The notes beneath the pieces are model-generated. The model was not told the DNA's origin. It worked only from the letters and a program-made list of their open reading frames with translations, and ran no database searches. Positions 1 through 64,000 of a stretch of DNA of 64,000 bases are shown here, piece after piece. Source of the stretch: Enterococcus mediterraneensis (GTDB lineage Bacteria > Bacillota > Bacilli > Lactobacillales > Enterococcaceae). The stretch is from contig NZ_UWOP01000002.1 of the NCBI RefSeq assembly GCF_900604485.1, forward strand, positions 62,001 through 126,000. Reading direction: 5' to 3'. Position 1 is the stretch's first letter. Every line of letters begins with the position of its first letter. A program made the translations under genes and the position numbers.

Positions 1-1
1 A

Positions 2-248
2 TTTAATTATCTGGTCATCGAACACTTTTTTATACTCTTTCGTCAAGGTCAGTTTATTCTTGTTTTTCACGTTGGATTTTTCAAAAAAGATACTTTAAAA
101 AGGATTGTATTGTAAGCGGTTTTATGATAACGTCCTTTATAGAAAGATAAATGACGAGAAGATTATAACGGATTTGATTAAGGACAAACAACAAGCAGAG
201 GATTTATTGATATGGTTTGAGAAAATGGAGGGCATTCATGAAAAGTAA
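2..248 (+). pseudogene. Possible frameshifted gene remnant at the left edge
   Basis: The frame starting at base 2 is open from the window edge to a stop at 113-115. A second frame, open from base 99 to a stop at 246-248, continues with coding-like composition and ends in EKMEGIHEK. Read together they look like one gene broken by a single-base shift near 95-115. The second frame's stop overlaps the ATG of the next gene at 238, as in translational coupling. The aromatic, basic N-terminal part vaguely recalls YcxB-like proteins, but I do not recognise it with confidence. The 5' end lies outside the window. Confidence 0.3.
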
Positions 249-507
249 AGACTCTCATTTAGGCGTCTATGTAGCAATTCTTCTCTACGGTCTGATACCA
301 AGAATTACTATAAATCTACACTTTTTTAATTCAGAATCAAGATCTTCCATTGTCAGTATGGTTACCATTCTCATGTTCGTGATCGCTTATCAAAAGACTG
401 AGAAAGGAAAGTGGGAGCGTCTTGATCTAGGAAATATGGTATTGGCAGCTTATGTACTATGTATTTTATTCACCATTATTCAGTTTTTACCGACTGAATT
501 CATGTAG
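238..507 (+). CDS. Small hypothetical membrane protein
   Basis: An 89-residue protein with about three hydrophobic segments, near residues 10-28, 40-55 and 68-85. I chose the ATG at 238 over the in-frame TTG at 217 because a GGAGGG ribosome site ends 7 bases before the ATG. It overlaps the end of the upstream broken frame, suggesting a former two-gene unit. No family was recognised. Its last third resembles in layout the short hydrophobic fragment at 618-779, so the two may be relics of related genes. Confidence 0.55.
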   Translation: MKSKDSHLGVYVAILLYGLIPRITINLHFFNSESRSSIVSMVTILMFVIAYQKTEKGKWERLDLGNMVLAAYVLCILFTIIQFLPTEFM

Positions 508-617
508 TAGGCAGTAAAGGAGAAGGCTAAAGATAGAAGAACATAGATTTGTTGCAATTTTGAAAAGAAACTTGGTTACGAGGACTCAAATCAAAACCAA
601 AGGCAGGACACATTTTC

Positions 618-779
618 GTGGGTAAGCTGATTTTGGCGACTTATACTATTGCTGTATTGTTGCTTTATCTAAAGTTTAGAAAACACAGGAATAAGGAGAC
701 GAAAACAATCTTTATTTTAGCGCTGATTGCTTGGGTCGCCTTGTTCTGTCTTTTCTACAGTATTCCAGGATATTTGTAA
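618..779 (+). pseudogene. Hydrophobic open frame, probable membrane gene remnant
   Basis: From a GTG at 618 the frame encodes 53 residues with two clear membrane segments separated by a basic stretch (KFRKHRNKE), ending in SIPGYL at a TAA. The frame is open back to a stop at 561-563 but has no convincing ribosome site or start. This argues for the 3' part of a decayed membrane protein. A terminator follows at 811. The rest of the 508-926 gap shows no other gene. Confidence 0.3.
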
Positions 780-810
780 CTAATTTTGCTTTTTAAATCC
801 ACATCACGTT

Positions 811-848
811 AAAAAGCCCGCCGATCCTGAGATCAACGGGCTTTTTTT
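811..848 (+). terminator. Rho-independent terminator
   Basis: AAAGCCCG pairs with CGGGCTTT, and an inner GATC pairs with GATC around the loop CTGA. Seven T residues follow. It closes the decayed left-edge group and could also act on the converging minus-strand methyltransferase transcript. Confidence 0.75.
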
Positions 849-926
849 GTCCAGTAAAATAATTAAAATCTACATTCTAACTAATGAATGGGACCAATAT
901 AGAACATCTACTTCCGGTATTTAGAA

Positions 927-1529
927 TTATGCTTTCTTCCCAGTCGCCAAGAAAAGTGACGCGTCTTGGTGCATAAACAGTTTTTCCCCATGATGGAAAG
1001 TGTGGCTGGTGACAGAAGAGAAGCCGGCTGCTTTTAACTTCTGATGTAATTCTTGCTGGTCAAATCCATTGTGGACCTTTGGATGATTGATTCGATCGTT
1101 TTTATCAAAATCCACGATCATCAGCTGTCCTTCAGGAGCTAAAAGTTCATAGAGTTTCTTTAAAATAGTTTCTGTATCAGGAATATGTAAAAGAACCAGT
1201 GAAACGAGGATCACATCGGCTTTGACAGTAGGAAATGAAACCGAAGCGTCAGCATGAATCGTTCGTACGTTTTTCAGATTCGCTGTATTGATTTTTTCTT
1301 CTGCCATTTTCAGCATCGTTTCCGCAGCGTCCGCAATAATCAACTCTTTAAAAGCATCAGCAAAAGGCAAGCTGACAAGTCCAGTGCCGCCACCGTAATC
1401 AAGTAAAACTTTTTGATTGGTGTTTACAGGGAAATACTTTACTACTTCCTCACGGATAATTGCAGCTAATGCCTGCCGGTCTGGTGTGTCGTAATGGTTC
1501 GCTATCGTATCAAAAATATTTTTTGTCAA
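927..1529 (-). CDS. Class I SAM-dependent methyltransferase
   Basis: A 200-residue protein with the Rossmann-type methyltransferase fold. Motif I is LLDYGGGTGLVSL (residues about 43-55), followed by the acidic ADAAETM segment, a HADAS strand and a LLHIPD motif near the post-II region. This matches the Methyltransf_11/UbiE-like family, which transfers methyl groups from S-adenosylmethionine to small molecules; the substrate cannot be read from sequence. The start is a TTG at 1529 with AAGGAG 9 bases upstream. It stands alone, divergent from the acetyltransferase gene. Confidence 0.8.
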   Translation of the reverse strand: MTKNIFDTIANHYDTPDRQALAAIIREEVVKYFPVNTNQKVLLDYGGGTGLVSLPFADAFKELIIADAAETMLKMAEEKINTANLKNVRTIHADASVSFPTVKADVILVSLVLLHIPDTETILKKLYELLAPEGQLMIVDFDKNDRINHPKVHNGFDQQELHQKLKAAGFSSVTSHTFHHGEKLFMHQDASLFLATGKKA

Positions 1530-1633
1530 AAGAATATCTCCTTACTGATGGTTACAAATTTTACTCATTATACCACATATAAGTGTGCTTCAAATGCTAT
1601 ACTTACATCAAAGAAGCGATCAATGGAGGAAAT

Positions 1634-2095
1634 ATGGAGATTATTTTTGTAAAAGAACCTGCAGAAAAGAGCAGATGCGTGCAGGAAGTATTGTTGGATC
1701 TACCTGAATGGTTTGGTCTGCCTGAATCAACACAAGAATACATCGAAAAATCAAAGGAGTTTCCTTTATGGTGCGTGAAGAAAGAAGAAGAGTATCTTGG
1801 ATTTATCAGCCTTTCTTCAACCAGTGAAGACACAGCAGAGATTTATTGTATGGGTGTCAAAAAAGAAGCGCATCATCAAGGAATAGGGAAGCAACTTTTT
1901 CATACGGCAGAAGAATATGCAAAAAAGCAGTATAAATTTCTGCAAGTAAAAACGGTCGATGAAGGGCTTTATCCGCAATATGATCAAACAATCCGTTTTT
2001 ATAAGTCATTGGGTTTTTCAAAGTTAGAGGTTTTTCCGTATTTGTGGGATGAGTGGAATCCTTGCTTGGTACTGGTAAAAAAATTGGCAGTATAA
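1634..2095 (+). CDS. GNAT family N-acetyltransferase
   Basis: A 153-residue single-domain acetyltransferase. The acetyl-CoA binding signature is visible in the VKKEAHHQGIGKQLF stretch (Q/RxxGxG/A type), followed by an FYKSLGF segment typical of the GNAT C-terminal part. I chose the ATG at 1634 because a GGAGGA ribosome site lies just upstream; the longer in-frame start at 1583 has none. Substrate unknown. It is divergent from the methyltransferase and not obviously in an operon. Confidence 0.8.
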   Translation: MEIIFVKEPAEKSRCVQEVLLDLPEWFGLPESTQEYIEKSKEFPLWCVKKEEEYLGFISLSSTSEDTAEIYCMGVKKEAHHQGIGKQLFHTAEEYAKKQYKFLQVKTVDEGLYPQYDQTIRFYKSLGFSKLEVFPYLWDEWNPCLVLVKKLAV

Positions 2096-2191
2096 TGAAC
2101 GGAAGCCATTGGAACTAGCCAAGTATGGCGGATTGCGAAATGGAATATCAGGTGTTATACTTACCGCAAGATCCTAGAGGAGGGACAATCT

Positions 2192-2377
2192 ATGAAAATC
2201 TTTATTTTGGTTTTTACCTTATTAGCGGCTCTGATTGGTAGTTATTTTAGCTACGGGATTTTTGCCAGTGATTTGGGACAACTGATCAGCAATAAAAAAG
2301 ATTCGGGAGCGTCCACAAGTTCTATGATCAAATTTATTTGGCAGGAACTTCTCGACAATTTCAAAAGCACTAAGTAG
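2192..2377 (+). CDS. Small membrane-anchored hypothetical protein
   Basis: A 61-residue protein starting MKIFILVFTLLAALIG, a single hydrophobic N-terminal segment, followed by a soluble lysine- and serine-rich tail. A GAGGAGGG ribosome site lies about 8 bases before the ATG, which supports translation. It could be a one-pass membrane protein or a secreted peptide. No lipobox or family signature is seen. It is followed by a bidirectional terminator. Confidence 0.55.
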   Translation: MKIFILVFTLLAALIGSYFSYGIFASDLGQLISNKKDSGASTSSMIKFIWQELLDNFKSTK

Positions 2378-2464
2378 TCATGTGATTGCAGTTTAGAAAA
2401 GCCTCAGCTATGGTCGAGCCTAGACGTACTCAAAAAGCGGTAAAATGATCTAATCAATAAAAAG

Positions 2465-2497
2465 CAAGACCCGCGGAAATTGCTCCACGGGTCTTTT
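2465..2497. terminator. Bidirectional terminator
   Basis: The stem GACCCGCGG/CCACGGGTC has a short loop and a T-run on the plus side, plus a T-rich tail on the minus side. It separates the converging small membrane gene and ohr. Confidence 0.75.
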
Positions 2498-2510
2498 TAT
2501 CTATTCATGT

Positions 2511-2921
2511 TTATTCTGCTTGGTAAGTTACTTCGATATTGCCGTGGACTGCTTTTGAATAAGGGCAGATGTGAGAAGTTTCTTCCATATAGTTTGTGAT
2601 TTCTTCTTTTGAAAGTCCATCGATGTGGCCGATGATGTTTACTGCAATATGCAGACTTGTTGTGTCGCTCATGTCTCCTAGCAAGCTTACTTCTGCACGG
2701 ACACTGCGAGGTTTGTCGCCTAAGCCGTCACGTTCTAATGGAAATGACATAGCGCCGTTGAAACAAGCGGAGAAGCCGGCAGCAAATAATTCTTCAGGAT
2801 TTGTATATCCTTCTTTTTTCGTCATTGTTGTCTTAACATTCAGGTAGCCGGTAACGGATTTGCTTTCTCCTTCGCGTCCGCCTTCGTTGATCACTGTCGC
2901 TACTGATAATTTTTTAACCAT
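2511..2921 (-). CDS. ohr: Organic hydroperoxide resistance protein (Ohr/OsmC family)
   Basis: A 136-residue thiol peroxidase that reduces organic hydroperoxides in the cytoplasm. The two redox cysteines are present: one in LFAAGFSACFNGAM (residues about 45-60) and one in SHICPYSKAV (about 113-122), with the usual Ohr length and the TNPEELF segment. I prefer the ATG at 2921 because AGAGAGG is 8 bases upstream; the ATG at 2930 abuts that site. No OhrR (MarR-type) gene is adjacent; the neighbouring regulator is of another family. Confidence 0.88.
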   Translation of the reverse strand: MVKKLSVATVINEGGREGESKSVTGYLNVKTTMTKKEGYTNPEELFAAGFSACFNGAMSFPLERDGLGDKPRSVRAEVSLLGDMSDTTSLHIAVNIIGHIDGLSKEEITNYMEETSHICPYSKAVHGNIEVTYQAE

Positions 2922-3433
2922 TTGAATCATCCTCTCTTATTTTTACACCATGATAAATCAGACAAGTAACTCTACTGAAATTACACACATAAAAAGTATG
3001 CGAGAGATCTTCCTATTGAATATTCTGCTAATCCCAGTAAAAAACAGCTGTCTGTTTTTTCACGATTAAGTATAAAATAAATATATAAAAAAGTATATTA
3101 AATTGCTTGAGGGTTTGTTGGTAAAAAACACACTAAAAGAGGTATTCATAGGTAAAACAAAATTATTTTTTGTATTTATTATATAAAAAAATATATTAAA
3201 AATTATTTGGTTGTAACATACTAAATAGAGAAGATTGATGTTATCCAATGATATCTCCATAGTTCGGTAAGAAAATTAATTGAAACAATGAGTAACTCAC
3301 ATGAATATGATGAACATTCGTTGTCTTTCCCGTTATGGAATGGTTTCTTAAACCCTTTTCAATTGTAGTTAGCCATCTAATAAAACGATGTGATACAATG
3401 ATAACAGACATTACATACTAGGAGCATCAACGA
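2922..3433. other. AT-rich intergenic region between divergent ohr and regulator genes
   Basis: About 500 bases without a supported gene. It must hold the ohr promoter on the minus strand. An extended -10 (TGATACAAT, 3391-3399) sits about 35 bases upstream of the regulator's ATG on the plus strand. The 64-codon frame on the minus strand here is AT-rich with no ribosome site, and I do not believe it. Confidence 0.5.
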
Positions 3434-4309
3434 ATGGATATACAACGTTTTATTGCAGCCCGAAAAGCGCAAGGATTTTCACAAAAAGAGTTAAGTGAAG
3501 GAATCTGCACCCAAGCCACACTGAGCCGCTTTGAAAATAACGGTCAGATTCCGACGATCAAGATTTTGATCAAACTATGCAACCGCCTGCAGTTAAGTTT
3601 AGGGGAACTTTTCCCAAATGTAGGGATTCAAGCGTCTAAAGTCAATAAACAGCTGGAACAGTCGGAATTTAATCTGGTTACCAGTGAATATGAAGAAGCA
3701 CAAAAAATTTTGGATCAGATTTCACAAAGCGAATTGCAAAGTCCAACACAAAAATGGCACTATCTTTTTTTAAAAGGTTATTTAAGTGCTTTGCAAGGCG
3801 GCGAGATCACAGAATCTTTCTTTTACTTTAATCAAATCTTATCAGAGTCTCCCAAAGAGAAATCATATATTTTTGTCCTATTAGCGTATACGGGTTTGGG
3901 GCTGACATATGCGAATGAAGGGGATCAAGAGAAGGCGGAATACTTTTTTGATAAAGCAGTCAGCGATGTCTATCAATATCCTATTGAAACGTCAGAGGAT
4001 ATTTGGCGGATATTGAATATCTTGTTTTATTCCGGAACATTTTATGCCAGCATCAAAGATTATAGTGTCAGTGATGCGTTGTTGCAGCATGGAGTCGCGA
4101 TCTGTTCAGATAACCATGTGACCTATTATCTTGCGCGGCTGATGTTCCAATTGGCAAAAAATGCCCTAGTACAAAATAAAGAAACTGAGATCGTTGAAGA
4201 GTTTATTTCCGATGCGCGAGCTTTTGCGAAGATCAATAAGAATGCGGTGGAGCTTCGTGAATTAAAAATCTTGCAGGAGCGCTTGAAGAAACGCAAATCG
4301 CAAGATTGA
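3434..4309 (+). CDS. XRE-family regulator with TPR-like C-terminal domain
   Basis: A 291-residue protein. Residues 1-60 form a Cro/C1-type helix-turn-helix (RKAQGFSQKELSEG, QATLSRFENNG, PTIKILIKLCNRL). The rest is helical with tetratricopeptide-like units, for example GLGLTYANEGDQEKAEYFFDKA at about 155-176. This is the layout of RRNPP/Rgg-PlcR-like peptide-sensing regulators, although no signal peptide gene is evident next to it. The start has GGAGC upstream. Its target is unknown; nrdJ lies downstream behind a terminator and its own promoter. Confidence 0.8.
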   Translation: MDIQRFIAARKAQGFSQKELSEGICTQATLSRFENNGQIPTIKILIKLCNRLQLSLGELFPNVGIQASKVNKQLEQSEFNLVTSEYEEAQKILDQISQSELQSPTQKWHYLFLKGYLSALQGGEITESFFYFNQILSESPKEKSYIFVLLAYTGLGLTYANEGDQEKAEYFFDKAVSDVYQYPIETSEDIWRILNILFYSGTFYASIKDYSVSDALLQHGVAICSDNHVTYYLARLMFQLAKNALVQNKETEIVEEFISDARAFAKINKNAVELRELKILQERLKKRKSQD

Positions 4310-4386
4310 CCTAATGATTTTTTCCAAATAGCGGACATTAAAAGACAGTTTTTACGATTCAATAAAAATAGATATGTTATTTATAC

Positions 4387-4425
4387 GCATCAAAGCAATA
4401 AATTTTTATTTGCTTTGGTGCTTTT
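4387..4425 (+). terminator. Rho-independent terminator
   Basis: Arms around CAAAGCAA and TTGCTTTG form a long hairpin followed by five T residues, about 80 bases after the XRE regulator stop. Confidence 0.75.
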
Positions 4426-4521
4426 TATCGTGCGGTTGATAATCTAGGAGAAATAGCGGACCGGGTTGGAGCAAAACACAAAAAAGCACTTTGGAATCAA
4501 CTGTTAAAGCTGATTAATTGA
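4410..4521 (+). pseudogene. Short coding-like fragment upstream of nrdJ
   Basis: One frame reads without a stop into GAFYRAVDNLGEIADRV, continues with AKHKKALWNQLLKLIN, and stops at TGA 4519-4521. The composition is protein-like, but there is no start or ribosome site and it begins inside a terminator hairpin. It is most likely the 3' remnant of a deleted gene; the family was not recognised. Confidence 0.25.
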
Positions 4522-4534
4522 GAGTCATTCTCAA
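4518..4534. promoter_or_regulatory. Fur-like box, upstream copy
   Basis: TTGAGAGTCATTCTCAA is a perfect 8-bp inverted repeat around a central base. It matches the 7-1-7 Fur consensus TGATAAT-N-ATTATCA at 11 of 14 positions. It lies about 70 bases upstream of the nrdJ -10 element. Confidence 0.45.
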
Positions 4535-4564
4535 CTATAACAAATAAATTCTACAAATACAACA

Positions 4565-4593
4565 TTGAAAAATACGATATATAGTGTGATAAT
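4565..4593 (+). promoter_or_regulatory. nrdJ promoter
   Basis: A -35 TTGAAA (4565-4570) and -10 GATAAT (4588-4593) are separated by 17 bases, placing the start of transcription near 4600, about 50 bases before the TTG start codon. The promoter is embedded in predicted NrdR and Fur sites. Confidence 0.65.
4572..4587. promoter_or_regulatory. NrdR-like box 1
   Basis: ATACGATATATAGTGT matches the published NrdR box consensus acaCwAtATaTwGtgt at 14 of 16 positions. It occupies the -35/-10 spacer of the nrdJ promoter. Its start is exactly 31 bases before the start of box 2, three helical turns, the spacing known for cooperative NrdR pairs. Confidence 0.7.
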
Positions 4594-4601
4594 GATTTTC
4601 G
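4587..4601. promoter_or_regulatory. Fur-like box over the nrdJ -10
   Basis: TGATAATGATTTTCG matches the 7-1-7 Fur consensus at 12 of 14 positions and covers the -10 hexamer, a repression position. It lies between the two NrdR-like boxes. PerR or Zur binding is an alternative because the operators are similar. Confidence 0.5.
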
Positions 4602-4602
4602 A

Positions 4603-4618
4603 ACACAATATATTGTAT
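4603..4618. promoter_or_regulatory. NrdR-like box 2
   Basis: ACACAATATATTGTAT matches the NrdR consensus at 15 of 16 positions and lies within a near-perfect 18-bp palindrome (4602-4619) around the predicted transcription start. Confidence 0.75.
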
Positions 4619-4652
4619 TTTTTAAAAGGAATGTTATTTAGGAGTGATTCAT

Positions 4653-7139
4653 TTGCCAAAAATATATACCGCAAAATATGAAGAAAAATTGAACCAAGAT
4701 ATTCAGCAATTTGAAGGACTGTTTCCTATCAAACCGGAGATGTCTATGACATTTGAAGGCATTTCTCGCTTGATCATGCTGGATCGTTATGCGTCTAAAG
4801 ATCCTAATGGTCATACGATCACTGTAGGAGACTTAGTTGTTTTAACAACACAGCCCCATCCCCAATATCCAGCACGGGGAATCGGTATCGTTAGGGATAT
4901 TACAGATGACCGTTTGATTATTGAAGTGGAGGAAGAATTTCGCAGCACGCTGACAGATCCGCTAGAAATGTCTTCAGGATTAGTAGAACGAAATAAAAAC
5001 GAAGTCGAGAAACCTTTAGAAATCTATTATGAGCAAATAGCCAAACGTGTCGCTCATGGTATCGCTAAAATGGAAAAAGATCCTCAAAAGAATGACTTTG
5101 AACAAGTATTCTATAAACAATTGGTCGAGCAAAATCTGATTCCTGCTGGGCGTGTACTATACGGCGCCGGGACAGATTCCGAAGTTACCTACTTCAATTG
5201 TTTCGTGATGCCTTTTATCCATGATTCACGGGGCGGATTAGCCAAACATCGGCAGGAAGTCATGGAAATCATGAGCCGCGGCGGCGGTGTCGGTACCAAC
5301 GGCTCAACGTTACGTCCGCGGGCGGCGATCGTTCATGGCGTCAATGGCAAATCATCAGGATCCGTTTCATGGTTGAACGATTTAGCCAATTTGACCCACT
5401 TAGTAGAGCAAGGCGGTAGTCGTCGCGGTGCACAAATGATCATGATGGCAGATTGGCATCCGGATATTTTTGAATTTATTATTTCGAAAATCCAAAATCC
5501 CTCTGTCTTGCAGCGCTTGATCGCAACGACAGACAGTCAGACGGTAAAACAACTTGCCACAGAAAAATTATCCTTTACACCTTTATCTGATGCGGAACAT
5601 GAATTTTATACAACTGTTCTTGAACATAAAGAAAGCTATGCTTTAGAACAAAATGCTTATTTGAAAGAGATACAGCAAAAAATCAAACAAGGTGGAAGCT
5701 ATTCTGTCAAAAACAGCGAATTTTTATCAGGAGCCAATATCTCAGTATGTTTAACAAAAGATTTCATGACAGCAGTAGAACAGAATGCGGACTATGAATT
5801 GCGTTTCCCAGCGATTGAGGAATACAACTCAGAAGAAATGGCAGACTATGATAGAAACTGGGCAGAAATCGGCGATGTCAGAGAGTGGGAAGCAAGCGGG
5901 CGAAAAGTGAAAACCTATGCTACCATCAAAGCTCGAGAGCTATGGGATCTGATTACATTCTGCGCGACATATTCCGCGGAACCAGGGATCTTTTTTATTG
6001 ATAACGCAAATGAAATGACAAACGCCACGGCTTATGGGCAAAAAGTCGTCGCTACCAATCCTTGTGGAGAACAACCCCTTACGCCGTATGCAGTCTGCAA
6101 TTTGGCTGCCATCAACTTGGCCAATATGGTAAATCGCAAAGAGAAGAAAGTAGATTTTGAAAAATTAGCGGAAGTCGTTCGCGCAAGCGTCCGTTTTCAA
6201 GATGACGTTATCGATGCAACGCCGTATTTCTTTGATAAAAATGAAACACAAGCAAAAGGGGAACGTCGTGTTGGGTTAGGTGTGATGGGTCTTGCAGATC
6301 TATTGATTTATTGCGAGAAAGTTTATGGTTCTGAAGAAGGCAATCAGTTAGTTGATCAAGTCTTTGAAAAAATCGCTACGACTGCCTATACAGCTTCGAT
6401 CGAATTGGCAAAAGAAAAGGGCAGTTTCCCTTTTCTTATTGGGAAAAATGAAGAAGAAACCCAAGAGTTGCGGAAAAAATTTATTCAAACAGGTTACATG
6501 AAAAAAATGCCGCAAGAAATCCAAGAAGACATCCTGAAATACGGCATCCGCAATTCCCATTTGCTGACAGTTGCACCTACTGGATCAACGGGCACAATGG
6601 CTGGTGTTTCGACTGGTTTAGAACCATATTTCGCCTTTTCGTATTTCCGAAGCGGCCGTTTGGGTAAATTTATTGAAGTCAATGCCGAAATCGTGGATGA
6701 ATATCTCACTGAGCATCCAACCTGTACCAAAGAACAATTACCAGAATTTTTTGTTTCAGCTATGAGTCTTGATCCAGAAGCACACGTTGGGGTACAGTGT
6801 ACGATCCAACGTTGGGTGGATAGTTCGATCTCTAAGACTGTCAACGCACCAAGAGGTTCACAAGTAGCACAAGTTGCTGAAATCTACGAACAACTGTACA
6901 AGGGTGGAGCAAAAGGCGGTACCGTTTATGTCGATGGGAGTCGAGATAGTCAAGTGTTGACTTTGGAAGCAGAAGAGAACGAACAGATGGATCTTTTAGA
7001 TGAGCAACAAATTGTGTCTGTCGATGAACAACTTGCAGAAGGCGAGATTTGCCCCATCTGTCATGAAGGAACGATCGAAGAAATCGGTGGATGCAGTACC
7101 TGCACAAACTGTAAAGTTCAACTTAAATGCGGGTTGTAA
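4653..7139 (+). CDS. nrdJ: Adenosylcobalamin-dependent ribonucleotide reductase (class II)
   Basis: An 828-residue enzyme making deoxyribonucleotides with adenosylcobalamin in place of an iron or manganese radical cofactor. Visible signatures include SRGGGVGTNGS and GGSRRGAQM (about 210-270), the active-site NPCGEQPL loop (about 468-475), GLGVMGLADLL, the PTGSTGTMAG phosphate loop, and a C-terminal zinc-like region with two CxxC pairs (CPICHEG, CTNC). The first cysteine of the redox pair is in YFNCFVMP. I chose the TTG at 4653 because AGGAG lies 8 bases upstream; the GTG at 4644 overlaps that site. No NrdB or NrdI neighbour is present, as expected for class II. A DUF4430 lipoprotein follows. 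Confidence 0.9.
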   Translation: MPKIYTAKYEEKLNQDIQQFEGLFPIKPEMSMTFEGISRLIMLDRYASKDPNGHTITVGDLVVLTTQPHPQYPARGIGIVRDITDDRLIIEVEEEFRSTLTDPLEMSSGLVERNKNEVEKPLEIYYEQIAKRVAHGIAKMEKDPQKNDFEQVFYKQLVEQNLIPAGRVLYGAGTDSEVTYFNCFVMPFIHDSRGGLAKHRQEVMEIMSRGGGVGTNGSTLRPRAAIVHGVNGKSSGSVSWLNDLANLTHLVEQGGSRRGAQMIMMADWHPDIFEFIISKIQNPSVLQRLIATTDSQTVKQLATEKLSFTPLSDAEHEFYTTVLEHKESYALEQNAYLKEIQQKIKQGGSYSVKNSEFLSGANISVCLTKDFMTAVEQNADYELRFPAIEEYNSEEMADYDRNWAEIGDVREWEASGRKVKTYATIKARELWDLITFCATYSAEPGIFFIDNANEMTNATAYGQKVVATNPCGEQPLTPYAVCNLAAINLANMVNRKEKKVDFEKLAEVVRASVRFQDDVIDATPYFFDKNETQAKGERRVGLGVMGLADLLIYCEKVYGSEEGNQLVDQVFEKIATTAYTASIELAKEKGSFPFLIGKNEEETQELRKKFIQTGYMKKMPQEIQEDILKYGIRNSHLLTVAPTGSTGTMAGVSTGLEPYFAFSYFRSGRLGKFIEVNAEIVDEYLTEHPTCTKEQLPEFFVSAMSLDPEAHVGVQCTIQRWVDSSISKTVNAPRGSQVAQVAEIYEQLYKGGAKGGTVYVDGSRDSQVLTLEAEENEQMDLLDEQQIVSVDEQLAEGEICPICHEGTIEEIGGCSTCTNCKVQLKCGL

Positions 7140-7232
7140 AAACAATGAAAAAAATTGTTATTGTATTTTAACTGCTCTTTTTTTAAAATAAACGAGGACC
7201 ATAACGGCAAGAATTTTTAAGGAGTGAGAATA

Positions 7233-7625
7233 ATGAAAAAAATCATCACCGCGAGTCTTCTCGTGATAAGTACCTTGGTGATCGGTGGTTGTAGTACTCC
7301 TGCAACAGATACTGCTGCAAGTACGACTACGGAGAAAACAACTCAACAAACTGTGACGATCACTTTAAAAGAAGACAAGCAGCAAATCGATTCTAAAAAA
7401 ATCGAAGTCAAAGAGAAGGCAAATCTATTTGATACGATGAAAGAAAACTTCACGATCAAAGATGAAGATGGGTTCATCACGTCAATTGAAGGCCATGAGC
7501 AAGATCCAAAAGAAAATAAATACTGGACCTATACTATTAATGGAGAGCCTGCTATGAAAGGCGCAAAAGAAACCATCCTGAAACAAGGCGACAAGGTTGT
7601 TTTTGAATTGGAGAAAACGCAGTAA
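7233..7625 (+). CDS. DUF4430 (transcobalamin-like C-terminal) lipoprotein
   Basis: A 130-residue exported lipoprotein. Its basic N-terminus and hydrophobic stretch end in the lipobox VIGGCS (Cys about 20), followed by a Thr-rich linker. The rest fits DUF4430, a domain related to the C-terminal cobalamin-binding domain of intrinsic factor and transcobalamin: LFDTMKENF, then FITSIEG, then KYWTYTINGEPAMKGA and the closing GDKVVFELE. The ATG at 7233 has AGGAG 8 bases upstream. It lies 93 bases after nrdJ with no strong terminator between, so co-transcription is plausible. I infer a role in capturing corrinoid for NrdJ; binding is not shown. Confidence 0.75.
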   Translation: MKKIITASLLVISTLVIGGCSTPATDTAASTTTEKTTQQTVTITLKEDKQQIDSKKIEVKEKANLFDTMKENFTIKDEDGFITSIEGHEQDPKENKYWTYTINGEPAMKGAKETILKQGDKVVFELEKTQ

Positions 7626-7642
7626 ACAATTATTTTAAAAAA

Positions 7643-7732
7643 AGTAATGTAGATGTTACTTGTAGCACCGTAAATGAGTTATTGAATGATAATAAAGAGA
7701 CGATTCATAAAGGCACGGGGTGGATGCTATAA
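7643..7732 (+). pseudogene. Short coding-like fragment
   Basis: One frame reads DVTCSTVNELLNDNKETIHK and then GTGWML before a TAA at 7730. There is no plausible start and no recognised family. It may be a gene tail left by deletion. The rest of the 7626-8092 gap holds the hairpin pair described separately. Confidence 0.2.
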
Positions 7733-7886
7733 GCAATTGAGGAGATTATCCAAATAGATTACTTGCTTTTTTAGAAACTACTGTAAGTAATACTGCTGAT
7801 ATTAAAAATTAGTACCTATAATTGTAAAAAGCAGTTAACTCTACTCTATACATGGAAAATAAGTTTTAGAATTAGTACAAAAGGTA

Positions 7887-7976
7887 TTGTTTTTATTCGT
7901 TTTATGATACGATAATTACGTAAGATTCCTTGAAAATCTTACTACCAGGTAGGCATTGCTTATCTGGTATTTTTTA
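7887..7976 (+). ncRNA. Candidate short RNA or attenuator: promoter followed by two hairpins
   Basis: TTGTTT (7887-7892) and GATAAT (7911-7916) form a promoter with an 18-base spacer. Directly at the expected start lies an 8-bp hairpin (GTAAGATT/AATCTTAC, 7920-7942), then a 12-bp hairpin (TACCAGGTAGGC/GCTTATCTGGTA, 7943-7969) followed by a run of T. A transcript would be only about 55 nt. It could be a small RNA, or a leader attenuating the RCC1 gene 117 bases downstream. I recognise no known riboswitch. Confidence 0.4.
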
Positions 7977-8092
7977 TGCTCCTATCTCACAAATAAGAAG
8001 TAAATCATGTTGGCAAATATATTCTGCTGAATTAAAATGAGCATAATAGATCATATACCCATTGAAGGCTTTTCAAAAGGAGTTGGATAAAA

Positions 8093-8968
8093 GTGTGTCA
8101 TGACTCAAATGGATTATTTACTATCGCGGCAGGCAGACGTCACAGTGTGGCTATCAGATCGGACACTACCGTTGTTGTGACTCCAGATAAAAGCAAGCAA
8201 TTCAAGACTGATCATTGGAAGGATATCCAATCTGTTGCGATCGGTAATGTGCATCTTGCGACGAATACCGGTAATGAACACATCGTTGGGCTGAAAAGCG
8301 ATGGGACTGTCGTAGCGACTGGGTGGAACAAGCACAATCAATGCGATGTCAGTGATTGGCACGATATTGCAGCTATTGCGGCAGGCTGGCGGCGAACGTT
8401 AGGATTGAAAAAAGACGGTACGGTGATCTCTGTAGGCAGAGAGAATGAAGGACAGTCTGATGTAGCCCACTGGCAAGAAATCAAGGCCATTGCTGCAGGA
8501 GATTGGCATACCATCGGGTTAAAAGCAGATGGGACTTTGATCTCTACTGGAAATAATATGCGGGGACAATGCAATGTAGAGGATTGGGAGAGTATCCAAT
8601 CTATTGGAGCGGGCTATCTCCATACTGTTGGTCTCAAGAATGATGGTACCGTAACAGCTGTTGGCTGGAATGAGTATCAGCAATGTGATGTAAGCAGTTG
8701 GCGTGAAATTACCATGATTGCAGCGGGAAGCTATCACACAGTAAGTCTACGCTTAGATGGGACAGTCATAGCAACTGGTGATAATCGATTTGGGCAATGC
8801 AATGTAGAAAATTGGCAAGAGATCATTGCCGTTGCAGCCGGTTGTTCTCATACCATCGGCTTAAGATCGGATGGCTCTGTGGTAGCTACGGGAGATAATG
8901 GTTATGGTCAATGCGAGGTAACAACTTGGCGTAATCTCAGAACGGATCAAAGTAAGAAACAAGTGTAG
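8093..8968 (+). CDS. RCC1-repeat beta-propeller protein
   Basis: A 291-residue protein built almost wholly from about seven RCC1-like repeats of roughly 40 residues. Each has the pattern I-AAG--HT-GL--DGTV-ATG-N--GQC-V--W. There is no signal peptide, membrane segment or cell-wall anchor, so it is probably cytoplasmic. The start is a GTG at 8093 with AAGGAG 10 bases upstream. RCC1 propellers usually mediate protein-protein contacts; the partner here is unknown. It stands alone between the hairpin region and its own terminator. Confidence 0.8.
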   Translation: MCHDSNGLFTIAAGRRHSVAIRSDTTVVVTPDKSKQFKTDHWKDIQSVAIGNVHLATNTGNEHIVGLKSDGTVVATGWNKHNQCDVSDWHDIAAIAAGWRRTLGLKKDGTVISVGRENEGQSDVAHWQEIKAIAAGDWHTIGLKADGTLISTGNNMRGQCNVEDWESIQSIGAGYLHTVGLKNDGTVTAVGWNEYQQCDVSSWREITMIAAGSYHTVSLRLDGTVIATGDNRFGQCNVENWQEIIAVAAGCSHTIGLRSDGSVVATGDNGYGQCEVTTWRNLRTDQSKKQV

Positions 8969-9013
8969 TGAACATAAATTTTTAGGGGAAATCAACTATC
9001 AATCAATAAAAAC

Positions 9014-9057
9014 CACCTGCCGATGCTCGTAGACAAAGCATCAGCAAGTGTTTTTTT
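9014..9057 (+). terminator. Rho-independent terminator
   Basis: CACCTGCCGATGC pairs with GCATCAGCAAGTG (two mismatches) and is followed by seven or more T residues. It ends the RCC1 gene. Confidence 0.85.
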
Positions 9058-9060
9058 ATC

Positions 9061-9150
9061 TTATTTCATAAGAGATCGTGATCGCTGTCTCCTGTTTCGC
9101 GACATGATCTTTATTTTTAGGGGAAGGTTTTATTTTTGTGTTTATAATCT
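9061..9150 (-). pseudogene. Short coding-like fragment
   Basis: On the minus strand a frame without a start reads into KPSPKNKDHVAKQETAITI and ends SYEIR at 9061. It resembles the C-terminal tail of a lost protein lying between the RCC1 terminator and the Dps-like gene. The family was not recognised. Confidence 0.2.
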
Positions 9151-9156
9151 TAAGGG

Positions 9157-9702
9157 CTAATCGTCGTCTTCATCTTCGTCATCAAGGTCTTGACGAACGG
9201 TTTTTCCTTGCAGGCGTTGGACTTGGTAAATGACATCTTTGTTGAAGCTCAACAATTCAACGAGTAGTTGTTGCAAGCCGTATTTTTCTTCTTTTTCAGC
9301 TAACTTGATGCCCCGTGTAATGAAGACGTTTTGGAAATCAAAGTCCTTTGCGAAATTTTCCAGCATAGCGGTCGCAGACAAGTACTTGTTTTGACCGTGC
9401 TCAGGGATCTTGCCGTAGCGGGTTACTTCTTCCAACGTAGTAGGGATCACTTCATTTTCGATCACTAGTTCGTGAGCGATTTTTTTGAACCAAGCCGCTT
9501 CTTGATCGGCAAATCCTTCAAAGACGGTACTCAATTCATTGGCATTGGCGCCTAAAACGTAGAATTGTGCTTGTGTCAGCTTCATTTCTTGCAGTTTAAA
9601 ATTGGCTAAAATATGACCGACCATTGCGCCGGCAGTTGGTTTGTGATGATCAAGATCCGCTTTTTTGACTTCTTCGGCAAATTTTTCTTCGACTGTACTC
9701 AT
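9157..9702 (-). CDS. Dps/ferritin-like protein with unusual metal site
   Basis: A 181-residue helical protein with the general length and hydrophobic pattern of the Dps ferritin-like family, which normally oxidises and stores iron and protects DNA, and an acidic tail (DLDDEDEDDD). Where canonical Dps has the HxxHW and LHEKF-DE ferroxidase motifs, this protein has TQAQFYV and ELSTVFEGFAD, so the usual His and Asp/Glu ligands appear lost. It lies 5 bases after the HMA chaperone gene, in one operon with the metal ATPase, arguing for a metal-stress role. Family assignment is moderately sure; activity is not. Confidence 0.6.
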   Translation of the reverse strand: MSTVEEKFAEEVKKADLDHHKPTAGAMVGHILANFKLQEMKLTQAQFYVLGANANELSTVFEGFADQEAAWFKKIAHELVIENEVIPTTLEEVTRYGKIPEHGQNKYLSATAMLENFAKDFDFQNVFITRGIKLAEKEEKYGLQQLLVELLSFNKDVIYQVQRLQGKTVRQDLDDEDEDDD

Positions 9703-9706
9703 TGAT

Positions 9707-9934
9707 TTACGCCTCTTTCACTTTCGTTGATTGGACTTCATAACCTAATTTTTCTACAACGGCAGACAATTGTTCGGGGCTGACTTCATCTGGATCGAAG
9801 TTAGCTTTGATTTTGCTGGCATTGAATAAGACTTTTGTATCGCTCACTCCAGGTTGTTGAGAAACGGCATTCTCGATTTTTTGCATACAGCTTGGGCAAG
9901 ACAATGTATCTAATTGCATGATGATTTTTTTCAT
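9707..9934 (-). CDS. HMA-domain metallochaperone (CopZ-like)
   Basis: A 75-residue single heavy-metal-associated domain with the metal-binding loop LSCPSCMQKIE (CxxC at about residues 12-15) and the typical beta-alpha-beta length. Such proteins deliver metal ions to P-type ATPases. I chose the ATG at 9934, preceded by GAAAGGA; upstream codons in the frame belong to the end of the ATPase gene. The ATPase downstream partner lacks its own N-terminal HMA domain, so this protein may supply that function in trans. Confidence 0.8.
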   Translation of the reverse strand: MKKIIMQLDTLSCPSCMQKIENAVSQQPGVSDTKVLFNASKIKANFDPDEVSPEQLSAVVEKLGYEVQSTKVKEA

Positions 9935-9965
9935 AGTAGATTTTCCTTTCTTCTTCTTGATGCTT

Positions 9966-11882
9966 TTATTGTAGGGCAGAGCTGTCGGAAAGAACTTGAT
10001 GACTATCAAGTTTTTCAACTTTTTTATGGTCGAAGTACAACAAACGCATAGCATTGAAAATAACGACTAGAATGCTGGCTTCATGGACGAACATTCCGCT
10101 GGCCATGTAGATGAAACCGGCGAACAAACCGATGAGCAGGAATAATACGACTCCGATCGCGATCACGACGTTTTCTCGAGTGTTCAAGACAGTTTTTTTA
10201 GCTAAGCGATAGGCATGGACTAATGCTTCAAAACTGGATTGCATCAAGACGACATCACTGGTTTCAATAGCGACATCGGTTCCTGAACCCATTGCGATAC
10301 CGATATCTGCGGTTGCTAAAGATGGTGAATCATTGATCCCATCACCGACAAAGGCGGCACGACGACCTTCATCTTGGAATTTTTTAACGAATTGAACCTT
10401 TTCATCCGGCAGTAATTCAGCGTGGACTTCATCGATCCCTAACTCATTAGCGACATAATCGGCGGTGATTTGGTTGTCACCAGTCAGCATCACCAAATGT
10501 TTGGCACCGGCTTGCTTCAGACGAGCCAACTGTTCAGCAACTTCTGGACGGATCACGTCAGAAACACCGATGATCTGGGTAATTTTTTTATCGATAGCGA
10601 CGATTATGATGGAGCTGCCGGTTTTTTGCAGTTGCAGCAGATCTTGTTCTTGTTGCGGTGTCAAAGATAGTTTATGAGTCGCGATCAATTTGGCATTTCC
10701 GGCACAAACTTCATGACCTTCGATTTCAGCTGAGATTCCTTGTCCTTTGATGGTTTGGTTATTTTTGATTGCCAGTTGTTGAAAGTTCAATTTTTTCTCG
10801 TTGGCATAATTAATCACAGCCCGTCCAAGCGGGTGATCGGATAATGTTTCTAGCCGCGCAGCTAAAGCGAGACTGAGATCTTCGTCATTTGTATAGCTTT
10901 TGATATTGGATACAGCAGTGGTTCCTTTTGTTAAGGTACCGGTTTTATCAAAGACAAAGGTATCGATCTTGGAAAAAGTATCCATCGCTTCGCCGCCTTT
11001 GACTAAGATGCCGCGTTTTGCACCGTTACCGATACCGGCCACATTGGAAACGGGAGCACCGATCACTAAAGCCCCAGGACAACCAAGAACCAAAACGGTG
11101 ATCGCTAGACGAAAATCCCGGGTGAACAAACCGACAAGCAATGCGATCAACAATACGGCAGGTGTGTAGTATTGAGAGAAACGGTCAATAAATTTTTCTG
11201 CATGAGATTTGGTATCTTGTGCTTCTTCGACTAATTCAATGATTTTCGCAAATGTCGTATCGTCACCGACTTTTGTCGCTTCGATCTTTAGATACCCATC
11301 TGCTAAGATAGTTCCAGAGAAAACCTCATCTCCTTGGGTTTTGACGACTTGTTTGGATTCACCGGTAACAGCCGCTTCATCCGCGTAACCTTTTCCGTCA
11401 ATAACTTGCCCATCTACAGGGATCGCACCGCCAGTCTTCACTAATACGATGTCGCCTTCTTCCACGTCATCAATTTCGACTTCTTCGATGGTACCATCCG
11501 CTAAAACAATGCTGGCGGTAGTAGGGGCCATTTCTGTCAAAGCTTTGATGGATGCTCTTGTTTTCGTCAATGTTTTTTGTTCCAAGTAGCTGCCGAATAA
11601 AAACAAGAAAGTCACGATAGCTGATTCATTGTATTCTCCAATGATAAAGGCACCCACTACCGCGATCGTTACTAAAAGGTCGATGGAGATGACTTTGACT
11701 TTTACTGCTTGATAGGCATGGATCGCAATTGGGATCACGGCGATGATGGAGGCAACGGCTAATGCTGCTTTGTACAAAAACACGGCGCCGACAAATTTAC
11801 CGATAAAGCCTAAAACGATCAAGATGGCTGATAAAACAGTGATGTGGTTACTATGATCTTGGATCCACTTTTGAAATTTCAT
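9966..11882 (-). CDS. P1B-type metal-transporting ATPase with CPG motif
   Basis: A 638-residue membrane ATPase exporting heavy-metal ions. Seen: TGES (173-176), the phosphorylated Asp in DKTGTLT (Asp 312), the GDGIND hinge near 520, and about eight membrane segments. The metal-site motif in the sixth segment is CPGALVIGAP (268-277) where most family members have CPC or SPC. The last segments carry HEASILVVIFNAMRLL, which resembles the HEGGT-type motif of cobalt/iron (P1B-4) exporters. It has no N-terminal HMA domain. It heads an operon with the HMA chaperone and the Dps-like protein. Iron, cobalt or zinc export are all possible. Confidence 0.82.
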   Translation of the reverse strand: MKFQKWIQDHSNHITVLSAILIVLGFIGKFVGAVFLYKAALAVASIIAVIPIAIHAYQAVKVKVISIDLLVTIAVVGAFIIGEYNESAIVTFLFLFGSYLEQKTLTKTRASIKALTEMAPTTASIVLADGTIEEVEIDDVEEGDIVLVKTGGAIPVDGQVIDGKGYADEAAVTGESKQVVKTQGDEVFSGTILADGYLKIEATKVGDDTTFAKIIELVEEAQDTKSHAEKFIDRFSQYYTPAVLLIALLVGLFTRDFRLAITVLVLGCPGALVIGAPVSNVAGIGNGAKRGILVKGGEAMDTFSKIDTFVFDKTGTLTKGTTAVSNIKSYTNDEDLSLALAARLETLSDHPLGRAVINYANEKKLNFQQLAIKNNQTIKGQGISAEIEGHEVCAGNAKLIATHKLSLTPQQEQDLLQLQKTGSSIIIVAIDKKITQIIGVSDVIRPEVAEQLARLKQAGAKHLVMLTGDNQITADYVANELGIDEVHAELLPDEKVQFVKKFQDEGRRAAFVGDGINDSPSLATADIGIAMGSGTDVAIETSDVVLMQSSFEALVHAYRLAKKTVLNTRENVVIAIGVVLFLLIGLFAGFIYMASGMFVHEASILVVIFNAMRLLYFDHKKVEKLDSHQVLSDSSALQ

Positions 11883-12013
11883 TTTTCTTCCTCTTTTCTT
11901 TCTCTTTCTTACAAGACACAGTATAGAGACTATTGGGCGATAAAAAATTGACCAGTATCAAGTTTTGAAAAAGATTGTGCGGGAGGAGGTAGTAATAGGT
12001 GATTTTTATAAAC

Positions 12014-12054
12014 AAAAACCAAGCGGGCTCCTGTTGAACAGAGGCACCGCTTGG
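12014..12054 (-). terminator. Terminator of the transglutaminase operon
   Basis: CCAAGCGG and CCGCTTGG form a perfect 8-bp stem. Read on the minus strand it is followed by TTTTTGTTT, just after the transglutaminase stop. Confidence 0.8.
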
Positions 12055-12073
12055 CAATCACATATCTAAATGT

Positions 12074-14146
12074 TTATTTTCTTTTTTTAGAAAAAAGAAT
12101 TCGTAAACTTTCTAAGAGAAGTCGCTTTTCACTGGTAGCTTTTGATCCCCCGTAGAGAGATTCTTCGTAGCGGCTTGTTGCTTTTTGCCAGTTGCCATCT
12201 AGTTGCCATTTTTCTTCCGCCCGCTGACTATAAGCGGTTAATGTCTCTGCTGGCTTGCGAGGCAGTTTTCTTGAGAACAAGAAAAGCAGGGAGCGATAGC
12301 CAGATTCAAAGGAAAGTATATTGAGTGCAAAAGACAAGAGGTGATATACCCAAAATCGGGCAGTTATGACTAGTCCTAATAGTAAAGGGATAAAGAGCAG
12401 ACGTAAGTCAAATAGATAATGTGTTTCAGATCCTTGGGCAGCTTCCACAGTACTGCTCACTAAAGTCTCCTCACTAGGAGCACTCGTCTCTAATGGATTT
12501 GTTTCCGAAGTCTCTGTCTCTGCAGTTGGTAGGGTTGTCTCTGTCGTAGATTCTTGTGAAAAGGTATCAGAAAAAGCCGGTGTCGGCTCAAAGGGCAGCC
12601 AGCCATAGTCAGTAAAGTAAACTTCCGGCCAAGAATGGGCATCAGCATTGCGGATCGTGACTTCGACACCATTTTCAGTTGTTGCAACAGCTCCGTTATT
12701 AAAGCCCTTCGCCCAACGTGTCGGAATATCCAGGCTACGCAGCAGAACGATCATAGCTGTGGAAAAATTGTCACAATAACCCACCTTTGAATCAAAAAGA
12801 AAGTAATCTACATACTCACGATTTTCTGGAGTGACTTCTGTATCGATCTTAGAATAGCGGAATTCTCCTGAACGCAGATAGTTTTGGATCGCTTCCACTT
12901 TTTCCAACTGACTCTGAGCATCCTCGGTAATCTCAGCAGCCAACTCCCGGACTCGTCTTGGCACTGAATCCGGCAATTGGGTGTACATTGCCATACCAGG
13001 CAGAATCGGTGCTTCTTGGATCGTAGGCCTTTGAAGGGGACGGAATATCAACTGTTGTTCTGCCGTTGATGCAAAAAAAGAAATCCGTTCAGTACTCCTG
13101 TCAAAGCGAACTTCATTTAATACAGTCGGGATGTTCCATTGAATATTCCCATAAGGCTGAGGCAAATAAGGGATTGCTTCACTTGGTGTGATGGTTACAG
13201 TCTCGCTATCAGCTACCAGTGTTCCAGGATAAGTAAAAAGATAAAACGGATTGGAAGGATATCCTCTATTTTCTCCGATATCTGTCCATCCTTGGCCGCT
13301 GTAATTATGTTTTGTTTCTACTCGCCAATAGCTTGGAGAAGACATTTGAGCGGTAAATAAAATAGTAAAGTCATCTGCTAGAGGACCGCCAAGAACCGTA
13401 TCATCTTCAGAGAAGCCGCTTCGTTTGAGAGCACCTGAACCGCCCCCGTAATCAGCGATCGCGTCAAAAATTCCTGCCTCGTTGATCCGATTCCGCAATG
13501 GTTGCCCCCAAAAGAAAATTTCTCGTTGTACTTGCGGCAGACTGATTGGGAAAAGAAAAGCGAATACACCGATAAGACTTAAAAAGAGGAGCAAGCGGTT
13601 ATTTTTGGCTGATTTATTTTCAATCATTTTTTCAGTGAGCAGAAATCCACAACAACTGATAGAGATCAAAACACCTTCAAATAATAAGGTTTGATGGCTA
13701 AAGATAGTCAATAAAATCAAATAACAGATAGTAAAAAATACGGCCAAGCGCCACCGATGAAAACGCAAAATCAATAGACTAGATAAAAGCAAAAAGAGCG
13801 TCATAAAGAATACTGCTGTATCGACTGGTAAATGAGAGGCTGTTCCTTGATAGATCAGCTGCAGCTGTCCATAAATTTTCTGGACAAGAGCTGGCAGCCA
13901 TTCGCTTAAAGAGAGGCCTGGTTCCACAGGGATCGTCAAATGCAGCACCCACAAAGTCAGTAAAGAGATTCCAAAGAGCCGTATGATCCGTAACCGCAAA
14001 GAAAGCAAAAGATGCAAAAGAAATAAAAAGAGGTACAACGGCCAAGTTGGTGAAAGCTTATTGGCAATAGCAAAGGGTGTGATCAATGTTGCCAGCAATA
14101 AATAAGAAAACAGCGAAAACAGCCAGTGCTTTTTTGAATTAATCAT
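12074..14146 (-). CDS. Membrane transglutaminase-like protein (TgpA family)
   Basis: A 690-residue protein. About six N-terminal membrane segments (DUF3488-like, residues 1-210) precede a periplasmic-side transglutaminase core. Its catalytic triad is visible: Cys in KVGYCDNFSTAM, His in NADAHSWPEVYF, and Asp in TDYGWLPFEPTPAF. After a Thr/Ser/Glu-rich linker a further membrane helix and a cytoplasmic DUF4129-like tail follow. It overlaps the DUF58 gene by 8 bases. The triad MoxR-DUF58-transglutaminase is a conserved operon type; its substrate in Firmicutes is not known. Confidence 0.85.
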   Translation of the reverse strand: MINSKKHWLFSLFSYLLLATLITPFAIANKLSPTWPLYLFLFLLHLLLSLRLRIIRLFGISLLTLWVLHLTIPVEPGLSLSEWLPALVQKIYGQLQLIYQGTASHLPVDTAVFFMTLFLLLSSLLILRFHRWRLAVFFTICYLILLTIFSHQTLLFEGVLISISCCGFLLTEKMIENKSAKNNRLLLFLSLIGVFAFLFPISLPQVQREIFFWGQPLRNRINEAGIFDAIADYGGGSGALKRSGFSEDDTVLGGPLADDFTILFTAQMSSPSYWRVETKHNYSGQGWTDIGENRGYPSNPFYLFTYPGTLVADSETVTITPSEAIPYLPQPYGNIQWNIPTVLNEVRFDRSTERISFFASTAEQQLIFRPLQRPTIQEAPILPGMAMYTQLPDSVPRRVRELAAEITEDAQSQLEKVEAIQNYLRSGEFRYSKIDTEVTPENREYVDYFLFDSKVGYCDNFSTAMIVLLRSLDIPTRWAKGFNNGAVATTENGVEVTIRNADAHSWPEVYFTDYGWLPFEPTPAFSDTFSQESTTETTLPTAETETSETNPLETSAPSEETLVSSTVEAAQGSETHYLFDLRLLFIPLLLGLVITARFWVYHLLSFALNILSFESGYRSLLFLFSRKLPRKPAETLTAYSQRAEEKWQLDGNWQKATSRYEESLYGGSKATSEKRLLLESLRILFSKKRK

Positions 14147-15128
14147 CGGTACTCACCGCCTTTGGTAGTGTCCAACTCTGCTTTTTACCATGTATTTGCA
14201 GCATTTCTTGCTGTTCGATCAAGGTGACGGAGTTATGCTGCTGCAAGAAAGCAATGCTAGGTGCTGTTGTTTCATTACGTTCACTAAACAGCAGAATCTG
14301 ACGATTTTTCGGCAAAACGCCAGCAGGGGGGCCTTGCTGATACACCGCCCATTCTTCCGGTGTGATGTGTTGAGAGAGCACCCCGGATTTTGACCAAATC
14401 AAGAAATGAAAGTCATTTTTATGCTGTTGATAGAAGGAATAATACAAATTGATCAACTTTTCTGAATCCGACCATAAAATTATCAGAACCGGCTGATTTT
14501 CTTCCGGCAAGAGTTCTCGTGTGATCAAATCCTCTGTCCGAGCAGAAAGCTTCCAATTGATTCGATTCAACGGATCTCCATACTGATAGTTTCGATGGTC
14601 AGCGATCTCGGAAGAAAAATAATCTTTTTCGTAAAGCAGTCTATTTTTCAGTAAAAAAGTATAAAGATTTCGACTGTATTCAAAGTCTGGTTTCGGCAAA
14701 ACCAGCACTTTTTCCTTTAATATATAGGTTTTCTTTCGTTGCAATTTACCTGTCAGATCACTGATTTCTAAAGTGAGAGGCAGTGAATCAACGATGCCGC
14801 GATGCTTGAAAAAAACCGGCAAATAGAGCTCTTCATTTTTATTTAAAGAAATCGCCTTACCATTGAAGGACAGGTAAGGCTCTAGAAATAGCCGGCGATC
14901 AAAAACTATTGGTAATTGCTCTTGAGTTTGGGCATGGGCGACAGTTTGTCTTAAGGAAAAGGAGAGCAAACCAGCCGGCATTAGCCACATAAACCAGTTG
15001 ACGAAACAAAATAGTAAATAAAAATAGAAAAGGTACCAGCCAAGGGAATAATCGAAGCCAAATGCGTACAATCCCAGTCCCAGCAAAACGGATACTTGCA
15101 AAGTAAAATGAAGAATCGTTTTTATCAT
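14139..15128 (-). CDS. DUF58 domain membrane protein
   Basis: A 329-residue protein with two N-terminal membrane helices (about 8-50) and the DUF58 signature NYQYGDPLNRINWKLSART at about 182-200. The C-terminal half resembles a von Willebrand A-like fold in other members. It lies between the MoxR ATPase (5-base gap) and the transglutaminase (overlap), so the three are translated together. The precise role is unknown; family members often assist MoxR-dependent assembly or maturation. Confidence 0.85.
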   Translation of the reverse strand: MIKTILHFTLQVSVLLGLGLYAFGFDYSLGWYLFYFYLLFCFVNWFMWLMPAGLLSFSLRQTVAHAQTQEQLPIVFDRRLFLEPYLSFNGKAISLNKNEELYLPVFFKHRGIVDSLPLTLEISDLTGKLQRKKTYILKEKVLVLPKPDFEYSRNLYTFLLKNRLLYEKDYFSSEIADHRNYQYGDPLNRINWKLSARTEDLITRELLPEENQPVLIILWSDSEKLINLYYSFYQQHKNDFHFLIWSKSGVLSQHITPEEWAVYQQGPPAGVLPKNRQILLFSERNETTAPSIAFLQQHNSVTLIEQQEMLQIHGKKQSWTLPKAVSTDD

Positions 15129-15132
15129 TCGG

Positions 15133-16086
15133 CTACCTCACTGGAACAGGGATTTGATCAATGATCTCACGAATGATCTCATCAACTTGTTTTTGAGAAA
15201 AATCTTTGAGGATCAGTCGATGGTGAAAAACTGCCGGGACAACGGCTTGCAGATCATCTGGTGTCACATATCCTCGTCCCCACGTCAAAGCGTATGCTTT
15301 TGCCGCTTGGATAAATGCTACACCGGCCCGAGGGGAGATGCCTAAAACCAGATCTGGATGTATACGAGTTGCTTGAATCAGCTGCAAAGCATACCGGAGA
15401 AGTTCGGGAGCGATGTGGACTTGCTGAACAGTATACTTTAAAGTCGTTAATTGATCTAGGGACAAAACAGGAGGGACCGGCTTAGAATCATTCCTCCCAG
15501 CTAACATCTGCAGTTCAAACTTTTCGGCTGGATAACCTAATTTCAAACGAAACAAGAACCGATCCAACTGGGCTTCCGGAAGCGGGTAGGTTCCTTCATT
15601 TTCTAAAGGATTTTGTGTAGCAATCACGAAAAAGTGTGGATCTAAGGATATTGATTTTGATTCGATCGTCACCTGTTTTTCTGACATAGCTTCCAATAAA
15701 GCCGCTTGCGTGCGGGGTGTTGTTCGATTCAATTCGTCTGCTAAAAGGATCGTGGTAAAGATCGGACCTTGATGGAATTCAAATTGGTTGGTTTGCCGAT
15801 TAAAGATCGAGACACCTAAAAGATCGCTAGGCAATAGATCAGGAGTGAATTGGATTCGTTTGAAATCGGCTTGGATCGCTTGCGTCAATGTTTTTGCCAA
15901 TAATGTTTTTCCGACACCCGGAATATCTTCAAATAATATATGTCCATCCGCCAACAATGCTGTGACTGTTAAACGCAGAATCTCTGTTTTACCAAGGATG
16001 TTTTGTTGTAGGGCAGCCATTAACTCGTTGATTTTTGTCTCCGCATACTGAAAAGGTTGTGTCTCCATCTTCGTCACCGCTTTCAT
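15133..16086 (-). CDS. MoxR-type AAA+ ATPase
   Basis: A 317-residue ATPase with Walker A DIPGVGKTLLAKTL (about 56-69), Walker B in ILLADELNRTTPRTQAALLEAM, and sensor 1 FVIATQNPLENEGTYPLPEA. This is the standard MoxR layout. It is probably a chaperone-like partner of the downstream DUF58 and transglutaminase proteins. Two starts are possible: ATG 16086, or ATG 16068, which has a GGTGA upstream and may be the true one. Confidence 0.88.
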   Translation of the reverse strand: MKAVTKMETQPFQYAETKINELMAALQQNILGKTEILRLTVTALLADGHILFEDIPGVGKTLLAKTLTQAIQADFKRIQFTPDLLPSDLLGVSIFNRQTNQFEFHQGPIFTTILLADELNRTTPRTQAALLEAMSEKQVTIESKSISLDPHFFVIATQNPLENEGTYPLPEAQLDRFLFRLKLGYPAEKFELQMLAGRNDSKPVPPVLSLDQLTTLKYTVQQVHIAPELLRYALQLIQATRIHPDLVLGISPRAGVAFIQAAKAYALTWGRGYVTPDDLQAVVPAVFHHRLILKDFSQKQVDEIIREIIDQIPVPVR

Positions 16087-16542
16087 ATTGTGGTTAGCGC
16101 AAAATAACGACTAGAAAATACGCCGTTTTATTTAAGAATCGTTTAGTTTATTATCCCAAATTTTCTCCATTACTACAAAGGCTTTTTCTGATGGTTTTAT
16201 AATAGAAAACTTTATAAGTAAAATTACTGCATAACATTTTTTTCTTGATAAAGAAAATTATTTATAAATATGGTGAGGAAAAGATATTTATAGTCTTTTT
16301 TACCGGCACATATTATAGATCTACTTTAAATATATACTTTAAAAACTGAAATGAGCTATTTTTTGCTTTTAAATACTTAGTAGAAAAGAGGAAGAGGTAG
16401 TCATAGGGAATTTAGATTGTTTAGGCAGTTGTAACTAGCTAAAAAAACAGGTATGTTCGGTAATTTTTATCGAAACACAGCTTGATTTATATATGCCGTG
16501 AGTTTTTTAGGTGGAGAAATTTACTTTTTTTCAAAGCTCTTA
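16087..16542. other. AT-rich intergenic region, no gene seen
   Basis: About 450 bases between divergent moxR and the DXS-like gene. It must hold the moxR promoter. I find no convincing frame, RNA fold or repeat other than the MerR-type promoter at its right end. Confidence 0.4.
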
Positions 16543-16573
16543 TTGACTTAAAGTCCAGGTTAAGTTGTACACT
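16543..16573 (+). promoter_or_regulatory. MerR-type promoter with 19-bp spacer and dyad
   Basis: -35 TTGACT (16543-16548) and -10 TACACT (16568-16573) are separated by 19 bases instead of 17, the hallmark of promoters activated by MerR-family proteins. Within the spacer, ACTTAA and TTAAGT form an inverted repeat around an 8-base centre. The gene downstream of the DXS-like gene encodes a MerR-type protein. Confidence 0.75.
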
Positions 16574-16595
16574 GGAAAAACAGAGGAGGATGACT

Positions 16596-18389
16596 ATGAT
16601 TTTAGAACAAATTCATGACCCACAGGATTTAAAAAAACTGACGAACGAAGAATTACATACGCTCGTGGATGAGGCGCGGGAGGCATTGTTGCAAAAGGTC
16701 AGCCGGCATGGTGGGCATAATGGACCAAATCTAGGTGTAGCGGAAATGACAGTGGCTTTACACTACGTTTTTGATTCTCCAAAGGATAAAATTATTTTTG
16801 ACGTATCTCACCAATCCTATTTCCATAAAATGCTGACAGGACGGGCACAAGCCTTTATTGATCCTGCACATTACGATGACGTTTCAGGTTATACCAACTC
16901 CAAAGAAAGCGAACATGATCTATTTACAGTCGGTCATACGTCTACATCACTTGCTTTGGCAAGCGGCGTCGCAAAAGCGCGGGATTTAAAAGGCGAAGAC
17001 GATAACGTTGTCGCGATCATCGGGGACGGTTCTTTGTCAGGCGGTTTGGCCTACGAAGGCTTGAACAATATCATTGAGCTGGGGACAAACACGATCGTGA
17101 TCGTCAATGACAATGATCAATCCATCGCGGAAAACCACGGCGGTCTTTATCGTAATCTGCGGGAATTGCGGGCGTCAAACGGACAGGTAGAAAACAACTT
17201 TTTTAAAGCATTAGGCTTTGAATATCATTATCTTGATAACGGAAATGATCTAGACGCGTTGATCGCGTTGTTCCAACAAGTAAAGGATACAGATCATCCT
17301 GTGTTGCTGCACATCCATACTATCAAAGGAAAAGGCTTCAAATTTGCAGAGGAAAACCGTGAAAAATTCCACGCAGGCGGTCCTTTTAGTTTAGAGACCG
17401 GGGAATATCTTTCAGCCGGCAATAAAAAAGACACCTATAACAGTGTGACGACGGAATATCTGATGAAAAAAATGGCGGCTGATCCTACCATTGTAGCGGT
17501 AAACGCCGGAACGCCGATGGTTTTATTCAATCAAGAACAACGGGCAAAAGTCGGCAAACAATTTGTCGATGTCGGTATTGCGGAACAGCAAGCAGCGACA
17601 ATGTTAGCCGGGCTTGCGAAAAATGGTGTCAAACCAGTTTGGGCAGTCACTTCCACCTTTATGCAACGAAGCTTTGATCAGATTTCCCACGATTTGGCAT
17701 TGAATGATCTTCCAGGAACGATCTTGGTTTACGGAGCTTCTGTCCACGGGATGAATGACGAAAGCCATATAGGGATCTTTGATATTCCTTTTATGAGCCA
17801 CATCCCGAATGTAGTTTATCTGGCACCTACGAACAAAGAAGAATACTTGGCGATGCTGGATTGGTCTTTGGAACAAACGGATCATCCGGTTGCTATCCGG
17901 GTACCAGTCGGAGCGTTAAAGGAAACAGGAGTAGCTGACACCACTGATTATTCCCAACTTTATAAAAATCAAGTTACGAAAGTTGGTTCAAAGGTTGCTC
18001 TTGTCGGTGTAGGGAATTTTTATTCGTTAGCAGAAGAGATCGCCAAAGAATTGGATGCCAAGTATGAGATCCAAGCAACAATCATCAATCCTAAATTTAT
18101 TTCAGGACTTGATACAGATCTATTGGATCATTTAACAGACGACCATCAGCTAGTAGTTACACTGGAAGACGGGATCGTCGACGGCGGTTATGGTCAAACG
18201 ATCGCCAGCTATCTCGGCAATACCGATGTGAGGGTTCAAAATTATGGTTTGGAAAAAGCCTTCCATGATCGTTATAATGCAGCTGAACTATTGCAAGAAA
18301 ATGGTGTTACTGTTGAAAACATCACCGAACAAATCGTAAAAGCTCTGAAGGGTAAACATGTCCTGTCAGCAAACGAAAGTACTCGCTAA
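16596..18389 (+). CDS. 1-deoxy-D-xylulose-5-phosphate synthase-like enzyme
   Basis: A 597-residue thiamine-diphosphate enzyme of the DXS/transketolase group. DXS-like features are HGGHNGPNLGVAEMTVALH, FDVSHQSYFHKMLTGR, the ThDP motif GDGSLSGGLAYEGLNN (about 142-157), INDNDQSI-like VNDNDQSIAENHGG, and the C-terminal DVGIAEQQAATMLAGLA. In DXS this last motif has EQH, and here it has EQQ. I chose the ATG at 16596, 6 bases after AGAGGAGG. Enterococci make isoprenoids by the mevalonate route, so the product is more likely another sugar-ketose, thiamine- or pyridoxal-type precursor. It is controlled by a MerR-type promoter. Confidence 0.75.
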   Translation: MILEQIHDPQDLKKLTNEELHTLVDEAREALLQKVSRHGGHNGPNLGVAEMTVALHYVFDSPKDKIIFDVSHQSYFHKMLTGRAQAFIDPAHYDDVSGYTNSKESEHDLFTVGHTSTSLALASGVAKARDLKGEDDNVVAIIGDGSLSGGLAYEGLNNIIELGTNTIVIVNDNDQSIAENHGGLYRNLRELRASNGQVENNFFKALGFEYHYLDNGNDLDALIALFQQVKDTDHPVLLHIHTIKGKGFKFAEENREKFHAGGPFSLETGEYLSAGNKKDTYNSVTTEYLMKKMAADPTIVAVNAGTPMVLFNQEQRAKVGKQFVDVGIAEQQAATMLAGLAKNGVKPVWAVTSTFMQRSFDQISHDLALNDLPGTILVYGASVHGMNDESHIGIFDIPFMSHIPNVVYLAPTNKEEYLAMLDWSLEQTDHPVAIRVPVGALKETGVADTTDYSQLYKNQVTKVGSKVALVGVGNFYSLAEEIAKELDAKYEIQATIINPKFISGLDTDLLDHLTDDHQLVVTLEDGIVDGGYGQTIASYLGNTDVRVQNYGLEKAFHDRYNAAELLQENGVTVENITEQIVKALKGKHVLSANESTR

Positions 18390-18463
18390 AGTAAAGACAC
18401 GACAATAGCTGATCTTGTTTGAAAAGGATTTGAAGTTAAGTATAACCAGAAAGGCTGATAGAA

Positions 18464-18809
18464 ATGACGATCTCAGAAGCAGCACGGACGGATCTGACCG
18501 CCGTGACATTACGGTATTATGAACGAGTGGGACTGTTCCCGTCTATCAAAAGAAAAAACGGCGGCGTTCGGGATTATTCTGAAGAAGATATCGAATGGAT
18601 AGAATTCATCAAGTGTATGCGCAGTGCAGGGTTAAGTGTTGAGTCATTGATTGAATATACATATCTGTTATCAACAGGGTACAGAAACCCAGACAGCCCG
18701 CAAACAACTATTGATAGAAGAAAGAGAACAATTAGTGTTGAAATATCAAGAATTAGGCAGAACACTGGAACAATTGAATAAAAAAATCGCTCATTACGAC
18801 AAAATCTAG
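18464..18809 (+). pseudogene. MerR-family regulator, frameshifted
   Basis: The N-terminal HTH is intact (LTAVTLRYYERVGLFPSI, VRDYSEEDIEWIEFIKCMRSAGL). The original frame runs to a stop at 18781, but from about 18699 the +1 frame reads KQLLIEEREQLVLKYQEL and then NKKIAHYDKI with a TAG at 18807. This is the expected MerR dimerisation helix. One extra C in the CCC run at 18697-18699 explains the break. It is either a real frameshift mutation or a sequencing error. Intact, it would be the natural regulator of the 19-bp-spacer promoter at 16543. Confidence 0.75.
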
Positions 18810-18810
18810 G

Positions 18811-18984
18811 AAAAACAAAATTTACAGTACGAACGTTCATAGAAGGACTACGTCAAGAATAGTGCAAAAAGAGTGGGGATCGACTTCTGAAGATATCTCA
18901 AGTGCCGTCGTCTTTGCTATCGATATGCTGGGCTGGATGTCAGTCAGCAATATAGTCGTACGACCAAAAACACAAGAAGTGTAG
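18811..18984 (+). pseudogene. Short-chain dehydrogenase/reductase remnant
   Basis: Directly after the MerR stop one frame reads KFTVRTFIEGLRQE and hits a stop. A different frame then reads KEWGSTSEDISSAVVFAIDM, continues to SVSNIVVRPKTQEV and stops at 18982. Both parts match the second half of a short-chain dehydrogenase (the post-YxxxK helix and the C-terminal segment). The Rossmann N-terminus and middle are deleted. MerR plus SDR pairs are common, so this was probably the regulator's partner. Confidence 0.65.
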
Positions 18985-19083
18985 CGTCGCAAAACTCTCA
19001 TTTAACAAGCGCATCTTTTTGCAAAAAAACCATCCAGTGCTATAACTAAATATGAACCTTTAATAGATGGAAGGAGTTTTTTC

Positions 19084-20196
19084 ATGTCTACACTAAAAAA
19101 TAGTCTTACCTTTAAACGTGGATTATCTTTAAAAAACCGTATCGTCATGGCACCTATGACGACCAAAATGTCTTTTTATGATGGTGTGATCACCAAAGAT
19201 GAACGAGAATATTATGGACTGCGGTCTGGAGAGGTGGGCGCTGTCATCACCGGAGCAGCTAACGTACAAGCAAACGGTAAAGGCTGGGAAGGGGAATTAG
19301 GGGTCTATGATGACCGCTTTATTCCTGGATTAGCCAAACTTGCGGCGACGATCAAACAAAACGGCACAAAAGCGATCCTGCAGATTTTTCATGGTGGACG
19401 GATGACAAACTCTGAAATTTTGCGGAACACGCAACCAATCGCCCCCAGTGCAGTTCCAGCAGAACGGGAAAATGCCGAAACACCGCGAGAAATGCCTTCT
19501 GAAGAGGTCTTTTTGCTGATTGAGAATTTTAAAAAAGCTACGATCAGAGCAATCAAAGCCGGTTTTGACGGTGTGGAACTTCATGGGGCTAATACCTATT
19601 TGATCCAACAATTCTTTTCGCCTCATTCCAATCGACGGACGGATGAATGGGGTGGTAGTTTAGAAAAAAGATATCACTTCATCGATCTATTAGTAGATGC
19701 TGTGACAGAAGCGGTAGACAACAGCGGCGTGAAAGATTTCATCGTAGGCTATCGTTTTTCTCCTGAAGAATATGAAACTCCCGGGATCCGTTTTGAAGAT
19801 ACACTGTACTTAGTAGATCATTTGGCAGATAAACCATTAGATTATCTGCATATCTCATTGAATGATTGTAGCCGCGTGTCCGTTAGTGAGGAATACCAAG
19901 AAAAGCCGATGATCCAATACGTTCATGAAAAAATCAAAGGACGGGTACCATTGATTGGAGTAGGAGATGTCCGCTCCAAAGCAGATGCAGAAGAAGTATT
20001 GCAGTATGCGGAAATGGTGGCAATCGGCCGCTCGATCCTGATCGATCCTCATTGGCCAAGCAAAGTTTTGAACAATCAAGAAGAACTTTTACGAACCAAG
20101 ATTTCCCAATATGACCGTGAAGAATTGTTACTAGGAAATGGCGTTTGGGAATTTCTTGAAGGTATGATGCCAGAACGCTTGATCGAAGAAAAATAG
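19084..20196 (+). CDS. NADH:flavin oxidoreductase, Old Yellow Enzyme family
   Basis: A 370-residue FMN-dependent TIM-barrel oxidoreductase. Seen are the KNRIVMAPMTT start, GVELHGANTYLIQQFFSPHSNRRTDEWGGS (the HGA-Y-L-QF-SP-N-R-D-YGGS-type signature, about 165-195) and the FMN phosphate loop at VGDVRSKADAEE to MVAIGRSILIDP. There is no C-terminal FeS or second flavin domain, so it is the short OYE type that reduces enones or other activated double bonds. The start has AAGGAG upstream. The physiological substrate is unknown. It lies downstream of the decayed MerR/SDR pair. Confidence 0.88.
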   Translation: MSTLKNSLTFKRGLSLKNRIVMAPMTTKMSFYDGVITKDEREYYGLRSGEVGAVITGAANVQANGKGWEGELGVYDDRFIPGLAKLAATIKQNGTKAILQIFHGGRMTNSEILRNTQPIAPSAVPAERENAETPREMPSEEVFLLIENFKKATIRAIKAGFDGVELHGANTYLIQQFFSPHSNRRTDEWGGSLEKRYHFIDLLVDAVTEAVDNSGVKDFIVGYRFSPEEYETPGIRFEDTLYLVDHLADKPLDYLHISLNDCSRVSVSEEYQEKPMIQYVHEKIKGRVPLIGVGDVRSKADAEEVLQYAEMVAIGRSILIDPHWPSKVLNNQEELLRTKISQYDREELLLGNGVWEFLEGMMPERLIEEK

Positions 20197-20216
20197 AATT
20201 TTCAAATTTCTAGAAA

Positions 20217-20263
20217 AACCCTAGTAGAGGACCAATCTCTAAAAATGGTCTTATACTAGGGTT
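20217..20263 (+). terminator. Long hairpin after the OYE gene
   Basis: AACCCTAGTA and TACTAGGGTT form a perfect 10-bp outer stem, and GACCA/TGGTC continues it inside. The U-tract is poor (only AT-rich sequence follows), so it may be a terminator needing help or an mRNA-stabilising structure. Confidence 0.5.
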
Positions 20264-20347
20264 AAATAATATATTCAACTATTTAATCAACTTTCAGCTG
20301 CAACTGGAAGATACAAGTGTTTAATTTGTTTTAACTTATTTATAGAG

Positions 20348-20695
20348 TTACTTCATATGCTTCCGTATTTTATCTGGAATCATCACTACTTCGGTTATTA
20401 GATCAACCGGTTTATAGTTGGTATCGATACATTCTTTCCAATATTCCAGATGCTTCTTGTCGATCCAGTTTTCAGAATCTTCTACATTCAGACCTACTGG
20501 ATTCTGAATAGAATACCAATACAAAAATTCTTGACCATCTAATTCCTCTCTAAAAATTGTCTCTACATACATTTTTTCTCGCTCCAATGTAAGCAGCATT
20601 TCTTCCATATTATCTTTGAGAAATTTCAACCATTTATCAACCTGCTTAGTTTTTCCCTCTTTTACTTTGAATCTAGTTAGTTCAACTTGGGTCAT
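20348..20695 (-). CDS. Small hypothetical protein (DUF6176-like)
   Basis: A 115-residue soluble protein starting MTQVELTRFKVKEGKTKQVDKW, with the beta-strand/helix pattern of antibiotic-monooxygenase-like dimeric alpha/beta proteins and a central FLYWYSIQNP. It recalls the small family annotated DUF6176; I am not certain. An AGAGGTG-like site precedes the ATG. It stands alone between a long hairpin and a divergent regulator, and its function is unknown. Confidence 0.6.
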   Translation of the reverse strand: MTQVELTRFKVKEGKTKQVDKWLKFLKDNMEEMLLTLEREKMYVETIFREELDGQEFLYWYSIQNPVGLNVEDSENWIDKKHLEYWKECIDTNYKPVDLITEVVMIPDKIRKHMK

Positions 20696-20909
20696 AACAG
20701 TACACCTCTTGTTTTAGGGTTAGTCTATCATAAATTATCTGTTATGCTATTATTTTAATGAGAGGTTTTAAATGTGATGGAATGAGCCTATAAAAATTGT
20801 GGATACGCTAATGTAAAAGGATTTTGACAAACAAAAACCAGGATGTACAAGGTATTTGCTAGATATGTGGGATTCATTATGACATGATGATCACGAAAGG
20901 AGAAGAGAT

Positions 20910-21317
20910 ATGGAGATCGGCAAAAAATTAAAAGAAGCACGGGCAAGCAATAAATTTACTCAAGAATATGTAGCAGAAAAGATCAATGTCTCACGGCAGA
21001 CAATTTCAAATTGGGAGAATGAGAAATCTTATCCTGATATCATCAGCGTTATCAAATTGAGTGATCTTTACCAAATAAGTCTGGACAATTTATTGAAAGG
21101 AGATCAGGAGATGATGGCACATTTAGAAGAAAGCACTAATATCGTCAAAAGCAATCAAAAATTGATTGGAGCAATCATTGTTCAAATCATTTTAATTGGA
21201 TTCTTCATTCTTGTTGGCCGCTTTATTCCGGAAAATGAATATTATCTGGCAGGAGTATTTTGTCTAGTTGTGATCAGCTCGTCATTTTTACTCTATCAAA
21301 TAATAAAAAAACTGTAG
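20910..21317 (+). CDS. XRE-family regulator with C-terminal membrane segments
   Basis: A 135-residue protein. Residues 1-60 form a canonical helix-turn-helix (MEIGKKLKEARASNKFTQE, VSRQTISNWENEKSYP). Two hydrophobic segments follow (about 88-104 and 110-130), so the DNA-binding domain is tethered to the membrane. The start has GAAAGGAG upstream. The next gene, 10 bases away, is a small membrane protein, and the pair may form a regulator-effector unit. No nearby target is evident. Confidence 0.8.
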   Translation: MEIGKKLKEARASNKFTQEYVAEKINVSRQTISNWENEKSYPDIISVIKLSDLYQISLDNLLKGDQEMMAHLEESTNIVKSNQKLIGAIIVQIILIGFFILVGRFIPENEYYLAGVFCLVVISSSFLLYQIIKKL

Positions 21318-21327
21318 GAGGAAAAAA

Positions 21328-21657
21328 ATGAAAGGACAGTATATTTCTTTAGTAAGCGCGGCGGCTGTTGCGTTGGTAGGCATGATCACGATTATTTATC
21401 AAATCTACCAAATCGTTGTGATTGATGCGAAAGCCCGTAATTTGAAACACCCTAAGTTTTGGGGGTTATTAGCGATGAACGGCAATAATTCCAGTGGGAT
21501 ATTAATGTATTTGATTGCTAGAAGAAAATATCCCATCGTGGCTCTTTCTGATGCAAAACGAGCAGATATCGAAAAACGGAAAAAAGCAGCGGGAATCGGG
21601 CTGATTTTTCTAGCTGTTGGCTCCATTGGGCTGATCATATCTAGTTTGTTTTTTTGA
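21328..21657 (+). CDS. Small membrane protein of unknown function
   Basis: A 109-residue protein with an N-terminal membrane segment (about 8-28) and a C-terminal one (about 88-108). The loop between them is basic (KHPKFWGLLAMNGNNSSG). GGAGGA precedes the ATG closely. It is co-transcribed with the membrane-tethered XRE regulator. I recognise no family. Confidence 0.65.
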   Translation: MKGQYISLVSAAAVALVGMITIIYQIYQIVVIDAKARNLKHPKFWGLLAMNGNNSSGILMYLIARRKYPIVALSDAKRADIEKRKKAAGIGLIFLAVGSIGLIISSLFF

Positions 21658-21786
21658 ATATTTCTATAAGTCTTTTAAAAGTTTTTATAGAAACGCCACA
21701 CTATGCCAATAGTTGTCGAAATTTTCAGTTATTCCACAAACGTAGATTTTCTGATATGATAGTCAGTGCTATGAGGAGGAAAAATA

Positions 21787-22857
21787 ATGAAAAAATTGAT
21801 AAAGATTATTGGTGGTTTAGTGTTAGCAGTTGTTTTGGTTTTTGGTGTCTATCTGGCTTATTTATTTTTAAGCTACGATCGGTTGCCGGATAATCAAAAA
21901 TTGTCTGTTGAGCATCAGCAATCCAATACATTACAAGTAGATACGACTTATAAAGCACTGACTTTCAATATCGGTTTCGGTGCTTACTCGCAAGATTTTA
22001 GTTTCTTTATGGATAACGGAAAGTATTCCCGTGCGTATGACGAAGCAGAAGTAAAGAAAAACATGACCGGTATTACAAAAGCCGTAGCGTCTGCAGATCC
22101 GGATATCGCCTTCTTTCAGGAAGTTGATGTAGAAGGGGACCGTTCCCGACACGTTGATCAAGTCGCTTGGCTGGAAAACAACTTAAATGGTTATTCTAGT
22201 GTGTTTGCCCAAAACTATGATTCAGCTTATCTATTTTATCCCTTTACCCAACCTATTGGACAAGCTAAATCAGGATTAGTTTCTCTTGCGAAGGCAGAAA
22301 TCACCGGAAGTACCCGGTATTCTTTGCCGATTGAAACGAATTTCAATAAATTTTTTGACCTTGATCGAGCATTTTCAGTCACGCATGTTTCAGTAGCAAA
22401 CAATAAGACATTAGCGATGATCAATCTCCATTTGTCCGCCTTTACAAAAGATCCAAAAGTCCATGAAGCACAGTTGACAAAATTATTTTCTAAAATGACC
22501 GAGGAATATGAAAAAGGACATTACGTGATCGTTGCTGGTGATTATAACCATGATTTGTTAGGGAACAGTCCGGAAATCTTTGGCACGAGAAAAGAAAGAG
22601 AGACTTGGACACATCCATTTCCTTCAGAGAAATTGCCAGCACATTTTTCGATCCCGACTGATGACTTGAAAAAAGCTAAAGTCCCTTCTGTACGGGCATC
22701 AAATATTCCTTACGATCCCGAAAAAAGTTATGTTTCTCTCGTAGATGGCTTTTTAGTTTCCGATAATATCAATATCAAAAAAGTCCAAGTATTAAATCAA
22801 CAATTCATGAATTCCGATCACAATCCAGTAGTTATGGAGTTTCAACTTACGAAGTAG
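21787..22857 (+). CDS. Membrane-anchored endonuclease/exonuclease/phosphatase family protein
   Basis: A 356-residue protein with one N-terminal membrane helix (about 5-28) and an extracellular EEP-fold domain. Catalytic landmarks are TFNIGFG (about 57-63), FFQEVD (metal-binding Glu, about 105-110), INLHLSAF, VIVAGDYNHD (about 248-257) and the terminal SDHNPVVMEF. The family includes DNase I-like nucleases, sphingomyelinases and phosphoinositide phosphatases; the substrate cannot be read here. An AGGAGG-type site precedes the ATG. It is monocistronic with its own terminator. Confidence 0.82.
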   Translation: MKKLIKIIGGLVLAVVLVFGVYLAYLFLSYDRLPDNQKLSVEHQQSNTLQVDTTYKALTFNIGFGAYSQDFSFFMDNGKYSRAYDEAEVKKNMTGITKAVASADPDIAFFQEVDVEGDRSRHVDQVAWLENNLNGYSSVFAQNYDSAYLFYPFTQPIGQAKSGLVSLAKAEITGSTRYSLPIETNFNKFFDLDRAFSVTHVSVANNKTLAMINLHLSAFTKDPKVHEAQLTKLFSKMTEEYEKGHYVIVAGDYNHDLLGNSPEIFGTRKERETWTHPFPSEKLPAHFSIPTDDLKKAKVPSVRASNIPYDPEKSYVSLVDGFLVSDNINIKKVQVLNQQFMNSDHNPVVMEFQLTK

Positions 22858-22862
22858 AATCT

Positions 22863-22889
22863 ACCATCCGTTTATGCGGGTGGTTTTTT
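22863..22889 (+). terminator. Rho-independent terminator
   Basis: ACCATCCG pairs with CGGGTGGT (one G-U) followed by six T residues, directly after the EEP gene. Confidence 0.8.
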
Positions 22890-23026
22890 ATTTGCAGAAA
22901 AAGAGACTGCTAACTTTTTGGATTGATTTTGCTGTGTTTATAGAGCTAAACCATTACTTTTGTCTATCCATCTGCAACCGCTTGCGGTATAATAATGAAA
23001 GTGTTTTATTGAAGTTGGAGGAGTAT

Positions 23027-24172
23027 ATGATTAATCGTAAAAAAACAGTTCCAGTTCTGATCATTTTGATCAATTTTTTGCTTTACATCAGTTTAGGTCT
23101 GCCTGATGCGGTGATGGGCAGCGCGTGGCCGATCTTGCGGTTGGATTTTGGATTAGATTTATCTGCCGTCGGATACTTGACGATGATTGGTGTTGTTTTC
23201 TCATTCTTATCGACATTGGTTTATCCGCGTCTTGCTCGAAAACTTACATCAGATCAGTTTATGTTCTGGAGCATGATCTCTGTTTTGATTGGACTGGTAC
23301 TCATGCTTGCAGGAAATGCTGTTCCGTTATTGGTAGCTTCCTGCGTTTTCCTTGGTATAGGGCAAGGTGCCATTGATATTGCAGTGAATAATTTTGCCGC
23401 AAAACATTTCTCAAGCGGCATGATGAGTGTGCTGCATGGCTGTTATGGGGTAGGGATCACGTTGAGCTCATTGATCATTGCTGTAGCTTTGGATACGAAT
23501 TTTTCTTGGCGGGGCGGGGTCATCTTGATTGGACTCTTACAGCTGGTGATTCTTGTTGTGTTTTTTATCAACCGCAGACATTTTCGCGAAAAGGACGAAC
23601 AGAAAGAGACTGCTCAAGAAAAAATACATTTTGGCAAATTGGATATATTGATGATCGCTTTTTATTTTGCCTATGCATTAGAGGTGATCATTGGGAAGTT
23701 TCTTTCCAGCTATCTAGTAGATTTTCTTGCCATGCCTTCCACACTTGCGGCCACCATGGCGACGATCTATTGGGGCGGTTTGATGGTTGGCCGTTTTGTC
23801 ACCGGGATCACTACAAGGATTCTTTCAGATAAAACCGTGCTCTTTTTACATCTTTTTTTGACTTGTGGAGCGGTAAGTTTGCTTTATATCCAGCATAATG
23901 CGATATTTGGAATCGCAAGTTTTCTGTTAGGTTTCGGGCTTTCTGCCGTGTATCCATTGATGATGATGGTGCCATATAAGCTTTACAGTGGGGCAAAAGC
24001 AACACAAGCAGTCAGTTTTAATGTTGCCGGCTGCCAAGCAGGGATGGTCGTTCTTCCAATCGTTTTTGGTGTTGGCTACGAACGGATCGGGCTGCAATGG
24101 TTCCCACCGTCGATCCTGCTATGCGGGGTAGTAATGATCGTTATCGCCAGTATCGTTTTTAAAAAATTATAG
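23027..24172 (+). CDS. MFS transporter
   Basis: A 381-residue permease with 12 predicted membrane segments. It begins MINRKKTVPVLIILINFLLY and carries LPDAVMGSAWP after helix 1, resembling sugar/drug-type MFS carriers of the FucP/YfkF-like kind. I chose the ATG at 23027 because TTGGAGGAG lies just upstream; the long N-terminal extension of the open frame is not translated. The substrate is unknown. A TATAAT at 22988-22993 may be its -10. It is separate from the EEP gene by a terminator. Confidence 0.8.
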   Translation: MINRKKTVPVLIILINFLLYISLGLPDAVMGSAWPILRLDFGLDLSAVGYLTMIGVVFSFLSTLVYPRLARKLTSDQFMFWSMISVLIGLVLMLAGNAVPLLVASCVFLGIGQGAIDIAVNNFAAKHFSSGMMSVLHGCYGVGITLSSLIIAVALDTNFSWRGGVILIGLLQLVILVVFFINRRHFREKDEQKETAQEKIHFGKLDILMIAFYFAYALEVIIGKFLSSYLVDFLAMPSTLAATMATIYWGGLMVGRFVTGITTRILSDKTVLFLHLFLTCGAVSLLYIQHNAIFGIASFLLGFGLSAVYPLMMMVPYKLYSGAKATQAVSFNVAGCQAGMVVLPIVFGVGYERIGLQWFPPSILLCGVVMIVIASIVFKKL

Positions 24173-24176
24173 GACA

Positions 24177-24225
24177 AAAACTGCGATGCCATGTTTGATC
24201 TACTCAACACAGGTATCGCAGTTTC
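24177..24225 (+). terminator. Rho-independent terminator
   Basis: AAACTGCGAT pairs with ATCGCAGTTT around a long loop. It closes the MFS gene. Confidence 0.65.
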
Positions 24226-24238
24226 TTTAAATATTCTC

Positions 24239-24267
24239 AAAAGAGCTTGATTAAAAGAAGCTCTTTT
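24239..24267 (-). terminator. Terminator of the MetE-like gene
   Basis: AAAAGAGCTT and AAGCTCTTTT form a perfect stem. It overlaps the stop of the minus-strand gene and could work in both directions. Confidence 0.6.
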
Positions 24268-25401
24268 TTATTTTCCCCAAACCTCTTCAGCGATTTCTTG
24301 TAGAAGTTTGATTTTGTTCCATTGTTCATCTTCTGTCAATTTGTTTCCTTCTTCCGTCGACGCAAAACCGCATTGAGGGCTGATAGAAAGATTTTCCAGC
24401 GGGACATATTGAGTTGCTTCTTGGATTCGGGCTTTAACGGCTTCTTTGTCTTCTAATTCCGGTGTTTTAGAGGTTACCAAGCCTAAAACGACTTTGCTGT
24501 CTGGATTTGACCAATAGCGTAATGGTGAGAAGTCGCCAGCGCGGTCTGTATCATATTCTAAAAAGAATCCGTCATAGTTTGTTGCAAAAAGTTCTTCAGC
24601 GATTGGTTCGTAACCGCCGGAAAACAGCCATGAAGAAGCATGATTGCCGCGGCAAATATGTGTAGTAATCGTCATATCATCCGGTTTGACCGCCAGCGCT
24701 TGATTGATAATATCAGTACAAATTTTTGCCACGTCTTTATAATCGATTCCTTTTTCTTTCAATTCAGCTTGTTTGCTGCTATCAGCTAAAAAGGCCCAGT
24801 TAGTATCGTCAAATTGCAGATAACGACAGCCTAATTCATAAAAACGAGTCACTGTTTTTTGATAAGCTTGTGCTAGGTCATTGTAAAATTCAGTCAGGTC
24901 TGGATACACTTCTCTGATTTTTGAAGTACCGTCATTTGCCAATAATTCTTGACGTAAAAGCATAGTTGGACTTGGAATCGTTGCTTTCGCCATATGGTCA
25001 CCGTCTTCAGCTACCGACTTCAAATAGGAAAAATCCGCAAAGAAGGGGTGATCTTCATTGAATGCGACTTTATCGACCACACGAACATTATAGGAAGGGG
25101 CCGCTTTTCCGTGGAAATGCTGATTGTAGCCAGTTTCGGGAACATAGCCTTCAACCCCGTTTAAATTTTCTAAGAAATCAATATGCCAAAATCCTCGGCG
25201 AAATTCACCGTCAGTGATCCCTTTCAAGCCTAGCGCTTTTTGTTTTGCTGCTAAATCGCTGATTGCTTCGTCTTCCAATGCCCGTAATTCAGACTGCGGC
25301 ATTTGCCCTTGAGCCGTAAGCTGGCGCGCTTGTTTTATTTTTTCGGGTCTTAAAAAACTTCCCACATGATCCACTGTAAATGGCACTTTTTTAACAGACA
25401 T
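24268..25401 (-). CDS. Cobalamin-independent methionine synthase-like protein (YxjG/YxjH type)
   Basis: A 377-residue protein matching the C-terminal catalytic half of MetE only. It has VDHVGSFLRP near the start, GITDGEFRR, LQFDDTNWAFL, and the zinc ligands in THICRGNHAS and SPQCGFAS. Proteins of this short type (B. subtilis YxjG/YxjH) are thought to methylate homocysteine with a donor other than the polyglutamyl folate. Enzyme identity is inferred. Monocistronic, with no S-box or T-box seen upstream. Confidence 0.8.
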   Translation of the reverse strand: MSVKKVPFTVDHVGSFLRPEKIKQARQLTAQGQMPQSELRALEDEAISDLAAKQKALGLKGITDGEFRRGFWHIDFLENLNGVEGYVPETGYNQHFHGKAAPSYNVRVVDKVAFNEDHPFFADFSYLKSVAEDGDHMAKATIPSPTMLLRQELLANDGTSKIREVYPDLTEFYNDLAQAYQKTVTRFYELGCRYLQFDDTNWAFLADSSKQAELKEKGIDYKDVAKICTDIINQALAVKPDDMTITTHICRGNHASSWLFSGGYEPIAEELFATNYDGFFLEYDTDRAGDFSPLRYWSNPDSKVVLGLVTSKTPELEDKEAVKARIQEATQYVPLENLSISPQCGFASTEEGNKLTEDEQWNKIKLLQEIAEEVWGK

Positions 25402-25526
25402 AAAATAACCTCCATTTTTATTTATTTTGCTATTTTAATCCTAATAGGCAAGAAAGTAAATATTTAATTTTAAAATATTCGAATAGTAAAAAACATTCTG
25501 AAAATAAATTTAAACATGCCTGACAG

Positions 25527-25569
25527 AAAAAGCAGAGAAAGGATATCTATGATCCGATTCTCTGCTTGT
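25527..25569 (-). terminator. Terminator of the recombinase gene
   Basis: AAGCAGAGA and TCTCTGCTT form the stem and, on the minus strand, CTTTTTCTGT follows. Confidence 0.7.
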
Positions 25570-25571
25570 TT

Positions 25572-26687
25572 TTATAAATTATTCAATGCGTCTTTTGTAT
25601 CGTCATTGGCGATACTGGTGTAAAGCGTTGTAGTAGAAGTGTCCTTGTGACCGAGCTGTTTGGCGGTCAATGTCAGATCAAGTGTGTTCAAGTACAAGCG
25701 GGTCGCCATCGTATGCCGCATTTTGTGGGGGGAGATACGGATCTTGAAGACCTCGGAGTATTTTCCCACCATTTTTTCAATAGCAGATCCCGTCATACGT
25801 TTGGCTTGTTTGCCGCTTCTGGAAAGGAAGAAGGCGGTTTCTTCCGAATCAGGCTTATAGCGGCTTTCTCTGATTTTAATATATTCCGCTAAATATTCCA
25901 TCGCTTTAGCGCCGATATAAACGGCATCATCTTTTGCACCTTTACGCACAACTCGTACGCGATTTTTCTCAAAGGACAGATCTTCCAAATCAATATTGAC
26001 TACTTCTGATAGACGCAGACCGGAGTAGAGGATCAATGCATTGATCGCTAGGTCCCGTTCTTTGTCCCGATCGTAAAACTTTCTGGCTTGAGCAGATATC
26101 TTGGTGGGATACACAGTTTCAATGAAATCAAGATATTCCTGGGTCTGTTCTCCTAAAAATAAGTAATCGGAGATCTTATCGGCACGTGCCTGCAATGTCA
26201 TTTTGACCGCGACACCTTTGACTTCATTCATTGGATTATGATCGAGGTAAGGTTTATGCAGCTTGTTAGCTGAACTTTCAGTCAAAAACTTGAATAGAAC
26301 TTTCAACGCAGTGATGGCACGTTGCACGGTTACAGAAGATAGCTTGCTTTTTTTTGCTTTCCGTTTTACCGGCTCATTTGTGTCGATTTTTCTTTCAGTC
26401 GCTGGAGAGCGGAGAGGCTTTCTGGTTTGCAAGAAAGCTTTGTAATCATTTAGTTCTAATACTGTCAATTTGCGCATCGATTCGATTGAAATCTGTGCGG
26501 TTTCTGATTCAGCAACCAATTTATTTTCTACAAGGTATTCAAAGAAGGGACGATAATTTTTTAAATATTCGTAAATCGTCAGGGGAGAATATTGGCCCAC
26601 GGTTTTTACTTTTACAAATTCCGCCACAAAGTCAGGCATATTGGTAAGTTCTTCTTGAATACATTCATAAACACGTTCTTCATCCAT
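25572..26687 (-). CDS. xerS: Tyrosine recombinase, XerS-like
   Basis: A 371-residue site-specific recombinase. The N-terminal core-binding domain has SPLTIYEYLKNYRPFFEYL; the catalytic domain has the first Arg in ILYSGLRLSEVV, the HKMRHTMATRLY box (HxxR), LGHKD, and the nucleophile Tyr in TTTLYTSIAND. Length and sequence pattern match XerS, the single-recombinase chromosome dimer resolution protein of streptococci and lactococci, more than phage integrases. In those hosts the dif site sits beside xerS; the region upstream here has palindromes worth testing. A phage-type role is less likely because no phage genes are adjacent. Confidence 0.78.
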   Translation of the reverse strand: MDEERVYECIQEELTNMPDFVAEFVKVKTVGQYSPLTIYEYLKNYRPFFEYLVENKLVAESETAQISIESMRKLTVLELNDYKAFLQTRKPLRSPATERKIDTNEPVKRKAKKSKLSSVTVQRAITALKVLFKFLTESSANKLHKPYLDHNPMNEVKGVAVKMTLQARADKISDYLFLGEQTQEYLDFIETVYPTKISAQARKFYDRDKERDLAINALILYSGLRLSEVVNIDLEDLSFEKNRVRVVRKGAKDDAVYIGAKAMEYLAEYIKIRESRYKPDSEETAFFLSRSGKQAKRMTGSAIEKMVGKYSEVFKIRISPHKMRHTMATRLYLNTLDLTLTAKQLGHKDTSTTTLYTSIANDDTKDALNNL

Positions 26688-26744
26688 TCTTTTTCATTCC
26701 TTTCTATCTATAGGGTGGGAGAGTAACGCTTAATTATATTATAA

Positions 26745-26758
26745 TTGGTATATACCAA
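26745..26758. promoter_or_regulatory. 14-bp palindrome upstream of xerS
   Basis: TTGGTATATACCAA is perfectly self-complementary and lies 58 bases upstream of the xerS start. It may be an operator or part of a recombination site; a related ATTGGTATATATA occurs at 26842-26854. Confidence 0.45.
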
Positions 26759-27154
26759 AATGTCAACGAATAAAATTGATAATAATCATATTTATAGCGT
26801 AAATAATCAAGCTTAATTTTGATATAAAGTAAAATCTTCTTAATTGGTATATATAAAACAGAGAAGCAGCAAAGTGCGTTCATTTTTCTAAAAAGACGGT
26901 TTTTTTAAGAAAGTTTGTTATTTTATAAAAAATAAAAATATAGGAGAGTTTTAAAACCAGCTTAATAATGACGAATAAGAACTATAAAAATTGTAAAGTG
27001 AGCGATTTAGATGATTAGCTGAAATCTAGTTGTTAAATGTCTAACGATGATTTATTTGGTTTTAGAATTACCATATCAGCGACTGAAACTTTTAATTTGA
27101 ATTGCAGTTGCATATTTTTGCTAGATTTACAGATGGATCCTGGATAAATTCTTT

Positions 27155-27184
27155 CTAAATCATGCTAAATCATGCTAAATCATG
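27155..27184 (+). repeat. Three tandem copies of a 10-bp repeat
   Basis: CTAAATCATG is repeated three times without a gap. The 10-base period equals about one helical turn, as in arrays bound by response regulators or plasmid-type initiators. Confidence 0.7.
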
Positions 27185-27274
27185 GATCAGTAGATCAAAT
27201 TTTGTGCGAATAATTTCTTACAGATGGTTAATATCATTGTGGAAACGAATAATTTCTTTAGGAGAAAATTATTT

Positions 27275-27421
27275 ATGATACAATGGATTTTTTTTAGTAT
27301 CCAGTATAAATCTGGATATACTATTTTGGGTGTATCTGGGTGTTTTTATGGCTATGTAAGTTTTATGTTGTCCATCTTTCCTGAAAATATGTATTTTTCT
27401 GAAAGATGGATCGAAGCTTAA
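27275..27421 (+). CDS. Possible 48-residue peptide
   Basis: From the ATG at 27275 (AGGAG 10 bases upstream) a short, aromatic, hydrophobic peptide is encoded: it begins MIQWIFFSIQYKSG and has a central membrane-like segment. The last third of the frame is a perfect 10-bp inverted repeat (TCCATCTTTC/GAAAGATGGA, 27371-27410). It could be a small toxin-like or signal peptide, or chance. Confidence 0.25.
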   Translation: MIQWIFFSIQYKSGYTILGVSGCFYGYVSFMLSIFPENMYFSERWIEA

Positions 27422-27515
27422 TACCCCTCTTAAAAAATTCATTAGTGTTTTATTTTATATTTATCAATGAATAAGTTGTTCTTTGTACAATGATTTTTTT
27501 GAGGAAATTTTTATC

Positions 27516-27718
27516 ATGCAGGAAGAAAAACATGCCTTAAAAATAGCAGATGACAATTTTTGGGCTGCTTTAAATCAAAAATACTACGCAAAAGTTCATG
27601 CAATTACATAAATCTAGGAATTTTAATGAAAAATATTGGATTTGCTGAAGCTGCCGGAAATCTCTTTGAACCGGCAAGATTTGCAATAAGTCTGTTCATA
27701 ACGTATCACCGAGCGTAA
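27516..27718 (+). pseudogene. Two short coding-like frames, gene remnants
   Basis: The frame at 27516-27611 (31 codons, GAGG upstream) begins MQEEKHALKIADDNFWAALN, like the N-terminus of an NTF2/SnoaL-type protein. A second at 27626-27718 (30 codons, AGGA upstream) reads GFAEAAGNLFEPARFAISLF in its middle. Both look protein-derived but end early, so I read them as remnants of one or two deleted genes. Confidence 0.3.
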
Positions 27719-27723
27719 ACCAA

Positions 27724-27771
27724 ACCCAAAAAAAGCGAAAGCCGTGTGGAAGCACTCCAAACGGCTTTCAC
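27724..27771 (-). terminator. Terminator of the sigma/anti-sigma operon
   Basis: On the minus strand GTGAAAGCCGT pairs with ACGGCTTTCGC and a run of seven T follows. Confidence 0.85.
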
Positions 27772-27778
27772 TTAAAAA

Positions 27779-28876
27779 TTACTTTCTCACCAGTTCATAG
27801 ATTTGGTCCTCGATATGAATAAACACTGATCGATGAGTATCATATTCAGGGTACATAAATGTCGCAACATAATATTTTTGTCCATTTAATTTGATCATGT
27901 CGCCTTTTTTTTGATCAAAACTTTGTTTCGTCTCCGGATCACTGCTTAAAGTGATCCCAGCACTGTTCATTTTGATTTTTGCTGCTTCACCCATTTTTAA
28001 ATATAATTTGAGCGTGGTAGGCGTTGCTTCAGCAAAGATCTCTGATTTAAGATTTTTATCTTTTGCTTTGAATTCTAGCGTTGGCAGTGTCTGTTGCGGC
28101 ACGTTTTGGATCGGCAGCTCCCAGTGCCCTGTTTCTTCAGTAACATCATTTCCCGTCAAATTCAGCTGTTTTGCGGTTTCAGAACGAGGATCATTGGCCA
28201 TTTTTATTGCTGAAATCGTTGTAACGACCAATTTCGCACCTTGCATTTTTTTCTGTAAGTCTAAACTACCATGCATGGTTCCTTGGATAGCAAAATCAAT
28301 CACTCGATTGCTTTTATCTAGTCGATTTTCCATCGTATATGACTCGATTGCTGACTTACTGTTTTTAGGAGCTGAGCCGCTATTGAAATCAAATAGAATG
28401 TTTTGCTGCTTATCGACTATTGCAAATTTGATTGCATATCTTATATGAATATCTTCATTATTTTCGAACATTAATAGTTCTGAGTCATCAGGCAACACTG
28501 CGGACAAAGAGATCCCAATCTCATTTTGATCAAAATAGATCTCATTTAAGCGAACTGTGATCCTATTATCCATATCTTCAATGTCTTGTGAAGCCACAAA
28601 ATCTGAACGAAGCAGTTTTTCGGACGTGAACTGGCCAAAGTGTAAGAAATTTCTCATGGCCGTACCGACAGGTGTAGCATATGTGATGAGAAAAAGCACA
28701 CAGATAGTAACAACTGCACTGGCGTAATAAATGATTCGCAGGTTGATTTTTTTCTTTTTTAGTTCTTTGTTGTGCTTTATTTTAGAATATGTACTGTCCA
28801 ATGACTGACGGACGAGCGGCGGTATGTCGTCAGTTTGTGATACTGCTTTTTTGATTTTTTCATCGAAACGATCCAT
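27779..28876 (-). CDS. DUF4179-type anti-sigma factor-like membrane protein
   Basis: A 365-residue protein with a short cytoplasmic N-terminus (about 1-47, ending in a lysine cluster), one membrane helix (about 48-68) and a long extracellular DUF4179-like region. It starts 3 bases after the ECF sigma gene ends, so it is very probably that sigma factor's membrane-bound regulator. It lacks a zinc-binding HxxxCxxC anti-sigma motif, as usual for this subtype. The extracellular signal is unknown. Confidence 0.78.
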   Translation of the reverse strand: MDRFDEKIKKAVSQTDDIPPLVRQSLDSTYSKIKHNKELKKKKINLRIIYYASAVVTICVLFLITYATPVGTAMRNFLHFGQFTSEKLLRSDFVASQDIEDMDNRITVRLNEIYFDQNEIGISLSAVLPDDSELLMFENNEDIHIRYAIKFAIVDKQQNILFDFNSGSAPKNSKSAIESYTMENRLDKSNRVIDFAIQGTMHGSLDLQKKMQGAKLVVTTISAIKMANDPRSETAKQLNLTGNDVTEETGHWELPIQNVPQQTLPTLEFKAKDKNLKSEIFAEATPTTLKLYLKMGEAAKIKMNSAGITLSSDPETKQSFDQKKGDMIKLNGQKYYVATFMYPEYDTHRSVFIHIEDQIYELVRK

Positions 28877-28879
28877 TTT

Positions 28880-29407
28880 TTATTCCTCGTCTTCCATTAA
28901 TTTTTGTTTGAGAAGTGCTTTGCCTCTTGCTAGTTTGGATTTTATCGTCCCCACCGGCTCATTCAAGATCTCGCTGATTTCTTTAATACTAAAACCGCTG
29001 TAGTAATATAAAATAAGCGGGATCCGATAGATGGAGGAAAGATTTTTAGTAACATATTCCCGCAACCACTCGCTCTCCCCTTTTTTGCTGGTTAAGATAC
29101 TGTTTTCTTGATCGAAAGTTTCCATGTCCGCGACTACGAAACGCTTCTTTTTCTCGAGCAGATTTTTGCATTCATTGATCAAAATACGGCACAGCCATGT
29201 ATGAAAATATGTGTCATTTTTAAGTGTAGTAATTTGAACATATGCTTTTAGCAGGGTATCCTGCAAGACGTCGCCGCAATCTTGCTGGTTTCCTAATATT
29301 TTATAAGCGATATTATAAAGCCGCTGTTCTTGTTCTTTGACAAGCAGCACAAAGGCTTCACCGTCCCCTTTTTTCGCGCGCCTGACTAGTTTTTTATCTG
29401 AGCTCAC
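28880..29407 (-). CDS. ECF-type RNA polymerase sigma factor
   Basis: A 175-residue sigma-70 family factor of the extracytoplasmic-function class. Region 2 has LYNIAYKILGNQQDCGDVLQD (about 30-50) and region 4 has YYYSGFSIKEISEILNEPVG followed by TIKSKLARGKALLKQKL. Region 3 is absent, as expected. It precedes the DUF4179 protein in a two-gene operon. Similar pairs in Gram-positives answer cell-envelope stress such as lysozyme or antimicrobial peptides; that role is inferred only. I could not see a clear self-recognised promoter upstream. Confidence 0.88.
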   Translation of the reverse strand: MSSDKKLVRRAKKGDGEAFVLLVKEQEQRLYNIAYKILGNQQDCGDVLQDTLLKAYVQITTLKNDTYFHTWLCRILINECKNLLEKKKRFVVADMETFDQENSILTSKKGESEWLREYVTKNLSSIYRIPLILYYYSGFSIKEISEILNEPVGTIKSKLARGKALLKQKLMEDEE

Positions 29408-29813
29408 TGATCCTGTCTCCCTATTCTATTGTTTTTCAAACTTCTGTATCTATGTATTCAACTATTAGACAAATGAACAACGGAAAAGGTTGCATGATAC
29501 TAATAATTATTTTAGTAATCGTCATTCGAATACGAGTAAGTAATACGACTCTTATAATAGCAAATCTGTTAGAATAAAATTTAATGGGGAAGAAAGAGGT
29601 CCCTATTGTAGAGTAGTTTTTTGAAATTTTTACTATATAGTCACAGAAAAAATTATTCATGTGCTTTACCTTCGTATGGCTGTTTTCTAAGTATTCCTAC
29701 TCTATCCATTCCTTTTTTACACTCGACGTCATTATTATAATCCTGCTTAGCAGCGAAAATATACTCAAATATTTTTGGCTAAAAATAAACGATTGGATAG
29801 AACTAACTCGGAA
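29408..29813. other. Intergenic region, no gene supported
   Basis: Between the sigma factor and the toxin gene there are only AT-rich frames without ribosome sites. Promoter sequences for the sigma operon must be near 29420-29560. Confidence 0.4.
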
Positions 29814-29847
29814 CAAAAAAAGGACCAGCGTGTTAACGCTGACCCCT
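29814..29847 (-). terminator. Terminator of the toxin-antitoxin operon
   Basis: On the minus strand GTCAGCGT pairs with ACGCTGGT across TAAC, with CCTTTTTTT following. Confidence 0.8.
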
Positions 29848-29866
29848 ATTTAGTCTTTATAGTGAT

Positions 29867-30193
29867 TCAGATAAACATACCGATAACTTCTACAACTTCG
29901 ATCCAAGTCAACAAATCGCATTGTTCGATTTTCTCAATATTTCTCGTAGTAAAATCGACGGACCTTAATTGATGGGTCACTACTTCCCCTGAAATTTTTT
30001 GAGGATCTTTTATTTTGATATACGTAGCAAATCCTCTTTCTGTAGAGGTGATAGGACAAACGAGACAAAAGCCTGTATTTTTGTTAAACGCATCTCTGCT
30101 CACGACCAGAGCTGGTCTACGCTTTTTGATTTCTTTCCCTTTTGATGGATCAAAGTCTATCCAAATGATATCTTTTTGTTTTGGATAGTCCAT
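29867..30193 (-). CDS. mazF: MazF/PemK-family endoribonuclease toxin
   Basis: A 108-residue toxin. It has the PemK/MazF hallmarks: an N-terminal GDIIWIDFDPSKG-like segment (DIIWIDFDPSKGKEIKKRRP), PALVVSRDAFN, VCPITST, and a final LRSVDFTTRNIEKIE. Such enzymes cut mRNA at short motifs when their antitoxin is degraded. Its ATG shares one base with the antitoxin stop (TAATG), so the two are translationally coupled, which fixes the start at 30193. Confidence 0.88.
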   Translation of the reverse strand: MDYPKQKDIIWIDFDPSKGKEIKKRRPALVVSRDAFNKNTGFCLVCPITSTERGFATYIKIKDPQKISGEVVTHQLRSVDFTTRNIEKIEQCDLLTWIEVVEVIGMFI

Positions 30194-30426
30194 TAGTATT
30201 CTTTCCCTTCTAGGTTCATTGAATCCCACTCAAGATCTTCTTCAGTAATGGAATCTCTAAACCCCTTCCAGTCCTCGGTATCTTTAAAAATATCGGATTT
30301 TTTAGGCTTCAAAATATATGCTTCTCCAACTTTTAGAATTGTAAACTTTTCACCGACTTCTGGCGAAATATCTTTTGGGAAAATAGCGCCAACAGAGTTC
30401 CCTATTTTTCTAGCAACTGTTTCCAT
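30193..30426 (-). CDS. mazE: AbrB/MazE-like antitoxin
   Basis: A 77-residue protein whose first 45 residues form an AbrB/SpoVT-like DNA-binding domain (ARKIGNSVGAIFPKDI, GEKFTILKVGEAYIL). The acidic C-terminal tail (DWKGFRDSITEEDLEWDSM) is the usual toxin-neutralising part. It lies immediately before the MazF-like toxin, overlapping by one base, and probably represses the operon. An AAGGCGA-like site precedes the ATG. Confidence 0.85.
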   Translation of the reverse strand: METVARKIGNSVGAIFPKDISPEVGEKFTILKVGEAYILKPKKSDIFKDTEDWKGFRDSITEEDLEWDSMNLEGKEY

Positions 30427-30684
30427 ATTATCGCCTTCCTTACTATGTTAAATTAAGTTTAACGTGATTTAACCCAGATGTCAATAGAAAGAGATCAGTA
30501 AATTAATACTGACCCTTTTTGAAACATTCTCTTATTTTGCGTGTACATTAATTAGCGAATTTCTTTTTGTTGGCTGATTCTGATTCTAAAAACCTAAAAT
30601 TCATTGGACTTACTGCTCTTCTTCTCTTTGTGATATGCTAGAAGCCTAGTTAGTCAAATATTTAATAACTAAGGAGTGCTTTTT

Positions 30685-31188
30685 TTGGAAGAAGTAACCA
30701 TAAATTACGGCGGATTAGATCTGGTCCATCTTTACCAAGAGCTTGAAGAAAAAAATATTCACCTGAACGACTATGCAAGACGGATATTGGATCATCCTCG
30801 TCTTATCCTTAGTCCAGAAAAAAGTAGTATAGCAGGCGTGGTTATTTCTCTTGCAGAACTGGGGTTAACTAAAGGTACATCTTTATCAGACATTTTTTCA
30901 AGCGCTTATACCCACGGTCTGACCTCCTGTACGTTGGAAATGGCTCTTTATTTCCGGATCAGTTATCATCACCTTGTCGATAGTTCAGGACTAAAATCAC
31001 AAGGAAAAGCTCCTGCCGAGGCCATTACAATTGCTTCGATACCTTTAGAAAGTTCTGATGATTTTCCAAAGGGTTTGTATATTCGTAGAATTGACGGTAT
31101 TGACTGGCTACGAGGCTATACATGCGACAATCGATACCATTTCGCACCAGAAGATAAATTTTTATTTAGTGGTGTTTTTAAAGGTTAG
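30685..31188 (+). CDS. Hypothetical protein
   Basis: A 167-residue soluble protein. I chose a TTG start at 30685, 8 bases after AGGAG; the GTG at 30676 overlaps that site. It has a helical, acidic N-terminal half (LVHLYQELEEKNIHLNDYA) and a C-terminal part with LYIRRIDGIDWLRGY. I recognise no family; its reading frame, length and ribosome site support a real gene. It lies in an accessory stretch between two toxin-antitoxin loci. Confidence 0.6.
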   Translation: MEEVTINYGGLDLVHLYQELEEKNIHLNDYARRILDHPRLILSPEKSSIAGVVISLAELGLTKGTSLSDIFSSAYTHGLTSCTLEMALYFRISYHHLVDSSGLKSQGKAPAEAITIASIPLESSDDFPKGLYIRRIDGIDWLRGYTCDNRYHFAPEDKFLFSGVFKG

Positions 31189-31322
31189 TTCAACTAATCT
31201 TTTTTACCTTGTTAGCCATTCCATAGTTTCTGTCATTAGTTAACTACCTTTTGTTTCCATACGTTGACTATAAAATTAATAAGAGCTACACTTTTCTATA
31301 TGCGATTCGGGAGGCAAAAAAC

Positions 31323-31502
31323 ATGATACTTCTTCGCAAACTAAATTCTGATATACTTTTATACATCGGAATGATCCTTGTTGTACTAAATGCTATTTTT
31401 TTAGATTCCAATCTTTTCCTAAACATTTTAGGTTTCACTCTTATCCTATTTTCCAGTGATATCGCAAAAATACTTACTAAGTTTCTAAAAGATGATCACT
31501 AA
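31323..31502 (+). CDS. Small membrane protein
   Basis: A 59-residue protein with two adjacent hydrophobic segments (about 12-28 and 32-47) and a short charged tail (KFLKDDH). The ATG at 31323 follows GGGAGG by about 7 bases, which is why I prefer it to the upstream in-frame ATG. No family was recognised. It may belong to the toxin-like accessory stretch. Confidence 0.5.
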   Translation: MILLRKLNSDILLYIGMILVVLNAIFLDSNLFLNILGFTLILFSSDIAKILTKFLKDDH

Positions 31503-31589
31503 TTGATTATCTTTTTTTAGGAGAGATCTCTGGTTTCTTCCGTAGCGGCAGTGACGGTTGAAGCGGCGGAAGTAACAGTTTAGAAAATA

Positions 31590-31637
31590 AAAAAATCAGT
31601 CTAAATCCCTTAATACTAGGCTTTTAGACTGATTTTT
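31590..31637 (-). terminator. Hairpin between small membrane gene and type I toxin
   Basis: AAAATCAGTCTAAA and TTTAGACTGATTTT form a perfect stem with T-runs on both strands. On the minus strand it would end an antisense RNA running through the toxin gene. Confidence 0.6.
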
Positions 31638-31638
31638 A

Positions 31639-31647
31639 TGATATAAT
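31639..31647 (+). promoter_or_regulatory. Toxin mRNA promoter, extended -10
   Basis: TGATATAAT is an extended -10 element (TGN plus TATAAT), about 97 bases before the toxin start. The -35 region is weak. Confidence 0.45.
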
Positions 31648-31743
31648 TAGATGACAGTAAAGTTTAATGACGGTGGCTATCTCTTCGAAAGTGAGGTGGT
31701 GCGTATGAACGTACTTCCAAAATCTAATGAAAGGAGAAGCCTT

Positions 31744-31848
31744 TTGTCTGCATATGAAACAATTCAGATAATCCTTGGTTTTGGTATGTTTACCATCGCA
31801 TTGATTAGTCTGGTTGTGAATGTGCTGAAAAACGACAAAAAGAAATAA
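31744..31848 (+). CDS. Putative holin-like type I toxin
   Basis: A 34-residue hydrophobic peptide starting with TTG (MSAYETIQIILGFG) and ending VVNVLKNDKKK. The YETI-hydrophobic helix-KNDKKK pattern is that of the holin-like toxin family (Hol-Tox, TxpA/BsrG-like) used in type I toxin-antitoxin systems. AAGGAG lies 7 bases upstream of the TTG; the longer open frame from 31651 has no such site. A minus-strand -10 at 31961 and the hairpin at 31590 could define the antisense RNA antitoxin. Confidence 0.75.
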   Translation: MSAYETIQIILGFGMFTIALISLVVNVLKNDKKK

Positions 31849-31925
31849 CCGTCTACTTTAGCAGGCCGACGATTATTTCTAGAAAGTAATTAAAATCTGC
31901 CACCGTCTTAATCGGTGCTGTCTAA

Positions 31926-31950
31926 GGGGAGTTGTTGGCGCAACTCCTCT
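31926..31950 (+). terminator. Terminator of the toxin mRNA
   Basis: GGAGTTG and CAACTCC flank a 6-base loop and are followed by TCTTT. The same stem would form at the 5' end of an antisense RNA. Confidence 0.6.
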
Positions 31951-31982
31951 TTACGTATTCATTATACCATATATCAAAGGAT

Positions 31983-32008
31983 AAGAAAGGTGAAAGCCTT
32001 TCTTTTTT
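31983..32008 (+). terminator. Second hairpin downstream of the toxin locus
   Basis: AAGAAAGG and CCTTTCTT form an 8-bp stem with six or more T residues. Confidence 0.6.
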
Positions 32009-32069
32009 CATTACCTCTTATGTTAAAGAGAAAGATTCTTACTAGAGATTCTTTTTCAAAAAATTAAAA

Positions 32070-32720
32070 TCAATGCGTGGTCCCGACATTCAGTTCGATA
32101 TCATCTTTTTGTGTAACTGCTGCTTCGATCGCCAACTCGATCGTTTTTGCGATGGTTGTAATCGGCATTGTTGGTGTATCCACCGGTTTCCCTACCCCTT
32201 GGCTTGTCTCAAAAGGTACGTGGATGAAACCGCCTTTGACAGTTGGGAATTCTTTTGCGATGGTATACAGCAGATTGTACATGATTTCGTTGCAGACAAA
32301 CGTTCCGGCAGTATAAGAAATATAACCTGGCAGTCCATGGTCATTAACATGCTTGACCATTGCTTTAATCGGCAATGAAGTAAAATAAGCTGTGTCACCG
32401 TCTTCTTGAATCTTGGCGCCTAACGGCTGGTTTCCTTTATTATCTGGAATCCGTGCTTCGATCAAATTGATCGCTACCCGTTCAAAGGAAACTGCCGCAC
32501 GCCCACCAGCTTGTCCCACACATATAACAATGTCCGGCGTTTCTTGTTGCATCGCAGCTCGTACTTTTTCTCCGCTTTCACCAAAAACAGTCGGTACTTC
32601 TAATTTAACGATCTCTGCTCCAGCGATGGTATCAGGTAGTAATTTAACAGCTTCATAGGCAGGATTGACATTTTCTCCACCAAATGGATCAAATCCAGTT
32701 ACTAAGACTTTCATATTCAT
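32070..32720 (-). CDS. pcp: Pyrrolidone-carboxylate peptidase
   Basis: A 216-residue cysteine peptidase that removes N-terminal pyroglutamate from peptides. The catalytic triad is visible: Glu in VSFERVAINL, Cys in YTAGTFVCNEIMYNLL and His in GGFIHVPFE, with GFDPFGGENVNP at the start, all typical of the family and of normal length. It is the last gene of an operon with two DUF969/DUF979 membrane proteins, 10 bases after the second. Confidence 0.93.
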   Translation of the reverse strand: MNMKVLVTGFDPFGGENVNPAYEAVKLLPDTIAGAEIVKLEVPTVFGESGEKVRAAMQQETPDIVICVGQAGGRAAVSFERVAINLIEARIPDNKGNQPLGAKIQEDGDTAYFTSLPIKAMVKHVNDHGLPGYISYTAGTFVCNEIMYNLLYTIAKEFPTVKGGFIHVPFETSQGVGKPVDTPTMPITTIAKTIELAIEAAVTQKDDIELNVGTTH

Positions 32721-32730
32721 TCAACCTTTC

Positions 32731-33675
32731 TTATTTTAAAATCAACATATAAACGATTTGGAAAACCAACATAAACAGTGCGACAAAAATTTGATTTTTG
32801 ATTACGCCGTATTTGTCTTTCATTTCTAAAATAGCTACCGGTACGATGTTGAAATTAGCGGCCATCGGTGTCAGCAGCGTTCCGCAGAACCCGCAGCTTA
32901 AAGCCACCATTGTAACCAATGCCGGATCTGCACCATAGGCTAAGACAAATGGTGCGCCGATTCCGACAGTCATTACAGTGATCGCGGCAAAAGCATTTCC
33001 CATAATGATCGTAAAGATGACCATCCCGATTGCATAGATGATGATCCCTACTGTCATGTTTCCTTCTGGTACAATCCCGCTGACGCCATTTGAAATGACT
33101 TCGCCAACACCGGCTTGGGTAAATACTGCTCCCAATGAGGCCAACAGCATCGGCAACATCGATAGTGGTCCGACTGTTCCCAACATCTCTACGGCATCTT
33201 TAAAGAAAGTCGCCGGTTTGTTGTCTTTGGAAAAAAGCATCATCAAAACGATCGCTAATAAAACACCCAGTCCGACACCTACCAATGCCCCCAGTTTGGT
33301 AAATAGCGCGACAATGATCGCTACAAAGCCGATACTCAATGCCGGCAGAAAGATACGATTGCCGATCTTGTCAGCCATTTTTTCCATATATTCTTTGCTG
33401 GCGGCTTGGCTTTTTCCTTTTACGACCTTTTTCAAGATAGCAGGTATCGTCATCAGTAAAATCATAATCCCTACCCAAACACTCGGGATCCAACGTCCAA
33501 AGCCAATCACTACGCCTAGGATCAGCCAAAAGATTCCTGTACCTAATCGACTTTTATTGCTTTGATCCATTAGATTGTAAATTCCTGTGCCAATCAAGAT
33601 CAAACCCATGATCATGTAAATGATCTCTAAAAGCTTCTCACTTAATAATACCTCTGGACTAGAAAAAAATGACAT
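32731..33675 (-). CDS. DUF979 family membrane protein
   Basis: A 314-residue protein with about nine hydrophobic segments, including IIYAIGMVIFTIIMGNAFAA and GFCGTLLTPMAANFNIVP near the C-terminus. It matches DUF979, always found beside DUF969. The two together look like a split carrier. The neighbouring pcp gene suggests the substrate may be 5-oxoproline or pyroglutamyl peptides, which is inference. AAGGGGGC precedes its ATG. Confidence 0.8.
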   Translation of the reverse strand: MSFFSSPEVLLSEKLLEIIYMIMGLILIGTGIYNLMDQSNKSRLGTGIFWLILGVVIGFGRWIPSVWVGIMILLMTIPAILKKVVKGKSQAASKEYMEKMADKIGNRIFLPALSIGFVAIIVALFTKLGALVGVGLGVLLAIVLMMLFSKDNKPATFFKDAVEMLGTVGPLSMLPMLLASLGAVFTQAGVGEVISNGVSGIVPEGNMTVGIIIYAIGMVIFTIIMGNAFAAITVMTVGIGAPFVLAYGADPALVTMVALSCGFCGTLLTPMAANFNIVPVAILEMKDKYGVIKNQIFVALFMLVFQIVYMLILK

Positions 33676-34371
33676 CTATTTTGCCCCCTTTTCTTCGCCA
33701 TAATATTTCTTCATTAAGCGTTTGTCTTTAAAATAAAAATAAATGCATGCTACAACTAAGGCTACAAGGGCTACCGGAATCTCAACCACCATCAAACGAA
33801 CAAGAGATACTTCATACCCTAGACTTTTTAATGTTGATTGTACCAAAAGTGCCCCAGCGCCACCTATAAATAAGTTTTGACCAAAGAACCAAGTGATATT
33901 TTCCATAGCAGAAGACATTCCTTTCAATTCTTCAGAATAGTCTTCGTTCTCCGGCAGCTGTTTTGATTCTACCGCACCTTCCATCATTGGATAGACGATA
34001 GGGCGAACAAAACCTGCTACACCCCCAAAGCTGACGTTAAACGCCGCAAAAACCGTACGGAAAACACCATAAATCATTAAGATGGTACTGGTGTTCACTC
34101 GTTTGGCTTTTTTTATCATACGAGCCGCGGATTCTTTCAATCCATTTCTTTCCAACGTACCTGTTGCCAACATAATAATAATAAAAATAGCCATGCCTCG
34201 ATTTGCTACAAAACTCGTTCCCAAAGTCTCCAGCATCGCGGTAAATCCTAATCCGCTTACCAGCGCTGTTGCAATGAGGGCGATCACAACGATCAGTATC
34301 GAGTCTAACTTCAGCGCAAAGCCGATGATCACGATCACGACTCCGATCAAACTTAAAATATTTGCATCCAA
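33676..34371 (-). CDS. DUF969 family membrane protein
   Basis: A 231-residue protein with six or so membrane segments and the conserved SFGGVAGFVRPIVYPMMEGA segment of DUF969. I prefer a TTG start at 34371, 9 bases after GGAAGG; the in-frame GTG at 34392 overlaps the ribosome site. It directly abuts the DUF979 gene. The pair is predicted to be a permease; function unproven. Confidence 0.78.
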   Translation of the reverse strand: MDANILSLIGVVIVIIGFALKLDSILIVVIALIATALVSGLGFTAMLETLGTSFVANRGMAIFIIIMLATGTLERNGLKESAARMIKKAKRVNTSTILMIYGVFRTVFAAFNVSFGGVAGFVRPIVYPMMEGAVESKQLPENEDYSEELKGMSSAMENITWFFGQNLFIGGAGALLVQSTLKSLGYEVSLVRLMVVEIPVALVALVVACIYFYFKDKRLMKKYYGEEKGAK

Positions 34372-34483
34372 AAAATAATACCTTCCTTCCACTAAACTAA
34401 AATCTATTTTACAGCAGTTTCAATAAACTTCAACCGAGCTTTCCACTCCCCTTAACGTTGTAGCGATTGCTATAAAGGGAATG

Positions 34484-34494
34484 GTAACGATTAC
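34484..34494. promoter_or_regulatory. Weak cre/LacI-like operator
   Basis: GTAACGATTAC has GTAA/TTAC arms around CGA, about 110 bases upstream of the DUF969 start. It is similar to cre or LacI-family operators with two mismatches. Confidence 0.25.
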
Positions 34495-34555
34495 TGATAA
34501 ATTTTCAGAAAATATAAAAAAATTAAAATACTATTCTGCCGGTATCTCTGTCCCT

Positions 34556-34592
34556 AAAAAAACTGCCTATCCTTTAAACAAGGATAAGCAGC
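34556..34592 (-). terminator. Terminator of the surface flavoprotein gene
   Basis: On the minus strand CTGCTTATCCTT pairs with AAGGATAGGCAG and seven T residues follow. Confidence 0.85.
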
Positions 34593-34608
34593 CCAAGTTA
34601 TACAATTT

Positions 34609-36117
34609 TTATTCTTTTACATAATCAGCAGCTTGGATTCCCGCTTGTCGGCCAAAGATGATGATTTCTGCCACAGAGTTCCCACCGATTCTATTTTGTC
34701 CATGAAGACCGCCAGTCACTTCACCGGCAGCGAACAATCCTGGGATCGTTTCGCCGTCTTTTTTCAATACTTCCGTTTTGCTGTTGATCTTCACACCGCC
34801 CATTGTGTAATGGATACCTGGTGCTATCTTGATCGCATAAAACGGTCCAGTGCTCAAGTCATGTTCCATCGCGGTCGTCCGATCAAATTCAGAATCGCTT
34901 TTATCTGCAACAGCTTTGTTCCAAGTATCAACTGTTTGAACTAAATCATCACCAGCAAACTCAAGCTTGTCACTTAATTCAGCGACTGTTTTTCCTTCAA
35001 CGACATAACCTTGTTTTGCATAAAATTCAATAGCTGTCGCACGATCGCGGACACCTTGGTCAAAAATCAGATACGCAGATTTTTCAGGCAGTTTATTGAT
35101 TGCTGCAGTAACATTATCGCGTGTGTCTAACTCGTTTACAAACCGCTTGCCGTTTTCATCTACAAGAATTGCGCCTTCTCCGCGGACTGCTTCGCCGATC
35201 AAGACACCTTTATCCTGTTGAACAGTCGGATGGACTTGGATGTAATCCATATCGACAGAATATCCGCCAACTGATTCGATCATTTTGATTCCATCTCCGG
35301 TACTACCTTCTTGGTTCGTAGTTACGACTCCTTTTAGATCAGGACGTGCTTTTTCGATCATTTCAGGGCTTGCACCGTATCCGCCAGTTGCGACGATCAC
35401 AGCTTTTCCTGAGATTTCTTTTTCAGCTTGTCCTTTAACACTGACTTTCACACCTGTTACTTGGTCATCTTCTTTTACTAGTTCTTTCACATCACTGTTG
35501 ACGAAGATCGGGATGTCACGTTTTTGGACATTTTCTGATAATCCTTTTACCAGATACTCACCGACTGCTGATCCATCTTCCGGACGATGCGTGCGTTTTG
35601 TACCCATTCCGCCAGTGATTGTTAAATTATTCAAGCGGATGCCTAATGAGTCCAACCAATCAATAGCGTCTGCGGAATGATCAACGAAATAACGCAACAA
35701 TTCTTTATCATTCGTGTCATGTCCGCCTTTTAATGTTTCTTCGTAGAATTCATCATTGCTGTCAGTGATTCCTTCTTCTTTTTGGAATTTTGTCTCTGAT
35801 GCATTCATTCCAGAAGATGCTTTATTGGTATTACCACCGACTACCGGCATTTTTTCAAGGATCACTGGATTTAAACCGGCATCTTTTGCTTCGATCGCCG
35901 CAGACATCCCAGCTCCACCTGAACCTACGATGATGATGTCATAAGCATCTTTCATCTCTTCTGGGTCGTTATAAGTTTGTGCTGTTGCTCCTGAAGATAC
36001 TTCTGCCTTGCTTGAACTATCCGCTGATACATTTTCATTTCCATTATCTGCGGAACATCCGGCAGCTAGAAACAATGCACCTGCTAATAATCCCAAAATT
36101 TTTCGTGACTTTTTCAT
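34609..36117 (-). CDS. Lipid-anchored flavoprotein reductase (fumarate reductase/flavocytochrome c type)
   Basis: A 502-residue exported lipoprotein. A basic signal ends in the lipobox AAGCSADN (Cys about 21), then a Ser-rich linker, then the FAD_binding_2 domain: DIIIVGSGGAGMSAAIEA, EKMPVVGGNTNKASSGMNAS. The substrate-site residues are in THRPEDGSAVGEYL, GEAVRGEGAILVDENGKRF and HGQNRIGGNSVAE. No FMN-binding domain and no haem motifs are present, so it needs an external electron donor. I chose the ATG at 36117; upstream codons lack a ribosome site. Fumarate, urocanate or a related acceptor is plausible. Confidence 0.82.
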   Translation of the reverse strand: MKKSRKILGLLAGALFLAAGCSADNGNENVSADSSSKAEVSSGATAQTYNDPEEMKDAYDIIIVGSGGAGMSAAIEAKDAGLNPVILEKMPVVGGNTNKASSGMNASETKFQKEEGITDSNDEFYEETLKGGHDTNDKELLRYFVDHSADAIDWLDSLGIRLNNLTITGGMGTKRTHRPEDGSAVGEYLVKGLSENVQKRDIPIFVNSDVKELVKEDDQVTGVKVSVKGQAEKEISGKAVIVATGGYGASPEMIEKARPDLKGVVTTNQEGSTGDGIKMIESVGGYSVDMDYIQVHPTVQQDKGVLIGEAVRGEGAILVDENGKRFVNELDTRDNVTAAINKLPEKSAYLIFDQGVRDRATAIEFYAKQGYVVEGKTVAELSDKLEFAGDDLVQTVDTWNKAVADKSDSEFDRTTAMEHDLSTGPFYAIKIAPGIHYTMGGVKINSKTEVLKKDGETIPGLFAAGEVTGGLHGQNRIGGNSVAEIIIFGRQAGIQAADYVKE

Positions 36118-36353
36118 TATATGAACTCTCTCCCAACTATTTGGATGTAACAGACACGATTTCTGAAACATCTATGTAAATTAACATTGTATATTTTCTC
36201 ACATACAGGTTTTGTTTTCAATGCTTTTTTAATAAAAAAACTATTAATGCGCGTAGTTATTTAATTTCAAACATATTTTAAAAAATAATTATTTTCACAA
36301 TGTTGACTCTATCATCAGGATTCAATCCGCAACGTTTTCCTTCAATAAGAATA
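36118..36353. other. Intergenic region, no gene seen
   Basis: It holds the promoter of the flavoprotein gene on the minus strand and otherwise only AT-rich sequence up to the ribose operon terminator. Confidence 0.4.
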
Positions 36354-36425
36354 AAAAAGAGCCCAACAACTAACGAAACAACAAAATCGTTTGATCAATG
36401 ACCTTGCGTTTGCTAGTTGTTGGGA
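36354..36425 (-). terminator. Terminator of the ribose operon
   Basis: CCCAACAACTA and TAGTTGTTGGG form a perfect 11-bp stem around a long loop. On the minus strand CTCTTTTTT follows. Confidence 0.8.
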
Positions 36426-36468
36426 TCAATTTAGCTATTGTACTTTTTTCTATTATTACCGTTTCAAA

Positions 36469-37395
36469 TTATTCTGTCACCAAATCAAGAGGAGAGTCGA
36501 TTTTTTCTTCCACTTTTTTACCGGAGAAATGGTCAAATGCAGCTTGCAAAGCAAGTTTACCCATTTCTTCAGGTTTTTGAGCGATAGTAGCGCTGATCTT
36601 ACCATCTTTGATTGCTTTCAGTCCATCTTCGGTGCCGTCAAACCCAACGATCACAAAATCTTCGCCTTTACTGCTGGCAGCTTCTGCTGCGCCGAGAGCC
36701 ATTTCATCATTCTGTGCGAAGACTCCTTGCAAATCAGAGTGGGCTTGCAAAATATTTTCCATGACTGTTAATCCTTTTGCTCGGTCAAAGTTTGCTGATT
36801 GTTTATCAACGACATCTAATTTTCCTTCTGCATAATCATCGAAGCCTTTTCCGCGTTCCCGAGTCGCAGATGCACCCGGAACACCTTCCAATTCAGCGAC
36901 CTTGGCATTTTCACCTAATTGTTTGATGATATATTCTGCCGCCATTTTCCCGCCTTCTTCGTTATTAGAAGCCACAGTCGTCAAGAGTTCTCCTCCATCA
37001 CTGCTGCGGTCGATAGCGATCACTGGGATATCCGCATTGTTGGCCGCTTCAACTGCTGGTACGATCGCTGAGGAATCAACTGGGTTCACTAAGATCACGT
37101 CTACATTTTGTTGGATCAGATCGTCAATATCATTGCTTTGTTTTGCTGTGTCATCTTGCGCATCTACCACTTTGATCGTTGTGTCATTTTCATCTGCTAA
37201 TTTTTGGATTCCATCCCGCAATGAAACAAAGAACGGATTGTTCAATGTTGAAACAGAGACGCCAACTGTCAATTCTGAGGGCTTCTTCTCATCGACTTTT
37301 CCATCTGAACTGCTTGAACCGCCTTCTAAACCTGTCGTTCCGCATCCGGCTAACATCAGTGCACCAATCGCTAATACAAAAAATTTTTTCATCAT
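36469..37395 (-). CDS. rbsB: Ribose ABC transporter, substrate-binding lipoprotein
   Basis: A 308-residue lipoprotein with lipobox MLAGCGTT and the periplasmic-binding-protein fold: GVSVSTLNNPFFVSLRDG, the conserved VNPVDSSAIVPAVEAANN, and the sugar-contact segment ASATRERGKGF. Last gene of the rbsRKDACB operon. It should bind ribose outside the membrane for RbsC. Confidence 0.9.
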   Translation of the reverse strand: MMKKFFVLAIGALMLAGCGTTGLEGGSSSSDGKVDEKKPSELTVGVSVSTLNNPFFVSLRDGIQKLADENDTTIKVVDAQDDTAKQSNDIDDLIQQNVDVILVNPVDSSAIVPAVEAANNADIPVIAIDRSSDGGELLTTVASNNEEGGKMAAEYIIKQLGENAKVAELEGVPGASATRERGKGFDDYAEGKLDVVDKQSANFDRAKGLTVMENILQAHSDLQGVFAQNDEMALGAAEAASSKGEDFVIVGFDGTEDGLKAIKDGKISATIAQKPEEMGKLALQAAFDHFSGKKVEEKIDSPLDLVTE

Positions 37396-37427
37396 ATTTC
37401 CTCCTTTAAATATATGGACAAACGTCC

Positions 37428-38390
37428 TTATTTCTTTTTACGATCCAGTAATACAGCGATAACAATAACGATTCCTTTGACGATTTGTTGATAGAAACTG
37501 GAAACACCTAATAAGTTCAAACCATTATTCAACGTTCCAATGATCAATGCCCCGACCAGTGTCCCAAAGATCCGCCCTTTCCCGCCAGAAAGACTGGTCC
37601 CGCCTAAAACTACCGCTGCGATAGCGTCCATTTCATAGGCTTGACCTGCTGTGGGTTGTGCGGAATTTAAGCGGGAAGTAATGATCATGCCGCTGATAGA
37701 GGCCATCAATCCGGAAAGAGAATAAATCAAGATTTTGATTTTATCGATTTTTACCCCAGCCACAAAAGCCGCTTTTTCATTTCCGCCGATCGCGTAAGTC
37801 TTGCGTCCAAAAGCCGTCCGATGCAACAATACGAATAAAACCAGAAACATAATAAAGAGCAGAATAACCGGAAATGGAATGCCTAACACATAGCCTCGTC
37901 CAATAAAACTAAAGAAGAAGCTGTCTCCCAAGCCCGTGATCGGATTTCCTTTTGTATAAACAAGTGTCGCTCCGCGATAAATCGTCATCGTTGCCAATGT
38001 AGCGATAAATGGTGCCATATTCCCTTTAGAGATCAATAAACCATTGATCGCACCTAATATCGTTCCAGACAACAAGCCCAGCAGCACTGACACTGCCACA
38101 TTCATCCCATTAGCAATAAATCCTGCTGTTAACGCACTGGATAATGCTAATGTCGAACCGACAGAAAGATCGATACCGCCAGTCAGAATAACAAAGGTCA
38201 TCCCAAACGCGATAAAGCCGTTTGCCGCCACTTGACGTAGTAAGTTCAGCAGGTTGTTAGGGTTCAAAAATTCACTGTTCATGATAGAAACGACGACGAT
38301 CAATACGATCAAAGCGAGAAGCGGTCCTAGTTTTGAAATGATCTCAGCCGCGTTGAACTTGCTTTTAGTAACACTTTTTTGTTTTTCCAT
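37428..38390 (-). CDS. rbsC: Ribose ABC transporter permease
   Basis: A 320-residue permease with about ten hydrophobic segments, including the family's FVILTGGIDLSVGSTLAL and AVVLGGTSLSGGKGRIFGTL (EAA-type loop) motifs. It lies between rbsA (1-base gap) and rbsB. Length and motifs are normal, so the channel appears intact even though the partner ATPase is not. Confidence 0.92.
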   Translation of the reverse strand: MEKQKSVTKSKFNAAEIISKLGPLLALIVLIVVVSIMNSEFLNPNNLLNLLRQVAANGFIAFGMTFVILTGGIDLSVGSTLALSSALTAGFIANGMNVAVSVLLGLLSGTILGAINGLLISKGNMAPFIATLATMTIYRGATLVYTKGNPITGLGDSFFFSFIGRGYVLGIPFPVILLFIMFLVLFVLLHRTAFGRKTYAIGGNEKAAFVAGVKIDKIKILIYSLSGLMASISGMIITSRLNSAQPTAGQAYEMDAIAAVVLGGTSLSGGKGRIFGTLVGALIIGTLNNGLNLLGVSSFYQQIVKGIVIVIAVLLDRKKK

Positions 38391-38391
38391 C

Positions 38392-39714
38392 TTATTTTCC
38401 TCCTGTCGCGTAGGTCATGATCTTCTCTTGTTCAAAATCTGCCTTTTGCAATTCTCCATTGATCTTTCCTTCATGGATGATCAAAATACGGTCACTGATT
38501 CCCATAACTTCCGGTAAATCACTGGATACAACAATAATGGCTACTCCTCTTTCCGCAAGCTCGTTGATCAAAAGCCGCTGGATCAATAATTCGGCAAATT
38601 CCTCTTCCACCTTTTTATCTACCAATCCCCTTTTGATAAAACCGTCGATGGAAGGCAGACTGATGTTGTCCAACACAGGAAAGTCCAATACTAACCCTTC
38701 AGATTTCCGATTCTCAGTCAAAAAGCCGATACCGTTTTGGATCGATTTTGTTGGCGTTTCGATTTTTTTCTTTTCCCCATTGATAGTTAATGTTCCGGAT
38801 TCTATCGGGTCAAGCCCAAAAATCCCGCGCATGATTTCGGTACGCCCAGAACCCATTAATCCAGAAAAGCCCAGTATTTCCCCACTTCTGACTGAAAAAG
38901 AGATATCTTTGAACAGACCATTTGCAGCGGTCAGATGATCGACAGTAAAAATAACTTCACCGATGGGGCTCGTTTTTTCCGGGTAATAATCTGAAATCTC
39001 CCGGCCTACCATTTTCTTGACGACTTCATTGACGTTTGTTTTGGCGGTATCTGTCGTATCGATGGACAGCCCATCTCGCATGACAGTGATTCTATCACTG
39101 ATCAAAAAGATCTCTTCCATCCGGTGAGAGATATAGACAATGGCGACTCCTTGCTCTTTCAGTTGATAGATGATCTTGAACAATGACTTGATTTCCGTGT
39201 CAGATAAAGCTGCCGTCGGTTCATCCATGATCAAAACCTTTGCATCTGTCATGAGAGCTTTAATGATCTCGATGATTTGTTGTTGCCCCACAGACAAATC
39301 TTCTATCTCGACATCCAAAGGCAGATCGATCCCTAAGCGCTCCATATACTCCACAGCAATCGTTTTCATTCTTTTCGTATCCAAAAGCCCAAAAGAATTC
39401 TTTAATTCATTATTTAAAAATAAATTTTCTAAAACGGTCATTTGCGGCCATGAATTCATTTCCTGATGAATAAAACTGATCCCGAATTCTTCCGCTTCTT
39501 TGGGCCCGGAGAATATTTTTTCCTCTCCATCAATAAGGATCGACCCGCCATCTTTTTTGTGAAGGCCTGTCAAAATATTCATCAATGTTGATTTTCCGGC
39601 ACCATTTTCTCCCATCAATGCATGGATTTCTCCGCTGTTGATTTCAATACTAACGTCTCGCAATACTTGATTTGTTCCAAAAGATTTAGAGATATTCTTC
39701 ATTTCAACATTCAT
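38392..39714 (-). CDS. rbsA: Ribose ABC transporter ATPase with internal deletion
   Basis: A 440-residue tandem ATPase, about 53 residues shorter than typical RbsA (about 493). The first nucleotide-binding domain is complete: Walker A GENGAGKST, signature LSVGQQQ, Walker B VLIMDEPTAAL. In the second, after FAELLIQRL the sequence jumps straight to LINELAERGVAII, so the stretch that normally holds the LSGGNQQK signature and Walker B is absent. The frame is preserved. GATCAA occurs twice around the junction (38566-38586), suggesting deletion between short repeats. Ribose uptake by this system is probably impaired. Confidence 0.88.
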   Translation of the reverse strand: MNVEMKNISKSFGTNQVLRDVSIEINSGEIHALMGENGAGKSTLMNILTGLHKKDGGSILIDGEEKIFSGPKEAEEFGISFIHQEMNSWPQMTVLENLFLNNELKNSFGLLDTKRMKTIAVEYMERLGIDLPLDVEIEDLSVGQQQIIEIIKALMTDAKVLIMDEPTAALSDTEIKSLFKIIYQLKEQGVAIVYISHRMEEIFLISDRITVMRDGLSIDTTDTAKTNVNEVVKKMVGREISDYYPEKTSPIGEVIFTVDHLTAANGLFKDISFSVRSGEILGFSGLMGSGRTEIMRGIFGLDPIESGTLTINGEKKKIETPTKSIQNGIGFLTENRKSEGLVLDFPVLDNISLPSIDGFIKRGLVDKKVEEEFAELLIQRLLINELAERGVAIIVVSSDLPEVMGISDRILIIHEGKINGELQKADFEQEKIMTYATGGK

Positions 39715-39794
39715 TTATAGAACCTCCTTAAAATCAAAACTGGCACACCGGAAATACGCCTTCTACCTATTGACCGATTCGTAACTAAATATCC

Positions 39795-40193
39795 CTAAAA
39801 AATAACTGCTGATTGCAAAATGATATTTGCATAAGGTGTATTTTCGCCAGTTCGGATGATCGTTTTTGAGCGGCTTGTTTGCTTTTTGAAATCTTCATGA
39901 CTAATAAAGACCACATCAATTCCATCAGGTAACGCTTCCAAAATTTTCTTTAACTGATCAGGGTTCTGCTCTTTGATCTCTTCTGCTAGAAAAACTTTTT
40001 CGACGGCCATATCTTCTAGAACTGTATCCAGCACTGAATCAAAGCTGGGAATACCTAAACGCAATGCCAGATCGATTTTTTCAACTCCTGAGGGAACCGG
40101 CAAGCCGGCATCCCCTATCGTAAGCTGATCTGTGTGTCCCAAATCCGCCAATACTTTAGCGATATTGCTATTTAAAATCCCATTTTTTTTCAT
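39795..40193 (-). CDS. rbsD: D-ribose pyranase
   Basis: A 132-residue protein converting beta-pyranose ribose to the furanose form used by ribokinase. The family start MKKNGILNSNIAKVLADLGHTD with the catalytic His and the DAGLPVP motif are present, and the C-terminus has TGENTPYANIIL. It overlaps the end of rbsK by 26 bases. About 80 bases separate it from rbsA. Confidence 0.92.
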   Translation of the reverse strand: MKKNGILNSNIAKVLADLGHTDQLTIGDAGLPVPSGVEKIDLALRLGIPSFDSVLDTVLEDMAVEKVFLAEEIKEQNPDQLKKILEALPDGIDVVFISHEDFKKQTSRSKTIIRTGENTPYANIILQSAVIF

Positions 40194-41070
40194 AGCTTGA
40201 ATGCTCCTTCATCATTTCTAGTGTTGGCATGCCTCCTTGCGCCCCGAATCCTTGCACAGAAATGGCTGCTGCAAGATTGGCAAAGCCTAACGCTTCAGGC
40301 AGCTCTTTCCCGTTTAATAACGCAGTTGCCATAGCACCGTTGAATGTATCCCCAGCACCGGTGGTATCAAGAGGCTTGACCTTAAATGCCGGTACGACCA
40401 CTTCTTCTTTTCCGTTATGGAATACCGCTCCTCTTGATCCTAACGTGATAATGAGCTTGTTGGGATATTTCGCTAGCACTTCCTTTTGTGTTTGGCCGGG
40501 AAAAAGAATCGCCGCTTCATGCTCATTTGGCGTAAGATAACTCACCTTTTCGATATATTCTTCTGAAATAGAGCGTGCCGGCGCAGGATTCAGCAAAGTA
40601 TCGATAGTATGCTCCCAACAAAAATCAATGATCGCTTCGTTGGTGGCTTGCGGTATCTCATTTTGTAAAATCACCAGATCACTTGCTAATAATTGGTCAC
40701 TGAATGTTTCAATATCTTGCGGCAGCATCTCATTATTTGCACCAGGAATCACGATGATACTGTTATCCTCTTGAAACAATACGATATGGGCTGAGCCGCT
40801 CTCGCTATGTGTAACCCGTTCCACATGACTTATATCAACACCAGTGCTTTCAAGATTTGCTATGATAGCTGTACCAAATGCGTCATTGCCTACTTTACCT
40901 ACCATTGACACCTCTGCCCCAAGCCGGCTGGCAGCGACCGCCTGATTTGCTCCCTTACCGCCAAATGCGGTGGTAAAGTTCTTGCCAATCACTGTTTCTC
41001 CTTGATTCGGCTTGATATCGGTAGTCACCACAAAATCAGTCGACATACTCCCCACTACTGTAATTTTCAT
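40168..41070 (-). CDS. rbsK: Ribokinase
   Basis: A 300-residue PfkB-family kinase phosphorylating ribose at O5. Signature 1 is FGGKGANQAVAASRLGA (about 37-53) and signature 2, DTTGAGDTFNGAMA (about 245-258), contains the catalytic Asp. The start overlaps the end of rbsR by 4 bases. Its overlap with rbsD downstream indicates coupled translation. Confidence 0.93.
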   Translation of the reverse strand: MKITVVGSMSTDFVVTTDIKPNQGETVIGKNFTTAFGGKGANQAVAASRLGAEVSMVGKVGNDAFGTAIIANLESTGVDISHVERVTHSESGSAHIVLFQEDNSIIVIPGANNEMLPQDIETFSDQLLASDLVILQNEIPQATNEAIIDFCWEHTIDTLLNPAPARSISEEYIEKVSYLTPNEHEAAILFPGQTQKEVLAKYPNKLIITLGSRGAVFHNGKEEVVVPAFKVKPLDTTGAGDTFNGAMATALLNGKELPEALGFANLAAAISVQGFGAQGGMPTLEMMKEHSSYEKKWDFK

Positions 41071-42050
41071 TTGCGCCCCTTCTTTCTCAATGTATCTCGT
41101 TCAATAAGTGTAACTGGTAGTACGATTTTCTTTTGGTTTACTTTTTTATTATTCATCAGTTGGTAAAGCATTTCCGCTCCCTGATAGCCGATTTCATAAG
41201 CCGGCTGATGGATCGTCGTCAACGGCGGCACTACTAGATTGCTGATAGGAATGTCATCATATCCTATCACCTGTAGATCCGCAGGTACACGGATATTCCG
41301 GCGGTAAGCTTCTTGGATCAACGCGATCGCATGGATATCACTTGGTGCGATCACTGTGTCAATCAGCGGAAAATGTTCAAATACTTCCTGCGCCGTTTTT
41401 ACAGCATCCTCTAGTAAAAAAGAGGAAGAATGTACAACGAAATAACGGCTTTTTGATTGATTCAATATCTTGATCATTCCTTGAAGGCGTTCATGGGAAC
41501 GATCGACTTCCTTAGGGCCAGCGATCACAACGATTCCTCCAGGAGCAGTTTCTAAAACAGCACGTGCCGCTAATTCACCTCCAGACAGATCGTCCGCATG
41601 AATCGAATACTCAGAATCCGTACCGACTCGATCAAGAAAAACAAGCGGTTTAAATTCATCATAAGTAATAATATCGCCATCTACCGCTGATAAAACTCCG
41701 GCAATATTGTTCTGACTAAAAGCATGGATATAATCTACTGCCCGTTCAGAATTCTCTTGGACATTACCTAAAATGACCTGATACCCTTTTCCATGTAAAA
41801 AATCTTCCACACCTTTTGCTAAAAGCGGAAAAAAGGGATTTGAGATGTCTGGCAATAATAAGCCGACCAATTTTGATTTTTTTTGATAAAGCGAACGCGC
41901 TACTTCGTTCGGTCGAAAATTTAAATCTTTGATTGCGCGATTGATTTTTTTACGGGACTCTTCACTGACATACCCGCTTCCATTGATAGCTCTTGATACT
42001 GTCGCGACAGATAAACCAGCAAGCTTTGCAACATCTCTAATGGTCGCCAT
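41067..42050 (-). CDS. rbsR: LacI-family ribose operon repressor
   Basis: A 327-residue regulator. The N-terminal HTH is MATIRDVAKLAGLSVATVS, with the hinge helix RPNEVARSL; the rest is a periplasmic-binding-like effector domain with DISNPFFPLLAKGVED. I chose the ATG at 42050, preceded by AGAAGGTG. First gene of the operon. An operator-like palindrome lies just upstream of its own gene. Confidence 0.88.
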   Translation of the reverse strand: MATIRDVAKLAGLSVATVSRAINGSGYVSEESRKKINRAIKDLNFRPNEVARSLYQKKSKLVGLLLPDISNPFFPLLAKGVEDFLHGKGYQVILGNVQENSERAVDYIHAFSQNNIAGVLSAVDGDIITYDEFKPLVFLDRVGTDSEYSIHADDLSGGELAARAVLETAPGGIVVIAGPKEVDRSHERLQGMIKILNQSKSRYFVVHSSSFLLEDAVKTAQEVFEHFPLIDTVIAPSDIHAIALIQEAYRRNIRVPADLQVIGYDDIPISNLVVPPLTTIHQPAYEIGYQGAEMLYQLMNNKKVNQKKIVLPVTLIERDTLRKKGRK

Positions 42051-42070
42051 TTCTTCACCTTCTAAAATAA

Positions 42071-42082
42071 GTAACCGTTTAC
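42071..42082. promoter_or_regulatory. LacI/RbsR operator-like site
   Basis: GTAACCGTTTAC has GTAA/TTAC arms about a CG centre, about 20 bases upstream of the rbsR start and just downstream of a minus-strand -10 (TATAGT). It also resembles a cre element, so both RbsR and CcpA could act here. Confidence 0.6.
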
Positions 42083-42147
42083 ACACATACTATAATCCAT
42101 TTCCAAATAAATTTCAACTATATATTTATTTTTGAATGAAATTGAAT

Positions 42148-42187
42148 AAAACAAAGGACTGAATTGGTAAACAATACTTTCAGTCCC
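42148..42187 (-). terminator. Terminator
   Basis: GGACTGAA and TTCAGTCC form a stem and, on the minus strand, a TTTGTTTT tail follows the FeS-type gene. Confidence 0.65.
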
Positions 42188-42201
42188 GTTCTTGACTTTA
42201 T

Positions 42202-42555
42202 TTAGTTACCCGTAAAATCAATAAATCCTAAATTATCGTCGATCATACCGCCATCCCCGCTCAAAGTAAACATCCCTCGATTCGTTTGATAACGGATCGT
42301 CATGTTAGGATCTAAATCGACTGATGAATAACCTTTGATCCAGATATCCCCCAAGTTGCTAGGGACTGCTGTATCATAATCTGCCGCGGTTTCGGCGGCA
42401 TCAACGATATTCAACGTAAACTGGACTTGCATATGGATCATAGCGTGCTGCGAGTAAGGACCTACACCGTCCTCAAAGGTCAATAGTAATTTCTTTTTAT
42501 CGTTGAGGTGCGATTGGATCTTTTGGAGCGCTGGTTCGTCAAAAGTTATTTTCAT
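42202..42555 (-). CDS. Iron-sulfur cluster biosynthesis family protein (HesB/YneR-like)
   Basis: A 117-residue protein of the small HesB/IscA-related group common in lactic acid bacteria, starting MKITFDEPALQKIQSHL with LLTFEDGVGPYS. It lacks the three conserved cysteines of true IscA, so direct cluster carriage is doubtful. Monocistronic, with terminator. Function inferred only from family naming. Confidence 0.65.
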   Translation of the reverse strand: MKITFDEPALQKIQSHLNDKKKLLLTFEDGVGPYSQHAMIHMQVQFTLNIVDAAETAADYDTAVPSNLGDIWIKGYSSVDLDPNMTIRYQTNRGMFTLSGDGGMIDDNLGFIDFTGN

Positions 42556-42711
42556 GATTTTTCCCTTCTTTCTTAAAATGGTGCAACTTTTTTATCTTTC
42601 TTCTAGATTTTTTTGGATTTATTCCATTATTTATTTTTATTATATTCCTTTTTTAAAATTGTAGAACGTCAATTTTTTACCAATAAATGAAAAAAAGGAT
42701 TCGTGTTAACA

Positions 42712-42752
42712 AAAAATAAGACCCTTGAAAAAGAATTTCAAAGGGCCGTTTT
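42712..42752 (-). terminator. Terminator of the ECF S-component gene
   Basis: On the minus strand CCCTTTGAA pairs with TTCAAGGG and is followed by a T-rich tail. Confidence 0.7.
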
Positions 42753-42794
42753 ATCTGTTCATAAATTCTAAAATTGTGAAAATACTCCGACCTC

Positions 42795-43394
42795 TTATTC
42801 CCCCGGTTTTAATTGTGTAGATGCAAATAAAGCTTTGACAATGATCGGTGTAATAACGGCGGCTGCGATTACTTCTGGAATCCCATTGGTTACAACAAGC
42901 GCGCTTAGAGTTGTAAATAAGGCGGAAGTATCCACGCCGTAAGTTTTCGCTACCAGATTAGTATAGAGAAGTCCCATCAATCCCAACACTAAGACCGTGT
43001 TGGTCAAAGTTCCGAAAATCGCAGCAATCACTGAAGAAAATACAACCTTTTTAGACTTGCGATATAGCCATTGGAATAAGAATCCTGACACTAAACCGAC
43101 AAGGACTCTGGGAACGACTGAGATGATCGGATTTGTGAAGACTGCGATATCTAAAGGCGTAGACGGAGAAGTAAACGCGCGAATGATCGTAAAAATCCCC
43201 CACATCAGTCCGATGAACATCCCATCTTTCATGCCTAGTGTAATTGCGGCAACAATGACAGTGATATGGATGATGGTGACACTTACTATCCCTAAAGGAA
43301 TATAGCCAAAAAACGGAATCATGGCTTGAACAATAATAATCGCAGTTAAAATTGCCCGAATCGTTAAACGATAGGTTTTATTTTTTGTATTCAT
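42795..43394 (-). CDS. ECF transporter S component (possibly pantothenate type)
   Basis: A 199-residue membrane protein with about six hydrophobic segments, the substrate-binding subunit of an energy-coupling-factor vitamin importer. Segments such as IPLGIVSVTIIHITVIVAAI and TNPIISVVPRVLVGL recall PanT-like S components. I chose the ATG at 43394, which has AAAAGGAG upstream; the longer frame has none. The shared EcfAA'T module is not in the window. A cobalamin type (CbrT) cannot be excluded given nrdJ. Confidence 0.72.
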   Translation of the reverse strand: MNTKNKTYRLTIRAILTAIIIVQAMIPFFGYIPLGIVSVTIIHITVIVAAITLGMKDGMFIGLMWGIFTIIRAFTSPSTPLDIAVFTNPIISVVPRVLVGLVSGFLFQWLYRKSKKVVFSSVIAAIFGTLTNTVLVLGLMGLLYTNLVAKTYGVDTSALFTTLSALVVTNGIPEVIAAAVITPIIVKALFASTQLKPGE

Positions 43395-43529
43395 ATAAGA
43401 AGCTCCTTTTAATGACCTATTTATTAAATTTATATTATTATACTGCATACGTAATGAGAATGTCTTCAATAAGAACAAATTGTTTCTCAATACCAAAATA
43501 CCGTTGCTTGGAAGTAAATATTTTATAAA

Positions 43530-43560
43530 ACAAATGCCTCCAAAATTTTGGAGGCATTGT
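43530..43560 (-). terminator. Terminator of the MFS exporter gene
   Basis: ATGCCTCCAAAA and TTTTGGAGGCAT form a perfect stem with T-rich tail on the minus strand. Confidence 0.75.
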
Positions 43561-43561
43561 T

Positions 43562-44860
43562 TCAGTCTTGATTGTCTACAGAAGTATCGCTTTTTGCGGC
43601 ACGTTTTTCTGCCAATTTTTGATTCAATTCCTTGTCATAATTGCGCGCAGCTGGTGTCAAGAAAGTAATCACACCACAAATCAATGTCCCTACGCCGGCA
43701 AGGATAAAAATCTTTTCTACACCTATTTTATCCGCCAAAGGACCTGCAAAAATCAAGCCCACAGGTCCGGTGATACTCATCAATGAATTCAAAACACCCA
43801 TGATTCGTCCCAAATATTTTGGCTCAAAGCTTTGTTGGATCATCGCCATCAATAATGTATTGAAAAACGGTGTAGCGAGCCCGGCAAAAATATTCAGAAT
43901 CACGAAATAAACAAATCCACGATTAGTTCCCGGTAAAAAGCCGCTGAGACCGATAGTGATCCCAATCACTGTATATGCAGCGAATATCGGCTTCATTCGA
44001 TCGCTCCATTTACCAAAGATCCCGATGATTGCTCCCCCTGCCAACATCCCTACCGAATAAACAACTTCAATCAAACCGGCTTGTCCCACAGTTCCATTAA
44101 AATAATCCATTGTCATCAACGGATAAAGACTAGCGGCCGGCATGAATATCAATGTAAACACCGCACCGATGATCGTAATGTACCATAATCCTTTATTTTC
44201 AACGAGCTTTTTCAAACCAAATTTTGAATCTGCTAAAAGATGGATGCTTTCTCCTTCTGAAACGACATGAGGAATCGTCACCAGCGCTAACATCCCTACT
44301 CCCAAAATTGCTCCTAATACATCTGTCAAAATCAAGAAATTCATTGGAATGACAGAAAATAAAAATGCTCCTAACGCCGGTGCGATAATAAAGTTAGCCG
44401 ATTGTACCGCGCCTAGCTGACCATTGACTTTTGTTAGTTCTTTTTCTGGAACCATCGTTGGCAAGATTGACTGGATCGTCGGCATTTGAAATGTCTGCGC
44501 AACGGAACGCACAAAAAGCGAAACAAAAACCAGCCACAGAGGAAATTCTGATGCAAGCGTCCCTGCGATCGATAAGACAATCGCAAAGATCGCGACAACG
44601 ACATCCGTTACGATCAAAAGAACTTTTTTATTCCATCGATCGATCAATGGTCCTACAAAGGGTCCTAAGACTACCATTGGAATCATGCCTAGCAGTGTCG
44701 CAAAACTTAAGATCGTCGCAGAGCCTGTTGCTCTAGTCAAATACCAAATGATCGCATACTGCACCACCATGCTAGTGATCCCCGAAAGAAATTGACCTGC
44801 CAGAAAAAGATAAAAATTCTTGCGCCATTTATTTAAATTGAAAGATTGCGAGTCAGTCAT
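43562..44860 (-). CDS. MFS exporter, macrolide-efflux (Mef) like
   Basis: A 432-residue permease with 12 predicted helices. The start MTDSQSFNLNKWRKNFYLFLAG is followed by GPLIDRWNKKVLLIV, the MFS loop-2 motif in Mef-like form, and the C-terminal tail is charged (KLAEKRAAKSD). It resembles MefA/YfiS-type drug exporters, but resistance is not implied by sequence alone. ATG 44860 follows a GGGGTG site; the upstream extension is rejected. Confidence 0.78.
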   Translation of the reverse strand: MTDSQSFNLNKWRKNFYLFLAGQFLSGITSMVVQYAIIWYLTRATGSATILSFATLLGMIPMVVLGPFVGPLIDRWNKKVLLIVTDVVVAIFAIVLSIAGTLASEFPLWLVFVSLFVRSVAQTFQMPTIQSILPTMVPEKELTKVNGQLGAVQSANFIIAPALGAFLFSVIPMNFLILTDVLGAILGVGMLALVTIPHVVSEGESIHLLADSKFGLKKLVENKGLWYITIIGAVFTLIFMPAASLYPLMTMDYFNGTVGQAGLIEVVYSVGMLAGGAIIGIFGKWSDRMKPIFAAYTVIGITIGLSGFLPGTNRGFVYFVILNIFAGLATPFFNTLLMAMIQQSFEPKYLGRIMGVLNSLMSITGPVGLIFAGPLADKIGVEKIFILAGVGTLICGVITFLTPAARNYDKELNQKLAEKRAAKSDTSVDNQD

Positions 44861-45444
44861 AACAATAACACCCCTACCTGTAAAATACGTATTCCTAAAT
44901 TCCCAAACAAACAATTATCTCTTATCGATCATGATGGCACGCAACTTTCTTTCGTCATTGTTCGTTGATTTTATCGTAATTTTAAAGAAGGAACAAGCAA
45001 AAAGGCAGTCTCTTTTGTAATTTTATTGCTCTTTTTATTCTATCGATCTGCTGGTAAAAATAAGCACTAACCTTTCTTTTTTTAGCTTTAAAAAACTATC
45101 TCTGATTTGATTTTCCCTTACTTTCTAGAACAAAATATATAAACCATTCAACAAAGAATGCTGTGATTTTGATTCTATATATAATAATCATAGATACGTC
45201 AGAATCGAGGGATTAAGATGAAGCAGTCAAAATACGTAAAGCCTCTGATGACTTTTTCCTTTTATTAATAAAATACAATAATTCTCTTTAAATTCTGGCA
45301 GTTTACAGGTACAAGCTGATAATAAAGCATCTCCCACAGTTTTTCTTCTTTTGAAACTCAACAGAAAAGCTGGCTTTAAGTATTTTTATCAGTGCCATGT
45401 TATAATTATCTCTGTAACATAACAATAGTTTAGGAGGGAGCAGG
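44861..45444. other. Intergenic region with only a short frame
   Basis: No full gene. A 17-codon frame at 45218 (MKQSKYVKPLMTFSFY, GAGGGA upstream) looks like the cut-off start of a lost gene. An extended -10 TGTTATAAT lies near 45397-45405, just upstream of the VOC gene. Confidence 0.4.
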
Positions 45445-45837
45445 ATGAAACAGGCATTTCCGTTTTTGACATATAGCGGTCAGGCTGAAGCGGCAATCAA
45501 TCTTTACCATACAGCTTTTCCTAGTTCTCAGATTACTAAGTTGAATCGTTATGGAGCGGCCAGCAAGGATGAATCAAATTTGATCCTTGAAGGTGAATTA
45601 CAGTTAGGCAATATTACACTTGGATTTTTAGATATGACAAAGGACTCTCCCGCCCCAACTCCTACTTGGGCATCTTCTATTTTGATTGAAGTTGATGATC
45701 AGGCAGAGTTTGACCAAGCTTTCAACACGTTAAAAGAAGGCGGCACCGTAATCATGCACGAAAAAAATTTCGATAAGTATACAGAGATCTGTTGGGTTAC
45801 TGATAAATATGGTTTTACTTGGCAGCTGCTTTTTTGA
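45445..45837 (+). CDS. VOC superfamily protein, PhnB-like
   Basis: A 130-residue protein of the vicinal-oxygen-chelate/glyoxalase fold, PhnB-like subgroup (MKQAFPFLTYSGQAEAAINLYHTAF at the start, FDMTKD-like LDMTKDSP, DKYGFTWQLLF at the end). These proteins are of uncertain substrate, often annotated as 3-demethylubiquinone methyltransferase-like, though no methyltransferase domain is present. A GGAGGGAG site precedes the ATG. Monocistronic with terminator. Confidence 0.78.
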   Translation: MKQAFPFLTYSGQAEAAINLYHTAFPSSQITKLNRYGAASKDESNLILEGELQLGNITLGFLDMTKDSPAPTPTWASSILIEVDDQAEFDQAFNTLKEGGTVIMHEKNFDKYTEICWVTDKYGFTWQLLF

Positions 45838-45852
45838 TAGTATAAACGACTA

Positions 45853-45902
45853 AAAAACGGTATTTGTTCTCTCCGTAAGTTGAGAGATAAATGCCGTTTT
45901 TA
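45853..45902 (+). terminator. Rho-independent terminator
   Basis: AAAACGGTATTT pairs with AAATGCCGTTTT (one mismatch) with an inner CTCTC/GAGAG stem; T residues follow. Confidence 0.8.
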
Positions 45903-46431
45903 TTATGTTGCAATGGTTTTTACAAGTCATATATCGACCATTTCAAAACAGCCCTCACAAGATCATCGCTTAGTTCATTGATCCTCTAACTAATTTTGAT
46001 AAATTGCTGGCATAAACTGATTGGAAAGCACATAGAAATCACTCATCTGACTTTGGAGTTTTTTCAATCAGCAAAAAACTTTTCGTTTGTCTGATCAATT
46101 GCTTTTAAGGTAGTTAAAAAAAAACGCAGAATCAAGATAAATTATTTCAAATAAATCCTTTGATTAAAAAATGAAAAAGAATTATAAACAAGCCGCAAAG
46201 AAATCGGTTTTGCTAATTATGAACATCTTTAGTTATAAAAAAGAAAAACAATGTAAGATGGTCTGAAATCCATACTCATTTTTGTTAGTATGTATAGCAG
46301 CAAGCAGAGTGATACAAGGATTCATTTAACACCAAATTGGACAAATTCTAACTATATCAAGTAAAAGTATGAAAATTTATTACAACCTAATTGCCTTTTA
46401 CCTGCTATAATTTAGCAAAGGAGGAGTTAAG
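45903..46431. other. Intergenic region with possible minus-strand gene remnant
   Basis: Mostly AT-rich. On the minus strand near 46000-46060 a frame reads MSDFYVLSNQFMPAIYQN before a stop, which looks like the tail of a lost gene. No ribosome site or family. Confidence 0.3.
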
Positions 46432-47229
46432 GTGGAAAGTATTTTACGGGAAAAACTAGCTTCTAAAGAAATTGTTTTTTCTGATCAAGAAGTATCTTGG
46501 TTGGTGGAAAACATTGGGAATCCTAAAGCTGAAATTCGTGATAAACTGGTTTATTTATTACTTGTTCGTGGACTTTCAGAAAATTTAATGACAAAAGATC
46601 AATATCGATTTTTAGTGAAGCAAACAATTGATAATGAATTGTTATTTTACCATATCCATCGAGGTTTACCGGCCACACTGACCAGAACATTCACTGCTTT
46701 GCTTATTTGTGTTTTAGTTTATGTCGATGGAAAAAAGGACTCTGGTTACTATGGGCTTTTGACTGAATCAGAACGAGATTATTATTTTCACTCAGCCATT
46801 AAGTATTTAGAATTAGAACAAGATTTTACTGGTTACTCCGATAATTATGGTTGGGTACATGCTTTTGCCCACGGTGCAGATTTGTTACTTTATTGTATGC
46901 TGCATGAAAAATTCCCAGACAATTTAAAATCAAAAGCGCTAGAAGTGATTTCTGGTGTTTTCAAAAGGTTGCCTGAAGCTTTTGTAGATGAAGAAGAACG
47001 CAGATTAGCAACTGTTATCTATGAAAATATCTTAGCTGGTCACTTAAAATCTGAAACCGTGGCGACGTGGATTAACCAACAAAATTTTCCTTTGCATGAG
47101 AGGATTGATTTTAGCCGACTAGCAACGTTTAAAAATTTCTTAGCAGCTATCTATTTCCATTTGTTACCTACTGACAAATTAGAAGGTCCTTTAAAGAATA
47201 GTTTGTTGAACTATCTGAAAGATTATTAA
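46432..47229 (+). CDS. DUF2785 family protein
   Basis: A 265-residue soluble helical protein. The segment DNYGWVHAFAHGADLLLY (about 143-160) matches the conserved core of DUF2785; the rest is helical repeat-like. Start is GTG at 46432, with AAAGGAGGAG upstream. Function unknown; homologues occur beside resistance or stress genes in other Gram-positives. Stands alone with its own terminator. Confidence 0.75.
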   Translation: MESILREKLASKEIVFSDQEVSWLVENIGNPKAEIRDKLVYLLLVRGLSENLMTKDQYRFLVKQTIDNELLFYHIHRGLPATLTRTFTALLICVLVYVDGKKDSGYYGLLTESERDYYFHSAIKYLELEQDFTGYSDNYGWVHAFAHGADLLLYCMLHEKFPDNLKSKALEVISGVFKRLPEAFVDEEERRLATVIYENILAGHLKSETVATWINQQNFPLHERIDFSRLATFKNFLAAIYFHLLPTDKLEGPLKNSLLNYLKDY

Positions 47230-47270
47230 CCGCTCACTAGTTCAATTCAAATAATCCAATTAGAACAAAC

Positions 47271-47304
47271 AGCCCGTCGATCCTGCGATTGACGGGCTTT
47301 CTTT
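47271..47304 (+). terminator. Rho-independent terminator
   Basis: AGCCCGTC and GACGGGCT pair perfectly, with inner GAT/ATT pairing, and a T-rich tail follows. It resembles the terminator at 811-848. Confidence 0.75.
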
Positions 47305-47521
47305 CACTTTTTGCGAAGTTTTCCCCTTTTCAGTGACGCAGTGGATACTCCCACTGTGGCGGACTGTATGCCTTAGTATTGATATGAACGACGGGTCTTA
47401 TTAGGACGATCAGCTTTCTGCTTTTTAGGTATTCAACGCCTCTACTTCCGCTACTGCCAATGATTAAGTTATATACACTGAGCACAGATATACATATGAT
47501 TCTGATTCGAAATGAACAAAA

Positions 47522-47659
47522 TCAAGTCTCTTTTTCTGCAATGATATCCAAAAGCTTCGTAATGAGGCAATATCATTCACCTTCTCTTTGGATCGTATAG
47601 ATAATGAATATCCTCTTGATGTCAAACAAACTGAAGTTCCAAGATTCGCTTTCTTTGTA
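47522..47659 (-). pseudogene. Partial copy of the double-HTH MerR gene
   Basis: Read on the minus strand this stretch aligns base by base with part of the gene at 48529-49245: the coding for KESGFRIFSLSDIRRVF to RTIQR, then, after a deletion near 47575, the coding for the IASLQKPLDVVGEKK tail. It has stops and no start, so it is a remnant. It begins exactly at the stop codon of the kinase gene. Confidence 0.7.
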
Positions 47660-48412
47660 TCATCCAGGAGCGAGCAGTTCTTCGTTTTCTTTTAAAAACT
47701 TTATATCGTTTTTATATTTTTCTATATGCCCATCTGCAATATTGACTTGAAAATTCTTTTCACCACTTTGAGCTTCTTTCTCCATAAATTCAATCAAATA
47801 GTCCAACCTTTTAACCAAACAAGGAACTATTAAGGAATACTCGCTTTTTGAAAGTCCATAAGCCTCCAAAAACAGTCTTAACCTTACCTGCATCTCAGTA
47901 GTGACTTCTGTTGTATCATCAAAATATAACGGAACCCATCGATATGCTCCGTAAACGACATCCCACAATCTAGTCCCAGGCATCACGGTATCAAAATCAA
48001 TTATTCCAGTTGCTATTCCATCAATTGTCGTGACGTTGTAAGGGGCAAAGTCTCCATGACACATCACCTCGTGGGGCATATCATAAGTTAACATCCATTT
48101 TTCTTGACCGCTTAATGATTTTAGAAAATCGGCTCCTTTATCATGAAAGTCTCTCAGTAACTTCCCCGCAGATATAATTGATTTATGAGTTAAAAGTTTA
48201 GCTGGCAATGGATAACTGTAAACCTCTCCCGGTACGTAAGAGAGAATTTCGTTCCCATCCTGATCAAAGCCTAATGGTTCGGGTACATATGTAACATTCT
48301 TATCTCTTAAATATCTTAAAAAATTCTGGATATCAATAGACCATGGTTTTTGTGGTCGTATAACTTTTTTATCTTTTATCTTTATTTCCGGTCTGCCTAT
48401 ATTCCTTTCCAT
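47660..48412 (-). CDS. Aminoglycoside phosphotransferase-family kinase
   Basis: A 250-residue protein with the APH-type catalytic signature VMCHGDFAPYNV (about 117-128) and the metal-binding GIIDFD (about 137-142). N-terminal nucleotide-binding features are weak. The family phosphorylates aminoglycosides, but also choline, homoserine and other small molecules, so resistance should not be assumed. GGAGGAG precedes the ATG. It follows the double-HTH MerR gene in the same direction and may be its target. Confidence 0.75.
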   Translation of the reverse strand: MERNIGRPEIKIKDKKVIRPQKPWSIDIQNFLRYLRDKNVTYVPEPLGFDQDGNEILSYVPGEVYSYPLPAKLLTHKSIISAGKLLRDFHDKGADFLKSLSGQEKWMLTYDMPHEVMCHGDFAPYNVTTIDGIATGIIDFDTVMPGTRLWDVVYGAYRWVPLYFDDTTEVTTEMQVRLRLFLEAYGLSKSEYSLIVPCLVKRLDYLIEFMEKEAQSGEKNFQVNIADGHIEKYKNDIKFLKENEELLAPG

Positions 48413-48528
48413 GACAATTCCTCCTCCGTATTGTCAGTTTCTTAAAACATAAATACAGCTGCCCCATTCATTTTCCATGATACACATTTTCTTAATGATA
48501 CCCAACATTCGTGTATTGCAAGCTCCAT

Positions 48529-49245
48529 TCATGATACTCCCGGCTTCTTTTCTCCCACAACATCCAAGGGTTTCTGCAATGACGCGATACCTCGAATCTG
48601 CTCTACTAGCAAGTGATCGATATATTGAAGAGATTGTAGAGCCATCTCTTTGGTGCGCAGGATATCATTTTTATCAATATCTTCCAACACCTCACGAACG
48701 ATATCCAACGAAAATACCGCTCTTTGGATTGTACGGATAATAAATACCCTCCTGATATCAGACAGGCTGAAGATACGGAAGCCGCTTTCTTTATGCCGAC
48801 TAGGCTCGATCAATCCCTCCCTTTCCCAATGACGAATAGCTGAAGCTGATACGTTCGCTTCTTTTGCCACCTCTCCAATCGTGAAAGATTTTTTTGAGTA
48901 ATATTTCATATCAGGAAGATCTGTTAAATCTTTAGAATCAAGGATAGCCAAGGTTTTATAGACGATTTCTTTTTCAGTGTGGAGATCGACTTGGGCTTTG
49001 TTGATTAGCCACAAAGCATCATGGATATCTCCACTTATGATTTTTGGCATAACTCTTTTGACCAGGTCCATCCCAAATCCCGTATTTAATGCACGGATAC
49101 ATTGAAAATACGCTTCATGCTCTTTTGAATAGATACGATATCCATTTTCAGCTCGCTCAACTTTTGGAACGATTTCCCATGCTTCGTAATGTCGCAATGC
49201 GCTTGTGCTTATATTCAACTTTTTCGCTATCTCGATGCCTTTCAT
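48529..49245 (-). CDS. MerR-family regulator with two HTH domains
   Basis: A 238-residue protein with two MerR-type DNA-binding domains: the first at about 1-70 (KKLNISTSALRHYEAWEIVP) and the second at about 122-190 (IGEVAKEANVSASAIRHWER, followed by DIRRVFIIRTIQ). Such two-headed MerR proteins occur in Gram-positive resistance loci. I chose ATG 49245, preceded by GAGGTG; the GTG at 49254 is part of that site. It is divergent from a VOC gene and upstream of the kinase gene. Confidence 0.82.
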   Translation of the reverse strand: MKGIEIAKKLNISTSALRHYEAWEIVPKVERAENGYRIYSKEHEAYFQCIRALNTGFGMDLVKRVMPKIISGDIHDALWLINKAQVDLHTEKEIVYKTLAILDSKDLTDLPDMKYYSKKSFTIGEVAKEANVSASAIRHWEREGLIEPSRHKESGFRIFSLSDIRRVFIIRTIQRAVFSLDIVREVLEDIDKNDILRTKEMALQSLQYIDHLLVEQIRGIASLQKPLDVVGEKKPGVS

Positions 49246-49426
49246 TATCCACACCTCTTTTCTTTACAAATAAACATTAAAGTTCATGACGGCTTTTTTT
49301 ATACTAACTTTGTTTTAACTATGTCTATAGTAACAAAACCTTATCATTTGCACTAATATTATATGATTAAAGAGTAAGGTGGATTTTGGCACTTTACAAA
49401 TACCTAACTCAAAGGAGAGCTTATCT

Positions 49427-49849
49427 ATGAAAAAACAACAAGAAAAACAAACGGTCGTCCCTTATTTTATGGTTCTAAACGCGTCACAATTTATCGAATT
49501 TACTGAAAAAACGTTTCAGTCTGAAGTATTGAAGATCAATAAATTGGAAGGTACGGAAGGCATTATTCACGCTGAAATGAAAATCGGCAACAGCATTGTT
49601 TATTTTGCGGATACTTCCGCAGATGGCAGCTGCGGTCCTGGTGTATGCGGAGAATTAAAAAATGATGGACTGATTCCAGTTCAGATGTATGTTTATGTCG
49701 AAGATGCGATCGAAACGTACCAAAAAGCAGTGGCAGCCGGCGCAATGTCTGTAATGGAACCAACAGAAGAGATGGGATCTATGGGTGGTTTTGCGGATCC
49801 CTTAGGCAATCTTTGGTGGGTTCAATCAAAGGATCGCTCAGAAAAGTGA
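49427..49849 (+). CDS. VOC superfamily protein, PhnB-like
   Basis: A 140-residue glyoxalase-fold protein (VVPYFMVLNASQFIEFTEK at the start, GGFADPLGNLWWV near the end). ATG 49427 follows AAAGGAGA; the longer frame lacks support. Divergent from the double-HTH MerR gene, so it may be regulated by it. A Cys-rich DGSCGPGVCG loop is unusual for the family. Confidence 0.78.
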   Translation: MKKQQEKQTVVPYFMVLNASQFIEFTEKTFQSEVLKINKLEGTEGIIHAEMKIGNSIVYFADTSADGSCGPGVCGELKNDGLIPVQMYVYVEDAIETYQKAVAAGAMSVMEPTEEMGSMGGFADPLGNLWWVQSKDRSEK

Positions 49850-49865
49850 TAGTATTTGGCACCAA

Positions 49866-49906
49866 AAACGGGCACTATAATTTTTAGAAATTGTAGTGCC
49901 CGCTTT
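49866..49906 (+). terminator. Rho-independent terminator
   Basis: CGGGCACTATAATT pairs with AATTGTAGTGCCCG (one G-U), a very strong stem after the VOC gene. Confidence 0.8.
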
Positions 49907-50196
49907 ACGTTAATAGATACCTGTTTCTTACTCAAAAAAGACAACCTGAAAGTATGCTGACAATCAGGTTATCTGAAATTTTTTTCACAGTTTGTTTCGC
50001 TATTCATAATATACATACTAATTCTTCTACTTGTTAATTATGATTATCTTACGTTCCTAGTATACTAAATTTTCTTTTGAAAAAATTCATCGCTCATTTC
50101 TATCAATTGTACCGGAAGATCCAATCTTGTGGGGTTCAACGAAAACAAAATGCTTACAACATTAGCACCCTCACTAAAATAGTAGATATTCTTCTT
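49907..50196. other. Intergenic region with one more hairpin
   Basis: AACCTGA and TCAGGTT (49944-49977) with a T-run form a second hairpin, which could end the ABC ATPase transcript or nothing. No gene seen. Confidence 0.35.
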
Positions 50197-50976
50197 TTAT
50201 CTAGGAATAACCATCAAACGTTCTTCGCTCATCGTATGGATAGCAATTGGTCGTTGATAAAAATCATTCAATGTAGCTTCATTTAGTAATTCTTTACGGA
50301 GTCCTTGTTTATAAATCTGGCCATTTCGGATCATTAACAGATGATTGATAAATGGTAAAATTTCCTCTGTATGATGGGTCACATACAATAAACTTGGCGC
50401 ATCTATCTCTTGTTTCATTCTTTTGATGCGCGCCAATAGATCTTCTTTTGCAAATAGATCCAATCCATTACATGGTTCATCTAAAATCAATAATTCTGGT
50501 TTAGCCATCAATGCACGTGCAATCAGCACGATTTGTTTCTCTCCTTGAGACAAGACCTTAAATGCTTTGCCAATTAGTTTTTCAGCTCCAAGTGAACGTA
50601 AAAGCTGTTTAGCTTCTGCTAGATCGCCTTCTGAATATGTTTGATAGATTCCGATACTGGCAAATTTTCCTGATAAAACAATGTATTCAGACCGTTCTTC
50701 TCGATGGATGCGTTCTTGTAATGACTGGCTCACCCATCCGATTCGTTTCGTCAAATCAGGGATTGACGTTTCCCCAAATAATTCTCCCAAGACAGTTAGC
50801 TTTCCCTCAGAGGGCCACAAATTACCTGATATCATGTTCAACATCAAACTCTTTCCAGCACCATTTAACCCCAGTATTGCCCAATCTTCACCAGATTTGA
50901 CGTGCCAATTGATATCTTGTAAGAGGACGTTTTGTTCGCGAATAAGTTTTACGTGGTCAAAATTTAAAATTTCCAT
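50197..50976 (-). CDS. Stand-alone ABC transporter ATPase
   Basis: A 259-residue ATPase with Walker A LGLNGAGKSLML (about 35-46), signature KVLSQGEKQIVLIARAL (about 139-155) and Walker B LLILDEPCNGLD. The sequence resembles the ModF/YlmA-like group of orphan ABC ATPases. No membrane subunit or binding protein is adjacent, so its transport role is uncertain. It starts with a proper ATG and ribosome site. Confidence 0.8.
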   Translation of the reverse strand: MEILNFDHVKLIREQNVLLQDINWHVKSGEDWAILGLNGAGKSLMLNMISGNLWPSEGKLTVLGELFGETSIPDLTKRIGWVSQSLQERIHREERSEYIVLSGKFASIGIYQTYSEGDLAEAKQLLRSLGAEKLIGKAFKVLSQGEKQIVLIARALMAKPELLILDEPCNGLDLFAKEDLLARIKRMKQEIDAPSLLYVTHHTEEILPFINHLLMIRNGQIYKQGLRKELLNEATLNDFYQRPIAIHTMSEERLMVIPR

Positions 50977-51294
50977 CCTTTTTCTCCCTACTTTCAGCTA
51001 TATTAGCAAATATCTATTACTAATTCTATTTTATAGTGTGCTTGCATACAGATAATAAAAAAACTAAAGATTATCTATCAAGGTGGGCTTTAGCCCATCA
51101 GTACTTTTTCTTATAATCTCGTCGAACTACTCTCACCTTTTGACGCCGGCCAAACAACGCTTGACTGACATTTAGAAGCTCATATAAATCTATACGTTTC
51201 TTTTCGGCTTTTGATTTGACGACTCAAATCTAAAAATGCGGACTTTTGCTTTTTTCAAGCCTTTTTTATATCGAATAAAATATTTTATCTAAAA
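50977..51294. other. Intergenic region, no gene seen
   Basis: It contains a GGTGGGCT/AGCCCATC hairpin near 51081-51098 and the promoter of the ABC ATPase gene. Otherwise featureless. Confidence 0.35.
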
Positions 51295-51336
51295 AAATCC
51301 GCAGCTTGCCTCATTCAAGACAACAACTACGGATTC
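51295..51336 (-). terminator. Terminator of sstT
   Basis: On the minus strand AATCCG pairs with CGGATT across a long loop, with seven T residues following. Confidence 0.65.
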
Positions 51337-51341
51337 TCTTA

Positions 51342-52580
51342 TTATAATTTCGCTTCACGAACTCGTTCGTTGATATCTACGGGTTTTCCCGCCCGCTTCA
51401 AGTCGTAAAATTCAGCGGTGGCGGTAAACAATAGGTCGCTTGCCGAATTCACAGCCGTTTCTACAGAGTCTTGGATCACACCGATCACAAAACCTACGCC
51501 CACCACTTGCATGGCGATATCATTAGGAATATTGAACAAGCTGCAGGCTAATGGAATCAGCAATAAACTTCCGCCAGCGATCCCAGAGGCTCCTGTAGCA
51601 GAGATCCCAGACAGCAAGCACAAAAGAAATGCCAATGTGAATGGTACATGTATACCCAAAGTATAGGCAGTGGCCAATGTCATGATAGAAATCGTCATAG
51701 CAGCTCCCCCACTGTTGGCAGAAGCGCCTAATGGAATCGAAATAGAATAAGATTCCTTGTTCAGCTTCAATCTCTCAGACAACTCCATATTGATAGGAAT
51801 ATTGACCGCTGAACTACGAGTAAAGAACGCTGGGATCCCGCTTTCTTTCATACAATAAAAGGTCAGCGGAAACGGATTTTGTCGCAGCAATACAAAGACC
51901 ATCAATGGATAAACAATATACGCCACAAAAAGCATCGTGCCGACTACTAACAAAATCAGTTTCCCGTATTCAGCCATCCCGCTCAATCCGATATCAGAAA
52001 CGGAACGGAAAACTAAGCCGATGATCCCAAAAGGTGCCAACTCGATCACGATTTGAACAACATTGGAGACAGCTTCAGAAATATCCGTAACGACCTTTTT
52101 AGTCGTTTCACTAAATGCCCGCAAACTTAACCCAATCACACAACTCCAAACTAAAATCGCTAAATAATTGCCTTCTGCTACTGCTTTGACTGGGTTCATC
52201 ACGGCATTCGTCAAAATACCGGTTAAAATCTCCTTCAAATTTTGCGGTGCTTGATATTTAGTCGTCAATTCCGGTAAAACCAATTTGACTGGGAAAAGAT
52301 AGGACGCGACAACAGCTGTTAGAGCAGCAACTAAAGTAGCCGCTAAATAAAGAACGATCACGGTTTTCATATGTGTCTGCTGCCCTTTGGAATGTTTCGC
52401 CAATGAAGCAAGGATCAGTGTAAAAACTAAAACCGGCGCGATACCTTTTAATGCCTCAATGAATAAATCCCCTAAAATCCCGATCGGTTCCCAGGAAGGA
52501 ACAACAACTCCCAAAATCCCACCAATCAAGATCCCAATAATAATTTTTTGTATCAATGACAACCTTTTATAATTCTTCAT
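51342..52580 (-). CDS. sstT: Sodium:serine/threonine symporter
   Basis: A 412-residue DAACS-family transporter. Typical features are GIAPVLVFTLILASL near the start, FFTRSSAVNIPINMEL (about 280-295) and the substrate/sodium-binding SIPLGASANSGGAAMTI (about 307-323). ATG 52580 follows GGGGGAA; the upstream frame lacks a ribosome site. Monocistronic, about 250 bases downstream of the citrate operon terminator. Confidence 0.9.
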   Translation of the reverse strand: MKNYKRLSLIQKIIIGILIGGILGVVVPSWEPIGILGDLFIEALKGIAPVLVFTLILASLAKHSKGQQTHMKTVIVLYLAATLVAALTAVVASYLFPVKLVLPELTTKYQAPQNLKEILTGILTNAVMNPVKAVAEGNYLAILVWSCVIGLSLRAFSETTKKVVTDISEAVSNVVQIVIELAPFGIIGLVFRSVSDIGLSGMAEYGKLILLVVGTMLFVAYIVYPLMVFVLLRQNPFPLTFYCMKESGIPAFFTRSSAVNIPINMELSERLKLNKESYSISIPLGASANSGGAAMTISIMTLATAYTLGIHVPFTLAFLLCLLSGISATGASGIAGGSLLLIPLACSLFNIPNDIAMQVVGVGFVIGVIQDSVETAVNSASDLLFTATAEFYDLKRAGKPVDINERVREAKL

Positions 52581-52810
52581 GAAATTCCCCCTTTTTAAAT
52601 CTTTATGACATTTTAACAAATTTCTTAATTTTCACAAGTTTTTTCTGAAAATTCATGTAATTTATTTTAATTGTAATAAATAATATCCAAATAGACCTTA
52701 CGATATTGGTACAAAACAGCATCGATTTCTTGTCTAACTTTGATAGATATATTTTATTATAAGTATATTATTCACAGAAATATTCAGTAATGAGTATACG
52801 TCTTTTCCAA
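52581..52810. other. Intergenic region, no gene seen
   Basis: AT-rich spacer between sstT's start and the citrate operon terminator; it holds the sstT promoter. Confidence 0.4.
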
Positions 52811-52849
52811 CCAAAAAACCCATGACAATTTTTGATTGTGATGGGTTCT
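52811..52849 (-). terminator. Terminator of the citrate lyase/oxaloacetate decarboxylase operon
   Basis: On the minus strand AACCCATCACAAT pairs with ATTGTCATGGGTT and six T residues follow. Confidence 0.85.
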
Positions 52850-52872
52850 TTGATTGATACTATAAACTGTTT

Positions 52873-54267
52873 TTAATTTAAATCGATGCGTACATCTACC
52901 GTTTGTACCGGAATATCATAGAAAGGATCTTCCCGTCTTCCTAAGAAATCTTTGGCTTGTTGCGGGAATAATGCGTACATCAAGACATCTTCTTCTGATT
53001 TAGCATATTCTTTGATCTCTTCTGCAAAACCTGGTAATTGCGGTTCGATCAGATCCGCTGGTCGGACGGTCACTACTTCTTCGGTGCCGATGATTTTTTC
53101 CTGCACCTCTTTTGCAATCGGTGCTGGCGGACGTCCATATAAACCTCGGACGTAGTCTTTGATCTCATTTGGCACTAGTTTGTAGCGCTCGCCGGAAATA
53201 ACGTTCATCAATGATTGGGTCCCTACCATTTGCGACAATGGTGTCACCAATGGAGGAAACCCCAGATCAGCACGGACTTTAGGGACTTCTGCTAAAACTT
53301 CTTCGTATTTATCTTGGAGTCCCTGCTCTGTCAATTGGCTCAAAAGGTTAGACAGCATTCCGCCAGGAACTTGATATATCAATGTTTTTGGTTCGATATC
53401 TTTTACTTTTGGATTCAAGATCCCTTCATTGCGGAAGCGATCACGGATCGGATTAAAGTATTCCGCCATTTCGGCTAGTTTCTCCATCTTCAGACCTGTC
53501 TCAAATCCCATATCTTCTAGCGCAATAGCGACTGATTCAGTTGCTGGCTGACTTGTTCCACCGGCAAAAGAAGAAATCGCCGTATCGATGATATCCGCGC
53601 CGGCTTCGGCAACCTTCAGATATGTCATTTCGGAGATTCCGCTGGTAGCATGGGTATGGACTTCTAAAGGCAAAGCCACAGCATCTTTGATCTTAGCCAC
53701 CAATTCATAACCGGTTTGCGGTGTTAATACTCCCGCCATATCTTTGATGCAGATGGAGTCCGCCCCAGCTTCAGCCATTTCTTTTGCCAATTTAACAAAA
53801 TAATCTACCGTATGGATCGCACTCGTAGTATAAGAGATCGCTGTTTGGCAGTGGCCGCCGGCTTCTTTAGCAGTGGTGATCGATGTCTTCAGATTACGAG
53901 TATCATTCAAAGCATCAAATACTCGGATCACATCGATCCCGTTTTCAACTGATTTTTCTACAAATGCCCGAACCACATCATCAGCGTAGTTTTTATAGCC
54001 TAATAGATTTTGCCCTCGCAATAGCATTTGCAATTTTGTATTTTTAACTTGTTTACGGATCTGCCGCAATCTTTCCCATGGATCTTCATCTAAGAAACGG
54101 ATACATGAGTCAAATGTCGCGCCGCCCCACATTTCAAGGGCATGAAATCCTGCCTCGTCCATGGTTTGAAGAATCGGCAGCATATCTGAAGTCGGCATCC
54201 GAGTCGCGATCAAACTTTGCTGTCCATCCCGCAACACCGTTTCCGTAAAAAGGATTTTTTTAGTCAT
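52873..54267 (-). CDS. oadA: Oxaloacetate decarboxylase alpha subunit (carboxyltransferase)
   Basis: A 464-residue enzyme transferring the carboxyl group of oxaloacetate to the biotin of OadD. DTVLRDGQQSL-like TVLRDGQQSLIATRM at the start, DALNDTRNL, CIKDMAGVLTP and HTHATSGI (metal-binding) are all present. It lacks a fused biotin domain, as in enterococci, where OadD carries it. It overlaps citX by 8 bases; ATG 54267 has AAGGGG upstream. Confidence 0.92.
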   Translation of the reverse strand: MTKKILFTETVLRDGQQSLIATRMPTSDMLPILQTMDEAGFHALEMWGGATFDSCIRFLDEDPWERLRQIRKQVKNTKLQMLLRGQNLLGYKNYADDVVRAFVEKSVENGIDVIRVFDALNDTRNLKTSITTAKEAGGHCQTAISYTTSAIHTVDYFVKLAKEMAEAGADSICIKDMAGVLTPQTGYELVAKIKDAVALPLEVHTHATSGISEMTYLKVAEAGADIIDTAISSFAGGTSQPATESVAIALEDMGFETGLKMEKLAEMAEYFNPIRDRFRNEGILNPKVKDIEPKTLIYQVPGGMLSNLLSQLTEQGLQDKYEEVLAEVPKVRADLGFPPLVTPLSQMVGTQSLMNVISGERYKLVPNEIKDYVRGLYGRPPAPIAKEVQEKIIGTEEVVTVRPADLIEPQLPGFAEEIKEYAKSEEDVLMYALFPQQAKDFLGRREDPFYDIPVQTVDVRIDLN

Positions 54268-54808
54268 TACAGTGCCCCTTTCCATTGTTTATAATTGTTG
54301 CGATTGCCTGATGCATCTCGGCTACTGTGTGTTTTCGTGAGCGTCCGCATTCTTTGGCATCTTGTTGGCAAACATAGCAGCGTCTTCTTGGCAGCCCGAG
54401 TTCTTGTCGGCTGACGCTCTTGATGTCGCCATCTTCCAGCCAAAGCACGTCTAAGTCCATCAAGCGGCCATAAGGATGGGTCTCTTCGATTGTCACCATT
54501 TGTTTTTTCAGTTCTTGGCTGGTTAAGGAAACAGCCAAGTAATATTCCGGACCGGTTTTTTTGCTGCGATAAAGATGGGCGACCGAAACATTGAATAATC
54601 GGCTTTCAATTGTTTCGATCATCTCTTCGAAAATTTTCGTTAAAGTAGGTGAATTTTTCACCGGTCCGGGAATGTTCATTGTCGCTGATAACAACGCCGC
54701 GTCGTGATTAGCTGTCAAGATTTCTTTTTGAGCAGCTGCTCGGCTCTCTCTAGCTTCCAGCATTTCAGGCAGAATGATCGTTGGTCCATCAAATAGATCA
54801 TTAGACAT
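54260..54808 (-). CDS. citX: Apo-citrate lyase phosphoribosyl-dephospho-CoA transferase
   Basis: A 182-residue enzyme attaching the prosthetic group, made by CitG, to CitD. HPYGRLMDLDVLW and the Cys-rich RRRCYVCQQDAKECGRSRKH (about 144-163) are family hallmarks. The citX and citF genes overlap by 8 bases. It is a stand-alone CitX rather than a CitXG fusion. Confidence 0.92.
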   Translation of the reverse strand: MSNDLFDGPTIILPEMLEARESRAAAQKEILTANHDAALLSATMNIPGPVKNSPTLTKIFEEMIETIESRLFNVSVAHLYRSKKTGPEYYLAVSLTSQELKKQMVTIEETHPYGRLMDLDVLWLEDGDIKSVSRQELGLPRRRCYVCQQDAKECGRSRKHTVAEMHQAIATIINNGKGHCND

Positions 54809-56333
54809 TTTTTACCACATCGATCAATGTACCATCTCGGTATTCGATCAATGCAACGACTTTATCGCCGTATTGGATCGGTTCCGGTTTGCCAACGATA
54901 CTGTAGGCTTTTTCTTTTAATTCTTCGATCGTGTATTGAGGAACATCCAATTTTTTAAAGTGTTCCATCAAATCTGGTCGGTTCGGATTGATAGCGACCC
55001 CGACTTCTGTGACAACGACATCCACACTGGTTCCTGGGGTCACCACAGTATTGACTTTGTCAACAATTGTTGGGATACGTCCGCGAACGATCGGTGCGAT
55101 CACTAAGCTCATCTTGCACGCCATACTTGTATCTGAGTGTCCACCAGACGCACCGCGGATTACACCATCTGATCCGGTGATCACGTTGATGTTGAAATCT
55201 GTGTCGATCTCTAAAGCAGACAAGATCGCGGTATCCAGCTGATTGATCACGGAGCCTTTGCTCAAAGGTGAAGCGTACATGTTCGCATCGATCTCATAAT
55301 GATTGCTGTTGGTTCCTAAAGAAATCGCTGACGGATGATCGAAGTCCTGGACATCCATGATTTTTTCGACCAAACCTTCTTCCAGAAGTTCCACCATCGC
55401 ATTGGTGATCCCACCAAGTGCGAAACTTGCTTTGATACCGTCTTTCAGCATTGCTTCCCGCATAAATCGGGAAACTGCTAATGCTGCGCCGCCGGTTCCG
55501 GTTTGGAAAGAAAATCCTTCTTTATAATAAGGCGAATTGGTGATCACTTTGGCTGCATATTCTGCGATCAATAATTCTTTCGGATTTTTTGTGAAACGAG
55601 TCGCCCCTTTTGCGATCCCTGCTGGATCACCGATAGCATCGACTTCAACGACATAATCTACATCTGTTTGTGGGATGCTGATCGGTGTATTAGGAAACGG
55701 CACTAAGGTATCGGTAATGATCACTACTTGATCGGCATATTTTGCATCGATCATCGCGTATCCTAATGATCCGCAAGTCGCTTTTCCGACAGTTCCATTG
55801 GCATTTCCATATTCATCAGAGCTTGGCGCTCCGAGAAAAGCGACATCGATATGGATATCACCGGCCGCGACAGCTCTGGCACGTCCCCCATGAGAACGGA
55901 TCACTACCGGATTTTCCATGATCCCAGAAGAGATCGCCGCACCGACTTTGTCTCTCAAGCCGCTGGAAGTGATATTAGTAACCACACCATTTTTGATGTG
56001 TTCGATCAACGGTTCATGGACATTGGCGATAGAACTTGGCGCGATGGAAAGGTTTTTGATCCCCATATTTGCGATTTCTGCCAAAACCATATTCATGACA
56101 TAATCCCCTTCACGAAAATGATGATGGAAGGAAATCGTCATGCCGTCTTTCAGGCCGGTTTTTTCGATGGCTTCTCGAATACTGCCTACTATTTTGTTAT
56201 CGCGAGGTTTAACCGGTTTGATTTTGCGGTTAGCCTCTTGATAAGGTGTGATATGTGCAAGTTCTCCTTCGTATACGCCATATTGATCGGCATATGTTTG
56301 AGGGATCTCTTTTCCTACTTTATTCATGACCAT
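54801..56333 (-). CDS. citF: Citrate lyase alpha subunit
   Basis: A 510-residue citrate:acetyl-ACP transferase. Motifs include GMTISFHHHFREGDYVMN, SHGGRARAVAAGDIHIDVAF and TGSDGVIRGASGGHSDTS; size is normal. It begins 2 bases after citE and overlaps citX. The first ATG (56333) has GAGGAGG 10 bases upstream. Confidence 0.94.
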   Translation of the reverse strand: MVMNKVGKEIPQTYADQYGVYEGELAHITPYQEANRKIKPVKPRDNKIVGSIREAIEKTGLKDGMTISFHHHFREGDYVMNMVLAEIANMGIKNLSIAPSSIANVHEPLIEHIKNGVVTNITSSGLRDKVGAAISSGIMENPVVIRSHGGRARAVAAGDIHIDVAFLGAPSSDEYGNANGTVGKATCGSLGYAMIDAKYADQVVIITDTLVPFPNTPISIPQTDVDYVVEVDAIGDPAGIAKGATRFTKNPKELLIAEYAAKVITNSPYYKEGFSFQTGTGGAALAVSRFMREAMLKDGIKASFALGGITNAMVELLEEGLVEKIMDVQDFDHPSAISLGTNSNHYEIDANMYASPLSKGSVINQLDTAILSALEIDTDFNINVITGSDGVIRGASGGHSDTSMACKMSLVIAPIVRGRIPTIVDKVNTVVTPGTSVDVVVTEVGVAINPNRPDLMEHFKKLDVPQYTIEELKEKAYSIVGKPEPIQYGDKVVALIEYRDGTLIDVVKNV

Positions 56334-56335
56334 GA

Positions 56336-57223
56336 CTAAATATCCTCCTCAGTGATCAATTTCGCTGCTTTTGCCAAAGCAATCACACGTTCTGCTCGTT
56401 CAACGATCGGTTTGTCGATCATCTTGCCGTTTAAAGCAATCACACCGGAACCTTTTGCTTCCGCTTCACGAATCGCCCAAATGACTTCCTTGGCGTTTTG
56501 GATCTCCCGCTCATTAGGGGCATAGATCTCATTGACGAGTGGAATCTGACGAGGATTGATAACAGACTTGCCATCGAAACCAAGTTGTTTGATACGCATC
56601 ACTTCTTCTTTGAAGCCTTCTGTGTTATCGACGTCGGAGTACACCGTGTCGATCGCCGCGATACCGGCAGCCCGCGCCGCGTGTAAGATCATGCTGCGGG
56701 CAAAGAATAATTCCTGTCCATCAGGATAGCGTTTTGTTTTCATGTTGGTGACATAATCTTCTGCCCCCAACGCGATACCGATCAAGCGGTCTGATGCTTT
56801 GGCAATCTCAGGCGCATTTAAAACACCCGCTGCTGATTCAATGGCCGCCATCATCTTAGTGGTTCCCACTGTGATGCCATTTTCTTCTTCTACTTTAGTG
56901 ATTACTTGATCGACATCCACGATATCTTGCGCGGTCTCTGTTTTAGGCAAACGGATAACATTCACACCTGCCAAAACCATCGCTTCGATATCGATTGCTC
57001 CGACTGTATCTAACCCATTGATCCGAACAACTGTTTCGACACTGCTGTAATCAAATGTCCGTAACGCGAAGTGTACCAGCATCCGTGCGGAATCTTTTTC
57101 TTTTAATGAGACAGCATCTTCCAGATCAAACATGATCGAGTCTGCGCCATAAAGCGGTGCGTCGCGCAGCATCGCTGCATTGGCACCGGGAACAAACATC
57201 ATCGTTCTTCTTAAGCGTTCCAT
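56336..57223 (-). CDS. citE: Citrate lyase beta subunit
   Basis: A 295-residue citryl-ACP lyase of the HpcH/HpaI-like fold. [28 protein letters not shown] (metal-binding Glu/Asp), VRINGLDT and the [15 protein letters not shown] segment are visible. It yields acetyl-ACP and oxaloacetate. Start ATG 57223 with AAGGAG upstream; it overlaps citD by 13 bases. Confidence 0.94.
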
Positions 57224-57531
57224 GAATCTATCTCCTTCCAATCATAGGTCTCTTTTTCAGCCCCGCGATGTGCGGCTGTAATCGTCCGAGCTTGGATGGT
57301 ACAGTCTAACGCGCCTTTATCGATAGCTGTGATCTTAGCGGCTGTTACGCCTAAATTTTTAAGTGTTTCTTCGATCACTTTGCGGATTTGCTGACCGAAT
57401 TGTTTTTCCACGCTGCTTTCTAGATCAATGGAAATCTCATCGACTTCATTTGCATCGATGGTGATCATGATGTCACTGGATTCAACGGTCCCAGCGACTG
57501 CATTTTTAACTATTTTCACGATGTTGCTCAC
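57211..57531 (-). CDS. citD: Citrate lyase gamma subunit (acyl carrier protein)
   Basis: A 106-residue carrier protein. The prosthetic group attaches to the first Ser of [13 protein letters not shown] (Ser about 18). It lies between citC and citE with overlaps on both sides, the conserved cit order. Confidence 0.93.
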
Positions 57532-57533
57532 CC

Positions 57534-58529
57534 CTATATCTTTTTATGCGCTTTTAAATAATCATAAGTTGTTTCTGGCAAAAATGCCGCCAGCAGCTGT
57601 TCATCTTTGTTTTTGATCGCTTCACGTACTTTTGTCGCACTAATGACTTGTTGACGGATCTCTTTTCTAGGTAAAACTACCAGTTGGATCTCGTGGCCGA
57701 AAACTTCCGCCATGCTTTGGTTGTAGATCTCCGTCACTTTAGAAAAAGGTTCTTCCCCGACATAGCGTTTGGTAATGTTCAGTACCGGCGCGATTTTTTC
57801 TTTAAACAATGCCGCGTCAAAACGTGCTTGGACCTTGGCTAGGTCAGCTTCCGCACGATCCTTCAAAAAATACGATGGGAATGTCGCCGAAGAGACCAGA
57901 TAATCATTTGTCGGTACAACGGTAACATTGTCCAGATGAGCCACCCCTAGCTTCACCAGCTCCAACCGTTCTTTTGTAGTAAACTCGGAACGATCTTCGG
58001 ATACGACAAAGACATATACTTGCCGATTGGCTTTTGCGGCGGTCTCCACCAGGTATTGATGCCCCTTCGTGAAAGGATTGGCGTTCATGACGATCCCGGC
58101 TGACTGTTCGTTTTTCCGTACTTCTGTCAGTTGTTGGAGGTACATTGAAAAATCCGGTGTTCCTTGTTCCATGAAAAGGATCTGTTCACTGTTGATGATT
58201 TTTCGAAAACCCAACGAATGAAAGATCGCTTCGTTTTGCGGTTTTGTATAAAGGAAGATATGGGTATTCCCTTCTTCTCTCATACGTTCCATCAGATGCA
58301 TCACAATTTGGGTCAATAGATTCTCAGATTGAAAATCTTTGCAGACTGCGACACATTTAATGATGTTGCGGTCAAAAGAACCGATCGCCGCCAATCGTTC
58401 ACCAGCGTATATCCCAACAGTATATTCCACTTGTTCTTTTGGACTCAGACCGGCTTTTGTCATCAATTCGGACCAACGCTCATAGGCTTTTTTATCCCGA
58501 TCCAGCCATAATCTTTTTAAGACGAACAT
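57534..58529 (-). CDS. citC: [Citrate (pro-3S)-lyase] ligase
   Basis: A 331-residue enzyme that acetylates the CitD prosthetic group. An N-terminal GNAT-like domain (about 1-125) is joined to a nucleotidyltransferase domain with [17 protein letters not shown] (about 148-164) and the closing [14 protein letters not shown]. Length is normal. First of the citCDEFX block. Confidence 0.92.
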
Positions 58530-58543
58530 GCTTGCATCCCTTC

Positions 58544-58681
58544 CTATTTCTTAGTGGCAGGAAAGACTTTCAATAACGCCTGAGAAACCAAATACAAAAT
58601 AAACAATACTAAGAAGACGCCGCCCATTCCGAAAAGCATCAATTCCAATGCTGTCCAAATATCTGCCATATCAAAACTCAT
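58544..58681 (-). CDS. Small gamma-like subunit of oxaloacetate decarboxylase
   Basis: A 45-residue protein with a single membrane helix (GMGGVFLVLFILYLVSQALL) and a short charged tail, lying between oadB and citC in the same direction. OadG gamma subunits of other bacteria are small proteins with one N-terminal membrane helix that assemble with OadB and OadA, so the position and shape fit. It is too short for most gene finders. The ATG at 58681 is preceded by AGGAGAG, and it begins 13 bases after the oadB stop. Confidence 0.6.
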   Translation of the reverse strand: MSFDMADIWTALELMLFGMGGVFLVLFILYLVSQALLKVFPATKK

Positions 58682-58693
58682 TTTCTCTCCTCC

Positions 58694-59815
58694 TTAACTA
58701 AAGAATGCCAGTAATAATCCGCCGGCGATAACCGAAGCGATTTGTCCTGAAACATTCGCACCGACAGCATACATCAATACAAAATTTTGCGGATCTTCAT
58801 CTGTAGCCATTTTTTGGATCACGCGGCTGGACATTGGAAATGCTGAGATCCCAGCGGCACCGATCATTGGATTGATCTTTTCTTTACGGAACAAGTTCAA
58901 TAATTTTGCGAACAAGACACCGCCGATAGAATCCATAACAAATGCCACCAAACCAAAAGCGATGATCATCAATGTTTGGATATTCAAGAATTGATCAGCC
59001 TGCATTTTGAATGAGATCGTCAAACCTAACAGGATGCTGACGATATTGACCAGTTCATTTTGCGCGGTAAGAGAAAGACGTTCCAATACGCCGCATTCTC
59101 GCAATAAGTTACCGAACATCAAGAATCCAACTAACGGAAGTGAGATCGGTGCGATGAAGCCTGCTACGATCGTAATAATGATCGGGAATAGAATTTTTGT
59201 CATTTTCGACACATTTTCTGCTTTGTAATGCATCCGTATTTGACGTTCTTTTTTCGTTGTAACAGCTTTGATGGCAACTGGTTGGATGATTGGAACTAAC
59301 GCCATGTAAGAATAAGCTGCCACCGTGATCGGTCCTAATAGATTTTCTGCCAATGTATTAGCAACAAAAATCGAAGTTGGTCCGTCAGCGGCGCCGATGA
59401 TCCCGATAGAAGCAGCTTCCCGAATATCAAATCCAAATAAAACTGCAACAATGATCGTAAAGAAAATCCCGAACTGCGCTGCCGCTCCGAAAAGCAACAT
59501 GAATGGATTTTGTAGTAATGGCCCAAAATCGATCATTGCGCCGATTCCGATAAAGATCAGTAATGGAAACAGCTCGGTGCCGATCCCTGCTTTGAAAAGA
59601 ATATCAAAGACTCCTTCTTGCTCGACACCGCCTACAGTTTGTGTCAAAACGCCGGTGCCTGGAAAATTGACTAATAACGTGCCCAGCCCCATCGGCACAA
59701 GCAATGTCGGTTCATATTCTTTTTTGATCCCTAAATACATCAACAACGCCCCAATGAGCATCATAATAATCTGCCCACCAGTAATTGATGTGATCCCTTG
59801 TATAAGTGTTTCCAC
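58694..59815 (-). CDS. oadB: Oxaloacetate decarboxylase beta subunit (sodium pump)
   Basis: A 373-residue membrane subunit that decarboxylates carboxybiotin and pumps sodium. About ten segments; conserved GIGAMIDFGPLL, GIIGAADGPTSIFV (about 132-145, the sodium-site Asp) and GAAGISAFPMSSRV. Start GTG 59815 with AAGGAAG upstream. Follows oadD in the operon. Confidence 0.94.
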   Translation of the reverse strand: METLIQGITSITGGQIIMMLIGALLMYLGIKKEYEPTLLVPMGLGTLLVNFPGTGVLTQTVGGVEQEGVFDILFKAGIGTELFPLLIFIGIGAMIDFGPLLQNPFMLLFGAAAQFGIFFTIIVAVLFGFDIREAASIGIIGAADGPTSIFVANTLAENLLGPITVAAYSYMALVPIIQPVAIKAVTTKKERQIRMHYKAENVSKMTKILFPIIITIVAGFIAPISLPLVGFLMFGNLLRECGVLERLSLTAQNELVNIVSILLGLTISFKMQADQFLNIQTLMIIAFGLVAFVMDSIGGVLFAKLLNLFRKEKINPMIGAAGISAFPMSSRVIQKMATDEDPQNFVLMYAVGANVSGQIASVIAGGLLLAFFS

Positions 59816-59886
59816 AATTTCACTTCCTTCTAATTTGTTCCATTCCGCTTAATTGAATGTTGGAGAAAAATTTCCCTTAAAAATTT

Positions 59887-60285
59887 TTAATCGATCGTGA
59901 TCAATGCATCGCCAGCATTGACGATCTGTCCTTGTGTCACATGGATACCAGAAACTGTTCCTGCTTTTCCAGCAACTACTTCATTTTCCATTTTCATAGC
60001 TTCTAAGATCATCAGTGGTTGATTTTCTTGTACCTGATCTCCTACATTAACTAATAAACGCAAGATCGTACCTGGCATCGGCGCAGTCATGGCATCACTG
60101 CCGGCAGCTGCTGTTGGCGCGCTTGCCGCTGGAGCTGGTGCTTCTTGAACAACTGGTTCAGGTGCAGGTTGCGCAGCAGGTGCAGATTGCTGAACCGGTG
60201 CAGCCGGTTGTGGGACACCCCCGATTTCTTCCATTTCTACTAAATATTCTTTACCATCAATTGAGATTTTAAATTTGCGTAACAT
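59887..60285 (-). CDS. oadD: Biotin carrier subunit of oxaloacetate decarboxylase
   Basis: A 132-residue protein: a short N-terminal domain, an Ala/Pro-rich hinge (APAPAASAP and similar, about 35-60) and a biotinyl domain with EAMKMEN (biotin on Lys about 97). It accepts CO2 from OadA and passes it to OadB. It lies 14 bases after oadH. Confidence 0.93.
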   Translation of the reverse strand: MLRKFKISIDGKEYLVEMEEIGGVPQPAAPVQQSAPAAQPAPEPVVQEAPAPAASAPTAAAGSDAMTAPMPGTILRLLVNVGDQVQENQPLMILEAMKMENEVVAGKAGTVSGIHVTQGQIVNAGDALITID

Positions 60286-60299
60286 ATTACTCCTCCAAT

Positions 60300-60635
60300 C
60301 TATTTTTTCCTTGCTATTTTTCTAACGATCAATCGGCTGTCATCCTGCATCTCAGCGGCTAAACTTGCGGCGATGATCGCCACAGTCCGGGCTTCTGGAT
60401 TACGCTGCAGAATTTTTTTCACTACAAACTGCCTTTCCGGGTGATCTCCTGCTGCGATCGCTGTCGCGATCACACTGACTAATTCGTAGTCCTTTTGATC
60501 TGCTTCAATAAATTCCGGTATCGGCTCCCATTGTTCTTCTTTAGAAATGTCGTTTTTAGAACTGTCATTTTTGACTAAGGGAGGTCGTTCCTCCGTCTCT
60601 TGTTCTTTTGTGAACAATCTCTTAAACAATCGCAT
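60300..60635 (-). CDS. oadH: Oxaloacetate decarboxylase accessory subunit OadH
   Basis: A 111-residue soluble protein with an acidic N-terminal half (FTKEQETEERPP) and a C-terminal basic helix (RLIVRKIARKK). Its position as first gene of the decarboxylase operon fits OadH, the enterococcal subunit that takes the place of a soluble gamma domain. ATG 60635 follows GAAGGGAG. Identification rests on context and sequence pattern (FVVKKILQRNPEARTVAIIA), known from OadG/OadH and methylmalonyl-CoA decarboxylase delta tails. Confidence 0.75.
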   Translation of the reverse strand: MRLFKRLFTKEQETEERPPLVKNDSSKNDISKEEQWEPIPEFIEADQKDYELVSVIATAIAAGDHPERQFVVKKILQRNPEARTVAIIAASLAAEMQDDSRLIVRKIARKK

Positions 60636-60921
60636 ATCCCCACTCCCTTCTAGTAATCTTTTGTCATGTTTATTATATTCGTTATACATTTGTGTACTAG
60701 CTGACAGATCAATAAAAATTGTTCTTTTTCTGTTCCAATTAAGCGTTTTTTCTAAGAAAGCCTATCATATCAAGGTTATGCTGGGCGTTAAGAAAATATT
60801 AATAAATTTTTAAGTACCTGATAAGAATGTTGGATAAAAATTGTTTTTTTTCTGTTTTTTTATTCGATTCTTCTTTTAACTTTTTTTATTTTTGATTATT
60901 CTTTGGTCAACAAGCGGAATC

Positions 60922-60960
60922 AAATTATTAAAAAGCTTAGATTGTGAAATTATTAATAAT
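60922..60960. promoter_or_regulatory. Candidate CitO operator: repeated AT-rich element
   Basis: AAATTATTA occurs at 60922-60930 and again at 60947-60955, and the second copy runs into the palindrome ATTATTAATAAT (60949-60960). CitO/CitI-type regulators bind AT-rich sites in this position; this assignment is inference. Confidence 0.35.
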
Positions 60961-60988
60961 ATCCTTTCGTTTTTTTATTGATGACGCT

Positions 60989-61002
60989 TGACAACGCTTA
61001 CA
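60989..61002. promoter_or_regulatory. cre site upstream of citH
   Basis: TGACAACGCTTACA matches the cre consensus TGWAANCGNTNWCA with one mismatch. It lies 25 bases before the citH start codon, consistent with CcpA-mediated glucose repression of citrate use known in enterococci. Confidence 0.65.
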
Positions 61003-61027
61003 AAAAGTGAGGAAGGAAGAAGTAAAA

Positions 61028-62374
61028 ATGTTATTAACCGTATTGTCCTATGCTATGATCATCGTCTTCATGTTCGTGATCATGCGGAAAAAAATGTCCC
61101 CGTTCACTTCATTAGTCGTGATCCCATTGATCTTTACGATCATCGCTTTGTTGACGGGTGTTTCAAACAAAGGTAATCTCGGTGATTTCGTATTAGAAGG
61201 GATCAAAACGACTTCTAATACAGGGATCATGCTCCTGTTTGCTATTTTGTACTTTTCTATCATGTTGGATGCTGGTTTATTCGATCCGATCACCAAAAAA
61301 ATGATCTTGTTTGCGAAAGGTGATCCGATGAAAGTATTGATGGCAACAGCAGTCGTTGCCGCTGCTGTTTCTCTAAATGGGGATGGAACCACCACCACAT
61401 TGATCTGTTGTTCAGCATTTATTCCGATCTATAAAAAATTGGATATGAAAATGATGAATCTCGGTGTATTGATCATCTTGCAAAACACGATCATGAACCT
61501 ATTGCCTTGGGGCGGACCAACTGCACGGGCAATGGCTGTGTTGAATGTGGATGCAGACATCTTGACCTATCTAGCACCAGGGATGATCCTTTCCATTCTT
61601 TATGTCATCTTTTTCGTTGCTCGACGCATGGGTAAACAAGAACGTGCCCGCTTAGGTATCACTGAACTGACAGCTGCTGAAATCGAGGAAATGACCACGG
61701 TTACAGATCCAGAGACATTAGAGATCCGTCGTCCTAAAAACTTCATTTTCAACGCTGTATTGACGATCGGATTGATTGCTTGGCTAGTAGGTGGATCATT
61801 TATCTCAGCAATTGAAATGCCGCCGCTCTTCTTATTCTTGATCGGTACTTGTATCGCATTGATGGTCAACTACCCAGTATTAAAAGATCAGTCCGCACGT
61901 ATCGGTGCAAACGGCGGCGACGCTGTTCAAGTAGTTATCTTGGTATTTGCCGCAGGTGTTTTCATGGGACTATTCCAAGGCTCTGGAATGGCAGAAGCCT
62001 TGGCAAACAGCTTTACCCAAATCATCCCTAAACAGCTGGCTGGTTTCTGGGGATTAGTCATCGCATTGATCTCAGCGCCAGGTACTTTCTTTATTTCCAA
62101 CGACGGCTTCTACTTTGGCGTCTTGCCAGTCCTAGCCGAAGCCGGTCAAGCATACGGCTTCACAAATATGGAAATGGCTTTAGCTTCTTTAATGGGGCAA
62201 GCGTTCCACTTATTGAGCCCATTAGTCGCATTCATCTACTTGCTGTTGCGTTTGACAGGTTTGGATATGGGACAATGGCAAAAAGAAGCCGCTAAATACG
62301 CTCTTGGTATCTTTATCATTTTTGTTGTTACGATCGTTCTTTTGGGACATATGCCATTATACATCCCACAATAA
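61028..62374 (+). CDS. citH: Citrate transporter, CitMHS family
   Basis: A 448-residue permease with 11-12 hydrophobic segments. It shows the CitMHS signatures VSLNGDGTTTTLICCSAF, QNTIMNLLPWGGPTARAM and SAPGTFFISNDGFYFGVLPV. It imports citrate with a divalent metal ion or protons. ATG 61028 follows AGGAAGGA; the frame extension from a GTG at 61007 overlaps that site. Co-directional with citO and citG. Confidence 0.9.
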   Translation: MLLTVLSYAMIIVFMFVIMRKKMSPFTSLVVIPLIFTIIALLTGVSNKGNLGDFVLEGIKTTSNTGIMLLFAILYFSIMLDAGLFDPITKKMILFAKGDPMKVLMATAVVAAAVSLNGDGTTTTLICCSAFIPIYKKLDMKMMNLGVLIILQNTIMNLLPWGGPTARAMAVLNVDADILTYLAPGMILSILYVIFFVARRMGKQERARLGITELTAAEIEEMTTVTDPETLEIRRPKNFIFNAVLTIGLIAWLVGGSFISAIEMPPLFLFLIGTCIALMVNYPVLKDQSARIGANGGDAVQVVILVFAAGVFMGLFQGSGMAEALANSFTQIIPKQLAGFWGLVIALISAPGTFFISNDGFYFGVLPVLAEAGQAYGFTNMEMALASLMGQAFHLLSPLVAFIYLLLRLTGLDMGQWQKEAAKYALGIFIIFVVTIVLLGHMPLYIPQ

Positions 62375-62389
62375 ATCCAGCATCATCAG

Positions 62390-62418
62390 ACCGAGGCGCT
62401 CACTACGCCTCGGTTTTA
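62390..62418 (+). terminator. Terminator between citH and citO
   Basis: ACCGAGGCG pairs with CGCCTCGGT around a 7-base loop and is followed by TTTTAGTTT. Read-through would be needed for citH to extend into citO, or citO has its own promoter. Confidence 0.75.
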
Positions 62419-62515
62419 GTTTAACAAACAAAATGAGAAAGACGCAAATTATCGCTGGAATATTCTTGTTTCATCAATTATTATGAAGAAAATCATTCCA
62501 AAAAAGGAGACAGTT

Positions 62516-63211
62516 ATGAGCCCCATCATTGCAGCGGTCAATAAAAATCTGGATCTATCACAAAATAAACCATTGAAACACTTAGTTTATGAAGCATTCC
62601 GTAAAACCATCATTCTAGGAGATATTCCTGCTGGTGAACGGATCAATGAAAAAGAGTTTTCCGAAACATTGAATATCAGTCGTACCCCTATCCGCTTTGC
62701 TTTACAAAAATTAGCGGCAGAACAATTAGTAGAACATATCCCTAAGATCGGTGTGATCGTCAGAGGAATCAGCATCAAAGACGCCTATGAAATTTATGAT
62801 ATAAGAAAATCACTGGATACGTTGGCAACGATCCGAGCAATGGAAAAAATGAACGAGCAAGACTTTGAAGAATTAAAAGCCCTTTTAGAACAAGGGGAAG
62901 CTTTTAATCGTGAGGATAAAGTTGATGAACTGCTTACGAACTTTTCTGATTTCAATTCATTTATCTATCAAAAAAGCCAGATGCTGCGTTTGAAAGAAAT
63001 CGTGACAGAACTGCAAGCCTATCTGGTCTATTTTCGCGATATCGCGATCCGGGCATCTGAGCGCCGTTCAAAAGCGTTGGAAGAGCATTGGCTGATCTAT
63101 CGCGGCATGAAAACAAATGATATCGAGCAGATCACGCTGATCACCCATGAACACTTGGACCGCTCACTGCAATTCATCATCAAAGAAATGGAGCGTCATC
63201 AAATTGAGTAA
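62516..63211 (+). CDS. citO: GntR-family citrate cluster activator
   Basis: A 231-residue regulator. N-terminal winged HTH of the GntR type (LKHLVYEAFRKTIILGDI, INEKEFSETLNISRTPIRFALQKLAAE) and a C-terminal FCD effector domain with DIYDIRKSLDT-like YEIYDIRKSLDTLA and a metal/ligand His pattern near 182-210. ATG 62516 follows AAAAGGAG; upstream codons are not needed. In E. faecalis CitO activates both citrate operons when citrate is present. Confidence 0.88.
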   Translation: MSPIIAAVNKNLDLSQNKPLKHLVYEAFRKTIILGDIPAGERINEKEFSETLNISRTPIRFALQKLAAEQLVEHIPKIGVIVRGISIKDAYEIYDIRKSLDTLATIRAMEKMNEQDFEELKALLEQGEAFNREDKVDELLTNFSDFNSFIYQKSQMLRLKEIVTELQAYLVYFRDIAIRASERRSKALEEHWLIYRGMKTNDIEQITLITHEHLDRSLQFIIKEMERHQIE

Positions 63212-64000
63212 CCCCTTTTCAAAGCAAATAGCCGATTATGCGGAAAAAGCCCTTTTCTACGAGGTTTTTTTGACGCCAAAACCGGGACTGGTAGACCGGC
63301 AAACCAACGGCGCCCATCAAGATATGGATTATCAGACGTTTATAGCAAGTATCCAAGGTTTGTCGCCGTTTTTTGTGGAATATTTTGAAGCCGGCTATAC
63401 CCATCAAGGCGATTTGGAAACATTGTTTGACAAGCTGCGGCAACTGGGGATCTTTGCGGAAAAAGCGATGCTGACTGCTACAAACGGCGTCAATACCCAC
63501 AAAGGCGCTAATTTTTCATTAGCGGTTTTATTGGGGGCAACAGGGTTTTATCTTCAGTCCTGTCAGCAATTGCCCTTCTCAGAAAAAGATACCGCGGAAG
63601 TCCTGAAAATCAGCGCGTCAATGACACAAAATCTGATCCAAAAAGATTTTAGCGATCTGCATCTAAAAACGACACTTTCCTACGGTGAAAGATTGTATTT
63701 GGAAAACGGGATCACCGGTATCCGCGGGGAAGCTGCAAAAGGATATCCAGCGCTGGCTGATTTCGTACTGCCCTTTTTACGAACAGCACAGCCTGAAGAT
63801 CCTCAAGTTATCTTGTTGCGGGTACTGGTCCTTTTGATGAGCGAGATCGAAGACAATAATCTTTTGCATCGCGGCGGTTTTTCTGCTTGGCAGTTAGTAA
63901 AAGACGAAATGAAAAAAATCCATCAAGCCAATCTTCCTAGTGAAAAATTGGTTGATGAATTAATAAAGTATGATGCTGTCTTGATCCAGCGTAATTTAAG
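63204..64000 (+). CDS. citG: Triphosphoribosyl-dephospho-CoA synthase (partial at window edge)
   Basis: An open frame of 265 codons running off the right edge, starting with a TTG at 63204 that overlaps the citO stop; GGAG is 10 bases upstream. Signatures are TPKPGLVDRQ (about 24-33), NGVNTHKGANFSLAVL (about 93-108), TGIRGEAAKGYP and LHRGG. It makes the CitD prosthetic group precursor from dephospho-CoA and ATP. In E. faecalis citG lies at the end of the citrate lyase operon; here it is behind citO. Confidence 0.88.
   Translation, partial: MSNPFSKQIADYAEKALFYEVFLTPKPGLVDRQTNGAHQDMDYQTFIASIQGLSPFFVEYFEAGYTHQGDLETLFDKLRQLGIFAEKAMLTATNGVNTHKGANFSLAVLLGATGFYLQSCQQLPFSEKDTAEVLKISASMTQNLIQKDFSDLHLKTTLSYGERLYLENGITGIRGEAAKGYPALADFVLPFLRTAQPEDPQVILLRVLVLLMSEIEDNNLLHRGGFSAWQLVKDEMKKIHQANLPSEKLVDELIKYDAVLIQRNL

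Follow-up and report, generated by a model that had tools for sequence, protein, structure and literature searches.

The closest described precedent for combined control of a ribonucleotide reductase by NrdR and Fur is the class Ib operon nrdHIEF of Salmonella Typhimurium, for which two NrdR boxes and a Fur box at -309 are reported, together with repression by Fur and induction by iron depletion (PMC2892513). A review passage describes the class Ib enzyme as 'activated' through Fur (PMC4009431). For class II enzymes, a NrdR box lies upstream of nrdJ in Pseudomonas aeruginosa, where NrdR represses the gene aerobically (PMC4409342). Class II reductase genes are also described next to B12 genes, both in the nrdJ-cbrS-cbrT-pduO cluster of Lactobacillus delbrueckii (PMC5997447) and on the Lactobacillus plantarum plasmid pMF1298-5, which carries nrdJ, cobA and CbrVUT (PMC6722938). 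In Enterococcus faecalis, the Fur regulon is marked by the 15-bp palindrome TGAnAAnnnTTnTCA at the feo, fhu and ycl operons, and such iron-uptake genes rise 5- to 18-fold in a fur deletion; the regulon table of that paper holds no reductase or B12 gene, and 'nrd' and 'ribonucleotide' are absent from its main text (PMC6056675). The main text of a regulon study of lactic acid bacteria, whose 30 genomes are grouped as Streptococcaceae and Lactobacillaceae, likewise lacks 'nrdJ' (PMC3616900). The Fur-NrdR composite of class Ib nrdHIEF, the clustering of nrdJ with cbr genes and the plasmid-borne nrdJ and B12 genes of L. plantarum can be counted as already known. Searches of open-access full texts found no report that Fur controls a class II reductase or cbrT, or that nrdJ expression depends on Fur or iron.

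Like Salmonella nrdHIEF as reported, the enterococcal nrdJ locus analysed here combines a pair of NrdR boxes at the reductase promoter with a Fur-type box well upstream. It differs in that the enzyme is class II and B12-dependent, the phylum is another one, the box sits near -74 with a constant spacing, and most relatives have a divergent B12 transporter gene. The 15-bp palindrome is the same as that published for the E. faecalis Fur regulon (PMC6056675). As in L. delbrueckii, a class II reductase, an adenosyltransferase and CbrT are encoded together, but the enterococcal cbrT is divergent and shares an intergenic Fur box with nrdJ, a site of which the passage on the L. delbrueckii cluster makes no mention (PMC5997447). 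The L. plantarum plasmid is alike in carrying a class II reductase with B12 genes, although its gene set is different and regulation is not discussed in the relevant passage (PMC6722938). The P. aeruginosa nrdJ shares the NrdR box, and no Fur site is described in the corresponding account (PMC4409342).

The reading favoured here, to which a probability of roughly 0.6 is given, is that Fur-iron represses B12 uptake and probably nrdJ, that NrdR tunes nrdJ to dNTPs, and that the two are the inputs of a horizontally moving B12/reductase module. NrdR on a box pair over the nrdJ promoter would repress nrdJ at high dATP, and Fur-iron on an operator located 31 bp before the -35 of nrdJ would repress cbrT and probably nrdJ. 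When iron becomes scarce Fur would leave, B12 uptake and NrdJ would rise, and dNTP synthesis would shift from the iron-using NrdEF and NrdDG to a cobalt-based reductase. The arrangement of sites and genes suggests that enterococcal cells turn to an iron-free reductase when iron is short, although the need for a cobalt enzyme is weakened because class Ib enzymes can use manganese, according to a review passage (PMC4009431). If this reading is correct, the link between a conserved Fur operator and both a B12-dependent class II reductase and the supply of its B12 would constitute an iron-to-cobalt switch in a key reaction of DNA synthesis. Such a switch would help to account for the retention of a class II enzyme, often plasmid-borne, by enterococci that also have class Ib and class III enzymes, and it predicts that nrdJ and cbrT rise under iron starvation.

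The nrdJ gene, its promoter and the NrdR boxes

The window, that is, the whole 64-kb stretch of DNA analysed, belongs to a genome of 2.70 Mb in three contigs. The features around its reductase gene are as follows.

4519 to 4533, no strand assigned: far Fur-type operator (predicted) TGAGAGTCATTCTCA, 13/14 to TGAKAATNATTMTCA and 9/10 to the published E. faecalis palindrome
4534 to 4562, minus strand: divergent promoter-like sequence TTGTAT-17-TATAGT, found by eye, abutting the Fur box in the position of the relatives' cbrT promoter
4565 to 4593, plus strand: nrdJ promoter, with -35 TTGAAA (4565-4570), a 17-bp spacer and the extended -10 TGTGATAAT (4585-4593)
4572 to 4587, plus strand: NrdR box 1 ATACGATATATAGTGT, 14/16, inside the -35/-10 spacer
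4587 to 4601, plus strand: near Fur-like sequence TGATAATGATTTTCG, 12/14, overlapping the nrdJ -10, poorly conserved and probably fortuitous
4603 to 4618, plus strand: NrdR box 2 ACACAATATATTGTAT, 15/16, immediately 3' of the inferred transcription start
4644 to 7139, plus strand: nrdJ, class II adenosylcobalamin-dependent ribonucleotide reductase, assigned by curated HMMs; an alternative start at TTG 4653 is possible, after AGGAG at 4640-4644
7224 to 7625, plus strand: DUF4430 lipoprotein gene, start probably ATG 7233, a module gene in about half of the relatives examined

All of the sequences quoted from this region in an earlier, sequence-only reading are present where it had placed them, and the class II identity that it gave the reductase is confirmed by the curated model NF005991 (1349.7 bits, cut-off 854); the protein also passes the class II model TIGR02504 (587.5 bits, cut-off 399.95). 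At a cut-off of E 1e-100, nrdJ has no match in nine other genomes of the window's genus. Inspection by eye of the DNA downstream of nrdJ in 13 relatives found an adenosyltransferase-like gene in 10 and a DUF4430-like gene in 7, both confirmed by HMM in one locus (L012). The window's module has only the DUF4430 gene, and the one adenosyltransferase of its genome is encoded away from nrdJ, at C1:1353083. The DUF4430 lipoprotein may bind B12; a PDB search with one such protein gave a best match of only E 0.07. Elsewhere in the window's genome (L164:750-2518, corresponding to C1:1368049-1369817), a DUF4430-like lipoprotein gene lies, by eye, immediately 5' of a cbrT paralogue and downstream of eutH-/eutQ-like genes, a locus where this family once more adjoins B12 uptake. 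A scan of the window against Rfam at the gathering score gave two hits only, both at about 31.6-32.0 kb, and thus no riboswitch or other RNA at the nrdJ promoter. The two hits, rli28 and RatA, are adjacent (31632-31814 on the plus strand and 31880-31964 on the minus strand) and resemble a type I toxin-antitoxin RNA pair.

Repression at high dATP is established for the NrdR family, and NrdR is encoded once in the window's genome (TIGR00244, 199.5 bits). The nrdJ promoter, TTGAAA-17-GATAAT with a TG extension, is retained in most relatives of the NrdJ clade defined below; a promoter scan of the window as a whole showed no excess (9 found vs 11.2 in shuffles). The two NrdR boxes start 31 bp apart, sum to 29/32 and are the only NrdR-box matches with three or fewer mismatches in the 64 kb. 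Two matches per window are not rare by count (shuffle mean 0.96, with two or more in 24 of 100 shuffles); a pair of at least 25/32 at this spacing occurred in none of 7500 shuffled upstreams. The three best NrdR matches of the genome lie at nrdD (16/16), at nrdHEF (15/16) and at nrdJ box 2, box 1 being tied with two other places. Second boxes of 12/16 accompany those of nrdHEF, 31 bp apart, and of nrdD, 42 bp apart. Among Enterococcaceae nrdJ upstreams, for which spacings of 30-32 bp only were tried, a pair of at least 25/32 is found in 23 of 25, with G028 (23) and G061 (21) below this score; box 1 is weak in several relatives, for example 6/16 in G061. The relatives, the shuffles and the presence of nrdR in the genome all uphold the pair as the sequence-only reading had described it. 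Two 16-bp boxes separated by whole helical turns at the promoter of an nrd gene are the arrangement of a NrdR regulon member, pointing to nrdJ as a probable target of NrdR repression at high dATP.

The upstream Fur-type box and the divergent cbrT gene

Within the window alone both Fur-like boxes are unremarkable, as the E. faecalis palindrome is matched with one or no mismatch at 10 places vs 7.7 expected, and significance claimed on that basis was dropped. The far box is instead significant because it is conserved at a fixed place in relatives. It lies at the position given by the sequence-only reading, but is not the perfect palindrome reported there: the outer arms TTGAGA and TCTCAA pair, and one of the seven arm pairs of the 7-1-7 structure is mismatched. 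Enterococcaceae genomes were searched (105 in all, 25 with nrdJ), and the NrdJ clade of the window was taken as 15 loci, the window included, with at least 71% identity, the other 10 Enterococcaceae standing at 64-67%. In 13 of the 15 clade loci a far box of 13-14/14 precedes NrdR box 1 by 50-53 bp. The published E. faecalis consensus is matched 10/10 in 12 of them and 9/10 in the window; it is missing from G064 and G044, which have lost the box and kept the NrdR pair. Five further loci were scored separately, with the box present in L013, L015 and L018 and absent from L008 and L079, while most of L007-L020 and L078 were scored via their genomes, which have the same upstream.

A box of at least 13/14 anywhere in a shuffled 305-bp upstream has a mean chance of 0.0009. 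Pairwise identity, compared over 12 of 16 box-bearing rows (G068, G038, L013 and L015 being omitted as near-copies of G034), is 0.85 within the box, 0.38 in the 40 bp upstream of it and 0.50 in the spacer between box and promoter, where composition alone predicts 0.28. In the five of these loci without a linked cbrT the corresponding values are 0.83, 0.33 and 0.35, and the spacing is still 50-53 bp. G034, G068, G038, L013 and L015 are near-copies, so the rows overstate the number of independent observations. On the NrdJ tree the presence of the box takes three changes, a number as low in 500 of 500 label shuffles, which speaks neither for nor against a single gain. The window and an E. gallinarum plasmid are similar in DNA sequence from 4515, four bases before the box, to 4615. 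As a general feature of nrdJ the Fur box can be ruled out: it is absent from all 10 of the distant Enterococcaceae nrdJ upstreams (best 11/14 and 8/10) and from all 64 other nrdJ upstreams (61 from named Bacillales-type genera and three from less certain MAGs), which were up to 400 bp each, only about 110 bp for L039, and of which just 27 have a NrdR pair of at least 26/32 at the spacings tried.

An S-component gene, cbrT, is divergent to nrdJ in 10 of the 15 clade loci, and the box is present in nine of those 10, G044 being the exception. When the 20 cbrT homologues with loci were compared, a box of at least 13/14 preceded nine of the 10 linked to nrdJ and none of the 10 unlinked ones; nor was it found upstream of the two paralogues of the window's genome. 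The box is thus unsupported as a property of all cbrT genes, as might be imagined for, say, a haem importer. The CbrT of L012 has a single PDB match at E up to 1, entry 6fnp (E 5.3e-21), titled 'Membrane protein', which we take to be CbrT; the cbrT copies of L012 and L017 have no Pfam or NCBIfam match, and PLSDB annotates the cbrT-like gene as 'cobalamin ECF transporter' in some records and as 'hypothetical protein' in others. Its nrdJ and adenosyltransferase neighbours suggest that the divergent gene serves cobalamin transport. In all nine linked loci the box begins 36-60 bp before the matched cbrT start, and in the seven that were displayed it starts, by eye, on the final base of a TATAAT-like -10 on the minus strand whose -35 is about 16-17 bp away. 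The cbrT -35 adjoins the nrdJ -35, placing the promoters back to back with the Fur box on the cbrT start and the NrdR boxes on the nrdJ start.

This geometry favours an alternative which is nevertheless considered rather unlikely, namely that the Fur box controls the divergent cobalamin transporter gene only, nrdJ answering to NrdR alone and the box being a relic wherever cbrT is unlinked, as in the window. With its centre about 74 bp before the inferred start of nrdJ, the box is better placed for repression of cbrT than for repression of nrdJ. The window's box is one mismatch off the consensus, and it could be a relic because divergent promoter-like sequence persists there without a gene, no cbrT remnant being found in window positions 3301-4700 at E up to 10; that minus-strand sequence, judged by eye, may itself be a relic of a cbrT promoter or the source of a short transcript. 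Moreover, G064 and L008, in which cbrT is unlinked, have lost the box. Against a role confined to cbrT, five of the seven clade loci without linked cbrT (the window, or G000, and G033, G028, G063 and L018) keep a 13-14/14 box at 50-53 bp, although the identity of spacer and upstream DNA is near background; in G028, G063 and L018 the divergent promoter looks decayed by eye while the box is intact; and G044 retains cbrT although its box is gone. The sole candidate target in the window, G033 and G028 is nrdJ, because the upstream neighbour points the other way, and in G063 and L018 a DUF1275 gene, a possible target, is divergent instead of cbrT. Distance alone is no objection to Fur control, since Salmonella nrdHIEF is reported to be repressed from a Fur box 309 bp upstream (PMC2892513).

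Fur control of cbrT is better supported than that of nrdJ because the box lies at a divergent cbrT promoter in nine of 15 loci. Box placement argues strongly for direct repression of cbrT by Fur in the relatives, and the fixed spacing, with retention of the box where cbrT is not linked, argues with moderate strength for control of nrdJ. Any effect of Fur on nrdJ would be either to repress it from the upstream end of its promoter or to free it from a competing promoter. The far box might otherwise be neutral for nrdJ, or help it by silencing that competing promoter.

Predicted recognition of the boxes by Fur

The sequence-only reading had proposed two Fur boxes, one of them on the -10; direct steric repression of nrdJ from these boxes, together with NrdR, now appears improbable. 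The near box does score 12/14 in the window, where it overlaps the -10 as stated, and 13/14 in G035; five of the 15 loci have a TGATAAT -10, and two of these extend to at least 12 as compared with about 3-4% expected each. However, seven of its bases form the extended -10 itself (TGATAAT), the remaining half being this good by chance in about 3-4% of cases, and the score is 11 or lower in the other 13 clade loci, most of which retain the promoter. With only one of 14 relatives reaching 12/14, the near box is ruled out as a general Fur feature; it lacks the conservation in orthologous promoters expected of a Fur regulon site and is probably fortuitous, the window and G035 being possible exceptions. 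The claim that the boxes are conserved upstream of nrdJ in relatives therefore holds for the far box and the NrdR pair and fails for the near box (at least 12/14 in 2/15). Joint control of nrdJ by Fur and NrdR survives in the NrdR pair, the conserved far operator and the encoded Fur, and is altered in that cbrT is now the likelier direct target of Fur.

Three Fur-family proteins are encoded in the window's genome, one of which, encoded at C1:2142156, passes the curated Fur model NF051892 (245.9 bits, cut-off 220). The far box has the characters of a Fur regulon site, as a 15-bp 7-1-7 palindrome at a promoter, conserved among orthologues, in a genome that encodes a true Fur. The strict pattern TGAGANTNATTCTCA occurs with one or no mismatch at five places in this genome, at nrdJ, feoAB, a FecCD permease gene, a siderophore-binding-protein/ABC region and a DUF1858 gene; it was derived from the nrdJ box, so the rank of nrdJ itself is uninformative. 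In eight relatives the pattern TGAKAATNATTMTCA, picked after the boxes had been seen, has 7-15 sites per genome with one or no mismatch vs 1-4 for the reversed pattern, the nrdJ site being included in all eight. Translations were inspected by eye at 36 site loci, a subset of the sites of those genomes: 16 loci (15 places) adjoin iron-uptake-type genes of the feoA, FecCD or siderophore-binding/ABC type, three are nrdJ, three are thioredoxin/ferredoxin-reductase-like, two are DUF1858 and 12 adjoin unrelated genes, as expected of noise. Ten selected boxes (eight far, two near) fit two Fur consensuses at 11-14/14, PerR at 9-11 and Zur at 7-10.

Recognition of the far box by another Fur-family protein, PerR or Zur, or its origin as a palindrome by chance, is very improbable even with three Fur-family proteins in the genome and the resemblance of PerR-type boxes to Fur boxes, as the PerR and Zur consensuses fit less well than Fur, the outer TGA...TCA is kept in the eight far boxes, the same motif adjoins iron-uptake-type genes, and conservation at a fixed place makes chance unlikely.

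Two other neighbourhoods of the motif were noted. In the window's own genome (L004:1501-1515, at C1:1670457) and in L176 and L194, a Fur-like box lies shortly 5' of a DUF1858 gene that has a second open frame behind it, and the two frames may form an unrecognised iron-responsive operon. In addition, a Fur box separates the divergent genes feoA and nrdH in the window's genome (L003:1460-1830, at C1:780518-780888) and in L171, L172, L173, L175 and L177. In the window's genome this box is about 190-220 bp from the nrdHEF NrdR pair, making nrdHEF a second nrd operon that adjoins a Fur site.

Plasmid copies and probable mobility of the module

Plasmids searched with blastn yielded matches in 42 records, 35 of them from Enterococcus and two from Lactococcus. 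A natural carrier of the module is the dairy bacterium Lactococcus cremoris 7-1, in which it lies on pLC71B. The cbrT-nrdJ intergenic region is present at 95% identity or more in 16 plasmid records, nine of which are typed as conjugative, and IS6-family transposases flank three plasmid copies. Of six plasmid upstreams scored, five (L207-L211) show both the Fur box and the NrdR pair on direct reading, and the Aerococcus copy (L212) has the pair only. The window's contig, C2 (293 kb), is possibly a megaplasmid; it has a RepA_N match of 45.6 bits, and C1 has a stronger one of 95.3 bits.

These records lead to a tentative extension of the favoured reading, held at somewhat short of even odds, in which plasmids, some of them conjugative, spread a portable iron-sparing module. 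It would comprise a B12 importer, an adenosyltransferase, a B12-scavenging lipoprotein and a class II reductase as one Fur-controlled unit, would use the Fur and NrdR of the recipient, and would allow lactic acid bacteria to make DNA precursors with cobalt, not iron, under iron withholding.

In nine E. faecium plasmid records (L216 and hits H47-H53, H55 and H56) the match begins within nrdJ; in L216, the one inspected, an IS1216 transposase lies at that end of the match and no cbrT is annotated beside it. The nrdJ copies of L013 and L015, on short Lactococcus contigs (one of them from a MAG), are near-identical to those of enterococci, with both the Fur box and the NrdR pair in place, and reflect either recent transfer or contamination.
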